Positions 1-64,000 of a stretch of DNA of 64,000 nucleotides are shown piece after piece. A program made the translations under genes and the position numbers. Under the pieces are notes generated by a model. It did no database searches, had not been told where the DNA came from, and was given only the letters and a program-made list of their open reading frames with translations. The stretch's first letter is position 1, and each line of letters begins with the position of its first letter. Source of the stretch: Candidatus Woesearchaeota archaeon (GTDB lineage: Archaea; Nanobdellota; Nanobdellia; Woesearchaeales; JABGXB01). Location of the stretch: NCBI GenBank assembly GCA_018675975.1, contig JABGXB010000002.1, forward strand, positions 124,001 through 188,000, read 5' to 3'.

Positions 1-345
1 AAAATATTAATATCAAATTCTACAAAAACAGCCACTCAAGCAAAAGCAAATTTATACGATTTAAACTTTGATGGGGTTCACGGAGAATTTGAAGAGGGTA
101 AATCTAAGCCTTCAATATATATGGGAATAAAAGCCTTGGCTGAATTAACTAAAAAATATCCTTCTTTACAATTAAGTAAGCTTAAAATTATAAATATTGG
201 GGATAATGAAACAGATATGGAATTTGGATCTAATATTAGAGAGTTTTTTACAAATTATGAAATTGAAAATATTTTAGTTAATAGAAAAGGAAATACAAAT
301 TCAAAGTATGCAGATAGAATTATAGAAAGTTTTGAGGAATTATAA
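1..345 (+). CDS. HAD-superfamily phosphatase, C-terminal part (5' end outside window)
   Basis: The frame is open from the first base of the window, so the gene starts upstream and only about 114 C-terminal residues are seen. They carry the later HAD motifs: ISNS at the start (motif II type, S/T after the hydrophobic strand), a conserved Lys in EGKSKPS (motif III), and IGDNETD (motif IV, Mg-binding acidic pair). The nucleophile Asp motif would lie upstream. The stop codon shares one base with the ATG of the next gene, so it belongs to the tightly packed seven-gene operon ending at 5287. The substrate is unknown; a phosphorylated pathway intermediate is an inference from its neighbours. Confidence 0.72.
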   Translation, partial: KILISNSTKTATQAKANLYDLNFDGVHGEFEEGKSKPSIYMGIKALAELTKKYPSLQLSKLKIINIGDNETDMEFGSNIREFFTNYEIENILVNRKGNTNSKYADRIIESFEEL

Positions 346-1358
346 TGGAAGAATTAAAATTAATTATTGAGAATAAATATGATATTAAAGTAAATAGCAT
401 AGAACAATTAAATATAAAGACATATAATAAATGTTATAAAATAAAATCTTTAGATAAAGAATATTTTTTTAAACATTTATTTAATAATGAAACAAAAAAT
501 TTTAAAGCAAAATTAATTGATCAATTAAAAATAATGAACTTTTTTAAAAACAAAGATATTGAAATAATGCTTCCAATAGAAAATAATAAAAATGAATTAT
601 TAACAGAACACAATTCTGAATTTTATTTATTATATGAATTTCAAAAAATTGATAATAAAAATCCAGATAACTGGGGAGAAATTGCTGCAAAAAAATTAGC
701 AGAATTTCATAAGATTGGATTTGAATTTAATGAAGAAGTAAATACTGGAACTTATCAATTAAATAAATCAATTCCAGATATAACTAATTTATTTCACCCT
801 AACAAAGATAAGCGTCCTTCAGTAATCTCAAGATTAAATGATTCTGAATTTTCAAAAAGATTAGAAAAAGATTTACCGTATTTAAAAGAATTAATTATAG
901 AAATATCTCATTATAATCATAAAGCTGAATTAGGGAAAAAATCAATATTACATTATGATTTAAATGAATCTAATATTTTATTTTCACAAGGTGAATTTTT
1001 TTCAATTACTGATTTTGATTTTTCACATGTTGGACATATTGAAACTGATTTAATTAAATTTGCAAGGTATGCATCATATTGTAAAAAAACAAATACAATA
1101 AATTTAAACAAATTTATTAATTATATAAATATATATAGACAAAGAGCAAAAGAATTAAATTTTGAAGTTATAATTGATAATAGAACTTTTTTTACATATT
1201 TATTGTTCATACCGTTAAGAAGATTAGTTTATGCAGCTGAACAAATATTAAAAGGAACTGAATTAGAATTTTTATATGATATAGATATAGAATTTTTAAA
1301 AAATATGAAATCTATTGAAAATGAATTTATGCAAATAGATTTTAATAAAAAAAATTGA
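345..1358 (+). CDS. APH/choline-kinase-like phosphotransferase
   Basis: A 337-residue protein with the aminoglycoside phosphotransferase/CotS/choline kinase fold. The Brenner-type catalytic motif HYDLNESN lies at residues 203-210 (catalytic Asp and Asn present), and the metal-binding ITDFDFS follows at about 221-227. It should transfer phosphate from ATP to a hydroxyl of a small molecule; the substrate cannot be read from sequence. Its start overlaps the HAD gene stop by one base and its TGA stop touches the next frame, so it is translationally coupled. It could be a resistance-type kinase, but the operon of methyltransferases, kinase and exporter favours a biosynthetic role. Confidence 0.75.
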   Translation: MEELKLIIENKYDIKVNSIEQLNIKTYNKCYKIKSLDKEYFFKHLFNNETKNFKAKLIDQLKIMNFFKNKDIEIMLPIENNKNELLTEHNSEFYLLYEFQKIDNKNPDNWGEIAAKKLAEFHKIGFEFNEEVNTGTYQLNKSIPDITNLFHPNKDKRPSVISRLNDSEFSKRLEKDLPYLKELIIEISHYNHKAELGKKSILHYDLNESNILFSQGEFFSITDFDFSHVGHIETDLIKFARYASYCKKTNTINLNKFINYINIYRQRAKELNFEVIIDNRTFFTYLLFIPLRRLVYAAEQILKGTELEFLYDIDIEFLKNMKSIENEFMQIDFNKKN

Positions 1359-1384
1359 TTAGTAAAATTATACACATAAAAAAA

Positions 1385-2377
1385 ATGAAACAAACTAAAA
1401 AAGCCTTTTATCAAGTAAATGAATATTTAAGTTTATGGAAAAAAGCATTAGATGATAATGTTTTAAATGAAAATTTGAAACAAAAAGTCAAAAATGCAAG
1501 TCCATACACAAAAATATTAGATTTAGGTACTGGCTCTGGAACACAAATAAGAAGAAATATTGATGAGAATCTTATTGCAAACAATGGATTAATTATTGGT
1601 GTTGATGTAAATTATGATGGCTTATTAAGTTCTAAACATGATTATGAATTGTGGGCAAAAGAAAATGATTATGAACTAATATTTACAAAATGTGATTCTG
1701 CAGTTTTAAATTTTAAAGTTTCAAAAAATGATTTTAGTTGTTTAATTAAATTGTATAATGTTTCTGTTTATGATTTAAAGAGTTACCGATCAATAGGACA
1801 AAATTTTGATTTAGTGAATGCTTTATCTTTATTTGAACATACAGATATAGAAAAATCAATTAAAGTAGTAAAAAATTTAATGAATGATGGTGCATACTTA
1901 TATGCTCCAATAAATTATAATGGTATTACTCAAGTTCGACCTTTAGCTGATGACTTATCTGAGCAACAAGATAATAATTTAATGGAATTATTTAATGAAA
2001 TATTAATTAATACTCAAAATGTTGGTGGTGTTGATTATGGACAAAGTTTATGTGGAGATATATTACCAAAGATTGCAAAAGGTTTAGGTTTTACTATTAT
2101 TGGAATTGAAGATTCAAATTGGTTGATTACAAATAAATCAAGTAATTATCAAAAAAATGCATACGAAATGTTTTTGAATGCAATAAAAACAGAACTAATT
2201 AGTGCCAATAATAATGAACAATTAAAAATAAAACAAAAGTTAGAAATTAATTGTGAACTTATTGAATCATGGTATAGATCAGCATTAAAAAATTTTAAAT
2301 CAGGTGTAGGAACTTTTTTTTGTACTAATAAAGATATTCTTATACAAAAAAAATTGGGTGTATTTAATGATAATTGA
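1385..2377 (+). CDS. Class I SAM-dependent methyltransferase
   Basis: Motif I of Rossmann methyltransferases is clear (ILDLGTGSGTQ near residue 45), followed by an acidic strand end (IIGVDVN) and a NALSLFEH segment in the motif IV position. The frame is open back to a TTG at 1355, but the ATG at 1385 is the better start because the TTG lies within the stop of the previous gene and has no Shine-Dalgarno sequence. The C-terminal third is helical and unassigned. It overlaps the next gene, a second methyltransferase. The substrate is unknown. Confidence 0.68.
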   Translation: MKQTKKAFYQVNEYLSLWKKALDDNVLNENLKQKVKNASPYTKILDLGTGSGTQIRRNIDENLIANNGLIIGVDVNYDGLLSSKHDYELWAKENDYELIFTKCDSAVLNFKVSKNDFSCLIKLYNVSVYDLKSYRSIGQNFDLVNALSLFEHTDIEKSIKVVKNLMNDGAYLYAPINYNGITQVRPLADDLSEQQDNNLMELFNEILINTQNVGGVDYGQSLCGDILPKIAKGLGFTIIGIEDSNWLITNKSSNYQKNAYEMFLNAIKTELISANNNEQLKIKQKLEINCELIESWYRSALKNFKSGVGTFFCTNKDILIQKKLGVFNDN

Positions 2378-3356
2378 AAATACAAATGATTTATGTTTAA
2401 TGGGTGATGAATATACAAAGTCTCAACTATTATTTACTGCCTTAGATATTAATATATTTGAAAAATTAAATAATAATAAATTGACAATTGATGAATTAAG
2501 TTCTGAATTAAATTTAAACTCAAATGCAATGGGTAGATTTGTTAATTGGTTTACTAAATTAAATTTATTGGAACAAAATGGAAACACTTTTTATAATTCT
2601 GATTTTACAAATAAATATTTAGTTCGTTCTAGTCCTGATAATTATGTTGAGTGGATTATTGGTTCAAAAGTTTTTCAAGAAACATTATGGCCAAAATTAA
2701 ATCAAGCATTAAAAACAGGATATGATCAATATGGAACTGAAAATCAAGAAATGTGGGATAAGTTTTATTCAAACAAAGAAGAATTATTAGAAGTTATGTC
2801 TGGTTTTGATTCTTTATCTAGAACTGTTGGGCGTAACATTATAAAACAATATAAATTTAAACATAATTCCACAATAGTTGATATTGGTGGTGGTTCTGGT
2901 GGACTTGCCTCTGAAATAAAAAAACAACATCCTTCATTAAATTGTGGAGTTGCTGATCGTGAAGATACAATTGATCTAGCAAAAAAACATTTTCCATATA
3001 ATATTAATCATTATGGTGTTGATTTTTTAAAACAAGATTTACCTAAAGCAGATTATATGATACTTTCATGGATTATTCATGATTGGGATGATGTGTCAAT
3101 TAAAAAAATATTAAGTAATTGTCATAAAAACTTAAATGAAGGTGGAAAAATAATGCTTATTGAATTATTACCTGAAGAAGATAATTCATTTGGTTATTGG
3201 GATATTATGGACGGTCATATGTTACTCTCAACTTCTGGAAAAGAAAGAACATTAGATGAATATAAACAATTAATGAAAGTTAATGGATTTGAATATTTAG
3301 ATAAATTTTCATTAAATAATGATTTTCGTAAAGTTATGGTGTATGAAAAAAAATGA
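2367..3356 (+). CDS. O-methyltransferase, winged-helix dimerisation type (Methyltransf_2)
   Basis: The architecture matches the hydroxyindole/caffeate/polyketide O-methyltransferase family: an N-terminal winged-helix dimerisation domain (about residues 10-95), then the SAM domain with VDIGGGSGG and the family motif SWIIHDWDD, whose His is the usual catalytic base, and a C-terminal motif near GKERTLDEYK. The family methylates hydroxyls on aromatic or polyketide-like small molecules and is common in natural-product clusters, but unusual in a reduced archaeal genome. A GTG at 2358 is possible; the ATG at 2367 is preferred. It overlaps the previous gene by 11 bases. Confidence 0.8.
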   Translation: MIIENTNDLCLMGDEYTKSQLLFTALDINIFEKLNNNKLTIDELSSELNLNSNAMGRFVNWFTKLNLLEQNGNTFYNSDFTNKYLVRSSPDNYVEWIIGSKVFQETLWPKLNQALKTGYDQYGTENQEMWDKFYSNKEELLEVMSGFDSLSRTVGRNIIKQYKFKHNSTIVDIGGGSGGLASEIKKQHPSLNCGVADREDTIDLAKKHFPYNINHYGVDFLKQDLPKADYMILSWIIHDWDDVSIKKILSNCHKNLNEGGKIMLIELLPEEDNSFGYWDIMDGHMLLSTSGKERTLDEYKQLMKVNGFEYLDKFSLNNDFRKVMVYEKK

Positions 3357-4204
3357 AAATTAAATGGATGATACATAGAAGTGAAAAACCTTTTTTACAA
3401 GAGAAAGAAGTATATAAAAGTTTAAACACAATTATTAAAAAACAATATCCAGAAATGGAATTTATTGATAATGGTGTACTTTTTTCTATTCATTATAAAA
3501 ATACTATAATTGATTTTGATTATGGTTATCATGATATGGAAAAGAGAGATTTTTCTGAATATAATTCTGTTATTTCTACTGGTATGTGTGCAATTTTTAA
3601 TCCTAATTTACAACCTGGGACATTATTCTTTGCAAAAGAATCAGATTTTATGAATATTGATACAAATAATAAAGAATTAAAAATTAAAGGTCCACGAGTA
3701 AATAAACATAATGAAATGTCTTTAATTTTTAAAAAACTTATTTCATATGAATCAACTCATGATACAAATGATTTAAAACAAACATTATATGATTTATTTG
3801 GCGATGAATTTGTTAATTTAAAACAATTAAATATACATGATGATGCAAAATATGTAACTGCAAATGGATTATTTAAGCCATCAGAATTAGGAGATTACGA
3901 TATTAAAAGAGAAGAAAATAATTCTGAGTCAAATGTTGATAATTTGAAAGAATATTTGGAAAAGAGTTATGATTGTTTAAATTGTGAAACTTATGGTTTA
4001 ATGAAAAATCCAACTGTTAATAATTTAATGATGTTTTCATTTGGATTAGATAAACCATATTCAGTTACTGAATTAACTGATGATATAAGAGCTGGTAAAG
4101 ATTTTTCTAAAAATTTACCAACATTTAATTTAGGTTTAACATTTTATTTTAAAACATTATTATTAAGTTCTGTTTTGGAAGATGGGGGAAATAATTTAAA
4201 ATGA
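3353..4204 (+). CDS. Nucleoside-phosphorylase-like protein
   Basis: A 283-residue soluble protein. The segment with ISTGMCAIFNPNLQPG, followed by a strand, resembles the conserved Gly-rich turn of the purine nucleoside phosphorylase/MTA nucleosidase fold, and NCETYGLMK resembles the acidic nucleoside-binding motif that precedes the last helices. Both are loose matches, so the assignment is tentative. If right, it would cleave an N-glycosidic bond of a nucleoside or of an S-adenosyl by-product of the two methyltransferases upstream. It overlaps both neighbours by four bases (ATGA-type junctions). Confidence 0.45.
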   Translation: MKIKWMIHRSEKPFLQEKEVYKSLNTIIKKQYPEMEFIDNGVLFSIHYKNTIIDFDYGYHDMEKRDFSEYNSVISTGMCAIFNPNLQPGTLFFAKESDFMNIDTNNKELKIKGPRVNKHNEMSLIFKKLISYESTHDTNDLKQTLYDLFGDEFVNLKQLNIHDDAKYVTANGLFKPSELGDYDIKREENNSESNVDNLKEYLEKSYDCLNCETYGLMKNPTVNNLMMFSFGLDKPYSVTELTDDIRAGKDFSKNLPTFNLGLTFYFKTLLLSSVLEDGGNNLK

Positions 4205-4884
4205 AATTAATAATACTTGATGGAATGCCAACTGTTGGTAAAACAACACTTGGTAGAAGATTAAAAGAAGAATTAAATAGTAAATTAACAGATTACAAAA
4301 TATTCTATTTTAATGATGATATAAAAAATAAATATAATATTGATATATTTAAAATAGTCAAAGATCAAGATTTAGATAAATTTAATTTAAATGGCGTAAC
4401 TACATATTTAAATTCAATTATTAATCAATTGTCAGATATTGAAAAAAAAGAAGGTAAGGATTGTATTTTTATTATTGATAGATTTCATATGTCATATTTA
4501 CCTTATGCAAAATCAAAAATAGAAGAATTTCATGAATTTGAAAAATCATTTAATGAATTTACATTTTATGGAATACTAGGATTTGATAATTTAAATCCAG
4601 AACTATTACACGATAGATTAAAAGGCTCTTTAAATTTAAGAAAAGATCATGGATTTAATTCACATTTTGAAAGAATTACTACTGATCCAAAAAAAGGAAA
4701 TACTCCAAAAGAAAGATTATTTACTCATTATGAGTTTAGAAATAATTTGTTTAAAGAATTCTATAATAAAACTTCTTTACAAAATAAATTATTTATCCCT
4801 GTTGATAATATTTCATTAGCTCATGAATATGATGATGTCTTTCAATTATTATATAATAAAATTTTAAGGTGGACACATGAATAG
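4201..4884 (+). CDS. P-loop small-molecule or nucleotide kinase
   Basis: The Walker A motif GMPTVGKTT is at residues 8-16, right after the first strand, as in thymidylate/deoxynucleoside kinases and chloramphenicol-phosphotransferase-like enzymes. IIDRFHMSYLPY about 90 residues later is in the Walker B/DR(F/Y) position of deoxynucleoside kinases. An Arg-containing lid is plausible at ERITTDPKKG. At 227 residues it is normal size for the group. It overlaps the genes on both sides. Together with the nucleoside-phosphorylase-like neighbour it hints at nucleoside chemistry, which is inference. Confidence 0.65.
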   Translation: MKLIILDGMPTVGKTTLGRRLKEELNSKLTDYKIFYFNDDIKNKYNIDIFKIVKDQDLDKFNLNGVTTYLNSIINQLSDIEKKEGKDCIFIIDRFHMSYLPYAKSKIEEFHEFEKSFNEFTFYGILGFDNLNPELLHDRLKGSLNLRKDHGFNSHFERITTDPKKGNTPKERLFTHYEFRNNLFKEFYNKTSLQNKLFIPVDNISLAHEYDDVFQLLYNKILRWTHE

Positions 4885-5287
4885 TTGGTATTTTTTTTCA
4901 TTAATTACATTATTAATTTGGGGAGTGGGATCTTTTTTACCAAAAATTTCAACTAATTATATTTCCCCTAAGAGTGCATTAATGTTTGAAGTAATTGGTA
5001 CATTAATATTAGGATTAATAGTTTTTTTCTTTAATAAAGAATCAATTGATTTTAATTATATTGGAAGTAATGTTGCCATTATAGCAGGATTTTTAGGAAT
5101 TCTTGGATCATTTACATTTTTACTTGCACTAAAAAAAGGAAATGCAAATACAACAATTGCAATTACATCATTATATCCCTTACTTGCAATTTTATTATCT
5201 TCATTTTTTTTTAAAGAAGCATTAAAAATAAATCATATATTTGGAATTGTATTTTCAATTATTGCAATATATTTATTTTCATTTTAA
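4877..5287 (+). CDS. EamA-family half transporter
   Basis: It is a 136-residue, highly hydrophobic protein with five predicted membrane segments (about 4-22, 31-53, 64-84, 91-112 and 117-135), matching a single EamA unit (drug/metabolite transporter superfamily). The last pair of helices carries the typical SLYPLLAILLS and FFKEALK signature. Most EamA proteins have two such units, so this one probably dimerises. Being last in the operon, it is a candidate exporter for the pathway product. A hairpin downstream may end the transcript. Confidence 0.75.
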   Translation: MNSWYFFSLITLLIWGVGSFLPKISTNYISPKSALMFEVIGTLILGLIVFFFNKESIDFNYIGSNVAIIAGFLGILGSFTFLLALKKGNANTTIAITSLYPLLAILLSSFFFKEALKINHIFGIVFSIIAIYLFSF

Positions 5288-5369
5288 TAAAATTAATTAA
5301 TTATTTTGAATTTAATTTATATTACATATATTTTTCTATTAAATATTTAGTATTTTTTGAAATGTTAAT

Positions 5370-5399
5370 TTGGGAAAATTCCCACAAGGGATTTTCCAA
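5370..5399. terminator. Hairpin between convergent genes
   Basis: TTGGGAAAATTCCC (5370-5383) pairs with GGGATTTTCCAA (5388-5399) around a four-base ACAA loop, with two single-base bulges. It is the most stable inverted repeat in the 126-base gap between two converging genes, so it probably marks or protects both 3' ends. There is no long T tract directly after it. Confidence 0.5.
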
Positions 5400-5413
5400 A
5401 AGCATATAAATTA

Positions 5414-6196
5414 TTACTTCTTACAGAAAAAAATTATTTCATTAGGATTTAAAGCAAACTTTTTAATTAAATTAATATCTATTTTTTTCTTTTTAACAGA
5501 AAACCCAACTGATTTAAGACGAGTAGGATAATCTAAACCATATATTCTAACATGATCGGATTGACCAAATATTTCTGCTCTTTCTTCACTATTAGTAATT
5601 GAAAGATCTTCAAAAGAATGTTTCATAATCGGTGAATAAGGAACTTGTAATATTGCCCAACCCTTTGGTTTTAATACACGATATAACTCACTCATTGCTT
5701 TTTTGTCATCAATAATATGTTCTAAAACATGATTACATATTATAGCATCAAAATGATTTTTAGGAAATCCTATATTTTGAATATCCATCTTAATTTTTGC
5801 AAGAGGATTATGTAAATCAGCAGAATGATATTTTATGTTCTTTTTTTCAATAATGTTTTTTAGATTGATTTCAGGCGCTATGTGAAGTAGTTTCATTTTT
5901 GGTTTTAACTTTAACAAATCATTAGATTTTAAAAAAAGATAAACAAGTCTTTCCCTATCACTGGATTTACAGAAAGGACAAATTGCATTATTTCTATATC
6001 CTCCACCAATAATCTTTTTTTCTTTCAAAATATTATAACTAAAACCCGTTGGCAAAAATTTATTATGTGAATGATTACAAAATGGACAAGCATATTTCGA
6101 ACCTTGCAAAGTTAATAACAAGGATTGAAATGTTTCAAGAATAATTTTTTTGATCATAAATAACATTAAAATATAATTTATTATAAATTGTTGCAA
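5414..6196 (-). CDS. Methyltransferase with N-terminal zinc-ribbon-like segment
   Basis: Two CxxC pairs (CPFCNHSH and CPFCKSSDRERL) lie just before a class I methyltransferase domain with LLHIAPE in motif I position and CNHVLEHI, the hallmark of the Methyltransf_11 group. This Cys-rich plus methyltransferase arrangement is known from polysaccharide clusters, where CPxCxSxxRHR is characteristic. An Asp-containing segment (HVRIYGLDYPTRL) near the end is also family-like. The start may be an internal Met (residue 14), because the first 30 residues are hydrophobic and poorly conserved in style. It is a single gene, convergent with the upstream operon. Confidence 0.72.
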   Translation of the reverse strand: MQQFIINYILMLFMIKKIILETFQSLLLTLQGSKYACPFCNHSHNKFLPTGFSYNILKEKKIIGGGYRNNAICPFCKSSDRERLVYLFLKSNDLLKLKPKMKLLHIAPEINLKNIIEKKNIKYHSADLHNPLAKIKMDIQNIGFPKNHFDAIICNHVLEHIIDDKKAMSELYRVLKPKGWAILQVPYSPIMKHSFEDLSITNSEERAEIFGQSDHVRIYGLDYPTRLKSVGFSVKKKKIDINLIKKFALNPNEIIFFCKK

Positions 6197-6398
6197 TACA
6201 TCTGAATTATTGCGCCTAACATTAAGGATAAAATAAATTCACGAAACAAATTTTGGAAATTTTAGCAAGAAATTTACTCTTAATCGCAGTTATACTTTTT
6301 TTCTGCAAAAAAAAAATGAGAAGCAAAGCGGGTTGAAAAATAGAGCATTCATCTAGCACGAAGTGCCATCAAAACCAAACATAAAGACTTGGGGGAGT

Positions 6399-6416
6399 AA
6401 ATATTTAAATATAACC
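6399..6416 (+). promoter_or_regulatory. TATA box of methyltransferase gene
   Basis: The sequence AATATTTAAATATAAC lies 20-35 bases before the ATG at 6434. The spacing fits an archaeal TATA element driving a leaderless or nearly leaderless transcript. There is no Shine-Dalgarno sequence before this ATG, which supports the reading. Confidence 0.5.
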
Positions 6417-6433
6417 TAATAGTTCAATTTATT

Positions 6434-7153
6434 ATGTCTCAATATGATAAATTTGCTAAAGAATATATTGCTATGAGAAGTAATATGTTTGACCAGAATA
6501 TGAATGCAGAATTTCCTGAAATGCTCCAATTATTAGGAGATATTAAAAGCCAAAAATTATTAGATTTAGGTTGTGGTTTTGGAGACTATGTAAAAATATA
6601 TTCTAAAAAAGGAGCAATCGTTACAGCAGTTGATAATTCAGAAAAAGAGATAGAACATGCACAAAAACTAAACATTCCAAATGCGAAATTTATAGTTTCT
6701 GATATCTCAAAGAAATTTCCATTTAAAGATTCCAGTTTTGATATAATTACATCAAGTTTAGTTTTTGATCATTTGGAAGATTTAATATATCTTTTTCAAG
6801 AATGTAATCGAGTTTTAAAAAATAAAGGAATCATGGTTTTTTCAGTATCAAATCCTGTATTTTATCAAGAAAAAAGCATAGTCGGAAAAATTAAGATTTT
6901 AGGCAAGAAAATAATTTTTGGCAATTACTTTGAGCGAAGAAAGATTGTTAGAAAATGGGGTGGAACAGCAACAATGGAACATTACCACAAACCCTTAGAA
7001 GATTATTTCTCTGCATTTTTAGAAAACGGATTTGAATTATTAAGCTTTAAAGAACCCCAATCAAAAACAGAAAAAATAACATGGCATTGTAAAAATCCAA
7101 CTTTTTTAGTATTCAAATTAAAAAAGTCATACATCGCTAACAAACCAAAATAG
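6434..7153 (+). CDS. Class I SAM-dependent methyltransferase (Methyltransf_11 type)
   Basis: A 239-residue protein with LLDLGCGFGDY (motif I, about residues 42-52), TAVDNSEKEIE (motif II), FDIITSSLVFDHL (motif IV) and VLKNKGIMVFSVSNP (motif VI), in family order. The C-terminal part, with ARG/LYS-rich ERRKIVRKWGG and an MEHYHKPLEDY segment, resembles small-molecule or quinone-type methyltransferases. It is a monocistronic gene with its own TATA box. The substrate is unknown. Confidence 0.78.
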   Translation: MSQYDKFAKEYIAMRSNMFDQNMNAEFPEMLQLLGDIKSQKLLDLGCGFGDYVKIYSKKGAIVTAVDNSEKEIEHAQKLNIPNAKFIVSDISKKFPFKDSSFDIITSSLVFDHLEDLIYLFQECNRVLKNKGIMVFSVSNPVFYQEKSIVGKIKILGKKIIFGNYFERRKIVRKWGGTATMEHYHKPLEDYFSAFLENGFELLSFKEPQSKTEKITWHCKNPTFLVFKLKKSYIANKPK

Positions 7154-7301
7154 TAAAATACTAATATTATTTTATGAATTTTGAACTAATAACAAAGATA
7201 AAATGCACAAGAAATAAGACAATAGGAATCATAAAAAATAATCTTTCTTAACTTTTTAATTAGCTCACCACTATAATTATCAACATACATATTTATATCC
7301 T

Positions 7302-7514
7302 TTAAAGTTCAGCTCTCGAAAAATGTTTTCCTTTAATAATTTTCTTCAACTTAGTTTTGTATTCAGGTTTTAACTGAACGTCTAAAAATGCCTCTTCATA
7401 TTCTTTTACTACTAAATTAATAGCCTGACTTTTATCTTTTAAACCAAATTTTGCTTTGACAATATTCAAAACCATATTTGTTTGTTTTTCAATATTTATA
7501 ACCGCTTGAACCAT
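7302..7514 (-). CDS. DUF2683-like small protein, antitoxin type
   Basis: A 70-residue protein starting MVQAVINIE, with a strand followed by VLNIVKAKFGLKDKSQAINLVV, a ribbon-helix-helix-like pattern, and an acidic then basic tail. It resembles archaeal DUF2683 proteins, usually regarded as antitoxin-like. The frame is open five codons further up to 7529, but 7514 is preferred because that extension consists of the direct-repeat operator-like sequence. No toxin gene adjoins it on the same strand, so it may be an orphan. Confidence 0.6.
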   Translation of the reverse strand: MVQAVINIEKQTNMVLNIVKAKFGLKDKSQAINLVVKEYEEAFLDVQLKPEYKTKLKKIIKGKHFSRAEL

Positions 7515-7554
7515 ATATATACCCCACATATAAGTATATATACCACATATATAA
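7515..7554 (-). promoter_or_regulatory. Direct repeats before the DUF2683-like gene
   Basis: On the minus strand, TATATGTGG followed by TATATAT occurs twice (plus-strand positions about 7516-7532 and 7537-7553), one copy with two extra G. The repeat period is about 21 bases, two helical turns, and the copies sit directly before the start codon and overlap the TATA-like sequence. That is the place expected for autoregulation by a ribbon-helix-helix protein. Confidence 0.5.
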
Positions 7555-7775
7555 ATATTTGGTTTGTTAAAAACTCAAATGTCGTTTAATATCGCAACTA
7601 AATACAGTCGCGAAGCGATTGGGACTAACGACGTCAGAAGTGAGTTATTTAGTTGTGTTAGACTAACTGAACGTAGTGAGAGTGCAACAGGATATATAAT
7701 TTTCATGAAGTAAAAATTTGAGAAGTTGATAAAAAGAATCCAAGACAAAGACGAGGCTAAATAATAAAAGAGCTA

Positions 7776-8324
7776 TTAAATCAATTTTTCCTTACTAATA
7801 ATTTCTTCTACTTTTAAATATAAAGACTCTGTACTACCATCATTTTGAATTAAATAGTCAACTTGCTTCATACAATCGGAAACTTTTTGCACAGATTCGC
7901 CATCATCCTTCCGTTCAATCTCTAAAAAGCTCTCAAAAGTAATTGGATCTCCAGTTTTTTGTCTACTTTTAACCCTTTCAAATCTTGCTTTGGGTGTTGC
8001 ATCAATTCCAATTAGTGCCATAGAGTAATTTGCTCTTAAATAATCAATTTGACCAACTTGCCTCATTCCAACAATAATAAGTAATTCTTCTGCATTATTA
8101 TTCAAAATTCTTCTAGCTAAATAATCATCACCATGAGTAGAAACTAATTCTCTTGATAAATTAATCAAGTTTTTTCTAGTAATTGGAATTCCTTTCTCTT
8201 TTGCTAAATCCTTCAGCTCAGAACTAATCTGATAAGAATTAATTTTAAGTTTATCTTGAAGATAAGTTGCAACAGAATCTTTTCCCGCTGCAATTGGTCC
8301 TATAACACCTATAACTTTTTGCAT
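7776..8324 (-). CDS. UPF0200/dephospho-CoA-kinase-like P-loop kinase
   Basis: The Walker A motif is GPIAAGKDS at residues 9-17. The order of elements (ISSELKDLAKEKG, then RxL, HGDDYLARR, GMRQVGQIDYLR, IGIDATPKARFERVKSRQ, late ADYLI-like VDYLIQNDG) matches the archaeal UPF0200 group of adenylate-kinase/dephospho-CoA-kinase-like proteins. In this superfamily the enzyme phosphorylates a nucleotide or nucleotide-like cofactor. It is a lone gene with 246 non-coding bases downstream. Confidence 0.68.
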   Translation of the reverse strand: MQKVIGVIGPIAAGKDSVATYLQDKLKINSYQISSELKDLAKEKGIPITRKNLINLSRELVSTHGDDYLARRILNNNAEELLIIVGMRQVGQIDYLRANYSMALIGIDATPKARFERVKSRQKTGDPITFESFLEIERKDDGESVQKVSDCMKQVDYLIQNDGSTESLYLKVEEIISKEKLI

Positions 8325-8588
8325 ATTTAATTGAAATTATCAGACTATTTAAAACTTCCTTAAGCCCTTTTTTTTTACTCCTTTTTATCCAGTGTGTTGA
8401 ACATACAGGTTTAGAAATGTTTAATTTTAGAGAGACAAAGTCCTAGAAAAATTCAATGTGCATGAAGACTGCAAGGTAGGAGATCTTTTTATTAAATATA
8501 TTAAGGGGCTTTGGTGGCTTCAAATTTTAATTTAAAAGTAGTTACCTAAATAAAAATTTATAAATTCATTTAATTCCCAAAATACAAT
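8325..8588. other. Non-coding gap without recognised features
   Basis: About 264 bases lie between a divergent gene pair. The base composition is less AT-rich in the middle (8395-8520) than in most gaps, which could mean an unrecognised RNA, but no tRNA, box C/D pattern or strong inverted repeat was found by eye. TATA-like ATTTATAAATT precedes the gene at 8589. Confidence 0.4.
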
Positions 8589-9149
8589 ATGGGAGAAACT
8601 ACATATATCATTATTGATAATTTGGAAAAAAGAATTTACACAGGACATAATCAGGATTTAAATCGTGTAATGTCTTCTTTATCTAAAAATCCAACTTCCA
8701 TAGAAGAATTTGACCAACATCAAAAAGAAACGGGAAGCAGATTATATGATGATGGAAATAGACCTAAAGTACCTGATAAATTGCCTATAGAAACCATGCG
8801 ACTCGTTTTTGGTATGGAGGAAGGAAAATTTTCTCCACAAGAAGTTGAAGACCATTGGAAAAAAACAAGTTTCTACGAAGGTCCAAATTATAAATCTTAC
8901 AAACCTAATGATCGAACAAAACATGACATTCCAGAATTAACTCAAGAGATAATCGATGAATGGAAGCAAGAAGATCCTAATGCTGAAGAATTTCTAACAG
9001 CAAACGATTATAGAAGGTTTTTATGTAATGATGGAATTGTTGTTGCAGATTTAAGAATAAAAAAATTAAGATATATTTCTTATGGTGCATTTAAGATTCC
9101 AAAAAACGAATACGCTCTGCCTTCTGAATGGGAAATTCTAATTGAATAA
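8589..9149 (+). CDS. Protein of unknown function
   Basis: A 186-residue soluble, charged protein with no recognised family. It is rich in Glu, Asp, Asn and Pro, has no membrane segments, and contains a Tyr/Lys-rich middle (FYEGPNYKSYKPNDR). The C-terminal GIVVADLRIKKLRYISYGAFK could be a small beta unit. A TATA-like element 20-30 bases upstream and normal codon use support it as real. It converges with the dCTP deaminase gene. Confidence 0.6.
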   Translation: MGETTYIIIDNLEKRIYTGHNQDLNRVMSSLSKNPTSIEEFDQHQKETGSRLYDDGNRPKVPDKLPIETMRLVFGMEEGKFSPQEVEDHWKKTSFYEGPNYKSYKPNDRTKHDIPELTQEIIDEWKQEDPNAEEFLTANDYRRFLCNDGIVVADLRIKKLRYISYGAFKIPKNEYALPSEWEILIE

Positions 9150-9236
9150 TATTACACATAACATCACGATTATTCTAAGTTGGCGGAACGAAGTGGAGCA
9201 AGTTGAATGTTTGTTCACTCATAAAAAAGAAAACAT

Positions 9237-9785
9237 CTATTGGAGTTGACCACTTAAGTTTGGAGGTTGAACTCCTGTTTGATTATTATATTGAGTCTGA
9301 TTTTTTTGTTGAATTTGTTCTGTCAATTTGTGGAAAACAACCATTGCTATTGGAATATTTGGTTTTATTATTAAATTAAAATTTCCAATATTTTTCAGTT
9401 CTAAAGTTATTGATCTTGAATGTTCATGATTTCCATCAATCGTATCTGATGAACAATGAATAAGTAATCCAAGTCTTGCAATGGTACTTCTTCCATCAAG
9501 TTTTCCTACAATGTCTTTTGATAAGTGAATACTTTCAACGGTAGTTCCAAGAACAAATTCTCCTGGTTTAAGAGTATAACCCTCTTCATTAATTTTGATT
9601 TTTTCATATTTTATATCAGATGAATTAGAAAGATCTACTATTTGATTGGGAACAGGTACTAATAATTCATCACCAAGATGTAACCTAATTCCTGCAGGTC
9701 TAATATTCTTATTATCAAAAGTAGGAAGAATTTTTATTTTTCCATTTTCAATAAATTCTTTAATGGTTACATCTGAAAAAATCAT
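9237..9785 (-). CDS. dcd: dCTP deaminase family protein
   Basis: The enzyme deaminates dCTP to dUTP in pyrimidine deoxynucleotide supply; some relatives also hydrolyse dUTP. IRPAGIRLHLGDE, PGEFVLGTTVESI, LDGRSTIARLGLLIH and IDGNHE...SITLELKN occur in the order expected for the family, including the Ser/Arg phosphate-binding motif and a Glu in the catalytic position before TLEL. The 182-residue length is typical. The Q/N-rich tail (QIQQKNQTQYNNQTG) is low complexity. It is transcribed alone, away from the ORF6N gene. Confidence 0.88.
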   Translation of the reverse strand: MIFSDVTIKEFIENGKIKILPTFDNKNIRPAGIRLHLGDELLVPVPNQIVDLSNSSDIKYEKIKINEEGYTLKPGEFVLGTTVESIHLSKDIVGKLDGRSTIARLGLLIHCSSDTIDGNHEHSRSITLELKNIGNFNLIIKPNIPIAMVVFHKLTEQIQQKNQTQYNNQTGVQPPNLSGQLQ

Positions 9786-9896
9786 CTTAATAAATCCAAA
9801 ACAGTCAAACTATAAATACATTTCTATAGGTGTGCTCACATTAGTTAGGGCTGAAAGGTTATTTATTTTAGTTGTTGTCTTAATATTATTATCAAT

Positions 9897-10808
9897 TTAA
9901 ATTTTATTTAAAATTTCAATTACATTTTTATTAAATTTTGAAAAAGCAAACCATTTGTTTCCAATATCTTTTAAAGAAGCTCCAATATGATAAACTTCTT
10001 TTTTATCAATTATTAAAAATCTATCATGAGATAATTTAAATTCTTTGATTTCAAGATTATTATATTGATCATTAAATTTTTTAATATCTAATTTTAATTG
10101 CTTTGATATAGTTTTAGTTAATATTTGAATTTCCACAGATTTATTTTTTTTACTAAGTAAAGTTAATGTATTTTCATCAATATAATTATCAATTAATATA
10201 ATTGACTCTTTTGCAGATTTAATTAAATCGGATGCAAACTTATATGCATCATATATTTGTCCATCAAAAAATATGCCTTTACTTGGTTTTATATTTTTAT
10301 CTTCAATGGCTTTAAAGATTTTTTCAAAAGTATTATCTGTTTTAATTTGATATTCTATTTGTTTATATTCAATATTATCTAAGCGTTGAAATATTTGTGC
10401 ATTATTATGAATAAAATTTTTCATTGTAATAAAAGAATTAATTATTTGAATGCTAATTTCAATAGCTATTTTACTTTTTAAAATTCCAGCAAGCATTGCA
10501 ACACCATGTTCAGTAAAGACAATTGGTTTATATCTTCGACCTCCTAAAGAACTCCAAATTTTAAGGCTAGAGGGGGTCTCAGCTGAGGTCACAAATTGTG
10601 ACCTCAAATTATTAATATCATTTTCTGATAATTTAAACATATAATTTTGGGGGAATCTGTCAATATTTCTTTTTATTGATTGATTTAATACTTTAGTTTT
10701 GATTTTAAATAATTTAGCTAAATCTTCATCTAGCATAATTTGTAATCCACGAATTGTATAAATTTTAGATTTTATATTATTTTGTTCTAATATAATATCT
10801 TTTTTCAT
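9897..10808 (-). CDS. ORF6N-domain protein with C-terminal PLD-like region
   Basis: The N-terminal 120 residues match the ORF6N/KilA-N-type DNA-binding domain: LDEDLAKLFKIKTKVLNQS, RFPQNYMFKLSE, LGGRRYKPIVFTEHGVAMLAG. The C-terminal half (FASDLIKSAKESIILIDNYID, then HDRFLIIDKKEVYHIGASL) resembles a phospholipase-D-like fold with one HxK-like motif (HDRFLIIDK), seen in the RhuM/ORF6N family. These proteins are scattered among phages and mobile elements and are common in reduced prokaryote genomes. The function is unknown. It lies downstream of the LeuRS-AspRS operon with a 76-base gap. Confidence 0.8.
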   Translation of the reverse strand: MKKDIILEQNNIKSKIYTIRGLQIMLDEDLAKLFKIKTKVLNQSIKRNIDRFPQNYMFKLSENDINNLRSQFVTSAETPSSLKIWSSLGGRRYKPIVFTEHGVAMLAGILKSKIAIEISIQIINSFITMKNFIHNNAQIFQRLDNIEYKQIEYQIKTDNTFEKIFKAIEDKNIKPSKGIFFDGQIYDAYKFASDLIKSAKESIILIDNYIDENTLTLLSKKNKSVEIQILTKTISKQLKLDIKKFNDQYNNLEIKEFKLSHDRFLIIDKKEVYHIGASLKDIGNKWFAFSKFNKNVIEILNKI

Positions 10809-10884
10809 ACTATTATATTAATTTTTAGAAATATAAGTTAAATGAAAAAAATATTGAAAACTATTCAAAAAAATTAAATTAATT

Positions 10885-12669
10885 TCATCCTTTCTTTTTT
10901 AATTGTGCTTTTGTTTGATTATTTAAATCCAAACCTAAATCTACTAAAGCCGCTTTTTCAATTAAACTTGGACTGTGATCCATTGGATTTTCTTTATTTT
11001 TGTTTTTTGGAAATGCAATAACATCTTTAATATTATCACTCCCGCAAATAATCATAACTAATCGTTCAACACCAGCTGCAAATCCACCATGAGGAGGTGC
11101 ACCATAAGAAAATGCTTTTAATAGAAACCCAAATTTATTTTCAACTTCTTCTTTTGACATTCCAATTATATCAAAAACCTTTTTTTGAATTTTAGGATCA
11201 TGAATTCTAATTGAACCACTATGAACTTCATATCCATTAATTACAAAATCATAAAGTGTTGCAGTTACTTTTAATGGATCTTTATCTAATAATTTTAAAT
11301 CTTCTGCCTTTGGCATTGAAAAAGGATGATGACAAGCTTCAATTTTACCTTCATCAGTCATCTCAAATAAAGGATAGTCAACAACCCATAATGCTCTATA
11401 TTCATCATCTGAATATAATTTTAAATCTTTACCTAATTTACATCTTAATTGATCTAATACATTATTAGTTCTTTTTAATTTATCTGCAATAAATAAAATT
11501 AAATCTCCATTAGATGCATCCACTGATTTTTTTAATTCATTTAAAACATCCTCATTAAAAAATTTAACAACACTACTTTGAAATTCACCTTCTATATATT
11601 TCATCCAAGCAAGACCTTTTCCACCAGCACTAATTACAAATTCAATTAATTTATCAATTTCTTTTCTACTCATCTGTTGTGCAGCACCTTTAACATTAAT
11701 ACATTTTACAACACCATCATTATTGATAGCATCATTAAATACAGAAAAATCAGATTTATTAACTATATCAGACACATCAATAAATTCTAAACCAAAACGC
11801 ATATCAGGTTTATCAGTTCCCCATTTATTCATACACTCCGAATAAGAAACAATTTCAATTTTACCAGATAATTTTTTTCCACATGCCTTAAATATTTCTT
11901 TATATAAATTATTACCCAATTCAATAATATCACTTTGATCAACAAAAGACATTTCTAAATCAATTTGTGTAAATTCTGGTTGACGATCAGCCCTATTATC
12001 TTCATCACGAAAACATCTAGCCATTTGATAATATCTATCACACCCACCAGCCATTAATAATTGCTTATATAATTGCGGAGATTGTGGAAGAGAATATGCA
12101 TAACCATTATGAGTTGAACTAGGAACAATATAATCTTTTGCACCTTCAGGAGTTGACTTAATTAAACAAGGAGTCTCAATTTCTAAAAAATTATTTTTAT
12201 TTAAAAACGCTCTTGCAGAAGTTAATATTTTATGACGAACTAATAATCGTTCTTGATTAATTGGTCTACGTAAATCAATATATCTATATTCATGTCTTAT
12301 ATCCTCATTAGTTTCAATATTATTTTCAACTTCAAAAGGGGGAGTTAAAGATTCATTTAATATTTCAATATCATCAACAATTATTTCAATTTCACCAGTA
12401 ATTAATTTAGGATTAACCATCCCCTCTTTTCTATCACGGACTTTTCCACTTACAGAGACAACCCATTCCCTTCTTAATTTTTCTGCAGCAGCATGAGTAT
12501 TTTTATTATGTCTTGGATCAAAAACAATTTGAGTAAGTCCATATTTATCTCTCAAATCAATAAAAATTACACCACCATGATCTCTTCTTGACTGTACCCA
12601 ACCACAAAGTTTAACTTCCTCTTTAATATTATCTTTTTTTAATTCATTATTTGTATGTGTTCGCATCAT
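10885..12669 (-). CDS. aspS: Aspartyl-tRNA synthetase, bacterial type
   Basis: The enzyme charges tRNA-Asp (and perhaps tRNA-Asn). At 594 residues it has the bacterial layout: OB-fold anticodon domain (1-110), class II motif 1 region, QSPQLYKQLLM, motif 2 RCFRDEDNRADRQPEFTQ, a GAD insertion (about 300-410), and motif 3 GGFAAGVERLVM. Archaeal AspRS is about 430 residues without a GAD domain, so this gene looks acquired from bacteria. It follows LeuRS by 16 bases on the same strand. Whether it is discriminating cannot be told by eye. Confidence 0.95.
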   Translation of the reverse strand: MMRTHTNNELKKDNIKEEVKLCGWVQSRRDHGGVIFIDLRDKYGLTQIVFDPRHNKNTHAAAEKLRREWVVSVSGKVRDRKEGMVNPKLITGEIEIIVDDIEILNESLTPPFEVENNIETNEDIRHEYRYIDLRRPINQERLLVRHKILTSARAFLNKNNFLEIETPCLIKSTPEGAKDYIVPSSTHNGYAYSLPQSPQLYKQLLMAGGCDRYYQMARCFRDEDNRADRQPEFTQIDLEMSFVDQSDIIELGNNLYKEIFKACGKKLSGKIEIVSYSECMNKWGTDKPDMRFGLEFIDVSDIVNKSDFSVFNDAINNDGVVKCINVKGAAQQMSRKEIDKLIEFVISAGGKGLAWMKYIEGEFQSSVVKFFNEDVLNELKKSVDASNGDLILFIADKLKRTNNVLDQLRCKLGKDLKLYSDDEYRALWVVDYPLFEMTDEGKIEACHHPFSMPKAEDLKLLDKDPLKVTATLYDFVINGYEVHSGSIRIHDPKIQKKVFDIIGMSKEEVENKFGFLLKAFSYGAPPHGGFAAGVERLVMIICGSDNIKDVIAFPKNKNKENPMDHSPSLIEKAALVDLGLDLNNQTKAQLKKKG

Positions 12670-12685
12670 TTTTTTATTCCATATT

Positions 12686-15544
12686 TTATTCTAATACAAT
12701 TGCAGGTTTAGAAGGTAAACCATTATTTCTTTTTTCATGTGAATCTACAATCACAATAGTTGATTTAAATTCATTTTCTAAAAAAGATTTTACATTTTCA
12801 ATTAATTTTTTTTCAACCTTAATATCAAAATATTTATCCAATCCATCACCTAATGTTTTAGGAACAAATTTTGATATAAACTTTTTATCATCAGGAAATT
12901 TCTCATTTAATGATTTTAAAATTGTTTTAAAATCACGAGTTTTATTTAATAATTCATTAAGATCATCAAACAATTTAAATTTACTTTTTTGTGCTTGAAC
13001 TAAAATAATTTTAGAAAAATCTTTATCTTTATTATTTTCAATTGCACGAGATATAGATTTAACTAAATTTTCAATTATAGCTTCCACTTCTTCAATATCT
13101 TTTTTAATATATTTATCAATATTTTTAAAATTAAAAGTCTGTAAACTTAAACAAATATCACTATCATCAATTTTTGAATTTATTTCTTCAGCATAATGTG
13201 GAATTACAGGACAAAGTAAAAGTAAATAATCTTTTAATATAAATCTAATTACATCAATTGTTTCTTTCTCACCACAAATTCTTTCATGATAATTAATATC
13301 ATTTAAAAAATCATATAAAATATTAATATGTGCATCACGAATTCTCATAGAATCCATAAACTCAAAATAACTTTTTGCATGTGAATAAAATTTAGAGATT
13401 AACCATTTATTTCTCTGAGAAAAATCACTATATTGTTTTGATTTATTTTTAACAGAAGCTAATAATAATTCCTTTAATTTTTCAAATTTATTTTTTAACT
13501 GGAATAATTCATCATCACGAAAATCCATTTCAGCTTCATAAGTTGCACCAACCGCAACATATAATCTAAATAAATCAACACCAAATGAATCTTTTACTTT
13601 AATTAATGGCAGACCATTACCTTTAGACTTTGATATTTTTTTACCATCACGAATTAATAAACCAGCAACAGTAATATTTTTTATATGATGTACTTCTGGA
13701 AAAATAAGTGCATAATGATAAATTAAAAAAGATAAATGATTTGACATATGAGGAGGATTCGTATATCTCATATCAACTGCCTTCCAATAATTAATTTCTT
13801 TTTTAATTTCTAGAATTAATTTTTTATCAATTTTTGTAGATTCACAAATCAAAGTAAGATTCCCCTTATCTAAAAAAATATAATCAAAAAATTCAATAGT
13901 TAATTGTTTAGATTTAATTTTATTTTTTATTATATTATTTACAATTAAATAAAACATTTGATATATAGTAGAATCTGATAATGATTCTATAACCCATTCT
14001 TTATCTAATGGCAATGGAGTACCAATACCCCTTTTTCTTGCACAAGGTCTCATTTTAACCCACTCAAGATAACCATTTTGTGAATTTTTTAATGAACTTG
14101 GAAGATATTCCATATTTTTTAACAAATCATATGCCTTTTGTTTAACTTCTGGTTTACTATAATCTAAAAACCATTGTTCATCTAATACTGCAACAATAAT
14201 TTCATTTTTTGCACGAGTTATAGCACGTCTAGATGTTTCATAAATAATTCCACCCAAATTTAATTCACTAAGTTTTTGGCTAACTTTATCTTTTACAAAT
14301 TTAATTGGAATTCCATTAAATTCACCACATAATTCATTTAATACTCCACCATAATGTTCTTCTTTGTATAATTCTTGTTTAGCACTTTCTAAAAAATCTG
14401 AATCATTTGAATTTTTAATTTTAAATTTATTACATTTATCCTCAGCTGGACAACTTCCACTATATTTAATCACATTACCTTTTTTATCTTTTGTAATCAC
14501 AGTATTTATTACATTCAAATCATTAGAAACTCTACCCTCTTTTTTCGCTTCAACTAAAGCAATATAATCATGAGGTGCACCTGCAGGTGAAGAATAAACA
14601 ACACCAGTTCCATGTCTAGAATCAATAATATTATCTGCTTTTGCAATAATAACTGATCTATTAACTATTGGAACAATAACATTTTTCCCAATATATTTTT
14701 TCGCATCAACTGCCTCTAAAACTTCAACACCATCAAATTGATGTTCAATTTTTTCTAATGCATCTTTTGCTACAATCCAAATTTGATTATTAACTTTTAT
14801 TTTAACTAATTTAATTTTCGTACTTAACCATAAATTAGTTGTACCAAAAATTGCATCTGGTCTTAAAGTAGCAATTACAAAATGTTCATCACTCGCTTCA
14901 CACTTAAATAAAATATAATTCATTTCCTGTATGGATACCTTATCAGTATCCCCATCTTTTATATCATCCTCACCAACTGCATTTTTATCATTTGGTGAAT
15001 ATAAAATAGGATATTTACCTTGAACTAAAACACCTAAATCATGTAAATGTTTAAATTGCCATTCAATAAATTTTTGATATATTTTATCCCCCGTTGTAAA
15101 CTGTCTAGACCAATCAATACTAAGTCCAACTGAATTAAAAGTATCTTCAATTTTTGATGAAAAAAATTTAGCAATTTCTTTTGGATCTTTAAATGAATTA
15201 ATTAATTTATTTTGTTCATTTTTATCCTTAACAAAATCTGAAATTGACTCTTTTACTTTTTCAATTTCTTTAGAATCATTTCTACAAATACCATCTGATA
15301 CAGCAAGAACAGGAGTACCAGAAACATGAAACCCCATAGGATATAAAACATTTTCACCTTTAGCTCTATGAAATCTTGCAATAATATCAGCCATAGTAAA
15401 TGTTCTACCATGACCTATGTGTAAAATTGAATTAGCATAAGGATATGGAACTGTCAGAAAAAAAGTTTTTTTTGACTTTTCAATTTTTGGCATAAAACAT
15501 TTATTTTTAATCCAATATTTTTGCCACTTAGTTTCATAGTTCAT
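12686..15544 (-). CDS. leuS: Leucyl-tRNA synthetase, archaeal/eukaryotic type
   Basis: A class I synthetase of 952 residues. The HIGHG motif is near residue 42 (LHIGHGRTFTMADI), the editing domain has a TLRPDAIFGTTNLW motif and DSRHGTGVVYSSPAG, and KISKSKGN lies near residue 636. The order and the C-terminal region are those of archaeal/eukaryotic LeuRS. The frame extends 17 codons further upstream, but MNYETKWQKYW at 15544 is the natural N terminus and the extra codons cover the promoter. It is the first gene of a two-gene operon with AspRS. Confidence 0.95.
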   Translation of the reverse strand: MNYETKWQKYWIKNKCFMPKIEKSKKTFFLTVPYPYANSILHIGHGRTFTMADIIARFHRAKGENVLYPMGFHVSGTPVLAVSDGICRNDSKEIEKVKESISDFVKDKNEQNKLINSFKDPKEIAKFFSSKIEDTFNSVGLSIDWSRQFTTGDKIYQKFIEWQFKHLHDLGVLVQGKYPILYSPNDKNAVGEDDIKDGDTDKVSIQEMNYILFKCEASDEHFVIATLRPDAIFGTTNLWLSTKIKLVKIKVNNQIWIVAKDALEKIEHQFDGVEVLEAVDAKKYIGKNVIVPIVNRSVIIAKADNIIDSRHGTGVVYSSPAGAPHDYIALVEAKKEGRVSNDLNVINTVITKDKKGNVIKYSGSCPAEDKCNKFKIKNSNDSDFLESAKQELYKEEHYGGVLNELCGEFNGIPIKFVKDKVSQKLSELNLGGIIYETSRRAITRAKNEIIVAVLDEQWFLDYSKPEVKQKAYDLLKNMEYLPSSLKNSQNGYLEWVKMRPCARKRGIGTPLPLDKEWVIESLSDSTIYQMFYLIVNNIIKNKIKSKQLTIEFFDYIFLDKGNLTLICESTKIDKKLILEIKKEINYWKAVDMRYTNPPHMSNHLSFLIYHYALIFPEVHHIKNITVAGLLIRDGKKISKSKGNGLPLIKVKDSFGVDLFRLYVAVGATYEAEMDFRDDELFQLKNKFEKLKELLLASVKNKSKQYSDFSQRNKWLISKFYSHAKSYFEFMDSMRIRDAHINILYDFLNDINYHERICGEKETIDVIRFILKDYLLLLCPVIPHYAEEINSKIDDSDICLSLQTFNFKNIDKYIKKDIEEVEAIIENLVKSISRAIENNKDKDFSKIILVQAQKSKFKLFDDLNELLNKTRDFKTILKSLNEKFPDDKKFISKFVPKTLGDGLDKYFDIKVEKKLIENVKSFLENEFKSTIVIVDSHEKRNNGLPSKPAIVLE

Positions 15545-15672
15545 AATATAATATTGTCGTCGTATACAATATATAAACTTTATTCTAAAAATCAAAACTT
15601 TACAACAATCAAACTATTTAGCGTGACTCAACGAGTTTTAAACAATGATTTTGAGTTTTATAATAGGCTACA

Positions 15673-15681
15673 TTTATAAAT
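15673..15681 (+). promoter_or_regulatory. TATA box, leaderless start
   Basis: TTTATAAAT lies 22-30 bases before the ATG at 15703, with no Shine-Dalgarno sequence, which fits an archaeal leaderless promoter. Confidence 0.5.
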
Positions 15682-15702
15682 TATTTTTACAATATACATT
15701 AT

Positions 15703-15972
15703 ATGTCAGATCCATTAACAGAATACATATTAAAATGTAGAGAAAGTTATTTTGCAGATGATTTAATAAAACAAAAATTAATTAATTCTGGAAATAAAAT
15801 TGAAGATATTGATTTAGCATTTGAAAAATTAAAATTATCAGATGACGAACATCCTCTAGGAATTAATGATGAACACACACCACATATTAGTTCATCAAAA
15901 TTTAATATAATAATGACAATTGTCATATTAATAGTCTTAACATTATTAGCATATTTTTTATATTGGATATAA
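15703..15972 (+). CDS. Small tail-anchored membrane protein
   Basis: Of 89 residues, the first 45 form a helical domain (YILKCRESYFADDLIKQKL, then INSGNKIEDIDLAFEKL) resembling the short UBA-like helical motif seen in many archaeal membrane proteins. A charged linker and one C-terminal membrane helix (about 67-88) follow. The fold suggests a cytosolic interaction domain held at the membrane; the function is unknown. It has its own TATA box and converges with the RpoN operon. Confidence 0.65.
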   Translation: MSDPLTEYILKCRESYFADDLIKQKLINSGNKIEDIDLAFEKLKLSDDEHPLGINDEHTPHISSSKFNIIMTIVILIVLTLLAYFLYWI

Positions 15973-16002
15973 TAAAAATATTTAAAAAAATAAATTAAAA
16001 AA

Positions 16003-16221
16003 TTAATGTCTTTTAAATTCACTAATCAGAGTCATATTATCAACGTGACCCATAAAAACTTGTCTACAACAAACTCTCTCAAAACCAACAAAATCTAAAG
16101 CTTGTTTTCTAGCTTCACTTTCATCCATTTCTTTTTTTAATTCTTCGAATTTTTCAACATAAGCATCCCAATGTCTACCCACTGGTTTACCACAACTTTT
16201 ACATCTAACTTCAATTAACAT
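16003..16221 (-). CDS. rpoN: DNA-directed RNA polymerase subunit N (Rpb10)
   Basis: The 72-residue Zn-binding subunit links the D/L platform with the large subunits. The zinc ligands are visible: CKSCGKPVG near the N terminus and ERVCCRQVFMGHVD near the C terminus. It is the last gene of the ribosomal/RNA polymerase operon. A GGTGA ribosome binding site lies five bases before the ATG. Confidence 0.93.
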   Translation of the reverse strand: MLIEVRCKSCGKPVGRHWDAYVEKFEELKKEMDESEARKQALDFVGFERVCCRQVFMGHVDNMTLISEFKRH

Positions 16222-16228
16222 TTTTCAC

Positions 16229-16624
16229 CTATCTGTATGATTTTTGTCTTTTAGCTCTAGGCTTTGACCTATTTGGATGAGATTTTTCATTTCTCCTAAT
16301 ATCTGCAATAATCAATTGTCTGTCATAATCTAAATAAACTTTCTTTAAATTTTTATCAACTTCAACAAAAGCTCTTGCAATTGCTAATCTAATCGCATCT
16401 GATTGACCTGATATTCCACCACCATTACATCTAATTGAAATATCATAATTTTTAACTAAATTTTCTGCAAGTAATATAGGTTCCATTATTTTATTTTTAT
16501 ACATTAAAGGTTTTTCATAATTATCAATTAAAACTTTATTAATTCTAATTTTTCCAGTACCTTTTTTTAATGTTGCATGCGCAATTGCACTTTTTCTTTT
16601 ACCGCTTGATTGTATATTTTTCAT
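16229..16624 (-). CDS. rpsI: Ribosomal protein uS9
   Basis: The small-subunit protein uS9 has a C-terminal tail that reaches the P-site tRNA. SGKRKSAIAHATLKKGTG at the start, NGGGISGQSDAIRLAIARA in the middle and the basic tail (SKPRAKRQKSYR) are diagnostic. Its ATG overlaps the stop of uL13 by four bases, so the two are coupled. Length 131 is normal for archaea. Confidence 0.95.
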   Translation of the reverse strand: MKNIQSSGKRKSAIAHATLKKGTGKIRINKVLIDNYEKPLMYKNKIMEPILLAENLVKNYDISIRCNGGGISGQSDAIRLAIARAFVEVDKNLKKVYLDYDRQLIIADIRRNEKSHPNRSKPRAKRQKSYR

Positions 16625-17040
16625 AATTTAGCCCCCAAGTGCTTACAAATACTCTCTAATAAAACATATTTATCTGAATTTGATTTATCCATTGATGCGC
16701 TTTCAATTGAAATAGTTTCCTTACCATTTAATTCAACTGGAATACCCTTAAAACATTTAATTCTTGAAAGTGCCTCTCTACCTCTTGAAGTTTTATGCGG
16801 AAGCATTCCTCTGATCATTCTTTTTAATAATCTATCAGGTTGTTTTGGAACAAAAGGACCTTTTTCCGGTTTTCCCATATCAATTTTTCTTTTATATTTA
16901 GCAAAAACCATTTTTTTATCACCAGTAATTACACACTTTTGACTATTAACAATTCTTACTTCCTCTCCATTAAGTGCCATCTTTGCAATTTTCGTTGCAA
17001 ATCTTCCTATAATTAAATTTGTTACATCCACTATTATCAT
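16621..17040 (-). CDS. rplM: Ribosomal protein uL13
   Basis: Large-subunit protein uL13 of archaeal type, with IVDVTNLIIGRFATKIAKMAL, PHKTSRGREALSRIKCFKGIP and the conserved IVNSQKCVITG strand. The frame reaches a TTG at 17052, but the ATG at 17040, preceded by GGTGAT, is the likely start; it then sits just beyond the uL18e stop. It lies in the canonical archaeal gene order between uL18e and uS9. Confidence 0.94.
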   Translation of the reverse strand: MIIVDVTNLIIGRFATKIAKMALNGEEVRIVNSQKCVITGDKKMVFAKYKRKIDMGKPEKGPFVPKQPDRLLKRMIRGMLPHKTSRGREALSRIKCFKGIPVELNGKETISIESASMDKSNSDKYVLLESICKHLGAKL

Positions 17041-17044
17041 AAAA

Positions 17045-17398
17045 TCACCCAATTAATATTGTATTTTTTGGTTTATCATCCATTAATTTTTCAAATGAAT
17101 GCACCTTACAACCAGCTTTTGTTAATTTCTCCATTGCAGTAAATGAAACTTTATGCACATAAACAGTTAACTTATGTCCAACATTACCAACAGATAATAT
17201 TTTACCAGGAATTACAACTGTTTGATTTTCTTTAGTTTTTCTACTCAACTTATGTAAATTTATACTAATTTGTTTTTGTTTAGGTCTTGATAAATATTTA
17301 GCAAGAACTGCATAAAGTTTTTCAGTTCTCCCAATTTTTTTAAGTTTATCCACTAATAAAATCGTTCCAATTTCTTTTTTTAATACTTTTTTTGCCAT
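17045..17398 (-). CDS. rpl18e: Ribosomal protein eL18 (L18e)
   Basis: A 117-residue archaeal/eukaryotic-specific large-subunit protein. RPKQKQISINLHKLSRKTKENQ followed by VVIPGKILSVGNVGHKLTVYV is the signature region. It lies between RpoD and uL13, as in most archaea. The end overlaps the Shine-Dalgarno sequence of uL13. Confidence 0.93.
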   Translation of the reverse strand: MAKKVLKKEIGTILLVDKLKKIGRTEKLYAVLAKYLSRPKQKQISINLHKLSRKTKENQTVVIPGKILSVGNVGHKLTVYVHKVSFTAMEKLTKAGCKVHSFEKLMDDKPKNTILIG

Positions 17399-17414
17399 TT
17401 TATTTTCTTATAAT

Positions 17415-18104
17415 TTAATTTTTAATTTCTTTTAATAGTTCATTACATTGACTATTAATATGATCAAGTGCTTTATCTAGTAAAACATTAGGTTCAATTT
17501 GTCCCCATGACTCAACTGTAAAAACAATATCATCATTTTCTTTAATTACTGTATCTTGTGTATCAATATTTTTTCCAAAAATAGGACAATCCCCATCTTG
17601 TTTTGTTGAATCAACCCATTGTGGTTTATATGAATAAAATACATGAGCAGGAGCCCACTTTGCATGTTCATTACCATTATTTACACAAGCTTTTCCAGTC
17701 GCTTTCAAAGTTTGATTTTCTTTTAATAATGTAATAGGATCTTTTCCACTAACTGGTTTAATACTTGGATCTTTAAATTTCAAATCTTCAGATGTTACAA
17801 TGCACGGTCCACTTACTTCTAATGAAAACTCAACTTCATTTTTTGCAGAACCTAGTTCTTCACTAACTCTAATTTCATCATATACATCCACATCAGTAAC
17901 TAAAGGAATTAAACCCAATCTGTGTGCAACTGTTTCATCATAATGTGCAGATTCATTTGTATAAATTTCCACATCCTCAACTGCAAGTACAGGAATACTT
18001 CTAATTATAGTTCTTCTAATTGCATTGCATAATGAAATATCAATTTGTTTAAATAAATAAACATTAATTAATGGTTTTGAATTATCGATTAATCTAATTT
18101 CCAT
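17415..18104 (-). CDS. rpoD: DNA-directed RNA polymerase subunit D (Rpb3/alpha-like)
   Basis: The assembly platform subunit of archaeal RNA polymerase. FKQIDISLCNAIRRTIIRSIPVLA is the alpha-motif, ESAHYDETVAHRLGLIPL follows, and the C terminus carries the dimerisation helix. The start at 18104 (MEIRLIDN) is chosen over 18149 because the extra codons lie in the uS11 gene and GGAGA precedes the internal ATG. The Cys set needed for the ferredoxin-like Fe-S cluster found in some archaeal D subunits is not present. Confidence 0.94.
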   Translation of the reverse strand: MEIRLIDNSKPLINVYLFKQIDISLCNAIRRTIIRSIPVLAVEDVEIYTNESAHYDETVAHRLGLIPLVTDVDVYDEIRVSEELGSAKNEVEFSLEVSGPCIVTSEDLKFKDPSIKPVSGKDPITLLKENQTLKATGKACVNNGNEHAKWAPAHVFYSYKPQWVDSTKQDGDCPIFGKNIDTQDTVIKENDDIVFTVESWGQIEPNVLLDKALDHINSQCNELLKEIKN

Positions 18105-18105
18105 T

Positions 18106-18669
18106 TTAAGGTCTCCGTCCTCTTCGCCCACCTTTCTTTCTACAACCATCGTGAGGAACAGGTGTTAAATCTACAATTGTTCCGATCTTAAAACCCATTC
18201 TAGATAAAGATCGAATTGCAGCTTGCGCTCCAGGGCCTGGATTACTTGGACCATTATGTCCACCTGGTGCCTTTATTCTTACATGTAAACCATTAATACC
18301 TTTTTCTCTTGCTTCTTCAGCAACTTTTTTAGCAGCCATCATTGCCGCATTAGGTGAAGGTTCCAATCTATGTACTTTTACTACCATACCACCAGATGCC
18401 TTTGAAATTGTTTCAGTTCCAGTAACATCAGTAATATGAATTATTGTATTATTATGTGATGAATAAATATGACAATTTGCCCATAATATTTCTTTTCTTT
18501 TTTTTACAAAAGTATTGGGTTTTGAATCTGTTTTTACTTCTTTTTTTATTTCTTTTTTTACTTCTGTTTTTTCCGTTTTAGTTTCTGTTTTTGCTTCTGT
18601 TTTTACTTCTGCTTTTGCTTCTGTTTTTACTTCTGCTTTTGATTCAGTTTTATTATTTTCTTCACTCAT
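18106..18669 (-). CDS. rpsK: Ribosomal protein uS11 with lysine/glutamate repeat N-terminal extension
   Basis: The uS11 core begins near residue 60 ([21 protein letters not shown]) and is complete through [16 protein letters not shown]. Before it lie about 55 residues of low-complexity repeats of the form K-T/A-E-x ([13 protein letters not shown]). Normal archaeal uS11 has only a short N-terminal tail. The extension is encoded directly opposite a similar tail at the end of uS4, across an eight-base overlap of the two genes. A strong GAGGAGGT site precedes the ATG. Confidence 0.94.
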
Positions 18670-19312
18670 TTTTTACAACCTCCTCAACAGATTTCACTTC
18701 ACTATCAGCTTTAACAGTTTCAGTTTTAATTTCTACTTTTGCTTCATCATTTTTAGATTTAGACTCTTTTTCAGTTTCTTCAACTTCTTCTACTACTATT
18801 TCAATTTTTCTTTCAGGATGATTTTCATCACTTAAATTTGATCTTGGAGAAAATGAAATTTTTTCCTCATCAGTAACTGAAACTAAAAAACTTGGAACAT
18901 CAACTTTAATTTCATTTACAGAAACATGTCTATGAACAATAAATTGTCTTGATTGTTTCATAGTTCTTGATAATCCACTTTTAACAATAATTGATTGTAA
19001 TCTTCTTTGTAAAATGTCTCTTACAGTTAATGCCAAAATATCAACTAAATTTTGTGTTTCAGAAAGTAAACCTAATCTTTTTACTTTACCCATTAAATTA
19101 TTTTTTTCTAATTCACCTTGATTAGAATTATCAATAACTAATTGCTTAGCTTGTCTTTTAAAAGAACTTAATTTTGCTTGCATTTTCCATAATTCTTTTT
19201 TATTTTTTAAACCGAATTCTTTTACTAAATCATGCTCACTAGAAATTCTATCCTTATTCCAAGGATGTTTTGGTTTTTGATAAGTTTTTTTTCTTTTTTT
19301 AGGATCGCCCAT
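18662..19312 (-). CDS. rpsD: Ribosomal protein uS4 with charged C-terminal extension
   Basis: The archaeal uS4 core (about residues 1-165) includes [18 protein letters not shown] and the S4 RNA-binding domain ([20 protein letters not shown]). The last 50 residues form a Glu/Lys/Val-rich tail ([20 protein letters not shown] and on) that normal uS4 lacks. Its codons continue the same repeat-like DNA as the start of uS11. Position in the operon after uS13 is canonical. Confidence 0.94.
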
Positions 19313-19318
19313 TTTAAA

Positions 19319-19759
19319 TTACCTTTTTTTTATAACTACTGTTTTTCTTTTTCTAAAATTACATTTAGTTCTTTGTCCTCTTACAGGCAGTTTTTGAGCT
19401 AATCTTAATCCTCTATAAGATCTTATTCTACCAAGTCTTGTTTTATCATTACCTTGAATATAATTAATATCACCTAAAACTAAGTGTTTGTTTTCACCAG
19501 TTTCATAATCTTTTTGTCTATTTAATAACCAAGTAGGAATGTGATCGCTAATTGTCTTAATTTTACCTTCTATCATTTTTATTTGATCATCAGTTAAAGC
19601 TCCAGCTTTCATTAAGGGATTTAAATTTGCAACCCTACATAAAATATTAGCTAAATTTTTTCCAATACCCTTAATTCTCATAAGAGATATTTTTAATGCT
19701 TTTTCACCTTTCAAATCAGTATTCATTAACCTGATGATTTTTCTTATTTCTTGTGTCAT
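19319..19759 (-). CDS. rpsM: Ribosomal protein uS13
   Basis: The first gene of the conserved S13-S4-S11-RpoD-L18e-L13-S9-RpoN operon. IRLMNTDLKGEKAL at the start, LMRIKGIGKNLANILC (helix-hairpin-helix), and RGLRLAQKLPVRGQRTK near the end are diagnostic. The tail is basic (NFRKRKTVVIKKR). At 146 residues it is normal for archaea. Confidence 0.95.
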   Translation of the reverse strand: MTQEIRKIIRLMNTDLKGEKALKISLMRIKGIGKNLANILCRVANLNPLMKAGALTDDQIKMIEGKIKTISDHIPTWLLNRQKDYETGENKHLVLGDINYIQGNDKTRLGRIRSYRGLRLAQKLPVRGQRTKCNFRKRKTVVIKKR

Positions 19760-19956
19760 TTTTCTTTAAATATAGCATATAGAATCAGTTTCTATAATGC
19801 CACAGGTCGTTTTTAAAACAGTTTGTCCCCGTTAATTAAATCTTAATATATAATATTAAGGCATCATTTTGTATATTATTAGACTAAATAATATATCATA
19901 TAATTGAAAGTAAAATGGTGTATTTATAAGCTTATGTGAAAAATTATGAGAAAAAA

Positions 19957-20913
19957 TTAAATTAAATCTTTTTTCTTAAAAAATGACCACATTAAAATAA
20001 GCATTACAATAAATGATATGATAATAATACCATTTGCATATAACATATTATCACTCAAACTTAGAGGTAAATTAATATTCATACCAAAATAAGAAGTAAC
20101 AAATGTTAAAGGTAATAAAAAAACTGTAAATAATGTTAAAATTTTCATAATATTATTTATTTTATTTGAAGTAATTGCCATAAAATTATCTCTTAAATTA
20201 TTTATTTGAGTTAAAATATATTCTAAGCTCTCCTCAACTTTAGAAATATGATCATGAATATCTTTAAAATATGGAAGTAAATCAGACCTTATATCTTTTA
20301 CACCAGTTCTTGTTAATTTAATACAAATTTCTTCGTTTGCACTTGCCAATTGTTTAACTTTTAATATTTTTCTTTCATGCTCAAATAAATCCATTAAATT
20401 TTTTTGACTTGACGATGCAAATATTTGTTTTTCTAAATTTTCTAATACAATAAATGATTTATCTTTTATTATAACAAAATTATCAACTAATCTATCTAGT
20501 AATTTATGCAAAATATAATCTACACCTTTTATTAATAATTCTTTTATTAAATCAGGTCTTAAAATTAATCCATCAATAATGTCATTATTATTATAATGAA
20601 CTGTAATTAAAAATCTACTTCCATCAACATTATGAATTGGAAATTCCTTATAACCTTCTTTGGTTGGAGTCAGACCATGTTGAGAAAAATAAGTATAAGT
20701 CGTAAACTCTTCATATTTAATTTTAGTCCTTTTACTTTTTAAATCTTCAAGAGTTAATTTGTGAATATTATATAATTTTAATTTATCAAAATCAGCTGCC
20801 GTCGGATTTTTTAAAACAATCCAAATACGCTCATTTATTTTAGGTAAATCAATTTTTCTTGGATTGACATAAGAATGAAAGCTTGTTTTTGATGCTACAA
20901 ATATCTGAATCAT
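19957..20913 (-). CDS. corA: CorA-family Mg/Co transporter
   Basis: A 318-residue CorA protein: a long cytoplasmic alpha/beta funnel domain, a stalk helix ending near ITSNKINNIMKILTLFTVF, and two C-terminal membrane helices with the GMN signature (YFGMNINLPLS) between them. It forms a pentameric channel for Mg2+ or related divalent cations. A TATA-like TTTTATAAATT about 20-30 bases upstream of the ATG suggests its own promoter. Confidence 0.92.
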   Translation of the reverse strand: MIQIFVASKTSFHSYVNPRKIDLPKINERIWIVLKNPTAADFDKLKLYNIHKLTLEDLKSKRTKIKYEEFTTYTYFSQHGLTPTKEGYKEFPIHNVDGSRFLITVHYNNNDIIDGLILRPDLIKELLIKGVDYILHKLLDRLVDNFVIIKDKSFIVLENLEKQIFASSSQKNLMDLFEHERKILKVKQLASANEEICIKLTRTGVKDIRSDLLPYFKDIHDHISKVEESLEYILTQINNLRDNFMAITSNKINNIMKILTLFTVFLLPLTFVTSYFGMNINLPLSLSDNMLYANGIIIISFIVMLILMWSFFKKKDLI

Positions 20914-21271
20914 ATATAAAAATTGATTTTACAATTTATAAAATTAATTTAAAAATTAGTATGTAACATACGAACAAAATTTATAAATTAAAAAAATCCA
21001 GAACATATAGATGAATTATTTGTTTTAAATTGACGAATAATTGTAGATGGAAATCAATATATTGCTAAATTACAAAAAACTACAAACTAGCCCTAGAAAC
21101 AATTTCACAATCCACCTAATCGAATTATTTATTAATATTAAATCATTCTTATTTATGTCTTGATGATGAAAACGTCGATGTTCTGATTATGATGAAAAGA
21201 GAGTTATCTGAGAGATTTCAATTATTTTTTTATTCAAAAAATTTATTAATCAATTAGGATTAAAATTTGTT
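20914..21271. other. 358-base gap holding a C/D sRNA and a possible gene remnant
   Basis: Between divergent corA and the channel gene. It holds the box C/D sRNA at 21157-21217. At about 21001-21090 one plus-strand frame reads EHIDELFVLN, stop, then RIIVDGNQYIAKLQKTTN, stop. The peptide style looks protein-like, so this may be a decayed gene remnant, but it is too short to assign. Confidence 0.4.
21157..21217 (+). ncRNA. Box C/D guide sRNA
   Basis: All four boxes are present in order: C box ATGATGA (21163-21169), 13-base guide region, D' box CTGA (21183-21186), C' box ATGATGA (21189-21195), 12-base guide region, D box CTGA (21208-21211). The C' to D' spacing is two bases and both guides are the normal archaeal length. 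TCT before C and AGA after D can form the terminal stem. Such sRNAs direct 2'-O-methylation through L7Ae, Nop5 and fibrillarin. Upstream guide: AAACGTCGATGTT; downstream guide: AAAGAGAGTTAT. Targets were not identified. Confidence 0.82.
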
Positions 21272-21775
21272 ATGGTTAATAGTATGAAAAATATAATGGC
21301 ATATTCTTTGCCAATAATATTTTGTTTTGTAATGGTTGGTTTCATAAGCTTAGATTTGTTTAAATTCCCACCTTATTATTTAACATTATTCATTTATTTG
21401 CTCAGCGTATTTGTAATAATGAATTTTTTTAAATTCATTGAACGTGGTAAAGTTAGAAATTTAGGAGAATTTTTTGGAGTTATGATTTTATTTATATTTT
21501 TTGTAATTTTAATGTTTTCAGGTATTTACCATTATTATAGTACTGACAATTCCACATTAATTAATTCAAATCAAAATTTAGAATCTAATGGCTTAGTAAA
21601 TGCATTTTATTTTAGTGGCGTTACATTTTTAGCAATAGGATATGGAGATATTGTTCCAATAGGTGGATTTATTATAATATCAATACTTGAAGGAATACTT
21701 GGAAGTGTAATTATATTCTCTTTTGTAGCAATAGGTGCTGCAAGTATATTTGATATAGAAAGAAAAAGAATTTAA
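21272..21775 (+). CDS. Two-pore-helix potassium channel protein
   Basis: A 167-residue membrane protein with about four hydrophobic helices (roughly 10-28, 35-52, 66-88 and 128-155) and a pore loop carrying the potassium selectivity filter TFLAIGYGD before the last helix. There is no cytosolic RCK domain, so it is a bare Ion_trans_2-type channel. The first two helices are not an obvious voltage sensor (no Arg array). It should pass K+ as a tetramer. It lies opposite corA and converges with the surface protein gene by one base. Confidence 0.85.
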   Translation: MVNSMKNIMAYSLPIIFCFVMVGFISLDLFKFPPYYLTLFIYLLSVFVIMNFFKFIERGKVRNLGEFFGVMILFIFFVILMFSGIYHYYSTDNSTLINSNQNLESNGLVNAFYFSGVTFLAIGYGDIVPIGGFIIISILEGILGSVIIFSFVAIGAASIFDIERKRI

Positions 21776-21776
21776 T

Positions 21777-24149
21777 TTATCTTAATTTGAATCTTTTTGG
21801 ATGAAAATCTCTTAATTTTTTTTGTTTATTATCTCTTTTTACATAATATAAAATTCCAACTAATATTAAAACTACAAACATAACAAATAAAAATGAAGTA
21901 TTATTATTTGCAAAATTTATCAAATTATTATTTTTATTTTCATCTATCAATTTAAAAAATTCATCAATTCTTTGCAATTTATCTCTAACTTGTGGATTAT
22001 TTATTGAATATAATTGAGTAATTGTCTCTAACACTTCTAATCTTAATAATTCATATTGTTCAAATGGCAAATCAAATTCATCTAATAATCTTTCACTAAC
22101 ACCATCTGCAATTCTAATTAAATCAGTTTCATATTTTAAATTTCCTTTAATTAAATATTCCATTCTATTTTTTTGATCATCAGATAATTTAAGAAAATTA
22201 GATTTGTTTACAATAGAATTTTGTTTACTCAATTCATCTTCAAGTTGAATATTTTTTTTATTCATTTCATCAATAATATTATTTAACTGACTTTTCGATC
22301 CATTAACTATACTTGAATTATCATATTTTTTTCTAATTAACAAACTTAAATTTTTAAAATTTTTATTTTTATCACGTGCAATAACTTCAATTTTATTTAA
22401 TCCTAAATATAAATTAGAATGACCCAAAAAATTTCCACTATTGTCAACAAATGCAATATTCGTTGAACCATCTACTTTATTTATTATTTCTACTTCTGAA
22501 CCAATTTCAGTTATTCCAGAAACTACTGTTATATCTTTATTAATTGTTGAACCAGTTGCAGGATATGTAATTTCCAAATTAATTTGTGAATCAATTGCAA
22601 TCGCACTAATATTAGTTGAAATTGGACCCTTATTTCCAACTTCATCTACACCAACAATATAATAAACATAACTTTTTTCATTAACAATATCTTCATCTTT
22701 ATAATATAATTTATCAGTAGAATCAATTAAATTAAAATTTCCTCCATTTGATCTATAAATTTGATAATAAGAAACATCACTTGAATTACTTTTTGTCCAA
22801 AGCAATTTCATCAATAAATTTTCATAAACTTCTATCCTTAAATCAGTTATTGAATTAGGTCCACTCGCATCTGGAATTAAATATAAATTATTACTTAAAT
22901 CAGCAGCATTCCCAACAATATCAACACCAACAATTGCATAATAATTTGTTTGATTTGCATTAAATGTATATGAAGTTTGATTTTCATTTAAAACAATTTT
23001 ATTTCCATTAAATAAATTACTTGAACTAGGGGAATAATATAATACATAACTTTTTGCATCATTTACTAAACTCCATTTAAAATCAATATTTCCCCCACTT
23101 TTTATTTCAGCAGAAAAATCATTAATAGTTTCTGGCGGATTAATATCTACAATCGCATAAGGACTTTCAATAATTTCACCCTTATTATTAAATGCATCAA
23201 TAGCTGAAATTGCATAATAATAAATAATTCCATCATTAGAATTAATATCACTAAAATTAGTTTTATCTGTACGTATATATTCAGGAACTTGATCATGATC
23301 CAAAATAGGTTGTGTATGTTTGTAAATAATATATTCTTCAACTCCAATATTATCACTCACATTATTCCAATTCAAATAAATTTCACCAGATTTTTTTGTT
23401 TCAATATAAATATTAGAAACTGAATTTGGAGCAATATCATCCTCAGTTAACACTTCAAAAATATTACTAATCAAACCAATATTACCCGTATTATCAACAG
23501 CAGAAATACCATAATAATAAGTATTTCCACCTACTGTATTACCATCTAAATAAAAATTTGCATTTGTATAAAATTTTTCAGCATTATTTTTATTTTGTTC
23601 ATTAAGAACTTGATTAGAACGATAAATTATATAATTATCAATACCATAATTATCAGTTGAAATATCAAAATTTAATTCTATATTATTATTATCATTTAAA
23701 TTACCAGACAAACTTACTGTCGTTGGTTTAGTATAATCAGTTTCTATGTTTAAATTACCCGTTGAAAGAGATGTTAATGCAATATAAATTAATAATTGTT
23801 TATTATCAGCAACATTCACATAAAAATTATTAGGATTATTACTATTAAGACCTAATTGAAATCTCCCCCTAAAAAAACCATCATCTTCATCATCATCAAA
23901 ATTATCTCCATTATCATATAAATCCACATTAATTTGTGGAAATCCCTCATAAATTAAGTTTGCAATTGTAGATTCACAACAACTCACACCATTATCAGCA
24001 CTTACATATACAAAATCTCCTTCTTTAAATACAGTTTTTTGATCAGAAAAATTATCATCTGCATAAGTTTTAATATTAACAAGCACTTCAGCATTAACAA
24101 ATGAAATTAGTAATATCACTATAAAAATTAAAAAAATACCTCTTTTCAT
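21777..24149 (-). CDS. Large surface protein with fibronectin type III repeats
   Basis: A signal peptide (MKRGIFLIFIVILLISFVNA), a beta-rich N-terminal domain with adjacent Cys (GVSCCESTI), then four fibronectin-type-III-like repeats (about 130-235, 236-330, 331-425 and 426-520), each with an SYxIYRS/YYAI pattern, one Ig-like domain (520-605, TGSTINKDITVVSGITE), a helical stalk (610-740) and a C-terminal membrane helix (745-770) with a basic anchor. This is the layout of a cell-surface adhesion or S-layer-associated protein. It is Asn-rich with several NxS/T glycosylation sequons. It may mediate contact with a host cell, which is inference. Confidence 0.82.
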   Translation of the reverse strand: MKRGIFLIFIVILLISFVNAEVLVNIKTYADDNFSDQKTVFKEGDFVYVSADNGVSCCESTIANLIYEGFPQINVDLYDNGDNFDDDEDDGFFRGRFQLGLNSNNPNNFYVNVADNKQLLIYIALTSLSTGNLNIETDYTKPTTVSLSGNLNDNNNIELNFDISTDNYGIDNYIIYRSNQVLNEQNKNNAEKFYTNANFYLDGNTVGGNTYYYGISAVDNTGNIGLISNIFEVLTEDDIAPNSVSNIYIETKKSGEIYLNWNNVSDNIGVEEYIIYKHTQPILDHDQVPEYIRTDKTNFSDINSNDGIIYYYAISAIDAFNNKGEIIESPYAIVDINPPETINDFSAEIKSGGNIDFKWSLVNDAKSYVLYYSPSSSNLFNGNKIVLNENQTSYTFNANQTNYYAIVGVDIVGNAADLSNNLYLIPDASGPNSITDLRIEVYENLLMKLLWTKSNSSDVSYYQIYRSNGGNFNLIDSTDKLYYKDEDIVNEKSYVYYIVGVDEVGNKGPISTNISAIAIDSQINLEITYPATGSTINKDITVVSGITEIGSEVEIINKVDGSTNIAFVDNSGNFLGHSNLYLGLNKIEVIARDKNKNFKNLSLLIRKKYDNSSIVNGSKSQLNNIIDEMNKKNIQLEDELSKQNSIVNKSNFLKLSDDQKNRMEYLIKGNLKYETDLIRIADGVSERLLDEFDLPFEQYELLRLEVLETITQLYSINNPQVRDKLQRIDEFFKLIDENKNNNLINFANNNTSFLFVMFVVLILVGILYYVKRDNKQKKLRDFHPKRFKLR

Positions 24150-24229
24150 ATGATTAAATTAAATAATATTTGTTTATAATCATTTTCATAAAAGAAAGTT
24201 ATATAAAACAAAATAAATTATATAAAAAT

Positions 24230-24736
24230 ATGGGAATTTTTAAAATAATTTCAAAATTGTTTTTTTTCATTACACTAGTATCATTTATTATTATTGGAAT
24301 TATTATTTATTATGGAAATGGACTACAAAATGCTTCAATTGATAAATTTGAAATCAATACCTTAAATGACTCTTCAAATAATATGATAATTGAAACTAAA
24401 ATTCATATTAATAATCCAAGTAAATTAAGTTTAAACATTAAATCACTTAAGTATAATATTTCTTTAAAAGAAAATAATCAAGTAATTGGAAATAGTGATA
24501 TACCAGAATTTACTATTTCAAAAAATAATATAAGTAAATTAAGATTTGAAACAGTAATTAATTGGATGCCTTCACAAGAATTTATGATTGAAAATAAAGA
24601 TAAAGAAGAAATATTAATTGTAATTAATGGAAAAACAAAAATAAATTTATTTGATTTAACTGAATATGAAATTCCATTTTCAAAAGAAATGGATATAAAA
24701 GATTCAATTGATAGTAAAATTAAATCCATAAATTAA
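24230..24736 (+). CDS. LEA14-like membrane-anchored protein
   Basis: An N-terminal membrane helix (about residues 5-30) is followed by a beta-sandwich domain with NPSKLSLNIKSLKYNISL and the alternate-strand pattern of the LEA_2 (water-stress and hypersensitive response) domain, found outside the membrane in many archaea. The start at 24230 (MGIFKII) is preferred to 24170 because the upstream codons are a polyA/T promoter-like region. The molecular function of the family is not established. Confidence 0.7.
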   Translation: MGIFKIISKLFFFITLVSFIIIGIIIYYGNGLQNASIDKFEINTLNDSSNNMIIETKIHINNPSKLSLNIKSLKYNISLKENNQVIGNSDIPEFTISKNNISKLRFETVINWMPSQEFMIENKDKEEILIVINGKTKINLFDLTEYEIPFSKEMDIKDSIDSKIKSIN

Positions 24737-24774
24737 AAATATAATTTTATAAATAAAAAAAAAACTATTTGATT

Positions 24775-25317
24775 GTGAATAAAAATAAGATTATAACAAT
24801 TATTGTAATTTTGGGAATTTTATTATTAATTAATACATATATGTATAAAATTGATGAAGACAAATATATTGAAATAATTTCTAAACAGCAAGGAACTTGT
24901 TTTTTAGAAAACGGTGATTGTTTACATGGAGAAAGATCACATTTTAATTTATTTTTTGAAATATTAATATCATTATTATTGTTTATAATAGCTATTTATT
25001 TATATTTTTATAATGAAGAGGAATTAAATATTGCAAAAGAAAATGCAAAAACATCAAAAATAATTGCAGAAATTAAAGAAAAAGATGTTACAAATACTGC
25101 TTTTGAAGCATTTCTATCTACATTTAATAGCGATGAAAAAAAAATATTAAAAGCGATTAAAGAAAATGAAGGCGTTCAACAGTCTACTCTAAGATTTAAA
25201 ACAGATATGTCAAAAGCAACTTTGAGTTTAATATTAAAATCTTTAGAAGAAAGAAATTATATTAAAAAAGAACCCTATAAAAAAACAAATAAAATTTATT
25301 TAATTAAAAAATTTTAA
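24775..25317 (+). CDS. Membrane-anchored winged-helix regulator
   Basis: Two membrane segments (about residues 6-24 and 60-82) enclose a short outside loop with two Cys (QGTCFLENGDCLHGE). A helical linker and a C-terminal MarR-like winged helix follow (ILKAIKENEGVQQSTLRF, then SKATLSLILKSLEERNYI). Such one-component membrane regulators are common in archaea; the Cys-pair loop could sense redox state or metal. The start is TTG (24769) or GTG (24775); no ATG fits. It overlaps the end of the opposite gene by 18 bases. Confidence 0.68.
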   Translation: MNKNKIITIIVILGILLLINTYMYKIDEDKYIEIISKQQGTCFLENGDCLHGERSHFNLFFEILISLLLFIIAIYLYFYNEEELNIAKENAKTSKIIAEIKEKDVTNTAFEAFLSTFNSDEKKILKAIKENEGVQQSTLRFKTDMSKATLSLILKSLEERNYIKKEPYKKTNKIYLIKKF

Positions 25318-25764
25318 ATTTCTAATTAATAATAGACTAATAATACCTGTAATTGCTAATTGAAATAATGGTGAAATTCCTATGCCAAATAATGTTATCA
25401 TATTAGAATTATAAGACCAACGATTGTATATATATACATTTAATATTTCTATAATTACCGCTATTATTAATCCAATTAAAAAAAATGAAGCATAATTGAA
25501 CATATTGTTTTTTTTAATCCAATTTATATTTTTTAAACAAATTGAAATAATTAAGTAAATTAAAATAATCAAAAGACCATCCATAAAAGAAACATATGAA
25601 ACCATTTTAACATAATCTATTGCTAACATATTATGATCTTTATATAATGTGGACCCATGTAAACTTTCCCAAACAAAATTTAATAAAAAACTAAATATAA
25701 ATATGGAAATAAATAATATTATTTTATTATTTTTTTCTGTTTTAGCTTTGATTTGCTTTCTCAT
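25300..25764 (-). CDS. Four-helix membrane protein, unknown
   Basis: A 154-residue protein with four hydrophobic helices (about 14-32, 50-75, 88-112 and 122-148). A conserved-looking LLNFVWESLHG motif ends the first helix; the Trp-Glu-Ser-His cluster resembles small uncharacterised membrane proteins of the carotenoid/heme-related kind, but no firm match can be made. It ends within the convergent regulator gene, and its start faces the copper operon, so a link to metal handling is possible. Confidence 0.55.
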   Translation of the reverse strand: MRKQIKAKTEKNNKIILFISIFIFSFLLNFVWESLHGSTLYKDHNMLAIDYVKMVSYVSFMDGLLIILIYLIISICLKNINWIKKNNMFNYASFFLIGLIIAVIIEILNVYIYNRWSYNSNMITLFGIGISPLFQLAITGIISLLLIRNLKFFN

Positions 25765-25930
25765 ATTTTGAATTTTTATTAATAAAATATAAATTTATCT
25801 TATTTTTGTCATTTTTGCTTTCTAAACGATAATTCATCAATATATTGGAGTTTTAAACAATAATGACCTTTTTTTTAACTAGGTATATTATAAATATAAT
25901 AAATTGTTTTTTTAAAATATAGGTGATTTT

Positions 25931-26122
25931 ATGAAAATAAAAGGAGTTCATTGTAAAAGTTGTAAAATGTTAATTGAAGATGTTTTATCCGATATTAATG
26001 TAAAATTAATTTCATGGAAATTAAATGGTAATGAGGCAACGATTCAAGTTGATGGAAATAGTTCATTTGAAGAAATTAAAAAATTAATTGAATCAGAAGG
26101 AGACTATAAGGTAGAAAAATGA
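25931..26122 (+). CDS. HMA-domain copper chaperone (CopZ-like)
   Basis: A 63-residue heavy-metal-associated domain with the metal-binding HCKSCKM (CxxC) in the first loop and the beta-alpha-beta-beta-alpha-beta pattern. It presumably hands Cu(I) to the ATPase CopA. It is the first gene of the copper operon; GGTGATTTT directly precedes the ATG as a ribosome binding site. It overlaps the next gene by four bases. Confidence 0.85.
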   Translation: MKIKGVHCKSCKMLIEDVLSDINVKLISWKLNGNEATIQVDGNSSFEEIKKLIESEGDYKVEK

Positions 26123-27024
26123 AAACGAAATTATATTCACCAGATATTGAATGTGATAGTTGTATAAAAGTATTAACAAGGGCTTTTAATAATTTACAAG
26201 GTATTGAAAATTTCCATTTTAATAAAAATGAAATTGAAGTTGAGTTTGATGAATCATTAATTACAAAGGACAATATAGTTTCTGCAATACAAAATAAAGG
26301 TTATAGAGTATTTGATGATGTATTTAATAAAAAATCAATCAAACAGAGAACAAAAGATTTTATTATAAATAAAAGTAAGTATAAAGTTGAATATAAAATG
26401 ATAAAGTATATTATCTTGTCATTTGTTTTTCTTTCAATTATTAATTTATCAATTTTAAAATATACAAATACTTTTGATACTCATTTATCTTGGATTTTTT
26501 ATTTAACTATTTCAATTGCATTTTTGAGTGGTGCAATGTGGCACTATAAAACATATCATACTCAATTTACTTGTATGTTAGGTATGATGATTGGTATGAC
26601 TATAGGTATGCAAACTGGTATGATGATAGGTGCTATTATAGGAATTACTAACGGTTTTTTTTATGGTGCAACTATTGGTATGATCTTAGGTTCATTAGTT
26701 GGAGTTTATACTGGAAACTGTTGTGGAATTATGGGTGTAATTGAAGGATTAATGGCTGGAATAATGGGCGGTACTATGGGTGCTATGATTACAGTTATGA
26801 TGTTTTATGATAATATATACATTTTTATGCCAATATATTTTATATTAAATCTTATTATATTAATTGGATTTAGTTATATGTTATATGAAGAAGTAGTTGA
26901 AAATAATAATAATTTAACTGTTAAAAATATTAATTTTTCAAATTATTTTTCATGGACTTTAGCTTTAAATATAATATTAATATTAATAATATATATAGCA
27001 CCCAAATCAATTTACATGGGGTAA
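26119..27024 (+). CDS. HMA domain fused to a Met/Gly-rich membrane domain
   Basis: Residues 1-70 are an HMA domain (DIECDSCIKV, CxxC). A basic linker and a membrane helix (about 93-112) follow. Residues about 135-235 are a remarkable membrane region rich in Met and Gly with GxxxG spacing (GMMIGMTIGMQTGMMIG, later CCGIMG and AGIMGGTMGAM), then two more helices. Met clusters and the Cys pair could bind Cu(I) inside the membrane. It lies between the chaperone and CopA, so it is probably part of copper uptake, storage or export. Confidence 0.7.
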   Translation: MKTKLYSPDIECDSCIKVLTRAFNNLQGIENFHFNKNEIEVEFDESLITKDNIVSAIQNKGYRVFDDVFNKKSIKQRTKDFIINKSKYKVEYKMIKYIILSFVFLSIINLSILKYTNTFDTHLSWIFYLTISIAFLSGAMWHYKTYHTQFTCMLGMMIGMTIGMQTGMMIGAIIGITNGFFYGATIGMILGSLVGVYTGNCCGIMGVIEGLMAGIMGGTMGAMITVMMFYDNIYIFMPIYFILNLIILIGFSYMLYEEVVENNNNLTVKNINFSNYFSWTLALNIILILIIYIAPKSIYMG

Positions 27025-27028
27025 ATAA

Positions 27029-29179
27029 ATGAAAAAAATAGAATTAAAAATAGAAGGGATGCACTGTAGTAGCTGTGTAAATATCATTGAAAGAGCTTTA
27101 AACAAAAATGACGGTATTATTAAAGCAACAGTTAATTTTGCAACTGAAAAAGCAATGTGTGAATTTGATGAAAAACAACTTAATGTTAAAAAAATAATAA
27201 AATTAATTAAATCAAAAGGATATTCAGCAAAAATAGCTGGTGATAAGATAAATGATAAAAAAGAAATCAATAGATTAAAATTTTTATTAATAATTAGTAG
27301 TATTTTTGCAATTCCAGCATTTTTAATTGCAATGGTTTTACCATGGCTTGGAATAAAAGTAATGTATGAACATATTTTCGTATGGATTTTGGCCACCCCA
27401 GTACAATTTTTTGTAGGTGCAACATTTTACAAAGGTAGTTGGCAAGCATTAAAAAATAAAAGTGCAAATATGGATACATTAATTGCACTCGGTACTTCAG
27501 CTGCATATTTTTATAGTGTTTATTTAGTATTATTTACTAATTCCAATCAACAATATTTTGAAACATCAGCAGTTTTAATTACATTTATTGTATTAGGTAA
27601 ATTTTTAGAAGCAATTGCAAAAGGAAAAACTAGTGAAGCAATAAAAAAACTAATGGAATTTGGTGCAAAAACAGCAACAGTAATTAGAAATAAAAAAGAA
27701 ATTAAAATACCTGTTGACCAAGTTGTAATTGGGGACATAATAATTGTAAAACCAGGTGAGAAAATTCCAGTTGATGGTAAAATAATTTCAGGTTATTCAA
27801 CTATTGATGAAAGTATGATTACTGGTGAGAGTATTCCAGTTGAAAAAAAATTAAATGATAAAGTAATTGGTTCAACTATTAATAAAACAGGTTCCTTTAA
27901 ATTTAAAGCAGAACACGTTGGAAGTGAAACAACACTTTCTCAAATTATTAAATTAATTGAAAATGCCCAAACACAAAAAGCTCCAATTCAAAGATTTGCA
28001 GATATCGTATCTGCCTATTTTGTTCCAATAGTAATATTAATTTCAATAATTACATTTTTAATCTGGTATTTTATTATTAATTCCGGGTTAACTGTTGCAT
28101 TAATTTCGAGTGTTGCAGTTTTAGTTATTGCATGTCCTTGTGCCTTAGGTTTAGCAACACCAACAGCAATTATGGTTGGTACTGGTATTGGTGCAAGAAA
28201 AGGAATTTTAATTAAAGGTGCAGAATCATTAGAACAAGCAGAAAAAATAAAATATGTAGTTTTTGATAAAACTGGAACTATAACACAAGGTAAACCTAAA
28301 CTTACAGACATCGTTTCATATGATAAAAGAAATCAAAAAACTTTATTAGAAATTGCAGCTAGTATAGAAAATTTATCTGAACATCCTTTAGCCGAAGCTA
28401 TTGTTAATGAATCTAAAAATAAAAAAATCAAATTAAAAAAAGTCTCTAATTTTAAAGCAATTCCTGGTTATGGAATTGCCGCTTCAATTGGAAAAAATAA
28501 ATACTATTTTGGTAATGATAAATTAATGGAAAAAAATAAAATAAAAATTAACAAAATAAAAACAGACTTAAATAAATTAGAAGATGAAGGTAAAACTGCA
28601 ATGATTTTATCTGATAATAAAAAAGTAATTGGTATTATTGCAGTTGCTGATGTAATTAAAGAAACAAGTAAAAAGGCAGTTAATAAATTACAAAAAATGG
28701 GTTTGAAAGTATATATGATTACAGGAGACAATCAAAGAACAGCAAATGCAATTGGAAAAGTTGCAGGCATTAATAATATATTTTCTCAAGTCTTACCAGA
28801 ACAAAAAGCAAATCATATTAAAAATTTACAAAAGAAAGGAAAAGTTGCTATGGTTGGTGACGGTATAAATGATGCACCAGCATTAGCACAATCAGATATT
28901 GGCATAGTTATGAGTAGTGGAACTGATGTTGCAATGGAGAGTGGAAATATAGTTTTAATGAAAAATGATTTAATGGATGTAGTTAAGTCAATTAAATTAA
29001 GTAGAATTACTATGGTTAAAATAAGACAAAATATGTTTTGGGCACTATTTTATAATTGTGTAGGAATTCCAGTGGCAGCTATGGGATTATTAAATCCTAT
29101 GATCGCTGGAGCAGCAATGGCATTTAGTTCAGTTTCTGTATTGACTAATAGTTTATTATTAAAAATGAAAAAATTATAG
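27029..29179 (+). CDS. copA: Cu(+)-exporting P1B-type ATPase CopA
   Basis: Complete P1B-1 ATPase of 716 residues: N-terminal HMA domain (GMHCSSCVN), the TGES actuator motif near 264, CPC ([13 protein letters not shown]) near 368, phosphorylation motif DKTGT near 412, SEHPLAEA near 449, [10 protein letters not shown] near 609, and the last-helix [12 protein letters not shown]. All copper-site residues of CopA (CPC, the NY-like region, M-x2-SS) look present. A GGGGTAAATA site precedes the ATG. It is the third gene of the copper operon. Confidence 0.95.
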
Positions 29180-29187
29180 GTGAAAAA

Positions 29188-29583
29188 ATGAAAAAATTAA
29201 TTATTCCGTTTTTAGTTATTTTATTTGCATTTAGTGTGATTGGTTTTAATTATAATTTATTTGAATCAAGCCCTTCAATTAAAAATGAAAATAAATTTGA
29301 TTTAAACAATAATATTCAAAATGAAAATGAACAAGTAGTTATCATGAAGATGGTTAGAGGTAAATATTATTTTAAACCAGATACTATTAAAGCTAATATT
29401 CCAGTTGTAATAAAAAATGATGGCTCACTTCGAGGTTGTGGTGTCTTTGTAAAACAACCACAATTAGGATTAGATATGAATTTTGGAATGAAAAATGAAT
29501 ATCGATTTACTCCAAAAAAGAAAGGTACATTTAAATTTAGTTGTAGTATGGCAATGTTTGACGGAGAATTAAAAATAATTTAA
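29188..29583 (+). CDS. Exported cupredoxin-like protein
   Basis: A 131-residue protein with an N-terminal membrane/signal segment (about 4-22), an Asn-rich linker and a cupredoxin domain (VVIMKMVRGKYYFKPDTIKA to the end). RGCGVFVKQP and FKFSCSMAMFDGEL correspond to the metal-binding loops of the EfeO-like/Cupredoxin_1 group, with Cys and Met ligands. It ends the copper operon and probably receives copper outside the membrane. GGTGA precedes the ATG. Confidence 0.78.
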   Translation: MKKLIIPFLVILFAFSVIGFNYNLFESSPSIKNENKFDLNNNIQNENEQVVIMKMVRGKYYFKPDTIKANIPVVIKNDGSLRGCGVFVKQPQLGLDMNFGMKNEYRFTPKKKGTFKFSCSMAMFDGELKII

Positions 29584-29610
29584 TCAAGATAAGATTTATT
29601 TTATATAGAA

Positions 29611-30342
29611 TTACTTGCTTAAATACATTTTAAAAAAATCTTTAATTGAAGATTCTCCAACAATTTCTTTTAAAGGAAATTTCCAATTTTTTCTAAATTG
29701 TTTAACTCTTTTTTCATTCAAACCACCATCATAAGTATAAAACTGTCCATAACAACCCATACTATAAATAATTTGTTTTTTATATTCAGAGTATTTAGTT
29801 TCTTTTGGAAGTAATTTTCTATACATCTCTAAATTTCTAATCCAACTCACTCCAGCAATTTCAATAATTTGAGGATAATTTTTTTTAATATCTTTAGCAA
29901 TTTCTTTTAATTCTTTTTTTCTTTTAAGTAATTCATCCCCTTTCAAAGGATTTTTAGGAATAATATTATTTGCAAAATGTAATATAGCAATATTGCCATT
30001 ATATATAGTAAACCAAAAACATTTTTTAGATTTATTTTTTTTAAAAATGTCTTTAACTGTTTTTGAATTTAAAATTAATAATTCAAATATTGAATCTTTA
30101 TTTCTTAATCGCCTTAATTTTGACATCAAATTATTTCTATTTAATTTTGTCAAATATTTAAATAATCTATCAGCCCCAGTATATTTAACTAAAGAATCAG
30201 ATAATTTCAAATTATTTTTTTTAGCCATATAAAAAGAAAAATCAATTCTTAACTTTATTACTTCAAATTCGGTTTTGAGTCTTTTAATTTGCAAAGAATT
30301 AGCTTTATATTTTTTTACTAATTTATTAAAAATCATTTCCAT
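29611..30342 (-). CDS. Protein of unknown function
   Basis: A 243-residue, strongly basic, soluble protein. The first 115 residues are Lys-rich helices; the second half is mixed and more conserved in style (FWFTIYNGNIAILHFANNIIP, EIAGVSWIRNLEMYRKLLP, YSMGCYGQFYTYDGGLN). The AGVSWIRN and SMGCYGQF stretches could be an active-site or ligand region; a GNAT-like fold was considered but is not supported. It is transcribed with the downstream-facing glycosylase strand but separated by 31 bases. Confidence 0.6.
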   Translation of the reverse strand: MEMIFNKLVKKYKANSLQIKRLKTEFEVIKLRIDFSFYMAKKNNLKLSDSLVKYTGADRLFKYLTKLNRNNLMSKLRRLRNKDSIFELLILNSKTVKDIFKKNKSKKCFWFTIYNGNIAILHFANNIIPKNPLKGDELLKRKKELKEIAKDIKKNYPQIIEIAGVSWIRNLEMYRKLLPKETKYSEYKKQIIYSMGCYGQFYTYDGGLNEKRVKQFRKNWKFPLKEIVGESSIKDFFKMYLSK

Positions 30343-30373
30343 GATTATTTTTTAGTTTAATCAATTATAAAAT

Positions 30374-31042
30374 TTATTTAATTCTTTTATTATATTCAAC
30401 AATTAAGGCATGAAACTCTTGATAAATAATAACTTTTTGATCATCTTTTATATTTTTACCTAAATCATTTTCAATTAATTCTTGAATTTTATTATAGTCC
30501 CAATCTTTTTGAATTAAATCTAATGAAATTAAAAATCTTTTAGTATATGTATCAACAATAAATACTGGAATTCGATAAGCATATAATAAAATTGAATCAG
30601 CTGTTTCAAAGCCAATACCCCATAATTCTAATAATTCTTCTCTGGTTGGAATTTGATTTTCTTTTAATTTAATAAAAAATTTACAAAATTCAATTATTTT
30701 TTTATATTTTTGATTAAAATATCCACTTGGTTTGATTGCCAATTTAATTTTATCTTCCGATTCATCAATTATTTTATACGGGTCAATTACATTTAAGTCA
30801 TTTAGATTCATAACTGCCTTTTCAACATTTGTCCAAGAAGTATTTTGAGTTAAAATTGCACCTAAACAAATCTCAAAAATTTGTTTATTATTTTTCGGAT
30901 AAGAATGATCATTAGGATGATATCCATTCATAGAACCAGTTTTAGTTGGATTAATATTATTTTTATGTAATTCAATAAGAGGCCACCAACCTTGAGCCCC
31001 ATATTTAGATAATAATTTTTTATAATGCTCAAATAAATTCAT
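30374..31042 (-). CDS. Endonuclease III-family DNA glycosylase, MagIII-like
   Basis: An HhH-GPD base-excision glycosylase of 222 residues. The helix-hairpin-helix is LLELWGIGFETADSILLYA and the catalytic Asp follows in VFIVDTYTKRFL. AILTQNTSWTNVEKA is the typical N-terminal helix. The four-Cys Fe-S cluster of endonuclease III is absent, which points to the 3-methyladenine glycosylase III subgroup. It removes alkylated bases from DNA. Confidence 0.85.
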   Translation of the reverse strand: MNLFEHYKKLLSKYGAQGWWPLIELHKNNINPTKTGSMNGYHPNDHSYPKNNKQIFEICLGAILTQNTSWTNVEKAVMNLNDLNVIDPYKIIDESEDKIKLAIKPSGYFNQKYKKIIEFCKFFIKLKENQIPTREELLELWGIGFETADSILLYAYRIPVFIVDTYTKRFLISLDLIQKDWDYNKIQELIENDLGKNIKDDQKVIIYQEFHALIVEYNKRIK

Positions 31043-31099
31043 AATTAATTCATAAATAAATCATATATAAAATTTTATACTGTTATAAAAAATAAAAAA

Positions 31100-31172
31100 C
31101 GCCCTGGCCGGGATTTGAACCCGGGTCGAAGCCTCGACAGGGCTTCATGATAGGCCACTACACCACCAAGGC
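31100..31172 (-). tRNA. tRNA-Asp(GTC)
   Basis: The minus strand reads GCCTTGG for the 5' acceptor side and CCAGGGC for the 3' side (7 bp, one G-T pair). The anticodon stem AAGCC/GGCTT encloses the loop CTGTCGA, giving anticodon GTC. The T loop TTCAAAT and the discriminator G73 are normal for Asp. The CCA end is not encoded and there is no intron. Confidence 0.95.
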
Positions 31173-31258
31173 ATAAGACGTTAATGTTGAATTTTTTATT
31201 TTGTTTATAAATTTATCTCAATAAATTAATTTATAAACAAAATTAATTAAAATAATTT

Positions 31259-31750
31259 ATGTATAAATGGACATATTTACCAGAATTTGTTTATGGTTCA
31301 ATTGATGGGATTATTACCACATTTGCTATAATTTCAGGTAGTTTAGGTGCAAATTTTTCAGTTTCAGTTATATTAATTTTAGGATTTGCTAATTTATTTG
31401 CAGATGGATTTTCTATGGGTATAAGTAATTATTTATCAGAAAAATCTAAAATTAAAAAATTAAAAAAAAATCCTTTTAAAACTGCATTAGCTACATTTTT
31501 ATCATTTGTAATTATTGGCTTTATTCCACTATCTGCATTTCTATTATCTAAATTTTCAGGCTTTTTCTATTTAAATCAAATAATATTATCAATAGTTTTT
31601 ACTGCAGCAGCATTAATTTTAGTTGGATATATTAAAGGAATATTATTAAATAAAAATAAATTTTATTCAATAATGCAAATATTATTATTAGGAATTGGTG
31701 CAAGTTTAATTGCATATGGAATTGGCTATATTGCTAAATTATACATATAA
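31259..31750 (+). CDS. VIT1/CCC1-family metal transporter
   Basis: A 163-residue membrane protein. VYGSIDGIITTFAIISGSLGA and FADGFSMGISNYLSEKS are the first-helix and second-helix signatures of the vacuolar iron transporter (CCC1) family, which moves Fe2+ or Mn2+ out of the cytosol. Five helices are visible. The cytosolic metal-binding domain between helices 2 and 3 of eukaryotic VIT1 is reduced to a short basic loop. It starts a run of three same-strand genes. Confidence 0.85.
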   Translation: MYKWTYLPEFVYGSIDGIITTFAIISGSLGANFSVSVILILGFANLFADGFSMGISNYLSEKSKIKKLKKNPFKTALATFLSFVIIGFIPLSAFLLSKFSGFFYLNQIILSIVFTAAALILVGYIKGILLNKNKFYSIMQILLLGIGASLIAYGIGYIAKLYI

Positions 31751-31780
31751 TTTATTAATTTGAATTTTTATTAAAATAAT

Positions 31781-32419
31781 ATGACAATATTAATATTTGC
31801 AGCACATCCAGATGATGAAGTATTAGGGGTAGGGGGTACTATTTTAAAATTTAAAAATAATGGTGAAAAAGTCATTAGTATAATTACATCATATGGTGAA
31901 TTTAGTCATCCATGGATGAAAGAAAAATATACTAAAGATTTAAGAAGAAAAGAATGCCTAAATGTAAAAAAATTTTTAGGAGTAGACGAAACTATTTTTT
32001 TAGGTATACTTGAAGGGAAATTTAATAGTGAACTTAAAAAAAAAGAACAAAAATTGTTAAATATAATAAAAAAAGAAAAAATAAAAAAAATATTTTCACA
32101 TTCACCTTCAGACCCACACCCAGATCATAATGCTTGTTATAATTTTATACACAATGTAATTAAAAAAAATGACTTAGATGTAGAATTTTTATGTTTTGAC
32201 ATATGGAATCCATTAATAATTAAAAAAAGACACATGCCAAAAGTATATTATGACATTAGCAAATATATGCATAAAAAAAATGAAGCTGTAAATATGTATG
32301 AATCACAAAAACATGCAATGATTCTAATGGGGTTAAAACCATTAATGTGGATAAAAGCGTTTTTGAATGGACTTAAAATTAATAAAAGATTTGCAGAAGG
32401 ATTCTTAAAAATAAAATGA
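31781..32419 (+). CDS. PIG-L/LmbE-family deacetylase
   Basis: A zinc-dependent N-acetyl sugar deacetylase family member. The zinc-binding motif AAHPDDEVLG is at residues 7-16 and the second His motif is PHPDHN near 115. The family deacetylates GlcNAc linked to lipids, inositol or malate. It overlaps the next gene, a GT4 glycosyltransferase, by four bases; that pairing occurs in BshA/BshB and MshA/MshB thiol pathways and in glycolipid assembly. Confidence 0.85.
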   Translation: MTILIFAAHPDDEVLGVGGTILKFKNNGEKVISIITSYGEFSHPWMKEKYTKDLRRKECLNVKKFLGVDETIFLGILEGKFNSELKKKEQKLLNIIKKEKIKKIFSHSPSDPHPDHNACYNFIHNVIKKNDLDVEFLCFDIWNPLIIKKRHMPKVYYDISKYMHKKNEAVNMYESQKHAMILMGLKPLMWIKAFLNGLKINKRFAEGFLKIK

Positions 32420-33570
32420 AAAAATTATTAATTATTACAGATACATATTTACCAAGGTATGATGGAGTTGGAAGATTCTTATCTGAAACATTAAAAAAAA
32501 TACATAATTTTGATATTGAAATAATTGCACCAGATTATAGATTTGGAACGAATTTTAAATATGAACAAAAAGTTACATTGTTTAAGCCAATGAATCTCTC
32601 AATTTCTGATTATCATCCAGTAATTCCAAATTTAAAAATATTAAAAAAAAAAATAAAAGAAGCTGATTTAGTATTCTCACATACATTAGGATTAATTGGA
32701 ATATTTGGCTCATATTATGCAAAAAAACATAATAAAGTTTTAATTAGTTTTGTGCATTCAGTAGACTGGGAATTAATTTCAAAGGCATTAAATACAAATA
32801 ACTTTATTCAAAAAATAGTATTAAAAATAATTATTTTTATTGCAAAATGGATATATAATAAATGTAATTTAATTTTGGTACCATCAAAAGAAACAGAAAA
32901 TATTTTAGTTAAACAAAATATTAATACACCAAAAAGAATATTACACCTTGGAACAAATACAAATGAGTTTATTCCAAATAAAAATATTAAAAAACAAAAA
33001 ATAAAAATGAAATATGATAAAAATGATTTTATCATAGGTTATTGTGGTAGAATTAGTTATGAAAAAGATTTACTAACATTATTTGAAGCATATAAAGACA
33101 TAAAAGATAGTTATCCAGATCACTCAATTAAATTATTAATTGTAGGCGGTGGAGACAAACAATTAATAGAAAAAATTAAACAAAAAGATATTTTTATTAC
33201 TGGTTTTGTAAATAATGTAATTGATTATTATCAAATAATGGACATATTTGTTTTACCTTCACTAACCGAAACATCTTCAATTTCAACAATGGAAGCTATG
33301 AGTTGTGAAATACCAGTAATAACTACAAGAGTTGGTTTTTTAAATACATATATTAAAGACGGTGAAAATGGATTACATTTTAAAACAAAAGATAAATTTG
33401 AATTAATTGAAAAATTAAGATTATTAATTGAAGATGAAAAATATAGAAAAAAATTATCTAAAAATGGAAGAAAAACAATAGTTGAATCTTATAGCTGGAA
33501 AGAAACCACCAGCAAATTAAATCGTATATTAAATACGATTATACAAAATATTCACGAAAAAGCTAAATAA
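32416..33570 (+). CDS. GT4-family glycosyltransferase
   Basis: A GT-B retaining glycosyltransferase of 384 residues: DGVGRFLSETLKK as the glycine-rich acceptor-side loop, the C-terminal domain beginning IIGYCGRISYEKDL, and the E-x7-E nucleotide-sugar motif in LTETSSISTMEAMSCEIPVI. Such enzymes transfer GlcNAc, mannose or glucose to lipids or small acceptors. It is coupled to the deacetylase and ends eight bases inside the convergent PSD-like gene. Confidence 0.85.
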   Translation: MKKLLIITDTYLPRYDGVGRFLSETLKKIHNFDIEIIAPDYRFGTNFKYEQKVTLFKPMNLSISDYHPVIPNLKILKKKIKEADLVFSHTLGLIGIFGSYYAKKHNKVLISFVHSVDWELISKALNTNNFIQKIVLKIIIFIAKWIYNKCNLILVPSKETENILVKQNINTPKRILHLGTNTNEFIPNKNIKKQKIKMKYDKNDFIIGYCGRISYEKDLLTLFEAYKDIKDSYPDHSIKLLIVGGGDKQLIEKIKQKDIFITGFVNNVIDYYQIMDIFVLPSLTETSSISTMEAMSCEIPVITTRVGFLNTYIKDGENGLHFKTKDKFELIEKLRLLIEDEKYRKKLSKNGRKTIVESYSWKETTSKLNRILNTIIQNIHEKAK

Positions 33571-34396
33571 GTTTTTGACCTAAATTAACTTTTTTTCCAA
33601 TTAATTGTTTATTAAATTTGATTGTATTTTTTTGAGTTAAAATAATTATTGTTGAGCCAAATAAAAACAGTCCTAATTTTTCAAAAACATTATATTTAAT
33701 TTTTATAACTTTAGAACCAAACATATCAATTACTTTTTTACTAATAAAATTTTGTTTCAATTTTTTAAACAAAATTGTTCGTTTGACTATATTATTAATA
33801 GAATCTTTAAAACATTTTAAATAAATAGCACTAACACCAATTGCACCAATAGGAATTAAAATAAATTCAAAATTTTTAGATTTACATTTAACTATATATC
33901 TCTCATTTTTAATAAAAAGTGATTTATCTTTATTCTGTTTAAGTTCGCTTACTGTTTTTATATCACCAGAAATATATTTAATGTTTTTAACTTCCATTTC
34001 CATTGGACTAATAAAATAATGATAATTTAATGGACTTAAATAAATATTACAAAATTCTCCATCAATATATTTACTATAATCATTAGAATTTAATAATTGA
34101 TTAATGGAACAATTAATTTTTTTATTTGAAGAATAAAAAATTAAATTTTTTCTAATACTACCACAATTTATGATTTTTCCATTGGCAGGAGAATAAAAGC
34201 CAGATTTATTACTTTGATTTAATTTAGTATCAATCCTTAAAAACCAATCCATTAATGTCATATATTTTTTCAAATTAACTTTATTTAAATTAGAATTAAA
34301 TAATTTAATAAAAGAAAATAATATTTTAAAAATTAAATTGTTTTTATGTTTAATTGAAAAATAAAAAACTAAATCAGAATATAATTGTCTTAACAT
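33563..34396 (-). CDS. Phosphatidylserine-decarboxylase-like protein, atypical active site
   Basis: The family layout is clear: FYSPANGKI near 67-75, IYLSPLNYHYFISP near 118-131, and the pyruvoyl cleavage region LFLFGSTIII near 243-252. Family enzymes self-cleave at G-S to form pyruvoyl and decarboxylate phosphatidylserine (or archaetidylserine). Here the Asp of the PADG motif is Asn (72), and the second His of the HRxH motif is Ile (129); both belong to the Asp-His-Ser triad described for PSD self-cleavage. G247-S248 is kept. It may be divergent or inactive. Confidence 0.75.
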   Translation of the reverse strand: MLRQLYSDLVFYFSIKHKNNLIFKILFSFIKLFNSNLNKVNLKKYMTLMDWFLRIDTKLNQSNKSGFYSPANGKIINCGSIRKNLIFYSSNKKINCSINQLLNSNDYSKYIDGEFCNIYLSPLNYHYFISPMEMEVKNIKYISGDIKTVSELKQNKDKSLFIKNERYIVKCKSKNFEFILIPIGAIGVSAIYLKCFKDSINNIVKRTILFKKLKQNFISKKVIDMFGSKVIKIKYNVFEKLGLFLFGSTIIILTQKNTIKFNKQLIGKKVNLGQKLI

Positions 34397-34439
34397 ATAA
34401 TTAAACTATAGGTTATATTTATTAAATTAATTACTAAAT

Positions 34440-34449
34440 TTTTATAAAT
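34440..34449 (+). promoter_or_regulatory. TATA box, leaderless start
   Basis: TTTTATAAAT lies 21-30 bases before the ATG at 34470, with no Shine-Dalgarno sequence, consistent with an archaeal leaderless transcript. Confidence 0.45.
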
Positions 34450-34469
34450 AAATTGATTAATTCTACAAT

Positions 34470-35009
34470 ATGGAAAAAAATAGATTAAACGATTATTTAA
34501 CAAATTACAAGAATCAACTAAAAAAAGGAATTGCTATTGTTGGAAGTACATTACTTTTATCATATACATTAAATTATTTTTTTAAAGATCATTTAGAAAT
34601 TCAAAATTCAGAATCACAAATCCAATTCTCAAATATAACCCATGATTGTAATATCTTGGCGTTTACTAAAGTTGAAGATGATCAATTAAAAGTTTTTTTT
34701 TATCACACTGATGAATTTAAATTCAATTCTCCATATGAACCTGGTAAATCAATTAATCAATTTAAAAGATTAGAAGAAGAAATCGATTTAAAAAACCAAG
34801 AATATAAATTTGGAATATTATTATATAATACGGAGAAGCATAGAGATTTATTAACTCTAAATTTAAACTTAAAAGGAATTCAAATGGTGTTCAACCCTAT
34901 TAAAGTTGGAATTCTTGGTGATGATTACAAAATTGTTATAGATTTAAAAGGTGTAACAAAAACTGAAGAAGAAACAAAAGGAGATTATTATAAAAATAAT
35001 TCAATTTAA
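34470..35009 (+). CDS. Membrane-anchored protein of unknown function
   Basis: A 179-residue protein with one membrane segment near the N terminus (about 18-38, GIAIVGSTLLLSYTLNYFF) and a mixed alpha/beta C-terminal domain probably outside the cell. No family was recognised. It has a TATA box at the leaderless distance, and it ends two bases before the end of the convergent GTPase gene. Confidence 0.6.
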   Translation: MEKNRLNDYLTNYKNQLKKGIAIVGSTLLLSYTLNYFFKDHLEIQNSESQIQFSNITHDCNILAFTKVEDDQLKVFFYHTDEFKFNSPYEPGKSINQFKRLEEEIDLKNQEYKFGILLYNTEKHRDLLTLNLNLKGIQMVFNPIKVGILGDDYKIVIDLKGVTKTEEETKGDYYKNNSI

Positions 35010-35011
35010 AA

Positions 35012-36202
35012 TTATTTTGCCATTATTTCAATAACATCAGAAAAATTAAGTTTATGATCTTTACCAATTGGTAAATTTTTTCTTACATCAATTGCTTTAA
35101 TAAAATTTTTACCAAAATCAGTATGTAATTTATATGCAAAATCCAATGCAGTACTATTTGGAGGCATTAAAAAACAATCAGGCATAACTCTACCTTGAGA
35201 ATCAGTTAAACCTTTTGAAGATCCAGGAAATATAGGAATCATTTTTAATAATTCAAATGTAGCTTTATTTAATACTTCTTGACAACCAGTTGAATTCCAT
35301 TTTGTAAATAAATTGTTTTTAATAAAATCTAAAATTTGTTTATCTTTATCTTCTAATTCACCAATAATTTCGAATTTATTTTCACCAGGAATATATTTTA
35401 TTTTTTCTTGTTCAGATAAATCCCTCAAAGCATTTTCAGCCATACTAGAACCTGCAACAAAAATATAATTAGAAAATTTGTCTTTTAATCTATTAAAATT
35501 ATTTTCTGAAGTATCAATATCAATTTTATTACAAAATATAATCATTGGTTTTGTTATATGCCTAAATTCAGTAGCCAATTTTTTTAATTGATCTTCATTC
35601 CAATCAACTGCATTAATATTATTTAAACTTAATTTTCGAATTGTATCTTCTGCAATATCTTCAGTTACTTTAAAAGCAGATAATTGTTTAGCTATAGCAA
35701 TATGAATTTGAGTTTTTGTTTGCATTGCTTGACGAGCAAATTTATCCCAACCCTTTTTTAAAACTTGATAATACCACATATCTAATTCATGCTCTAAAAA
35801 TAATATATCTTGTTCTGGATCATATTCACCAGTGTTTACACTTTCACCTTTTTCATTAACAGAACCAGAAATATCTATAACGTGAATTAAACAATCAGCC
35901 TGACGTAAATCCTCTAAAAATGCATTACCCATACCCTGCCCTTCATGAGCACCAGGCACAAGACCCGCAACATCTAATAATTCAATAGGAACAAATCTCC
36001 AATTATCAATAACATAACCTTCTCTAGGATTAGAAACTTTCCCAAAATCACCAGCAGCATCTTTTATTTTAACATAACCCATAGCATGATTAGGTTTTAT
36101 AGTAGTAAAAGGATAATTTGCAATTTCAATATTACTTCTAGTCAATGCCTTAAAAGTAGTAGATTTTCCAGTGCTTGGTTTTCCAACAATTCCAATTAAC
36201 AT
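35012..36202 (-). CDS. ychF: YchF/Obg-family GTPase-ATPase with TGS domain
   Basis: A TRAFAC P-loop NTPase of 396 residues: Walker A GKPSTGKST at 7-15, switch regions NYPFTTIKP and DVAGLVPGAHEGQGMGNAFL, NKID base-recognition element CNKIDID, and a C-terminal TGS domain (about 320-396). It is the archaeal Obg-related/YchF type associated with ribosomes. Single gene. Confidence 0.9.
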   Translation of the reverse strand: MLIGIVGKPSTGKSTTFKALTRSNIEIANYPFTTIKPNHAMGYVKIKDAAGDFGKVSNPREGYVIDNWRFVPIELLDVAGLVPGAHEGQGMGNAFLEDLRQADCLIHVIDISGSVNEKGESVNTGEYDPEQDILFLEHELDMWYYQVLKKGWDKFARQAMQTKTQIHIAIAKQLSAFKVTEDIAEDTIRKLSLNNINAVDWNEDQLKKLATEFRHITKPMIIFCNKIDIDTSENNFNRLKDKFSNYIFVAGSSMAENALRDLSEQEKIKYIPGENKFEIIGELEDKDKQILDFIKNNLFTKWNSTGCQEVLNKATFELLKMIPIFPGSSKGLTDSQGRVMPDCFLMPPNSTALDFAYKLHTDFGKNFIKAIDVRKNLPIGKDHKLNFSDVIEIMAK

Positions 36203-36249
36203 AAATTAAAGGAAATCTAACAATTTAAAAACATTTAGAAAAATATGAA

Positions 36250-36798
36250 TTAATTATCAAAATAAACCATACAATAATGAGATTCTGGTTTAAATTCACA
36301 AATAATAAAATCCGAGACATCTTTTTCCAATCCAAACAAAGAAAATTGATCCTTTGGAATAATTCCCTTATATATACTAACACCAGTTTTAGTTTTCATT
36401 AAATAAAAAGATGCAAAACATTTATTATTATTTTCAATTTTATCAACTGGTAAAATATCACAAGTTCTAGAAAAATGTAATCTGGTTGAAAAATAATTTA
36501 AATTTAAATCATTAGTATTCAACAACCTAATTATTTCTTTAAAATTACCATTTTCTAAATTATATTTTGAAAATGAAAAGTATGAATTTTTTTCACAATC
36601 CGATTCTAAACTAAGACCAATAAAAAAACTTTCTTGTTTTATACTTTTTAATAAATCTTCAATACATTGAAAACTAACAGGCTTTTGAATTTCATAAAAA
36701 GATACCCTATAATCTGAAAATTCATCCAAATAAACTTCACTAAGTACTGCCCCTGAACTAGTATTTCCTATATTTATTATATCTTCAAAAAGTTTCAT
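36250..36798 (-). CDS. Protein of unknown function next to SMC
   Basis: A 182-residue soluble protein from the ATG at 36798 (a longer start at 36816 is possible). It is mixed alpha/beta with several Cys and aromatic residues; no motif was recognised. It lies 63 bases downstream of SMC on the same strand, where ScpA often sits in other archaea, but it does not look like a kleisin. Confidence 0.55.
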   Translation of the reverse strand: MKLFEDIINIGNTSSGAVLSEVYLDEFSDYRVSFYEIQKPVSFQCIEDLLKSIKQESFFIGLSLESDCEKNSYFSFSKYNLENGNFKEIIRLLNTNDLNLNYFSTRLHFSRTCDILPVDKIENNNKCFASFYLMKTKTGVSIYKGIIPKDQFSLFGLEKDVSDFIICEFKPESHYCMVYFDN

Positions 36799-36861
36799 GT
36801 TTCCAAATATAAACAAAAAAAATTTATTTATAAAAATTTATTTATTGAAATATAGTCAATA

Positions 36862-39800
36862 CTATATTTTTAATGTAGTAATAGTTGACATACCATGTTC
36901 ATTCATACTAATACCATATAAGTAATTTGCATCACTAATAACTGCATCATTATGAGAAATTACAATATATTGAGCTTTTTTAGAATATGACTCAACATAC
37001 TTTGCAAGCGTCTCAGAATTATGTTTATCTAAAGCAGCATCAATTTCGTCCAATATATAAAATGAATGTGGATCATATTCTTGAATTGCAAATATAAATG
37101 CAAGAGTCGTCATAGTTTTTTCTCCACCAGATAAAGATTTAATATCTAAAAATTTATTTCCACTAAGTCTTACTTTAACACTAAGACCACCTTCAAAAGG
37201 CATTTCTTCATTTTCTAATTCTAAAAATGCCTCACCCTTAGAATTTAAATTTAAAAATATTTCTTTAAAATTATGATTAATTTTATCAAAAGTTTTCATA
37301 AAAATTTCTTTTTTTACAGTTTCAATTTCATTTAACATTAAAAGCACACTTTCTTTTTCTTCTTGTAATTGTTTTATTTTATCAAGCAATTCATTAAATT
37401 CTTTTTCTACAATATCATACATTTCCAATGCCCTTAAATTAACATTTCCAATTTTTACAATTTCATTTTCCCATCTTGTAATCTCAGATTTTAACACACT
37501 TTCATCTTTTTGTACATTAGAATAGTCATTATCTTTAAAAGGCTCAAATTCAGATTCAAGCCCCATTAATTCTGCATTAAATTTAGCTTTTTCAATATTA
37601 GAATTATTTTTAAAATTATCAAAATCTTTTAATTTTAAATTCAATTGAGTTATTTTCAAATTTAACTCATTTACATTAGACTCCAACTCACTTCTTTTTT
37701 GAAATAATTCTTTAAACTGTAAATAAAACTTCTCTGCCTGTTTCTCTTTTAATTTTAAATCATCATCAAATTTCTTATTAACCTCAACTAATTTAATTTT
37801 CTCCTCTTTAAAATCTATAATTTCTTTTTCCATTGACTTTATTATTTTAATAGTTTGACTATCTTCTAAATTCATTATATTCTTAATTTGACTGTTTAAA
37901 GATTGAATTTGCGTATCAACTTTAATTAAATCTTGCTCTAATTCTTTTTTCTTATCTTCAAATGTATTTAACTCCGCAAGAACTTTTGGACTTCGTGTTG
38001 CTGCAACTTTATTTTTCAAACTTGTTTTTTCAATTTTGATTTTTGCCATTTGGCTATTAATTTGACTAATTTTAGTTATAACTTGATCATTTTCTGTATC
38101 CATCTCATCTACTTGTTTAGTTAAAGTTTCTTTTTGAACATCATATTCACCAAGTTCATCACTATCAATATTTAATCTTTTTTCTAAACTTTTTATATCC
38201 CCATCAAGTTCTGATTTAAATGACCGTAATCTATCAATTTTATCCATATTATCATGTCGCTTACTCTCTAATAAACTTAAAACACTACTAGAATCACTAA
38301 ATTGTTTTTCAACTTTTTTAATTTCATCATTTAATTCTTTTTTTGCAAATCCACCAGAACCATGCTTTAATTTTTTTCTATAACCACCAATCATCGCACC
38401 ACTAGCTTCAATTAAATCTCCATCTAATGTTACCATTCTTATTTTTCCAATACCAATTTTTCGTGCCACATCTAAATTTTTAACAATTAAAGTATTTGAA
38501 AAAACATGACTCATAGCATTTTTAAATCTATTATCAAACTTCACTAAATTAATTGCAAAATCAATAGCACCATCTTTTTTAGCGAATATTTGTTGTGAAG
38601 CTTCAATTGGTTTTGATTTAATTTTATTTAATGGTAAAAATCTACAAGCCCCAATTTGTTTGGATTTTAATTCACTAATTATATTACTTGCAACTTTATC
38701 CTCTTCCACAATTATATCTTTAATTCTACCACCAGCACAAATCTCCAAAGCAAGTGAATACTCTTCATTAACTTCCCCCAACTCACTAACCATACCATGA
38801 ATTTGTGGATTTTTACTTTTCATATCTAAAACATAATTAATTGCATTATCCCCAGCAGCATTTTGAACCAAACTATTTTGCTTTGCTTGTAATTTTGCAG
38901 CTTTTTCAGAATAAACATTAACATTATCTCTTGCATTTTTTATTTGAGCAACAAAATTAGAATCATTATTTAATAAAATATTTAATTCTTGAGTAATTTT
39001 TTTAAATTCATCTCTTTTATTTTCCAAATCTTTTAATTGCTTTGCATTTTCTTTTTTTGCAATAGCTAATTTTTCATATTTTTCAGACAAACTCTCAATT
39101 AAAATTTCATACTTATCTTTACGACGTGTAATTTCTTGTTGTTGAGTTCTCAATAAATTTATTTCTTTTTGTAATATTTCTTCCTCTTCATCATGTTTAT
39201 CTATTTGTCCATAAACTGAATCCAAATCATCATTTAATTTGTTTTTATCACGAAATTTTAAAATTGATTTCTTAATTATATCTAATTCTTTTTCAATAGT
39301 ATTTTTCTTTTTTTTCAAACCCTCAATTTCATTTTGAGCAATATCCATTTTAGATTTCATTTCTTGATTTTGTTCATCTAATTGACTTTTTCTCTCTTCC
39401 ACTCTTTTCAATTCTTTGTCAATTGAATTAATTCTAGAATTATTTGTAGCAAGCTCAACTTTAATATTTTCAATTTGTTTTTGTAATTGAACCTGCTCTT
39501 TTTCACCTTTATCTTCAATTTCTTTATTTATTAAATTAATATTATTTTTTTTATTTTTTACATCAGTTTCAATTTCTAAAATTTTTTCATTAAATTTATT
39601 TATTTCTTCTTGATTTTTTAAAATATTTTTTTCAATCAAATCTACTTTTGATTTTCTACCTTCAATTTTTTTAAATAAATATGCTCCATGATTAAAATCA
39701 ATATTTTTTTTTAATTCATTATATTTTAATGCTTGGTCCCTTTCAGTTTTTAATTCAGTTAAATAACCCTCTCTTTCTTTTAATATAATATCTGCTTCCT

Positions 39801-40368
39801 TTAATCTCTCTTCAACTTTATTTAATTCATTTAAGGTTTTTTGTCTTTTTTCTTCATAAACATTAATTCCCGCCACTTCTTCAATTATTTTTCTTCTATC
39901 TTCAAGCTTCATATCAATAAATTTTACAATATCCCCTTGTAATATTATATTAAACCCTTCAGATGTTATTTTACCATAGGCCAACATATTTTGTACTTCA
40001 ACTTTAGTACATTTTTTATCATTAATTTTATACACACCAGTTCCATTATGTTTAACAATTCTTGAAACTTTAACTTCTGGCGTTTCACAAGGAAATAATT
40101 TATTAGAATTATCCAGATAAATACTCACTTCACCCTCTTTTGCAGGATTTTTTAACTTTCCCCCATTATATATTAAATTAGCCGACTTTTCACTCCTAAG
40201 CCCCTTAGCTGAAGACCTTCCTAAAACAAAACATAATGCATCTAAAATATTACTTTTTCCCGATCCATTAGGACCAATTACACAATTAAAATTATCACCA
40301 AATATAAGTTCTGAGCGTTTTGCAAAGGATTTAAATCCCTTCATCTCTAATTTATTAATTTTTGTCAC
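36862..40368 (-). CDS. smc: Chromosome segregation ATPase SMC
   Basis: A full-length SMC of 1168 residues: Walker A GPNGSGKS at 33-40, a first coiled coil, a hinge (about 515-660, with HGMVSELGEVNEEY and ASGAMIGGYRKK), a second coiled coil, signature LSGGEKTM near 1066, and Walker B FYILDEIDAALD. It folds and segregates the chromosome as a dimer with kleisin partners not seen here. A GAGAGGAAA site lies before the start and a TATA box ATTTATAAATA further up. Confidence 0.96.
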   Translation of the reverse strand: MTKINKLEMKGFKSFAKRSELIFGDNFNCVIGPNGSGKSNILDALCFVLGRSSAKGLRSEKSANLIYNGGKLKNPAKEGEVSIYLDNSNKLFPCETPEVKVSRIVKHNGTGVYKINDKKCTKVEVQNMLAYGKITSEGFNIILQGDIVKFIDMKLEDRRKIIEEVAGINVYEEKRQKTLNELNKVEERLKEADIILKEREGYLTELKTERDQALKYNELKKNIDFNHGAYLFKKIEGRKSKVDLIEKNILKNQEEINKFNEKILEIETDVKNKKNNINLINKEIEDKGEKEQVQLQKQIENIKVELATNNSRINSIDKELKRVEERKSQLDEQNQEMKSKMDIAQNEIEGLKKKKNTIEKELDIIKKSILKFRDKNKLNDDLDSVYGQIDKHDEEEEILQKEINLLRTQQQEITRRKDKYEILIESLSEKYEKLAIAKKENAKQLKDLENKRDEFKKITQELNILLNNDSNFVAQIKNARDNVNVYSEKAAKLQAKQNSLVQNAAGDNAINYVLDMKSKNPQIHGMVSELGEVNEEYSLALEICAGGRIKDIIVEEDKVASNIISELKSKQIGACRFLPLNKIKSKPIEASQQIFAKKDGAIDFAINLVKFDNRFKNAMSHVFSNTLIVKNLDVARKIGIGKIRMVTLDGDLIEASGAMIGGYRKKLKHGSGGFAKKELNDEIKKVEKQFSDSSSVLSLLESKRHDNMDKIDRLRSFKSELDGDIKSLEKRLNIDSDELGEYDVQKETLTKQVDEMDTENDQVITKISQINSQMAKIKIEKTSLKNKVAATRSPKVLAELNTFEDKKKELEQDLIKVDTQIQSLNSQIKNIMNLEDSQTIKIIKSMEKEIIDFKEEKIKLVEVNKKFDDDLKLKEKQAEKFYLQFKELFQKRSELESNVNELNLKITQLNLKLKDFDNFKNNSNIEKAKFNAELMGLESEFEPFKDNDYSNVQKDESVLKSEITRWENEIVKIGNVNLRALEMYDIVEKEFNELLDKIKQLQEEKESVLLMLNEIETVKKEIFMKTFDKINHNFKEIFLNLNSKGEAFLELENEEMPFEGGLSVKVRLSGNKFLDIKSLSGGEKTMTTLAFIFAIQEYDPHSFYILDEIDAALDKHNSETLAKYVESYSKKAQYIVISHNDAVISDANYLYGISMNEHGMSTITTLKI

Positions 40369-40422
40369 AAATTTCCTCTCTTTTAATATAATATCCTGAA
40401 AAACTATTTATAAATATTCTGC

Positions 40423-41691
40423 TTACTTTTTATCAAAATCTAAAACATTCTTAAAACTATTTTTACTTAGGTGCAAGTCCTTCTCTGATTCAAGTTCTTG
40501 ATTTATTTTATTTTCTAATACTCCTTTTAAATGATTTCTGTGCATAGAATAAAATAAATTAGTACCTACAATTAAACTCCACATCCCTATAGATTCATAA
40601 GTGAAAAAATTATGATTTTTATAAAAATAATATCCCCCCACTCCATAAGGACTTAGACCTAATATACCTCCTATAATCTTAGATCCAAACATAGTTTTTG
40701 GAAAATAAAATGGATTTTTGTTTTCATCTTCTTTAAAAATACTTCCTAAATTAAAAGGAAATTTTAAACCATTTTTTAAACCAGTTAAAAAATTATTTCC
40801 TAATCCTTTTAAAAAATCACAACTTAACATTTTAAAACCAAATTTAACATAATATTTTGCCACATCTAAAACTGGAACTTCACTCATTTTTGTATCAAAA
40901 ATTTCATTAAAATGTTTTCGTTTAGCTAAATAAGAATTTAAAATAAAAGAAGAATCTTCATTACTTAAATGATCCAAATCTTGTGAAAATTCTTCAAGAG
41001 ATAAACGCCTGTATGGATTTTCATTAGTACCATAATATAATAAATTTGTTAAAATATTTCCAGTTTTTGTATCTTGTTTTAAAATATCTGGATCAATCAT
41101 ATTTTTTAATATTGAACATAATGAATACGTCATACTTTTATCAGACCAAATACCCTCCATTAGTTCCGGTGCTTGAAATGCACCATCATAATCTTCACAA
41201 GAAATTGGTTCCAATTTACTATGTTTGGAAGTAAAATGTTCTAAATTATCTATAACTAAATATTCACTATCTTCATCTTCTTTTTGTATTAATATATTAT
41301 CCAAATTAATATTAGTATTAATTAATTTTTCACTTTTATACAAATTAAATAATACATTAGTCAAATTTTGAACTAAATCAATTGCATCTTCAGGAATAAA
41401 ATAACCCTCTTTTAAATTTTCTCTTAATGTTTGAAAACCAGGATTACATCTTTGAAAATAGTATTTTTGATAATCAAACTCTAAAAAAGCAACAAAATTT
41501 GGTGAATGTTTTTCTAAACAACCTTTTGCTTTTTTTATATATCTTGGAGAAGATTTTGTTTTATCACCTATTTTTTTTAAAACATAACTATTTTTTTTAT
41601 GTTCAATAGATAAAGGTAATTTGGGGTTAGCAAAATTTAATCTTCTAATAAATTCAAGTTTAATTTCCCCTTCTAAGCTTACTGTTTCCAT
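40423..41691 (-). CDS. Membrane-associated protein-kinase-like protein (probable pseudokinase)
   Basis: The order of parts is that of an eukaryotic-type kinase: a short beta-rich N lobe, TNINLDNILI in the position of HRDxKxxN (catalytic Asp replaced by Asn, His/Arg lost, the Asn kept), VIDNLEHF in the DFG position, and FQAPELMEG as the APE motif. After the kinase domain (to about 265) lie helices and two hydrophobic segments (about 335-360 and 368-388). The missing catalytic Asp suggests a pseudokinase or highly divergent kinase. It lies between SMC and the S17e/Alba genes. Confidence 0.65.
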   Translation of the reverse strand: METVSLEGEIKLEFIRRLNFANPKLPLSIEHKKNSYVLKKIGDKTKSSPRYIKKAKGCLEKHSPNFVAFLEFDYQKYYFQRCNPGFQTLRENLKEGYFIPEDAIDLVQNLTNVLFNLYKSEKLINTNINLDNILIQKEDEDSEYLVIDNLEHFTSKHSKLEPISCEDYDGAFQAPELMEGIWSDKSMTYSLCSILKNMIDPDILKQDTKTGNILTNLLYYGTNENPYRRLSLEEFSQDLDHLSNEDSSFILNSYLAKRKHFNEIFDTKMSEVPVLDVAKYYVKFGFKMLSCDFLKGLGNNFLTGLKNGLKFPFNLGSIFKEDENKNPFYFPKTMFGSKIIGGILGLSPYGVGGYYFYKNHNFFTYESIGMWSLIVGTNLFYSMHRNHLKGVLENKINQELESEKDLHLSKNSFKNVLDFDKK

Positions 41692-41758
41692 TAAAAAATA
41701 AAATTGTTTTAATTTTATAAATATTTATCGCCTATTAAAACAAGTTTAAATAATAAAC

Positions 41759-41767
41759 ATTTATAAA
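41759..41767 (+). promoter_or_regulatory. TATA box
   Basis: ATTTATAAA occurs 22-30 bases before the ATG at 41789 and suits a leaderless transcript of the small membrane protein gene. Confidence 0.4.
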
Positions 41768-41788
41768 TAAAAAAATTGTCAGGCTCCT

Positions 41789-41983
41789 ATGAAATATAGT
41801 CAAAATAAGATATATAATTCAGGCAAAGAACCAGAATTAAATGATTTTCTTGCATTATTTGGAAAAACCTTAATTTATGGGACAATTACTGGTATTGTAT
41901 TATCAGGAAGCATAATTGGTAGTAAGAAAGTAATTAATGAATATTTAATCAAACCCACTTATTCTTATATGAGTAAAAAATAA
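41789..41983 (+). CDS. Small single-pass membrane protein
   Basis: A 64-residue protein with one central hydrophobic helix (about 23-46, LFGKTLIYGTITGIVLSGSI) and charged ends. No family was recognised. A TATA box at the right distance and a run of same-strand genes with S17e and Alba support it as real. Confidence 0.5.
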   Translation: MKYSQNKIYNSGKEPELNDFLALFGKTLIYGTITGIVLSGSIIGSKKVINEYLIKPTYSYMSKK

Positions 41984-41985
41984 AT

Positions 41986-41996
41986 AATTTTATAAA
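41986..41996 (+). promoter_or_regulatory. TATA box of S17e-Alba genes
   Basis: AATTTTATAAA lies 23-33 bases before the ATG of S17e (42019), a normal archaeal promoter distance for a leaderless or short-leader transcript. Confidence 0.45.
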
Positions 41997-42018
41997 CAAA
42001 TGGCTGAATCTGAAAGGT

Positions 42019-42219
42019 ATGGGAAGAATTAAAACAAAATTAATTAAAAGAATTAGTAGAGAAATCCTAGAAAAATATAAAGATCAAATAAGTACTGATT
42101 TTAAAGAAACAAATCATAAATTACTTTCTTTTGCTGAAGTTCGAAGCAAAAAATTAAAAAATATTATTGCAGGTTATTTAGTTAGATTAAGAAAAAATAT
42201 GAAAGATTATGAATTATAA
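42019..42219 (+). CDS. rps17e: Ribosomal protein eS17
   Basis: An archaeal/eukaryotic-specific small-subunit protein of 66 residues. MGRIKTKLIKRISREILEKY and EVRSKKLKNIIAGYLVRL match the family along its whole length. It lies 34 bases upstream of Alba, which has its own GAGGAG ribosome binding site, so the two are probably co-transcribed. Confidence 0.93.
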   Translation: MGRIKTKLIKRISREILEKYKDQISTDFKETNHKLLSFAEVRSKKLKNIIAGYLVRLRKNMKDYEL

Positions 42220-42253
42220 TAATTTTTCAAGTAAATAAATAAGAGGAGTAAAA

Positions 42254-42550
42254 ATGACAGAGCAACAAGCAGACAATATAATCTATGTTGGTGCAAAAAG
42301 ATTTATGAATTATGTTACTGGTGTAGTAATGCAATTTACAAATGAAAATAATGCAGAAGTAATTGTAATGGCTAGGGGTAAACATATATCAAAAGCAGTT
42401 GACATTGCACAAGTAGCCGAAAAGAAATTCTTAAATGGACAAATTCATATTGAAAATGTAAAAATATCTTCAGAAGAATATGAAAATAAAGAAGGAAAAC
42501 AAGTAAGAGTTTCTACTATTGCTATAATATTAAAGCGTAATACTGAATAA
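42254..42550 (+). CDS. albA: Alba DNA/RNA-binding protein
   Basis: An archaeal chromatin and RNA-binding protein of 98 residues. NIIYVGAKRFMNYVTGVV, then VIVMARGKHISKAVDIAQVA with the conserved GKxISKAVD helix and the Lys that can be acetylated, and a C-terminal strand with VSTIAIILKR. GAGGAG occurs six bases before the ATG. It is directly upstream of tRNA-Arg and the integrated element. Confidence 0.94.
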   Translation: MTEQQADNIIYVGAKRFMNYVTGVVMQFTNENNAEVIVMARGKHISKAVDIAQVAEKKFLNGQIHIENVKISSEEYENKEGKQVRVSTIAIILKRNTE

Positions 42551-42616
42551 TTTTTTTAATTTTAACAATTTTTATAACTTATTCTTTTTATATTATTAAT
42601 ATTAGAAAATTAAATT

Positions 42617-42690
42617 GGCCCCATAGCATAATCTGGATAGTGTAGAAGGTTTCGACCCTTCTGGTCTGGGTTCGAATCCCAGTGGGGTCG
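42617..42690 (+). tRNA. tRNA-Arg(TCG), integration site
   Basis: GGCCCCA pairs with TGGGGTC (7 bp, one G-T). The anticodon stem GAAGG/CCTTC encloses TTTCGAC, giving anticodon TCG. The T arm CTGGG-TTCGAAT-CCCAG is perfect and the discriminator is G. CCA is not encoded. An integrase reading frame on the same strand runs through the 3' part of this gene without a stop, so the 3' half is the likely attachment site of the element that follows. TATA-like TTTTATATT is about 30 bases upstream. Confidence 0.95.
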
Positions 42691-43589
42691 TTTATTCTTT
42701 ACATTCTATTAAGGAGAGAGTTAATGTTGGAGTAAAACGTACGTATAAATTTGACATAAATCATGCGTATAGTGTAGATATTGAACCCCTCAAATTAGGG
42801 AGATATAGGGAGTTTCTTGAATGGATATATACTCAAAATTATTCTAAAGATCATAACTCTCATTTAATATCTTATTTTAAAAAACACTGGGTGGGGAAGT
42901 TATTCAAAGATGTATTTTCTTTAAAAAAATTTATTTCCAAACAAACTAAAGGAGTGGAGTTCATAGTTAAATCAGCCAGGAGTTATTTAAATTATTTGGA
43001 AGAAACTAATCAAAATTCAAAAGAATATTTAGATAAATGGAGAGAGGTTCTAAAATATAAGAGACAATATCAAGATCATTATATTCCATCAGATGAAGAT
43101 GTAATGAAGAATTTTGAAATAATAAAATCTCACGATGTTCTTAAAATACTTTATTTAGTTTTAGCTACAAGTGGAATTAGATTAGTTGAAGCAATTGAGT
43201 TTTTGAAATCATATGAACAAGATAAGTTTACAGCTCATGATGGATTTGTTTCATACAATATTTCTTCAATAAGAGGAACTAAATGCACAAACAACATCTA
43301 TTTACCTTTGTGGGTCTACAAACAGCTTAAACACATAACAAATTCATATCAAAGTCTTAGGATGAGGGTTAATAAAAAAGGATGTATATTTCCTTTAAAA
43401 TATCTCAGAAAATGGCATTATAACATGATGTTATTTAATGGAGTTCCTGAATCAGTAGTGGATTTTATACAGGGAAGAACAAATAATTCAATTTCATCTA
43501 GACATTATTTGGGAAAGGTTCAACAAGCAAATTATTGGTTTTGCAAATTACTTGGATCTGAAATTAAAGTAATGAATGGTTTTGACTGA
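42627..43589 (+). CDS. SSV-type tyrosine integrase, C-terminal fragment starting inside tRNA-Arg
   Basis: Recombinase domain with the archaeal catalytic set: TSGIRLVEA (Arg I), RGTKCTN (Lys), KYLRKW (KxxR as in SSV1 integrase), QGRTNN (Arg) and SSRHYLG (nucleophile Tyr). A GTG at 42891 gives 232 residues, but the frame is open without any ATG back to 42627, within the tRNA-Arg gene; the peptide read across the tRNA is GFDPSGLGSNPSGVV. This is what is left at one border when an SSV-type integrase gene is cut by integration; the N-terminal part should be at the other border. The 3' end overlaps the convergent gene by 58 bases. Confidence 0.82.
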   Translation, partial: HNLDSVEGFDPSGLGSNPSGVVYSLHSIKERVNVGVKRTYKFDINHAYSVDIEPLKLGRYREFLEWIYTQNYSKDHNSHLISYFKKHWVGKLFKDVFSLKKFISKQTKGVEFIVKSARSYLNYLEETNQNSKEYLDKWREVLKYKRQYQDHYIPSDEDVMKNFEIIKSHDVLKILYLVLATSGIRLVEAIEFLKSYEQDKFTAHDGFVSYNISSIRGTKCTNNIYLPLWVYKQLKHITNSYQSLRMRVNKKGCIFPLKYLRKWHYNMMLFNGVPESVVDFIQGRTNNSISSRHYLGKVQQANYWFCKLLGSEIKVMNGFD

Positions 43590-44482
43590 GCTAATAATAA
43601 ATAGTCATTGGATAAGTATGTTTTATTTTTATTGAGTTTTTTTGAAATCTTATGTAAAAAAAATCTGAATTCTGCACTATATTTTTTTTTTGTAAAGACT
43701 TTTTGAATTATTTTAGGGTGATCATCATTTTTAGCTTTGTCAACATATTCTTTTGTCAATGAAATTTTGTGATTATAATAAAATTTATTTGCAGAATTAA
43801 AGAGAGGTGATTCATCAGTTTCTAAGTAAAGAAAATAAGAATCAATTTCAAACTCATATAAATTTATATCCGCTATTAATTTTTTTAATAAAATTATATT
43901 GTTTCTAAATAGATTGTTTAAATTTGGATAATTATTTTTATCTTTAATTTGATTTTTTACTAATTCAGAAATATTAACATATGTGGTTTGTTTTATTTTA
44001 TAATTTAATATTAACATTGTTTTTTTTATTAAACTACTTAATTTAATATCCTCTGTGTCTTTTTCGAATAATTGTTTTTTGTTTATTTTAGAATTTAATA
44101 AATCTATATTTGTTTCATTTATACCATGAATTCTAATTTGATCATCATATGCAGTCTTATCTTCTAAATTTATCATGTGTATATCCTTATATCTATAATT
44201 TGACAACAGAAGCTTATGTGAAACTTTTCTAGTAGATTGCTCATTTATTTTTATTATGGTATCCGCTTCTTGTTCATGATAGTACTTTTTTTCTACAGAA
44301 TTAATTACGATGTATTGATACAACAGCAATTTTTTTAATATTCTTTCAATTTGTTTTCTATTTGTATTTATTTTCTTTTCTATTTCACGAATTGTTACGC
44401 CTCTATGTCCATTTTTAGCAACGTAATCTAACACTTGTTGTGCATATTTCATTTTTTTTATTTGGTCATTAATTGATTTCAT
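43532..44482 (-). CDS. Winged-helix protein of the integrated element
   Basis: A 316-residue protein whose N terminus is a helix-turn-helix (YVAKNGHRGVTIREIEKKIN, then TNRKQIERILKKLLLYQYI). The rest is charged and mostly helical with no recognised domain. It lies between the integrase fragment and the RHH gene, divergent to the latter, so it may repress the element's early genes. The start region shares a 73-base control gap with the plus-strand genes. Confidence 0.6.
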   Translation of the reverse strand: MKSINDQIKKMKYAQQVLDYVAKNGHRGVTIREIEKKINTNRKQIERILKKLLLYQYIVINSVEKKYYHEQEADTIIKINEQSTRKVSHKLLLSNYRYKDIHMINLEDKTAYDDQIRIHGINETNIDLLNSKINKKQLFEKDTEDIKLSSLIKKTMLILNYKIKQTTYVNISELVKNQIKDKNNYPNLNNLFRNNIILLKKLIADINLYEFEIDSYFLYLETDESPLFNSANKFYYNHKISLTKEYVDKAKNDDHPKIIQKVFTKKKYSAEFRFFLHKISKKLNKNKTYLSNDYLLLAQSKPFITLISDPSNLQNQ

Positions 44483-44555
44483 ATTTGTCTTATTTGTCCT
44501 AAATATTTAAACCTTATGACGGCATATGATTCAATGTAACTATGAGGTAACACAG

Positions 44556-44717
44556 ATGACAAGAAAAATTTATTCAATAATATTTCCTGGTCAGTTGATC
44601 AAGGAAACAGAAAAAATACGGAAAATGTATGGAAGCTCATTTTCTAGCTTGGTAAGACTAGCATTAGAAAATTATGTGAAATACTTTACAGGAGGTAAAA
44701 AAAATGGACAAAAATGA
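44556..44717 (+). CDS. Ribbon-helix-helix (CopG-like) protein
   Basis: A 53-residue protein starting MTRKIYSIIFPGQLIKETEK, a strand followed by two helices (MYGSSFSSLVRLALENYVKYF), the RHH pattern. The start at 44556 is favoured over 44526 by GAGGT eight bases upstream. It is probably a repressor or copy-control protein of the element and overlaps the next gene by 14 bases. Confidence 0.65.
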   Translation: MTRKIYSIIFPGQLIKETEKIRKMYGSSFSSLVRLALENYVKYFTGGKKNGQK

Positions 44718-45048
44718 TACATTGGATTGGCAAGCCTTTGGTAAGGAATTTGTAAAAATTTCTTCAGATGAACAGATTGACATGACATTGTCAAATTGGC
44801 AAACAATAACAAAAGATTATCAAGGTAAATCTACAGTTTATCTTGACTTTGATTGTATGGAAGAAAATGGTCTTCCTTGCAATAAAAAATATCAAACTTC
44901 ATCAAAAAGATTGGCAAGATTGTTTAAGCCTATTATTGAAGAAGCTAAAGAAAAAAATGAAACAACAATAAGAGTACGATTGTTAAAGATGGGTGAAGGC
45001 ATATCATCTAAATTTTCTTTAAATAGAATTTACTCTGGGGACAATTAG
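44704..45048 (+). CDS. Small protein of the integrated element, possible OB-like fold
   Basis: A 114-residue protein, preceded by a strong GGAGGT ribosome binding site. The strand-rich second half (STVYLDFDCMEENGLPCNKK and RVRLLKMGEGISSKFSL) is compatible with a small nucleic-acid-binding domain, but no family match is certain. Position between an RHH regulator and an ERCC4 nuclease points to replication or repair of the element. Confidence 0.5.
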   Translation: MDKNDTLDWQAFGKEFVKISSDEQIDMTLSNWQTITKDYQGKSTVYLDFDCMEENGLPCNKKYQTSSKRLARLFKPIIEEAKEKNETTIRVRLLKMGEGISSKFSLNRIYSGDN

Positions 45049-45065
45049 TCCTTTTTATATTTAAA

Positions 45066-45509
45066 ATGAAACTAGTTGTAGATACCAGAGAACAAAAACC
45101 GTATTCAGATAAGTTCAATACTAGTATTTCTTTTGTATTTAAAACTCTTAGCACAGGAGACTATAGTATTGATGGGTATGAAAACAAGTTTGCTATTGAA
45201 AGAAAATCTAAGGACGATTTTATTTCATCAATAACTTATGATAGAAATCGGTTTGAAAAAGAGGTAAAGCGATCTAAAAATTTGGATTTTTTTGCAGTTT
45301 TAATTGATTGTGATTTTGCGGATTTTGCAAATAGAAATTATTATTCCCAACATGTTACTCCTAACCAGATTTTAGGGACTCTTTATGCTTGGTCAATAAA
45401 GTATAATATACATTTTCATTTTGTAGGATCGAGAACAAATGGAGCTTATGTAGTAGAAAAATTAGCATACAATTATTTAAAATATAGAGGTGCTGAGAGT
45501 GTCAACTGA
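45066..45509 (+). CDS. ERCC4/XPF-type structure-specific nuclease
   Basis: The whole 147-residue protein is an ERCC4 nuclease domain: VVDTREQKPYS, TGDYSIDGYE, and AIERKSKDDFISSI with DRNRFEKEV, giving the GD(n)ERKxxxD active site. It lacks the helicase and tandem HhH parts of XPF, so it is a stand-alone nuclease as found on viruses and plasmids. It should cut branched DNA. It overlaps the next gene by 20 bases. Confidence 0.85.
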   Translation: MKLVVDTREQKPYSDKFNTSISFVFKTLSTGDYSIDGYENKFAIERKSKDDFISSITYDRNRFEKEVKRSKNLDFFAVLIDCDFADFANRNYYSQHVTPNQILGTLYAWSIKYNIHFHFVGSRTNGAYVVEKLAYNYLKYRGAESVN

Positions 45510-47589
45510 AGTTAATGTTTCCAATACTTCCAATGATTCCGATAATAGTAATTCTTTTTTTAATTTTTATTTTAAATTAAGAGATAGTGCTTTTAGTTTA
45601 GTTAATTTACAAGAAAAAGAATTTTATGAACCAGCTATAATTCAATTGATGTATGCATTGTTAGGTTTGCCATTAAGAAAATATCCAATTGTAATTGGAG
45701 ATGAAAAATATGGAACAAGAATGCACTGTTTAATTGCAATTCGAAGTGGTAATGGTAAAAATTCTTTTATACAAGCAATAAAAAAGTTTTGTGATAAATT
45801 TAATTATACTTATGCACCAATTGCTAGTCTTCATGAAGAACAATTAATTGGTAAATTAAAAATTAATGAAAAAAAGGAAACTTTTGAGTCACCTGGATAT
45901 TTTAGGTTTGATTTTATTGTGTTAAACGACAGCCTACTATTATTGAATGAGAAAAAATATGAAAAAATTAGAGAATATTTTATTAGAGGATGTGATGAAT
46001 CATTTTCAAATGAAATTATGAAAAAACAAGTTGATATGGCTGATAAAATAGGCTTACGATACAACCCTGAATTTGTTTGTTTTTTATTTGTTCAAGATAA
46101 ATTAATATTAAAATCTAACGTAGATACTGGTTTTGTTAGAAAAGTTCCAATGTTAGCAATTGATCCACCTACTGTAGACTATGATATGTTAATGTCTAGA
46201 ACTAAAAAACAAGATTCCAATAAATCTAATTTTATTTATAGCTTAACTGGAATGATTAGAAACATTGGAAACATAAAGTGGAATTTTGATGAAATGGATG
46301 AAATTAAAAAAAATATCACATTCTTATTAAAAAATAAATATATTTTTGGAACACCTTCTGGAGCATTAACTATTGATTCAAATAAAGCCACTAAAGGTGG
46401 TGGCATTGGAAGATTTTTTGAAAGTAAAGATAGAGAATTAACTGAAAATCAAATAAAAATATTGACATATTTAAAATTACATGAAGGAATTAGTAATACA
46501 TCACCAATGTCAGAAGAATTAGAACTTTCTGAAAATATTATTTTTAGCGCATTTAAAACTCTTAAAAATTTAAAACATATAAGACAATTAAGTAATGGAT
46601 TATATGTCATTTCAGGATTAAAAGGAGAAGAAAACATAAAATTAGAAAAATTAAAAGTATTTGATAATTTAAAAGATTACTTAATTGGAAGTCCAGATCA
46701 AATTGAAAATAAAACTAGTTTAATAAATCATTTAGCAGAGGAATTAAAACTCTCAAGAAGTATTATTAAATTTTATTTTAATCAAATTTTAACTGATAAA
46801 TTAATTTATAGAACAGAAAAACAAAATTATAAATTAAATACTGCTTTGCAACAAAATGAAACTAAAAATAAAGCAGTCATAGAGTATATATTAAATAATG
46901 GAAAAACCAAATTTATTAGTTTAAAACAAAGATTTCAAAATTTTGATATGTTAGTCCCATCACAAAACTATGGAATTGAACAAACAAATTTAGAAAAATA
47001 TTTAGAAGAAATGTGTATTGCAAATTTAATTTTCAAATATAATCAAGAAGAATATTTTATTTGCTCAAAAGGAGAAGCAAAAAAGGAATGTGTGAATGTA
47101 TTAAGATCTGCATTTCCACAAAAATTAAAAAATTATAATACACTTGAAAAAGTATTTGAAAATTCATTTTTAAAAAACGAATATTCATTTTTAGAATTTG
47201 AATCTGCAGTAAATCATTTAGTTCAAAATGGAGAATTATTTTATTTATATAATGGACTATATACTGGAAACAAAACCTTATGCTCAAGTGATGCATTAAC
47301 TAAAAATACAAATAAAATTAAAAAAACTCATATACAAATTGATAGTAAAAATTTACAATTTCAAGCATTAACTAAATTCCCAGGTTTAAATCAAATGTTA
47401 GAATTAGTATTAGCCAGGCCAAATCAAACAGCAAATTTTAAAGAATTAGAATTTTGCTATAATCAACATAAAAACAAAAGAGGCTATACATTTGATGAGG
47501 CCATTCGCTATCTTAAAGGATTAGAAATATTAAAATCCATTGGAATGGGGAATTTAACTATTAATCCTATATTAGTTAAAAACATATAG
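45490..47589 (+). CDS. Divergent MCM-like AAA+ replication protein
   Basis: A 699-residue protein. A P-loop is present in AIRSGNGKNSFIQAI, and about 55 residues later FIVLNDSLLLLNEKKYEKIREYF has the shape of the MCM Walker B region with weakened acidic residues. GFVRKVPMLAIDP could hold an Arg finger. Several winged-helix-like segments follow (about 320-420 and later), for example SPMSEELELSENIIFSAFKTL. It is probably the replicative ATPase of the element. Start is GTG at 45490 or 45499. Confidence 0.58.
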   Translation: MLRVSTEVNVSNTSNDSDNSNSFFNFYFKLRDSAFSLVNLQEKEFYEPAIIQLMYALLGLPLRKYPIVIGDEKYGTRMHCLIAIRSGNGKNSFIQAIKKFCDKFNYTYAPIASLHEEQLIGKLKINEKKETFESPGYFRFDFIVLNDSLLLLNEKKYEKIREYFIRGCDESFSNEIMKKQVDMADKIGLRYNPEFVCFLFVQDKLILKSNVDTGFVRKVPMLAIDPPTVDYDMLMSRTKKQDSNKSNFIYSLTGMIRNIGNIKWNFDEMDEIKKNITFLLKNKYIFGTPSGALTIDSNKATKGGGIGRFFESKDRELTENQIKILTYLKLHEGISNTSPMSEELELSENIIFSAFKTLKNLKHIRQLSNGLYVISGLKGEENIKLEKLKVFDNLKDYLIGSPDQIENKTSLINHLAEELKLSRSIIKFYFNQILTDKLIYRTEKQNYKLNTALQQNETKNKAVIEYILNNGKTKFISLKQRFQNFDMLVPSQNYGIEQTNLEKYLEEMCIANLIFKYNQEEYFICSKGEAKKECVNVLRSAFPQKLKNYNTLEKVFENSFLKNEYSFLEFESAVNHLVQNGELFYLYNGLYTGNKTLCSSDALTKNTNKIKKTHIQIDSKNLQFQALTKFPGLNQMLELVLARPNQTANFKELEFCYNQHKNKRGYTFDEAIRYLKGLEILKSIGMGNLTINPILVKNI

Positions 47590-47671
47590 AATTATTATAA
47601 ATAATTTTTAGATAATATGAATATATTACAATTTAATAAATTTTATAAAATAATGATAATATTTAACAAAA

Positions 47672-48082
47672 ATGGATTTTGAATTAGAAATAAGAAAATA
47701 TCAAAAAAGATTAATATTAAAACCAAATGATAATGAAATGGATTTTGATATACTAAGATCCACCCATCCAAAACACACACAAAAATTAGATTTTTCTTTT
47801 TTATCAAATATAATTTTACATGAAAGATATTCATTATTAATTTTACCCAAAAAAAAAATTAAACCATTTAAAAAAATGTTAATTTATTTATATAATTTAG
47901 ATGTTGAAAAAGAAAAAAAATCACATAATCGTGACGGATTTCAAATATCATATGGAATAATCAAATATACTTTGGGTTGTGAAGGATTGTATCAAGAAGG
48001 TATTAATTTTGTTCCTAGTAATTTAAGAAATGCAGTTTTCAAACAAGGAATTGAACTACTATTAACTCATAAATATCCATAA
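47672..48082 (+). CDS. Protein of unknown function
   Basis: A 136-residue soluble protein, basic in the middle (LILPKKKIKPFKKML), with a Gly-containing C-terminal third (YGIIKYTLGCEGLYQEGINF). No family was recognised. It follows the element by 82 bases with a TATA-like stretch; whether it belongs to the element or to the chromosome is unclear. Confidence 0.5.
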   Translation: MDFELEIRKYQKRLILKPNDNEMDFDILRSTHPKHTQKLDFSFLSNIILHERYSLLILPKKKIKPFKKMLIYLYNLDVEKEKKSHNRDGFQISYGIIKYTLGCEGLYQEGINFVPSNLRNAVFKQGIELLLTHKYP

Positions 48083-48144
48083 AAATAATTATTTTTTCTA
48101 AATATTTTATTCATAAAGAAAATAAACAAATAGAGTTTAAAAAA

Positions 48145-48735
48145 TTATTTACGTAAATTATCTCTTGGATTATAATTAGACCAAGGAATTCCAATAAATA
48201 TATTATCACCACATTTAGAAAACTGATGATCTTCTAATTTAAAACCAGAATCTAAAACTTTTGGAATAATATTTCCCCTAAAAAAATCATTTACTGATTC
48301 AGCCCAAAGTAATTGTTCATGACCTAAACTATAAATAATATCTTCATAATATTTTAAATCTGGAATTTGTTTTAATTGTTCTCTTACTTCACGTATATCA
48401 ACTCTATCTAAAACTATTCTAGAATAACTAATAACAGGCCTTCCTTTACTCAATATTTTTTTACCATCATCATCAGTCAGATCACCAAGAGTACTCCTAA
48501 GCTCATAAGACATAACAAAAGAAGAAGGATCCATATTAACTCTAGAAAAATGCAAATTATTTCCAAGATGAATATTTAATCGTCTACCAGGTATTACACC
48601 AATATCTTCACATGCTTGTAAATATTCAGCTTTTTTATCTCTATTTTCATCTGTAATACTAGTAAATATGCCAGGTGCTTGATTATGTAATTCTTTTATT
48701 TCTGGTCGCATAAAATATGCATATAAATGTGCCAT
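48145..48735 (-). CDS. Protein of unknown function
   Basis: A 197-residue soluble protein starting MAHLYAYFMRPEIKEL. The frame is open far upstream (to 48921), but those codons are hydrophobic nonsense and overlap the divergent YdcF-like gene, so 48735 is chosen. LNIHLGNNLHFSRVNMDPSSF, GRPVISYSRIVLDRVDI and LLWAESVNDFFRG look like conserved elements, but no family was recognised. Confidence 0.55.
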   Translation of the reverse strand: MAHLYAYFMRPEIKELHNQAPGIFTSITDENRDKKAEYLQACEDIGVIPGRRLNIHLGNNLHFSRVNMDPSSFVMSYELRSTLGDLTDDDGKKILSKGRPVISYSRIVLDRVDIREVREQLKQIPDLKYYEDIIYSLGHEQLLWAESVNDFFRGNIIPKVLDSGFKLEDHQFSKCGDNIFIGIPWSNYNPRDNLRK

Positions 48736-48785
48736 AATCACAAAATAAAAAAATAATTTATAAATCAGTTGGTAATAAATATCAT

Positions 48786-49541
48786 ATGTTAAAACATATA
48801 TTTTTAATCCTTTGTGGTGAAGATGAACATAAAAGACCAAGATCTTTAAAATTATTAAGACATATAAAAGAATTAAAATTAGATGAGAGTCAGTATAAAA
48901 TAATTGTAAGTGGACTTTCAAGCTTTAACCTACATCCACATATGCCAGAATATTTGTCATTATCAAGATTTTTAATTAATCATGAAATTAATCCAAATAA
49001 TATTATTGTAGAAAAAGAATCATTAGATACTTTAGGAAATATGGTTTTTTCCCATGATATAATTGTTAAATTATTAAAAACAAATTTTCAAAACAAACCA
49101 ATAACAATTTCATTAATTACTGAAAATTTTCATATGTCTAGGAGTAAAGAATTATTTTTAAAAATATTTAAAGATATTAAACATGAATTTAGAGTTGATT
49201 TTAATTATATTTCTGCAAATACTTTTGGACTCTCTAGTTATTATTTCCACAGAAAATTAAATGTTCTTTGTCAAAAATTTTTAAGAAAAAATAGACTAAA
49301 AGAAGATATAAAAGATTTATATGAAAAATCAGCATCACACTTTAAAAGAAATTTATTAGATTTTTTTTTAATGGATGTAATTTTAACTGATATTGATTTT
49401 TATAGATTACACACGATTTACGAATTCAAAGATTATTTATTTTCATTACCTGTTTATAATACAAAATATAATCCAATTCATAGAAAAAACATAAATTTTT
49501 CATTGTATGCCAAATTAATAAATTTACATATAAAAAAATAA
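48786..49541 (+). CDS. YdcF/DUF218-like protein
   Basis: The order ILCGEDEHKRPRS, IIVSGLSSF, IIVEKESLDTLGNMVFSHDI and SLITENFHMSRSKELF follows the DUF218 (YdcF/SanA/ElyC) fold, including the E-x-S-x-(D/N)T-x-(E/G)N and FHM-x-R motifs. Family members bind nucleotides or act in envelope biogenesis; this one lacks a membrane anchor. The C-terminal 100 residues are family-specific. Divergent from the 48145-48735 gene. Confidence 0.72.
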   Translation: MLKHIFLILCGEDEHKRPRSLKLLRHIKELKLDESQYKIIVSGLSSFNLHPHMPEYLSLSRFLINHEINPNNIIVEKESLDTLGNMVFSHDIIVKLLKTNFQNKPITISLITENFHMSRSKELFLKIFKDIKHEFRVDFNYISANTFGLSSYYFHRKLNVLCQKFLRKNRLKEDIKDLYEKSASHFKRNLLDFFLMDVILTDIDFYRLHTIYEFKDYLFSLPVYNTKYNPIHRKNINFSLYAKLINLHIKK

Positions 49542-49548
49542 AAAAAAA

Positions 49549-49941
49549 TTATTCTTCTTTTAATGCTTGACTAAGTGCCATAAATAAAAGAGGAATGGCT
49601 GCTACAAATAAAAAGCCTGGAGGAGCTGCAGCAGGTGGTAATTGAAATGTTGTCAAAAGTTTTGGCATTGTTGCAATTATAGTAGATAATAAAAATACAG
49701 ATGCAATCCAAGCAGACCATTTTGTATATTTATTTACAAAAAATGAAATTGCTATTAAAACTTGCAAGATTCCTATAATCATAATCAATGTAGTTGAAAA
49801 TACAGTCCCATAAAACATTTTATATGCATTGTTTGCAAACCAATCAGATTGAGTTAATTTTAATAAACCAAATATAAAGAAAAATATACCCAGCCCAATT
49901 CTGATCATAAGTTGACTTGTTTTATTATCATTAAGTTTCAT
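49549..49941 (-). CDS. DoxX-family membrane protein
   Basis: A 130-residue protein with four membrane helices, beginning with the DoxX-like helix RIGLGIFFFIFGLLKLTQ and an ASVFLLSTIIATMP helix. DoxX proteins are linked with redox or sulfur metabolism in other prokaryotes. A second DoxX gene lies at 56686. A Pro/Ala-rich loop (LPPAAAPPG) precedes the last helix. Confidence 0.72.
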   Translation of the reverse strand: MKLNDNKTSQLMIRIGLGIFFFIFGLLKLTQSDWFANNAYKMFYGTVFSTTLIMIIGILQVLIAISFFVNKYTKWSAWIASVFLLSTIIATMPKLLTTFQLPPAAAPPGFLFVAAIPLLFMALSQALKEE

Positions 49942-50072
49942 ATTATAACCCCAATTTAGTTTTAATAATTATTTAAAAAATAAATTAAATAAACATTGCT
50001 TTGTATGTTCAAAATTAAATTTTAAACTAAAAACATAATTTAATAAGACAAAAAATCTATTTTTTATATAAA

Positions 50073-51407
50073 ATGACAATTAAAAAAAAATCAATCTCAA
50101 AATCAAATAAATCTAAACAAATAAAATCCAAAGAAAATTCTCTTTTTGATAGTGCTAAAATTAATTTTTTAAATGCTGCAAAATCATTAAAACTCGAACA
50201 AGATGTTATGAATATTTTATCAAATCCAAAAGAAATTTTACAAGTTAATATTCCAATTAAATTACACGATGGAAAAATAAAAATCTTTAAAGGATTTAGA
50301 GTACATTATAATGATACCTTAGGCCCAACTAAAGGAGGAATTAGATATCATCCAAATGTAAGTTTAAATGAAGTAGAGACATTATCATTTTGGATGACAT
50401 TTAAATGTTCAGTATTAAATTTACCTTTTGGAGGAGCAAAAGGCGGAATTATTGTTAATCCAAAAGAATTAAATCCAGATGAACTTGAAAAATTATCTCG
50501 TGGTTATATTAGAGCCATATATGATTTTATTGGACCTGATGTAGATATTCCTGCGCCAGATGTTTATACTAATCCTACAATAATGGGTTGGATGAATGAT
50601 GAATATAATAAAATTGCAAGAGCACATGTTCCTTCTATGATAACAGGTAAACCAGTTCATTTAATGGGAAGTAAAGGTAGAGATGATGCGACTGCACGTG
50701 GTGCGTATTATATAATAAAAGAATATGTAAAAAAATGGAAGAAAAAGCCAAGTGAAATTAAAGTTGCAGTTCAAGGTTTTGGTAATGCAGGATATCACAT
50801 TTCAAGACTATTACATAATGATGGATTCAAAATTGTTGCAGTTAGCGATTCCAAAGGAGGAGTATTTGTAAAAAAAGGAACTTTAGATCCAGAATCATTA
50901 TATAATTTTAAAAATAAAAATAAAACATTAAAAGCTGTTTATTGTAAAGAATCAATATGTAATATTGTAAAACATGAAAAAATAACTAATGAAGCTTTAT
51001 TAAAATTAAATGTAGATATATTAATTCCAGCAGCACTTGAAAATCAAATTACTAAAAATAATGTAAATCAAATTAAAGCAAAATTAATTTGTGAAATTGC
51101 AAATGGCCCTATTTCTCATGATGCACATGAATTTTTAATTAAAAAAAAAATCGAAGTTATACCAGATATTTTAGCAAATGCAGGTGGAGTTACAGTTAGT
51201 TATTTTGAATGGTTACAAAATAAAAGTGGAGATTATTGGGATTTAGAAAAAATTCACGAAGAATTAAAAACTAGAATCTTAAAATCATACAATGAAGTTG
51301 AATGTGCAGTTAAAAAATATAAAGTTGATATGAGGTCTGCAGCGTATATTGTAGGAGCAAGAAGACTATCTGAATCAATAGAAGCTAGAGGATCTAATCA
51401 TCTTTAG
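50073..51407 (+). CDS. gdhA: Glutamate dehydrogenase
   Basis: It catalyses reversible oxidative deamination of glutamate to 2-oxoglutarate, linking carbon and nitrogen metabolism. GFRVHYNDTLGPTKGGIRYH, CSVLNLPFGGAKGGI (catalytic Lys) and VDIPAPDVYTN are diagnostic, and the Rossmann motif VAVQGFGNAGYHI follows. The first 25 residues are a Lys/Ser-rich extension. Single gene with a TATA-like TTTTTATATAAA close to the ATG. Confidence 0.95.
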   Translation: MTIKKKSISKSNKSKQIKSKENSLFDSAKINFLNAAKSLKLEQDVMNILSNPKEILQVNIPIKLHDGKIKIFKGFRVHYNDTLGPTKGGIRYHPNVSLNEVETLSFWMTFKCSVLNLPFGGAKGGIIVNPKELNPDELEKLSRGYIRAIYDFIGPDVDIPAPDVYTNPTIMGWMNDEYNKIARAHVPSMITGKPVHLMGSKGRDDATARGAYYIIKEYVKKWKKKPSEIKVAVQGFGNAGYHISRLLHNDGFKIVAVSDSKGGVFVKKGTLDPESLYNFKNKNKTLKAVYCKESICNIVKHEKITNEALLKLNVDILIPAALENQITKNNVNQIKAKLICEIANGPISHDAHEFLIKKKIEVIPDILANAGGVTVSYFEWLQNKSGDYWDLEKIHEELKTRILKSYNEVECAVKKYKVDMRSAAYIVGARRLSESIEARGSNHL

Positions 51408-51536
51408 ATAAATATATTTTCAACTAAACTTCAATATACAATAAATAGTTATTTTTTATCAAAAACAAAAGAATATTAATTGATCACCAAAACGTGGTTC
51501 TATTTAATTTATATATCAAAAGTCAAATAAAAAATT

Positions 51537-52310
51537 ATGAATTTAAATAATACTTTTTATGAAAGAGATTTATTAATAAAAAGAAGTCCAAATTTTGAAG
51601 AGGACCATCAATATATTGTAATGGGAGATAAAACTTATACTTCAGTTACAGAATTATGTGAAAGATTTTTTGAAGAATTTAATGCAGATCAAATTATAGG
51701 TAAATTTTACAAAAGATGGCAATCAAATCGACATCATAAATATTATGAAATGAGTAAAACACAAATTAAAGAATTCTGGGAAAAAGAAAAAACAAATGGT
51801 GCCAAAAGAGGAAGCATATTTCACAGTAATATTGAAGATAATTTTAAAGAAATTGAAAGTTTAGAAAAACCTGATCCAGAACTATGGCAAGGTTTCTTAA
51901 ATTTTTTAGAGGATCACCCAGGAATAAAACCACAAAGATTAGAATGGGCTATTTTTGATGAAGACTTTAAAGTTGCTGGAAGTTTAGATGCTCTCATGAG
52001 TTATAATGGAAAATTAATTTTATTAGATTGGAAACAAAATAAAAATATAACTCAACAAGGTTTTAACGGAAAAAAAGCAAAATCACCCATACAACAGTTA
52101 GATCACTGTGATTTAACTAAATACCAAATACAAATAAATATATATAGACACATATTAGAAAGCAAATATGATATCCCTATCTCCGCTCAAGATATAGTTT
52201 GGTTTAATGCCAGTCACCAAAGAGGTTATAGAAAATTTGAAACACCAAGACTTGAAACAGAAATTAAATCAGTGCTTGAATGTAATAGAATAAAAAATTT
52301 AGAATTATAA
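51537..52310 (+). CDS. PD-(D/E)XK nuclease (RecB/Cas4-like)
   Basis: A 257-residue nuclease-fold protein: KRGSIFHSNIEDNF (His/Glu helix), RLEWAIFD, VAGSLDALMSYNGKLILLDWKQNK with the Asp and D-x-K active-site residues, and DLTKYQIQINIYRHIL as the QxxxY-type helix. This is the RecB-family exonuclease core without Fe-S Cys, as in phage and virus recombination nucleases. There is no CRISPR array nearby, so it is not a Cas4 of an active locus. Confidence 0.78.
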   Translation: MNLNNTFYERDLLIKRSPNFEEDHQYIVMGDKTYTSVTELCERFFEEFNADQIIGKFYKRWQSNRHHKYYEMSKTQIKEFWEKEKTNGAKRGSIFHSNIEDNFKEIESLEKPDPELWQGFLNFLEDHPGIKPQRLEWAIFDEDFKVAGSLDALMSYNGKLILLDWKQNKNITQQGFNGKKAKSPIQQLDHCDLTKYQIQINIYRHILESKYDIPISAQDIVWFNASHQRGYRKFETPRLETEIKSVLECNRIKNLEL

Positions 52311-52322
52311 AAAAAAAAAAAA

Positions 52323-52517
52323 TTAAATTAGTTCACCAATTTCAACTTCATCATTTTCATCAACTAAAACACTATCAATTTCTTCAATAGTTGATTCATC
52401 AGTTAAATCCGTTTCACCTTCAGTTTCTATATTTTCTATTACATTAGATTCAGTAGAACTACATCCAGCTATAAAAAATATACCAATAATTAAAGTAATA
52501 ATTAATAATTGTTTCAT
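52323..52517 (-). CDS. Small acidic lipoprotein
   Basis: A 64-residue protein with signal sequence and lipobox (FFIAGCSS), then an acidic, Glu/Asp/Thr-rich chain with no fold evident. Its start overlaps the stop of the secreted protein gene by four bases, so both are made together. It is probably attached to the outer face of the membrane. Confidence 0.7.
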   Translation of the reverse strand: MKQLLIITLIIGIFFIAGCSSTESNVIENIETEGETDLTDESTIEEIDSVLVDENDEVEIGELI

Positions 52518-53605
52518 TTGTTCTTACCTCCTCGATTATTAGATTTAACATCAGAAGTTTTAGATTTACTAATTGCTCTTTTGTCATTTACATTACTTTT
52601 TACTTTTTTAGTCGGTTTTACAGATTTACTATTTCTAACTTGTTTTGATTTCAATCCACGCTTACCATCTTTATCTAATTTTTCTACTCTTCTATCTTTC
52701 CGTTCCTGTTTTCTTTCTTTTATATTTTCTTTTAATTTATTAAATTTAGATTTTACATCTAACTTTGCTTTTACTCTTTCTTTTTTAATATCACTAAAAG
52801 CTTGTCTTTTTTCTTCTTTAGTCATTTCACCCATTCTAGATTTAATTTCTTGTCTTGCTTCTTTTAAATTCAACTTACCTTCTTTTATACCTTGAATAAG
52901 TTCTTTTTTTTCTAAACCTAATTTACCAAAAAAGTGAGATAATTTATTTGCATTATATTCATCTCTTTTTTCTTTAATTCTATCTCTAAGTTCTTTTAAT
53001 TCAGATTTATCAACTTTTTCCACCATTAATTTTAATTCTTTTAAATCTTCTTTTGGAATTACTTCATGCACTGTTTTTCTAAAATTTTGAACTAACTCTC
53101 TAGCATCTTTTTTTAAATCCACAAAATTTTGAACTGAATCTTCACTACTAATATTAGCACTAACAACTTCATTTTTTATTTCACTCAATTCATTTAATAT
53201 TAATTCTAATTCTTGAGAACTTATATTTAATTCATTAACAGCATCTACAATACTTTGAGCTTTTAATATTGAAACAGATATAGATTTTTCTAATTGTAAT
53301 AATCTCATTTCTCTTCCACGTAAACCATCCATAGCTCTTAATTCATTTTCTGTTTCTTCATCTACTGAATCATCTTCAGGAATTTCTTGATCAGTTTCAT
53401 TATTTTCTATACTAATAGTTTCTATAGTAACATTATTCAAATCAGTTAAATTATTATCAGTACTTTCAACATCTTCTAAATTAGTTACTTCTATATTTGT
53501 ATTTTCTAAACTATTATCTTCAGTAGTATTTTCTTCAGCTATAGCTGCTGGAGCAATACTAAATACTAATAATAACATCATCATCATTGTATATATTTTT
53601 TTCAT
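52514..53605 (-). CDS. Secreted coiled-coil protein with basic tail
   Basis: A signal peptide (MKKIYTMMMMLLLVFSIAPA), an acidic Asn/Thr/Glu-rich stretch (to about 90), long helical coiled coil (about 95-300) and a very basic, Ser/Lys/Asn-rich tail of about 60 residues. It could bind the acidic cell surface or extracellular DNA; no family is recognised. A strong GGAGG site precedes the ATG, and operator-like repeats lie upstream. Partner lipoprotein follows. Confidence 0.7.
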   Translation of the reverse strand: MKKIYTMMMMLLLVFSIAPAAIAEENTTEDNSLENTNIEVTNLEDVESTDNNLTDLNNVTIETISIENNETDQEIPEDDSVDEETENELRAMDGLRGREMRLLQLEKSISVSILKAQSIVDAVNELNISSQELELILNELSEIKNEVVSANISSEDSVQNFVDLKKDARELVQNFRKTVHEVIPKEDLKELKLMVEKVDKSELKELRDRIKEKRDEYNANKLSHFFGKLGLEKKELIQGIKEGKLNLKEARQEIKSRMGEMTKEEKRQAFSDIKKERVKAKLDVKSKFNKLKENIKERKQERKDRRVEKLDKDGKRGLKSKQVRNSKSVKPTKKVKSNVNDKRAISKSKTSDVKSNNRGGKNK

Positions 53606-53640
53606 AATTTTCCTCCAGGTATTTTTTACCTATATTCTTG

Positions 53641-53686
53641 TAAACAGGAACAACATATTAATTTTAGCCGGAATAAACCGGAACAA
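53641..53686 (-). promoter_or_regulatory. Repeated operator-like motif
   Basis: Three related 13-base motifs on the plus strand: TAAACAGGAACAA (53641-53653), TTAGCCGGAATAA (53664-53676) and TAAACCGGAACAA (53674-53686). They lie between the regulator gene end and the secreted protein start, upstream of the latter. They are good candidates for the site bound by the membrane regulator at 53699-54412. GC content is high for this genome. Confidence 0.55.
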
Positions 53687-53698
53687 AGTGAAACAAAC

Positions 53699-54412
53699 TC
53701 ACTTTTTTAATGAAATTAAGTTTGTCATACCTTTTGATTCTTTAATAATAATATTTTTTCTAATTAATGAGTCAATATTACGTGAAAGTGAAGCTTTTGG
53801 AATATTTATTACTTTTTGCAAATATGCTTGAGTTACTGAACCTTTATTTTTTATAATTAAATCAAAAATTTGTTTTTGTCTATCAGTTAAAGCATTAGTA
53901 TTATATTTATTTTTTTTATTTTTTCTATATTTAATATAATAAATTAAATAAATTATTAAAATTGTTAAAGTTATTAAAAATACTAATGAATAATTATCTT
54001 CATTAGTTTTACTATATGAATATTGTGCCAAAAATTTAAGTTCTGCACTTTGAGCAGTACTTGTAATAATTATTCTATTATCACTATTATCAATATTTAA
54101 AATATTTGGAATTTTTATATAATTGATATTTGTATTTTGTGGAAACTTTAATTCAAAAATGTATTCAGAAAATGTTTCATCAATACTAAAATTAATTATC
54201 CAAAATTCACCTTTTTTTGAAGTATAATTTTGACTTATATGATTTTGTAATAATGGATGATTACTATTTCCAGATATTTCAACTAAACCAGTTTCACTAA
54301 TATCAAAAATAATATCTGCTTGATAGTCTATTGCTGAAACTAATGAAAATGTAAATATTAAAATAAATAAAGTAATTATATACTTTTTAATAACCATATA
54401 TCTTAATTTCAC
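53699..54412 (-). CDS. Membrane-bound one-component winged-helix regulator
   Basis: Signal-like first helix (to about residue 27), a beta-rich outside domain (28-140), a membrane helix (about 142-163, YSLVFLITLTILIIYLIYYI) and a C-terminal winged helix (LTDRQKQIFDLIIKNKGSVTQAYLQ, ASLSRNIDSLIRKNIIIKE). It can sense a signal outside and bind DNA inside. It lies directly upstream of the secreted protein/lipoprotein operon, whose control gap has three motif copies, so it probably regulates that operon. Confidence 0.75.
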   Translation of the reverse strand: MKLRYMVIKKYIITLFILIFTFSLVSAIDYQADIIFDISETGLVEISGNSNHPLLQNHISQNYTSKKGEFWIINFSIDETFSEYIFELKFPQNTNINYIKIPNILNIDNSDNRIIITSTAQSAELKFLAQYSYSKTNEDNYSLVFLITLTILIIYLIYYIKYRKNKKNKYNTNALTDRQKQIFDLIIKNKGSVTQAYLQKVINIPKASLSRNIDSLIRKNIIIKESKGMTNLISLKK

Positions 54413-54522
54413 ATAGTTCTTATTAAATCTTTCGACAAATATGTCAAAAACAATAGTAGATCCACAAAAATATACATTTTATAATAATAAGAATTTATAT
54501 AATCAAATAAAAAATAAAATAT

Positions 54523-54909
54523 ATGAAAAATGAACCAAAAGTATTTGAAATTTCAGATTATTTAAAAAATTATAATAGATTAGATTATTTAAATAAATTT
54601 TATGCTTTATTAAAAGAAAAAGTTCTAACAGAAGACCCAGTTCAAAAAACTGAGGAAGGTCTTGTGCAAATTATTGAAACAAGGAGATTTCATAGTTATG
54701 GCATGGAATTATATAATTTAAATAATTCAATTTTAGTATTAGAATATTCTGGAATGTGGACAGGTTATGCTCATGAAAACAAATTTCCCCCAGAATTAAA
54801 AGATGCAAATATATCTGGATTACGTTTAACTATACATAATTCTAATGAAGAATTAGAAAAACAAATTAAAGAAACAATTAAATATTTTTCTAAAAATTAT
54901 AAAAAGTAA
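54523..54909 (+). CDS. Protein of unknown function
   Basis: A 128-residue soluble protein with a basic and aromatic-rich chain; SYGMELYNLNNSILVLEYSGMWTG is its most distinctive stretch. No family was recognised. It lies 50 bases upstream of RtcB on the same strand, so it may be co-transcribed. Confidence 0.5.
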   Translation: MKNEPKVFEISDYLKNYNRLDYLNKFYALLKEKVLTEDPVQKTEEGLVQIIETRRFHSYGMELYNLNNSILVLEYSGMWTGYAHENKFPPELKDANISGLRLTIHNSNEELEKQIKETIKYFSKNYKK

Positions 54910-54959
54910 ATTCTAAATCTAAAAGATAGGTATATAAGAATAACTAATTATCTCAAATT

Positions 54960-56108
54960 ATGAAAATAATTAAAAATTTTGCTATAAATTTAGATAGTAA
55001 AACACGAGAACAATTTGATAATTGTTGTGAGGAAACTTTTGTACATAAAGCATCCTTAATGCCAGATGCACATTATGGTTATGTGGCACCAATTGGTTCA
55101 GTTTTAATTACAATTGATCATATCGTCCCATCATGGGTTGGTTATGATATTGGTTGTGGTATGATTGCATGTAAATTTGTTAAAGAAAATATTGTAAATG
55201 AAATTAATTTAAATTCTAAAATCATTTTTGATAAAGTAAATGTTCAAATTCCTATGGGTAAGGGAAAAGTTCGATCAAATAAAAGTGTATCAAGAAAAAC
55301 TCAAGATGAATTTGATAAAATATTAAAACAATTTAAAAATGGCCCATATGCAAAAGATGTATTAAATATGATTGAATCAAAATCATTATTACATTTAGGT
55401 ACATTAGGTTCCGGGAATCATTTTATTGAATTAGGTTTTGATTCAAATAATAAAAATGTATTGTGGCTTATTATTCATAGTGGTTCTAGAGGTGTGGGAC
55501 ATACTGTTGCAACACATTATATGAAAAAAGCTGCAGATAAAAATAAAGAATTCGAAAAAACTTTTTCATTAGAAACTAATTCATTAAAAGGAAAAGAATA
55601 TTTAAATGTATTAAATTTTGGATTAGAATTTGCATTATTAAATAGATTAGAAATGGCATACAAAGTAAGAAATGTTTTAAGAAATGTATTAGAAGATGAA
55701 AAATTAGATTTTGAATTATGGGTAAATAAAAATCACAATCACATTGCTTTTGAAAATGGAGAATATATTCATAGAAAAGGAGCTACTCCCGCTAAACTAA
55801 AAGAGAGAGGAGTTATTCCAGCTAATATGAGAGATGGCTCATTTTTAGTTGAAGGACTTGGTAATGAAGAATTTTTAAATTCCTCTTCACATGGTGCAGG
55901 TCGAAGATTAAGTAGAAGTCAAGCTAAAACAGAAATTTCAATGAAAGATTTTGAAAAATCAATGAAAGGTATTGTAGGAAAGATTGATCATACAACATTA
56001 GATGAAGCTCCAGAAGCATATAAAAATATTTATGATGTAATGGAAGCACAAAAAGAAAGTGTGAAAGCAATTGCTCAGATTAAACCAATAATTAATTGGA
56101 AAGGATAA
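54960..56108 (+). CDS. rtcB: RNA-splicing ligase RtcB
   Basis: The enzyme joins tRNA exons or healed RNA ends through a GMP-His intermediate and Mn2+. PDAHYGYVAPIGSVL, GYDIGCGM (metal-binding Cys), GTLGSGNHFIEL, HSGSRGVGH, HKGATPA-like HRKGATPAKL and SSSHGAGRRLSRSQA are all in order. At 382 residues it is the short form (archaeal enzymes are near 480), similar to bacterial RtcB1-type proteins. It has its own promoter region. Confidence 0.93.
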   Translation: MKIIKNFAINLDSKTREQFDNCCEETFVHKASLMPDAHYGYVAPIGSVLITIDHIVPSWVGYDIGCGMIACKFVKENIVNEINLNSKIIFDKVNVQIPMGKGKVRSNKSVSRKTQDEFDKILKQFKNGPYAKDVLNMIESKSLLHLGTLGSGNHFIELGFDSNNKNVLWLIIHSGSRGVGHTVATHYMKKAADKNKEFEKTFSLETNSLKGKEYLNVLNFGLEFALLNRLEMAYKVRNVLRNVLEDEKLDFELWVNKNHNHIAFENGEYIHRKGATPAKLKERGVIPANMRDGSFLVEGLGNEEFLNSSSHGAGRRLSRSQAKTEISMKDFEKSMKGIVGKIDHTTLDEAPEAYKNIYDVMEAQKESVKAIAQIKPIINWKG

Positions 56109-56125
56109 GTATTCTAAAAATATAA

Positions 56126-56689
56126 TTAAGTGTTACTAATACTTAATTTCTTAACAATTTGATCAATAATTTCATTTTTAGATTTATTTTCTACATAAAT
56201 TAAAATATTTGAAACATCTATTAAATGGGGTTTTGTTTTAAAATAATCTATTTTTGTTTTTTCTAATAAATCATTTTGATTTAAATCTTTAAAATGTTCT
56301 CGATTTTTTTCTCTTTCAAAAAGGAATTCAATACTCATATTATCATTTTGATATGGTAATAAACCAATTACAAAACTTTTTTGAGGTAAAATTGATCTAA
56401 TGATTTGAGAATATTTTTGTCCAAGTTCTGTTTTAGAGCTGATTGAACCACCAGGCACATCTAAAACCGCATTTTCTTTTTCTAATAAATCTTCAATTAA
56501 TTTAGTTCCTAAACTATAAATTAATTCTTTTTTATTATTTTTAATACAATAATCTAACCCACCTTCTTCTTTTAATACGTGATCCATTAATTTATCACAT
56601 TCATAAGATTGAAAATTTAGTTTCTTAGCTAATAATTTTGAAATTGTAGTTTTACCAACAGATCTTGAGCCAATAATTGTATAAATCAT
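56126..56689 (-). CDS. Shikimate-kinase-like P-loop kinase
   Basis: Walker A GSRSVGKTTISKLLAKKL at residues 7-24, then YECDKLM in the shikimate-binding Asp position and LDVPGGSISS in the GGG position of shikimate kinases. The lid region (FEREKNREHF) has Arg residues. There is no other shikimate gene in the window. It overlaps the DoxX gene by four bases in a four-gene operon with redox proteins, so the true substrate may differ. Confidence 0.68.
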   Translation of the reverse strand: MIYTIIGSRSVGKTTISKLLAKKLNFQSYECDKLMDHVLKEEGGLDYCIKNNKKELIYSLGTKLIEDLLEKENAVLDVPGGSISSKTELGQKYSQIIRSILPQKSFVIGLLPYQNDNMSIEFLFEREKNREHFKDLNQNDLLEKTKIDYFKTKPHLIDVSNILIYVENKSKNEIIDQIVKKLSISNT

Positions 56690-57045
56690 TTTTTATTATT
56701 TAATCCAATAACAATAGTTGCAATTAAAATACCAAAATCCCTTACTGCAGAATCTACATATCCAATACTAATAATGACAAAAAACAAATGTAAACTCGCT
56801 AATATTGCAAAAATTCTAAGTTTATATCCTAAAAGAAAACTAATTGAAACTATTAAATTAAATATACCAGTTAGAATAATCAATGAATTTGAAATTCCAT
56901 TTAATAAAACCCAATTTGGTAAATAACCAATAAAACTCTCACTATTGAAAATTTGATTTAATCCAAAATATAAAAAAACTAAACCAATTCCAATTCTTAA
57001 AATTGAATTGGAATATTTAGAATATTTATTAAAAAACTTATTCAA
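56686..57045 (-). CDS. DoxX-family membrane protein
   Basis: A 119-residue protein with four membrane helices; ILRIGIGLVFLYFGLNQIFN is the DoxX first-helix signature. It overlaps both neighbours (CuA-type lipoprotein upstream, kinase downstream). DoxX beside a CuA-type protein suggests an electron-transfer function at the membrane. Confidence 0.72.
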   Translation of the reverse strand: MNKFFNKYSKYSNSILRIGIGLVFLYFGLNQIFNSESFIGYLPNWVLLNGISNSLIILTGIFNLIVSISFLLGYKLRIFAILASLHLFFVIISIGYVDSAVRDFGILIATIVIGLNNKK

Positions 57046-57430
57046 TTTTTAAAAATCCTTTCATATCTCTATGACCATGTCCACAAGGCACATTACAAAA
57101 GTATTTATAATTTCCAGATTTTTTTGCTACAAATTCAATTACTTGTTGTCCGCCCTCCTCAATACGACCTGTTGCAATACCTAATTCTGGAATTGCTAAA
57201 CCATGATTACCTTGTTTACCATTAACAATTAATCTTACACTATCTCCTTTATTAATTGTAACATCACTAGCTTCAAACTTCCAATTAGATGCATCCATAG
57301 TTAATTCTTTTGCATTTTCTAAATCAAATTCTAAATTTTTATTATTACTCTCAACTTGAATAGTTTCACTTGAGCATCCAATTAATAACAAACTCAAAGA
57401 CATAATTAAAAACATAATATATTTTTTCAC
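57038..57430 (-). CDS. CuA-type cupredoxin lipoprotein
   Basis: A lipobox (LLLIGCSS) and a cupredoxin domain ending with FCNVPCGHGHRDMKGFL, the C-x3-C-x3-H-x2-M binuclear CuA pattern of cytochrome oxidase subunit II; GNHG supplies the upstream His. It has no COX2 membrane helices or partner subunits, so it is a stand-alone outside-facing copper electron carrier or nitrous-oxide-reductase-like fragment. Second gene of the rhodanese operon. Confidence 0.8.
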   Translation of the reverse strand: MKKYIMFLIMSLSLLLIGCSSETIQVESNNKNLEFDLENAKELTMDASNWKFEASDVTINKGDSVRLIVNGKQGNHGLAIPELGIATGRIEEGGQQVIEFVAKKSGNYKYFCNVPCGHGHRDMKGFLKIE

Positions 57431-57485
57431 ATTATCACCAATATTGAAATAATTATAATTGTTTAAAAAGATTGTTAAATTAAAA

Positions 57486-58001
57486 TCAGATTTTATTTAT
57501 TTCTTTTTCTAAATTATAATTTAATTTATTATATGGCAACTTAGATAATAATAATCCCATAGTACAACTATTTGTAATAGCTGAAAACGTTAAACCAGCC
57601 CCAAAAAATATTGGAATAATAATAAACCATTTATTTAAAAAAGTCAATAGGGAACCAATTAAAACAAAAGAACCTGCAACAAATCTAACTTGTCTTTGAA
57701 TATCCCATTTTTGTGTACCTACAATTGTCTTATATTCTTTTTTCCAATTTTCAATTCCACCTTGTAAAATATTAATATCTTTTTTAGATAATTTTTGACA
57801 AGCCATATTTGATCTCATTCCAGATTTACAAATAATAACTACATTTTTATTTTCAATTACTGAATTAATTTTTTCAATATATTCTAAGGGAATATTAATT
57901 GAATTTGATATATGTTCCGATTCAAATTCTGCAGGAGATCTAACATCGATTAAAATAAATTCAGATTTATTTGCAATATCATTTGGTTTTAATAAATTCA
58001 T
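57486..58001 (-). CDS. YgaP-like rhodanese with DUF2892 membrane tail
   Basis: Residues 1-95 are a rhodanese domain with the active-site Cys in IICKSGMRSNMA and IDVRSPAEFESEHI. VGTQKWDIQRQVRFVAGS leads into a DUF2892 pair of membrane helices (about 106-150). This matches YgaP, a membrane sulfurtransferase. It starts the operon with CuA lipoprotein, DoxX and shikimate-kinase-like genes. Confidence 0.85.
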   Translation of the reverse strand: MNLLKPNDIANKSEFILIDVRSPAEFESEHISNSINIPLEYIEKINSVIENKNVVIICKSGMRSNMACQKLSKKDINILQGGIENWKKEYKTIVGTQKWDIQRQVRFVAGSFVLIGSLLTFLNKWFIIIPIFFGAGLTFSAITNSCTMGLLLSKLPYNKLNYNLEKEINKI

Positions 58002-58102
58002 AGATTTTTAAATATTTATTTAAATATAAACATATTGATCATTAAAAATATAATTAAATTTATATATAATTATAGTTTACCAATATTATGAATAAAATTA
58101 AA

Positions 58103-58128
58103 TATAGTGATTGCCGGTGGCAACTATA
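58103..58128 (+). other. Stable hairpin in leader region
   Basis: TATAGT (58103-58108) pairs with ACTATA (58123-58128), and TGCC (58112-58115) pairs with GGCA (58119-58122) around a GGT triloop, with a three-base bulge on the left. It lies 64 bases before the tRNA-like sequence, so both may be parts of the same structured transcript. Confidence 0.4.
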
Positions 58129-58191
58129 AGTTCAATTTAATTAATCTATTTTTCTATTGGCAGTATTAAATTAATTTTCTAAAATAATTAA

Positions 58192-58259
58192 GAAGATATA
58201 GTTTAATGGTAAAATATTTAGTATTCTAAAAGCTCTAAGTTCGAATCTTGGTATCTTTA
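58192..58259 (+). ncRNA. tRNA-like cloverleaf with 4-nt anticodon loop
   Basis: Acceptor GAAGATA/TATCTTT (7 bp, one G-T), T8, D stem GTTT/AAAT with canonical loop AATGGTA (G18, G19, A21), anticodon stem TTTAG/CTAAA, variable AGCT, T arm CTAAG-TTCGAAT-CTTGG, A73. All arms and invariant bases are present, but the anticodon loop is TATT, three bases short, so it cannot present a normal anticodon. It ends eight bases before the GGAGG site of the next gene. It is either a decayed tRNA or a tRNA mimic in the leader of that gene. Confidence 0.6.
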
Positions 58260-58278
58260 AAACATGGAGGATAAGAAA

Positions 58279-58986
58279 ATGAAAACTATAATTAAAGGAG
58301 AAGGAAAACCTATAATAGGTATAATTGGAGCATTACACGGAGATGAAATAATCGGTGTAAATGTAATAGAACAATTAAAAGATTTAAAACTAAATAAAGG
58401 AACAATAAAATATATTATTGCAAATCAAGAAGCTATAATAAAAAATACTAGATGTATTGATCAAGATTTAAATAGATCATTTCCAGGTGAAAAAAATGGA
58501 AATAATGAACAGAATTTAGCTTATCAAATAATGGATTTAATTAAAGATTGTGATTATATAATTGACATACATTCAACTGATAGTCTAATTGAGAGTTTTA
58601 TTGTATTAACAAAAGATAATAAGTTTATTAGAGATGAATTAGAAAATGTTTTATTAAATAAAGTTGTCATTATGGGATTTAAAGGAAAAGAAAAATCATT
58701 AATAGAACATTCAAAATTTGGTTTTTCATTGGAATTTAATAAAAGTGTCGATGAAAATCAAGTAACTGAAATAGTAAAAAATTATTTAAAATATTTAAAT
58801 ATAATTGACGGAAAAAGTAAAACAATGAGTAAAGAATATTATTATGTATATGAAAAATTAAGTAATTATAATGGTAAACTAAATAATTTTGAATTAGTAA
58901 ATGTAAACGGCGAAGAATTTTATCCAATATTAGCTAATGAAAAAAATTATGAGTTTAATTGCTTTAAAGCAAAAAAACTCAATTAA
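58279..58986 (+). CDS. Succinylglutamate desuccinylase/aspartoacylase family protein
   Basis: A zinc carboxypeptidase-like hydrolase of 235 residues: GALHGDEIIG (HxxE zinc ligands), DQDLNRSFPG (catalytic Arg motif) and IIDIHSTDS (third ligand His) in family order. It cleaves an N-acyl amino acid or similar amide; the substrate is unknown. The start at 58279 is favoured over 58264 by GGAGG eight bases upstream. Directly preceded by a tRNA-like structure. Confidence 0.75.
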   Translation: MKTIIKGEGKPIIGIIGALHGDEIIGVNVIEQLKDLKLNKGTIKYIIANQEAIIKNTRCIDQDLNRSFPGEKNGNNEQNLAYQIMDLIKDCDYIIDIHSTDSLIESFIVLTKDNKFIRDELENVLLNKVVIMGFKGKEKSLIEHSKFGFSLEFNKSVDENQVTEIVKNYLKYLNIIDGKSKTMSKEYYYVYEKLSNYNGKLNNFELVNVNGEEFYPILANEKNYEFNCFKAKKLN

Positions 58987-59105
58987 TTTTTTTTATTTTT
59001 AATAAATTTCAGATAATATGGCAATTTCCTATACCATAAAAACAAAAGATAGGGAAACTGAATGTCTTAAATTAAAGAACCGGTCAGAATTTATGACCTC
59101 AAAAA

Positions 59106-59157
59106 ATACCCCTACAAACTGTCAAATTACAAAACATTCATATAAAAGTAGGGGTAT
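59106..59157. repeat. Perfect 10-bp inverted repeat at gene truncation point
   Basis: ATACCCCTAC (59106-59115) and GTAGGGGTAT (59148-59157) are perfect inverted copies 32 bases apart. The right copy lies in the last codons of the truncated transporter gene. It may be the ends of a small inserted element or a hairpin. Confidence 0.45.
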
Positions 59158-59428
59158 ATATAATTATGGCAGTACTTCCTGAAAGAAAAAAACCTAATAA
59201 TACAGAATATTTTCTACTATACTCATCTGCAAAACCTCCAGTTATAAGTTCAAATAAAAATATTGTTGCACTATTCGCAGCATATATGATTGAAATTTGA
59301 AAAAAAGTTAGACCTATATTTAAAAAATAAAGCATCATAAATGGAACTATCATATTAGATAAAGTTGTGACCATTGTTCCAAAATAAAATGGCCATAATA
59401 AAGATAGTTCTTTTTTCTTAAATATCAT
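59138..59428 (-). pseudogene. Truncated MFS transporter
   Basis: The 96 residues are the N-terminal part of a major facilitator protein: helix 1 (LLWPFYFGTMVTTLSNM), helix 2, and the loop FADEYSRKYSVLLGFF, which is the conserved G-x3-D-(R/K)x-G-(R/K)(R/K) loop 2-3 motif in degenerate form. About 300 residues and ten helices are missing; the sequence after the stop has no MFS features. The break coincides with the inverted repeat at 59106-59157. Confidence 0.7.
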
Positions 59429-59581
59429 AAAATAAAAGATGCATTTTAGTTTTTAAATTCAATGGGGAATATAACTAATGATTATGTTCCGTATGGAAGA
59501 ATTTTATATTTTTATTTAGTTTTAATATAATAATAAAGTTGGAAATTAAAATGAAGAAAATGATAATGGAGTTTATGTAAA

Positions 59582-60226
59582 ATGGGAGATGATTTTTTAT
59601 ATAAAGCCGCACTGAAAATTGCATTAGAACAATATTTTGATATTGTGTGTAGAAAAGAAATGAATATAGCTAAAATCTATGATAAATTTAAATTAGATAT
59701 GTCAGAGGCTGCCGACATGTGTTTTCCAGAACATAATGTAGAAGTAAATTTATGGTCTAAAGAAAAAGGTTATTTTTTACATGATGATGTTTTAGTTGAT
59801 GATTATGATGAGTATATGGAAAATGGAACTGTTCCTGAAGGCGTCCCTGAAAATTTTCTTAAACATTATAAAGATGATTATGACACTTATCATGGTTACA
59901 TTCATTGTGATGAAGAGTTTTATAATAATGCATTAAAAGGTTGCACAGAAAAAGTTAGACCTGATTTGGCAGAATTAGTAAATGTTGGAAAATTTACAAG
60001 AGGAAAAGAAATTTATAGAGCAACTCTAACAGCTAACGGATATTTGAATCCTAAATGATTAGAATTAATGGTTGATCTTGGTAATTTCATGATGAAAGAA
60101 TATGATGGAATATTAAGTATTGATAAACGTAGTAATTTTATTGACATTTCAGAAATAAAAAAAGAAATGGAAAAAAGAAAAGAAGAAGTTTATTTAACTA
60201 ATATGCAATTAAAATCATTAAATTAA
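59582..60226 (+). pseudogene. Gene of unknown function interrupted by in-frame TGA
   Basis: The first 158 residues end at a TGA (60056-60058), but the same frame stays open and protein-like for another 55 codons to a TAA at 60224-60226 (MVDLGNFMMKEYDGILSIDK and so on). TGA is used as an ordinary stop elsewhere, so this looks like a recent nonsense mutation. The protein is soluble, acidic, with several Cys; no family recognised. Readthrough cannot be ruled out. Confidence 0.6.
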
Positions 60227-60236
60227 TTTTTAATAG

Positions 60237-60258
60237 AAAGCGCCTGGAGATTTGAGAA
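60237..60258 (-). repeat. Partial copy of the tRNA-Thr 3' end
   Basis: On the minus strand the segment TCAAATCTCCAGGCGC resembles TCAAATCCCTCCAGGAGC of the tRNA-Thr gene 100 bases away, with two deleted and two or so changed bases, followed by the same TTT run. It looks like a decayed duplicate attachment site. Confidence 0.4.
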
Positions 60259-60296
60259 TGAATGTTAAATTTGTTGATTCATAATAAGTAAATTAC

Positions 60297-60313
60297 GGGA
60301 GCAAAAAAGCCCC
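60297..60313 (-). terminator. Possible tRNA-Thr terminator hairpin
   Basis: The minus strand GGGGC-TTTTTT-GCTCCC can pair with one bulged base. It lies about 23 bases after the 3' end of tRNA-Thr and ends the transcript unit plausibly. Confidence 0.35.
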
Positions 60314-60335
60314 AAAAAGTAAACATTTGGTAAAA

Positions 60336-60407
60336 AGCTCCTGGAGGGATTTGAACCCCCGACCTGCTGCTTACAAGGCAGCCGCTCTACCACTGAGCTA
60401 CAGAAGC
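60336..60407 (-). tRNA. tRNA-Thr(TGT)
   Basis: The minus strand GCTTCTG pairs with CAGGAGC (7 bp, one T-G). The anticodon stem GCTGC/GCAGC encloses CTTGTAA, giving anticodon TGT. D loop AGTGGTA and T loop TTCAAAT are canonical, and the discriminator is T, as in archaeal tRNA-Thr. CCA is not encoded. Confidence 0.95.
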
Positions 60408-60538
60408 GATAATATCAAATTTTGATTATTCTTTATAAAAGTTTTTAATTAAAATATAAAACAATGCAATAAACACAATTAAAACATTATATTTAGTATA
60501 AATAATGCTTATAAAACAATTTACACTTAAAAATTCTA

Positions 60539-62188
60539 ATGGAAAATAAAAAACCAAAAAGACTAGCACTTCCTTCTCTATACAATTTAAGATCAAAAAC
60601 TCATCAAAATAAATGTCCCAATCTAGTAACATTGGTTCAAGGAATCTATCCAACGTTTGATATACAGATAGAAAATTGTTGTGATAGTGAGTATGGAGAA
60701 TTTAGCACTGAATTTGATCTTTTACCTATAGAAAAAAGACATGGGTCTTTACATGGGCTATATTTGATAAATGGAAATATAGCAGATTCAGAAATTTTAT
60801 TTTCATATAAGAGTAAATATTATGAATTAGATTTAAAAAATGGACAATTAAGCGAAACTCAAAAAAAAGCTGATAAAATTATTTTGCAATTAGAAAAAGT
60901 TAAAGATTGTTATTTAAATCCAAGAACTAAAACACGAAAACTTAAAGTTCCTTTTTTAAAATTAAAAGAAAATCCAGAAGAAACACCATTAGTTTTAGCA
61001 TATGAAAATGGAGAGGAAATTTCATATCGTTCATTGCACATGAAACGAAGTAGAGTATACACTTCTGAAATAAATCTTGGAAATGTAAAAAAAAGTTTAG
61101 ATGAAACGACAATGGGATTTTTTAATAGAGAAGAAGAAGTAATATATGAAGAAGATTGTAAAGAACATAATTTAAAAAGTAATAATGGTTATTTAAAAAT
61201 AAAACCCGAAAAAGTAAATTTAAACGAACCATCTCAAATTTATAATTTTTTAAGACAATTTGTAGTTGGGCAAGATGATGCATTAAAAACTGTTTCAATC
61301 GGAGTTTCAGAATTTATTAATAGAGACGCCGACCAATATTCACCACACAATATTTTAATTGCAGGAATGTCTGGTAGTGGAAAAACACATATAATAAATT
61401 CGTTAGAAAAATTATTACCAAATATTCCTTTTTTTAAAACACAAGCCTCTGGAAAAAGTGCAGAGGGTTATATTGGTTCTAGTTTTACAGAAATATTTAG
61501 AGAAATTTATGATCAAACAGGTGAGAGTGAACCAGTAGCAATTTTATTAATTGATGAAATTTGTAAAGTAAGAGCAAAAGATAGTTCAAGTATGTCAGAA
61601 TCTGTTTCAGATATATTAATAGGGGCATTAGATCAAAATGGTAAATATAGTTTTGGTGGTGAGACAATTTATTTTAAAAATATGTTATTTATTTCAGCAG
61701 GAGCATTTATGGGTCAAGGATCTAATGATTCGCTTGAAGCAATAATTAAAAAAAGAAAAAAGAAAGAAAATAAAATTGGTTTTAATGAAACAAAAGAAAA
61801 GAAAAATTTAGACGAAAGAGAAGAACCAATAGTTGATGACTTTATTGAATATGGAATGAAACCAGAGTTAATGGGAAGATTCCCACATTTTGCAAGAACA
61901 TATTGTTTAAATCCAGAAGAATTAATGGAAATATTAAATAAAAAAAATATTTCACCATTAGAAGAAAAAAGAAAATCATTAAAAAAAAGAGGATATACTT
62001 TGAGTATTGAACAAAAAGTATTAAAGATATTAGTTGAAAATGCAGATAAAAAAACTGGAGCAAGAAGTTTAAGAAATTCAATTAATAGAGCATTTAAAGA
62101 AATATTATTTGAACCTAAAGAATTTGCAAGTAAAGGTAAAAAAATAACTATAAATGAAACATTAATTAGAAAATTATTAGAAACTTGA
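60539..62188 (+). CDS. ClpX-like AAA+ ATPase with novel N-terminal domain
   Basis: Residues 230-549 are an AAA+ module of the Clp/HslU (ClpX) type: FVVGQDDALKTV, Walker A GMSGSGKT at 276-283, the YIGSS pore-loop-like motif, Walker B LLIDEICK, MKPELMGRFPHF (box with Arg finger) and TGARSLRNSI (sensor 2). The N-terminal 230 residues lack the ClpX zinc-binding domain and match nothing recognised. ClpX and ClpP are normally absent in archaea, and no ClpP is in the window, so it may be an unfoldase or remodeler for a local partner. It overlaps the convergent gene by 12 bases. Confidence 0.8.
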   Translation: MENKKPKRLALPSLYNLRSKTHQNKCPNLVTLVQGIYPTFDIQIENCCDSEYGEFSTEFDLLPIEKRHGSLHGLYLINGNIADSEILFSYKSKYYELDLKNGQLSETQKKADKIILQLEKVKDCYLNPRTKTRKLKVPFLKLKENPEETPLVLAYENGEEISYRSLHMKRSRVYTSEINLGNVKKSLDETTMGFFNREEEVIYEEDCKEHNLKSNNGYLKIKPEKVNLNEPSQIYNFLRQFVVGQDDALKTVSIGVSEFINRDADQYSPHNILIAGMSGSGKTHIINSLEKLLPNIPFFKTQASGKSAEGYIGSSFTEIFREIYDQTGESEPVAILLIDEICKVRAKDSSSMSESVSDILIGALDQNGKYSFGGETIYFKNMLFISAGAFMGQGSNDSLEAIIKKRKKKENKIGFNETKEKKNLDEREEPIVDDFIEYGMKPELMGRFPHFARTYCLNPEELMEILNKKNISPLEEKRKSLKKRGYTLSIEQKVLKILVENADKKTGARSLRNSINRAFKEILFEPKEFASKGKKITINETLIRKLLET

Positions 62189-63292
62189 AGGTGCTAATGG
62201 CCTGTATACATGCTTTTGCTCAATACCAAAAAATCTTTGTTCTGATAAATAAGGAAATTTATCCAATTTAATTCTAGGTGAAATTTCTGTCGATAATAAG
62301 AAATTAATTGGTGGACTTTGTTTACAACCTAAATAAAATGGAAGTCTTGAAAAATAAAATGTTTTTAAAAATTCTTGTTCAGGCATTTTTTGATCTCGTG
62401 CTTCTTGAGCAGTTCTAGTTTTTTCAACACCTCCTAAATATGAAAGGTCATCATCAATAATATGACCATCGATAGAAAATGGAGATGCTATAATTATACT
62501 TTTTAGATTAATTTTTTTTCCATTCAAAACAGGACGTATTCCACTTTTATATTCCTGTTGAATCAATTCAGATTCAATATATTTTTTTGCTACATCTAAT
62601 TGAGTTCCATCACTAACATTAACAAAATGAAAATCTCTATTTTCACGTATTAAAATACCTTTATGTTTAAAAGAAAAATTATCATAATAGGAAATATTAG
62701 AAACATCTAACCAATCAACGACATCATCACAAGCATCTTTGTGAAAAAAAACATCTTCAGGTTTATACACAGAAGGAATTTTTACTTTATATATATCATT
62801 TTTTTTTAATAATAAACCTAATTTTTTATTAGTACGAGTACTAGAAATTACTTTTAATATATCTAATAATGCATTAGTTAAAAAATATTTACCCTTAACT
62901 AATCTATCAAAACCAAAAAAAGCACCAACGTCCCCATAGGAAGACGCAAGTAAATATTTATTAAATTCAATTTGTTGAGTTTTTTCCTTATCATAAAAAA
63001 GTCCATCTAATGAGTCGGCATTTAATATGTGATCAGAAATAATTGTTTTTAGAGTTTTATAATCACTCTCCCCTTTAATTTTACAAGGTAATAAACAAAT
63101 AGGTGGCCTATCATTTTCTTTTAAACTTGCAATAAAAATATTATAAGTCATTTTCCCAAAACACTGAGAATAGTTTGAATGACTACCAAATAAACTAGTA
63201 ACACCCGTATCAGGCATACGAGAATAAACTTTAAAATTACGAGGTAATAATTTATCTAACATTTCAATTCTTGTTTCTTTTAGATGTACCAT
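62177..63292 (-). CDS. Unknown protein paired with TcmP-like gene
   Basis: A 371-residue soluble protein, not recognised. It starts directly after the stop of the TcmP-like gene (no gap), so the two are coupled. Features: Pro/Cys-containing ICLLPCKIKGESDYK, a Lys/Ile middle, VFFHKDACDDVVDWLD, and a C-terminal part with FYFSRLPFYLGCKQSPP. The usual TcmP partner (a Gp37/Gp68 protein with three Cys) does not match. Confidence 0.6.
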   Translation of the reverse strand: MVHLKETRIEMLDKLLPRNFKVYSRMPDTGVTSLFGSHSNYSQCFGKMTYNIFIASLKENDRPPICLLPCKIKGESDYKTLKTIISDHILNADSLDGLFYDKEKTQQIEFNKYLLASSYGDVGAFFGFDRLVKGKYFLTNALLDILKVISSTRTNKKLGLLLKKNDIYKVKIPSVYKPEDVFFHKDACDDVVDWLDVSNISYYDNFSFKHKGILIRENRDFHFVNVSDGTQLDVAKKYIESELIQQEYKSGIRPVLNGKKINLKSIIIASPFSIDGHIIDDDLSYLGGVEKTRTAQEARDQKMPEQEFLKTFYFSRLPFYLGCKQSPPINFLLSTEISPRIKLDKFPYLSEQRFFGIEQKHVYRPLAPSSF

Positions 63293-64000
63293 TTAAACCA
63301 CCAATTGTAAATACTCAAGCTCTTTTACTTTAAAATCTTTAGGAGTATAAGTATAATGACCATTTGAACTTTTTTTTGCACATAAAGAACCACTTTCAAA
63401 TAATTTTGTAATATGGTTTTTTATTAATGAAGAAGAAATCATACCAAAATTTTCATTTAATAATTCTATAAATAGTCGCCTATATTGAATGCCAGAATTT
63501 TTTGATAGTTTAGAATTAATTGTATTAGAAAAATAAGCTGAAAGAAGAGACGGTTGCGTTCCAGACTTATAATCATTAAATGCAATTAAAGGAGCTAAAT
63601 TTTTTGTACACAAAATTAATTTATATAATTGCGAATCACCACGATTTAAATCAATTACATTTACAGACGGATATTTTAATTTTAATAAATTAATATAGGA
63701 ATCAAATAATTTACCATTATCTTTATCATAATCAAGTTCTAAAGCAGTTTCAAGTCTATCACGACTACCTTGAAAACGCGAATTAGTTCCTTGACCAACC
63801 ACTCGTTTCATTGGATAAAAAGGAAAATTAATTAATACATCAAAATTAGAATTAATTGTAGAACAAAACTCTATTGGTTTTGTACTATAGTCTCTTATTC
63901 CAAATGGATCAATAAAAATTAAACCTGAACCATTACAACTCATTAAACTTGCTTGTTGATTACCAGAATAAAAATCATAATTTTTTAAAATTATTTTTAG
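63293..64000 (-). CDS. TcmP-like (three-Cys-motif partner) protein, 5' end outside window
   Basis: The frame is open to the window end, so the N terminus is missing. SGLIFIDPFGIRDYSTKPIE followed by FDVLINFPFYPMKRVVG matches the second half of TcmP proteins (strand plus DPFG, then a strand ending INF and an R-containing helix), and LYKLILCTKNLAPLIAFNDY matches the LYxLIFAT/SKH segment. A winged-helix-like tail follows. TcmP is a putative methyltransferase-fold partner protein of unknown role. The first Met at 63943 is internal. Confidence 0.62.
   Translation of the reverse strand, partial: LKIILKNYDFYSGNQQASLMSCNGSGLIFIDPFGIRDYSTKPIEFCSTINSNFDVLINFPFYPMKRVVGQGTNSRFQGSRDRLETALELDYDKDNGKLFDSYINLLKLKYPSVNVIDLNRGDSQLYKLILCTKNLAPLIAFNDYKSGTQPSLLSAYFSNTINSKLSKNSGIQYRRLFIELLNENFGMISSSLIKNHITKLFESGSLCAKKSSNGHYTYTPKDFKVKELEYLQLVV

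Follow-up and report, generated by a model that had tools for sequence, protein, structure and literature searches.

The tRNA-Arg gene and the integrase frame

The window considered here, by which we mean the whole 64-kb stretch of DNA that was analysed (C1:124001-188000), belongs to a Woesearchaeal genome of 1,028,475 bases that is assembled in three contigs. At 42616-42691 on the plus strand it carries a gene for tRNA-Arg(UCG), detected by ARAGORN with the anticodon TCG at 42652-42654, and from inside this gene an open frame leads into a recombinase. The initial annotation had described a startless, stop-free frame of this kind from 42627, and the renewed reading agrees: the frame (42627-43589, plus strand) is open to 43586 and meets its stop at 43587, and no in-frame ATG, GTG or TTG lies upstream of the GTG at 42891. 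The chance of an open run of 88 codons at 42627-42890 is ~0.0006 in a first-order Markov simulation. The frame, int(C), is the C-terminal fragment of an integrase and contains a Phage_integr_3 catalytic domain (PF16795, E 8e-37). The catalytic set R, K, KxxR, R, Y that had been read from the window is present in full, as R (43179), K (43281), KYLR (43398-43409), R (43476) and Y (43506), and is unchanged across seven homologues. The predicted structure of int(C) has a mean pLDDT of 82, and its top matches in the PDB are 3uxu, 3vcf and then 4dks, the catalytic domain of the SSV1 integrase. The probable attachment core, as judged from the core repeats of the relatives described below, extends from just 3' of the anticodon to the 3' end of the tRNA (42655-42690, plus strand) and at the same time provides the opening codons of int(C). 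As far as sequence can tell, a mobile element integrated at tRNA-Arg(UCG) and split its own integrase gene, and the tRNA gene is the copy predicted to have been restored by integration (attL).

Cargo genes and the right border

Several genes follow int(C). The first, on the minus strand at 43532-44482, overlaps the end of int(C) and encodes a putative regulator of winged-helix type with weak matches to HTH families; the second (44556-44717, plus strand) encodes a small RHH/CopG-like protein that is distinct from the N-terminal domain of the integrase and resembles the CopG-like repressors of PHROG 7325 (E 0.002). The winged-helix and RHH regulators of the initial annotation thus appear in the profile searches as weak matches only. 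The RHH gene at 44556 was also considered as a displaced N-terminal integrase piece and was rejected, as it has no match to the profile of such pieces. The ERCC4 nuclease that had been listed as cargo was borne out (45066-45509, plus strand; PF02732 E 6e-16, PHROG 3490 E 5e-29). A homologue that is 43% identical lies within the bordered element of the relative G013, and beside it lies a homologue (E 2e-17) of the small protein that is paired with the ERCC4 gene in the window (44704-45048, plus strand). Because these neighbouring homologues sit inside a bordered element, both window genes are taken to be cargo of the element.

The large P-loop protein of 699 amino acids (45490-47589, plus strand) was initially called an MCM-like ATPase, a label that the profile searches did not confirm: its best match to any MCM profile is a weak one to MCM_C (E 0.066). 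Homologues are rare (2 of 338 genomes), and one of them is fused to a Prim-Pol domain and a DnaG-type zinc ribbon and adjoins a tyrosine recombinase, so that the protein is probably a replication ATPase of mobile elements, which its sequence relationships make likelier than an MCM. A comparison with the PDB returned no relative of this protein, and the single-sequence structure model (pLDDT 33) was unusable. The protein encoded at 47672-48082 (plus strand), a candidate member of the element, has no match in same-order genomes among the 145 searched. Homologues of this gene and of the gene at 48145 were sought among the 145 genomes to fix the right border and none were found; the border is therefore placed only between 47589 and ~48.8 kb. 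The GC content of third codon positions is 0.16-0.22 from int(C) through the ERCC4 gene and 0.06-0.15 in the genes further left. A search for a defence role of the cargo with PADLOC gave marginal matches only. A TACGTA hexamer at 48150 might conceivably be an old right arm, for which we make no claim because eight such sites occur in the 64 kb.

Split integrase genes in related genomes

Relatives of the window integrase were searched for in 99 genomes and then in 353 genomes of the same order. A single-sequence scan of genome contigs, carried out initially, had found no homologue, a search of the viral contigs of IMG/VR gave no relative, and the genus and family of the window genome were not represented among the genomes that the relatives search returned, which thus offered neither an empty site nor an intact sister. 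Apart from the window copy, nine close homologues emerged from the search of the 99 and 353 genomes, one of them truncated. In all nine, the int(C) frame starts within a tRNA gene, and the target is tRNA-Leu in G041, G003 and G159, tRNA-Phe in G004 and G093, tRNA-Glu in G040 and tRNA-Arg(UCG) in G013, G275 and G022. For G013 and G022 the anticodon was assigned by eye, because the introns of these two genes misled the tRNA program.

The missing half was located in eight of the nine relatives, in the form of an N-terminal integrase piece, int(N), accompanied by a direct repeat of the 3' part of the tRNA. In seven of them the repeat lies downstream of int(C); its length and the approximate size of the element that it borders are 41 bp and ~15.5 kb in G013, 41 bp and ~7.0 kb in G041, 39 bp and ~8.7 kb in G004, 29 bp and ~11.1 kb in G040, 69 bp and ~6.8 kb in G093, and 72 bp and ~9.8 kb in G159; in G275 (~7.4 kb) the repeat has decayed to 17 bp. 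In G003 the contig with int(C) ends too early, and the second half was forecast by the int(N) profile on a separate contig, where a 53-bp core was then confirmed behind int(N). Most of the core repeats stop at the 3' end of the tRNA or a few bases beyond it. Upstream of every second core lies int(N), a short frame that opens with a start codon of its own and runs in frame into the core in all copies except the decayed one of G275. These pieces resemble the RHH-type family CcdA (PF07362), and four of the first five exceed the curated Pfam cut-off. Leave-one-out profiles of int(N) always ranked the correct place at the top, with 33-58 bits, and the int(N) profile also recovered copies that were out of sample (G159, G275, G336 and G003). 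The last but one of these, from a more distant relative, is of a different build: here the RHH domain (int(N) profile E 2e-8) and the integrase form a single uncut frame, and in the tree this one-piece gene falls outside the clade of the window.

Since the core repeats of the relatives are preceded in frame by an RHH-type int(N), their sequences point to an integrase gene laid out as RHH domain, core and catalytic domain, which is cut upon integration. The split that the initial annotation had assumed from one half is thus seen from both sides in the eight relatives with int(N) beside a second core. The homologues were also examined for what that annotation had named as the mark of an unsplit gene, namely intact copies beginning at the equivalent of 42891 with neither an additional N-terminal domain nor a tRNA-derived peptide; they start upstream of this point and carry the tRNA-derived peptide and, beside a second core in eight of the nine, the additional N-terminal domain, so that the split is not refuted. 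Within one clade, this amounts to a set of paired int(N) and int(C) halves at tRNA genes for Arg, Leu, Phe and Glu. Decay is also evident in places: at the tRNA-Arg gene of G022, int(C) is truncated, and on G041:C16 two int(N) pieces with core remnants lie behind a tRNA-Phe gene from which int(C) is absent.

The window copy as a remnant

The search for int(N) followed by a copy of the core, which the initial annotation had called for, succeeded in eight of nine relatives and failed in the genome of the window. A search of all 1,028,475 bases with a 27-bp pattern from the core, tolerating as many as three mismatches, hit a single place, and no second core is present in the 64-kb window or in its 181-kb neighbourhood; what the annotation had reported for the DNA to the right, that the 3' half of the tRNA is not repeated there, therefore holds for the whole genome. 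A 25-bp match on contig C3 was considered as a second core and rejected, as it is the T-arm of a tRNA-Gly gene. The best int(N) profile score in the 181 kb surrounding the window is 10 bits, and a profile search of the entire 1.03-Mb genome gave no match. The far border and the N-terminal piece had been supposed to be either missing or beyond the window; the former stands, and the latter does not, as they are absent from the assembled genome. For this reason the window copy is filed as a remnant. Because the contig goes on for ~400 kb past the integration site without int(N) or a core, it is simplest to suppose that the element lost its right end by deletion and was left stranded.

We consider it highly probable that the locus represents a small plasmid or virus with a suicidal (type I) integrase that entered tRNA-Arg(UCG), split its integrase gene and later lost the far border together with int(N). 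In the free circle, a form that was not itself seen, there would have been one integrase gene, comprising an N-terminal RHH domain, the core codons and a core-binding and catalytic domain. Recombination between its core and the tRNA gene would restore the tRNA (attL), with int(C) running out of it, and would leave int(N) at the far border, upstream of the second copy of the core. The loss of this border in the window genome would be a later event, a deletion that we infer, and with int(N) gone the element would be unable to excise by itself.

Three other explanations were weighed. The element may be complete, and perhaps still mobile, with its right border in an assembly gap or relocated by a chromosomal rearrangement; the assembly is in three contigs, and a suicidal integrase of the pTN3 type has been tied to chromosomal inversions in Thermococcales (PMC5495485). 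We regard this as improbable, given that neither a core copy nor int(N) occurs anywhere in a genome scored as 100% complete, that the contig continues so far past the site and that the elements of the relatives measure only 6.8-15.5 kb. Marginally less probable still is that int(C) has been retained for a function in the host, or is expressed as a catalytic fragment that acts in trans for incoming elements. Its frame and catalytic residues are intact despite the loss of int(N), and trans-complementation involving Int(C) has been reported for pTN3 and TKV4 (review PMC8371274); against this, the frame has no start codon ahead of 42891, and the truncated int(C) at tRNA-Arg in G022 suggests ordinary decay. 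Finally, a pNOB8-like (type II) integrase that is complete from the GTG at 42891 and merely adjoins a tRNA gene, the upstream frame being open by chance, would fit a GTG that is the first in-frame start codon and leaves the catalytic domain whole, but it is very unlikely in view of the low probability of the open run, the homology of the relatives upstream of 42891 and PF16795, a domain of the suicidal family (PMC8371274); the N-terminal piece plus repeat of eight relatives, their int(N)-attR pairs, refute it. In favour of the suicidal integration first described, the int(N)/core pairs of the relatives place the lineage, by sequence, in the suicidal integrase family, of which the window copy is an incomplete, not a working, member.

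Relationship to known self-splitting integrases

Self-splitting integrases have been described in Sulfolobales, Thermococcales, Aeropyrum and Archaeoglobus. A literature search of open-access papers returned no report of a self-splitting integrase in DPANN, and the present set extends them to a DPANN lineage, for which no earlier report was found in the papers searched. By its sequence relationships the window copy is what is left of an integrative element whose kind is known. The families of suicidal integrases recognized so far are those of SSV, the pTN3-like and the pT26-2-like, all of which are assigned PF16795 (review PMC8371274). Among annotated proteins, the window integrase best matches those of pGE2 (E 3e-18), SSV7 (1e-15), pT26-2 (5e-15), SSV2 and the Aeropyrum ovoid virus.

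The initial annotation had classed the integrase as SSV-type. In support of this in its broad sense (type I) are PF16795 and the catalytic fold of SSV1, whose integrase gene is likewise split in a tRNA-Arg gene, over 44 bp (PMC3293823), and the gene split in a tRNA, the fold and PF16795 are common to SSV1, SSV2 and SSV7 (Fuselloviridae), with ~30% identity between SSV integrases and the window integrase across the catalytic part. The N-terminal domain of the relatives sets them apart from SSV proper, as it is like that of pT26-2 and pGE2: in a set of six sequences, the int(N) profile matches pT26-2 (E 4e-7) and pGE2 (E 4e-8) and has no match in SSV2, SSV7 or pXZ1. SSV2 and SSV7 bear an unrelated N-terminal domain (PF07935, D-335), which the relatives' int(N) pieces lack. 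An RHH-type domain is present in the eight relatives as well as in pGE2 and pT26-2; the half that would bear it in the window copy is the one that has been lost. An RHH N-terminal piece is also present in archaea of the DHVE2 group. With its relatives' N-terminal domain as the guide, the window integrase stands closer to the suicidal integrases of the pT26-2/pGE2 kind than to those of SSV. Identity to the window integrase is 27.6% for pT26-2 and 29.2% for pGE2 over 86% of the query, just below the published cut-off for the pT26-2-like subfamily, which asks for 30% identity across 60% of the protein length (PMC8371274). With these two the lineage shares the RHH/CcdA-like N-terminal domain (in the relatives' int(N)), the core inside the gene and the PF16795 catalytic domain. 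It differs in that the inter-domain stretch resembles a tRNA T-arm in sense here and in antisense in pT26-2 and pGE2, in that no perfect palindrome at the tested arm lengths lies beside the pT26-2/pGE2 gene, and in hosts and cargo. Published descriptions give the pTN3-like integrases, too, a gene of type I that is split at a tRNA (PMC5495485, PMC8371274). In the tree, the window falls inside a Woesearchaeal clade of eight rows (support 100/99), and the branching between the named integrase groups is without resolution.

Palindromes beside the attachment core and the RHH domain

The palindrome TRCGYA recurs in two places, within int(C) right behind the core and at the start codon of int(N) or immediately ahead of it, and its fullest form is TTATACGTATAA. 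It is present in 13 of 17 att-flank segments as compared with 0.62 expected (z 16), although it was first spotted by eye in the same sequences that were used for this count; it is the most enriched among 512 palindromic patterns, and in 30 control sets of random segments the best pattern reached z 7.0. The sites inside int(C) are also under coding constraint. In the window, the proposed arm-type sites are TACGTA at 42740-42745 and, 24 bp from it, TGCGTA at 42764-42769, with no strand assigned to either. The motif is absent on both sides in exactly two relatives, G013 and G275, which are the first branches of the Woesearchaeal clade and in which the beta strand of the RHH domain is divergent (KVTITL and RIHINL; elsewhere, e.g., RINLTI, KLNLTI and RVNITI).

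RHH proteins are dimers that bind palindromic DNA via their beta strand. Because this strand differs where the motif is absent, we propose that the RHH domain reads TRCGYA, and infer that the palindromes are arm-type sites recognised by this domain of the integrase. In lambda integrase, a small N-terminal domain binds arm sites and the catalytic domain binds the core; if the palindromes are indeed arm sites, the two systems would work on the same broad plan. The lambda gene is unsplit and its N-terminal domain is not of the RHH type. For the N-termini of suicidal integrases, site recognition and multimer formation are stated, and nothing more (review PMC8371274), and no RHH domain on such integrases is mentioned in the open-access papers of our literature search.

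Tentatively, and at somewhat less than even odds, the domain may have a double role. As an arm-binder it would hold the TRCGYA sites that flank the core and assemble the recombination complex; bound to the site at the start of int, which would be an operator, it would repress its own gene. Integration would then separate the RHH holder from the catalytic cutter, and, the repressor and arm domain having been parted from the catalytic domain, splitting the enzyme would act as a one-way switch; the palindrome and the RHH strand would have changed together. The RHH domain and the matching palindromes would thereby offer a concrete, testable account of how the N-terminus acts and of why integration is one-way. 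The palindrome ahead of int(N) in G003 is of another sequence, TTATGGCCATAA. The 24-bp spacing of the two window sites is repeated in G093 and also before an extra int(N) on G041:C16, a sequence that was not used to define the motif.

Surroundings of the tRNA-Arg(UCG) site

The two small genes that lie upstream of tRNA-Arg(UCG) in the window (42019-42550), one of them apparently Alba-like, also precede this tRNA gene in two relatives, G013 and G022, and are found in a third, G275, in reverse order and about 4 kb away from it; they form a host neighbourhood that is conserved around the site of integration. The C-terminal catalytic integrase fragment, int(C), and a winged-helix gene on the minus strand converge, and their 3' ends share 58 bp (window 43532-43589). 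A TACGTA palindrome, one form of the proposed arm-type site that flanks the attachment core, occurs at window 48150, 5.5 kb from tRNA-Arg(UCG); it could mark a lost right arm, but such a site is within chance for 64 kb. The 18-bp perfect palindrome GTCTCATTTAAATGAGAC, on the minus strand just 5' of the uncut RHH-integrase gene of a more distant relative (locus L082, G336:C97), is a candidate operator of different sequence.

Tandem integrations and other tRNA arrangements

Behind a tRNA-Phe gene in G041 (locus L102, G041:C16:40000-58000), two pieces of the N-terminal RHH half, int(N), follow in succession with core remnants, and int(C) is absent from this array (about 40073-53900), which represents tandem integrations that have decayed from the other side. 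In the RHH-bearing or related split integrases of L063 (DHVE2-group archaea), G273 and L067 the core repeat overlaps a tRNA, and it is the far border that has the complete tRNA gene, on the strand opposite to the integrase in L067 and G273. Several of the tRNA genes rebuilt by integration (in G013, G004, G041, G159 and G022) have predicted introns 3' of the anticodon; in G013 and G004 the start of the core repeat coincides with or adjoins the predicted intron end, as if core border and intron position were linked.
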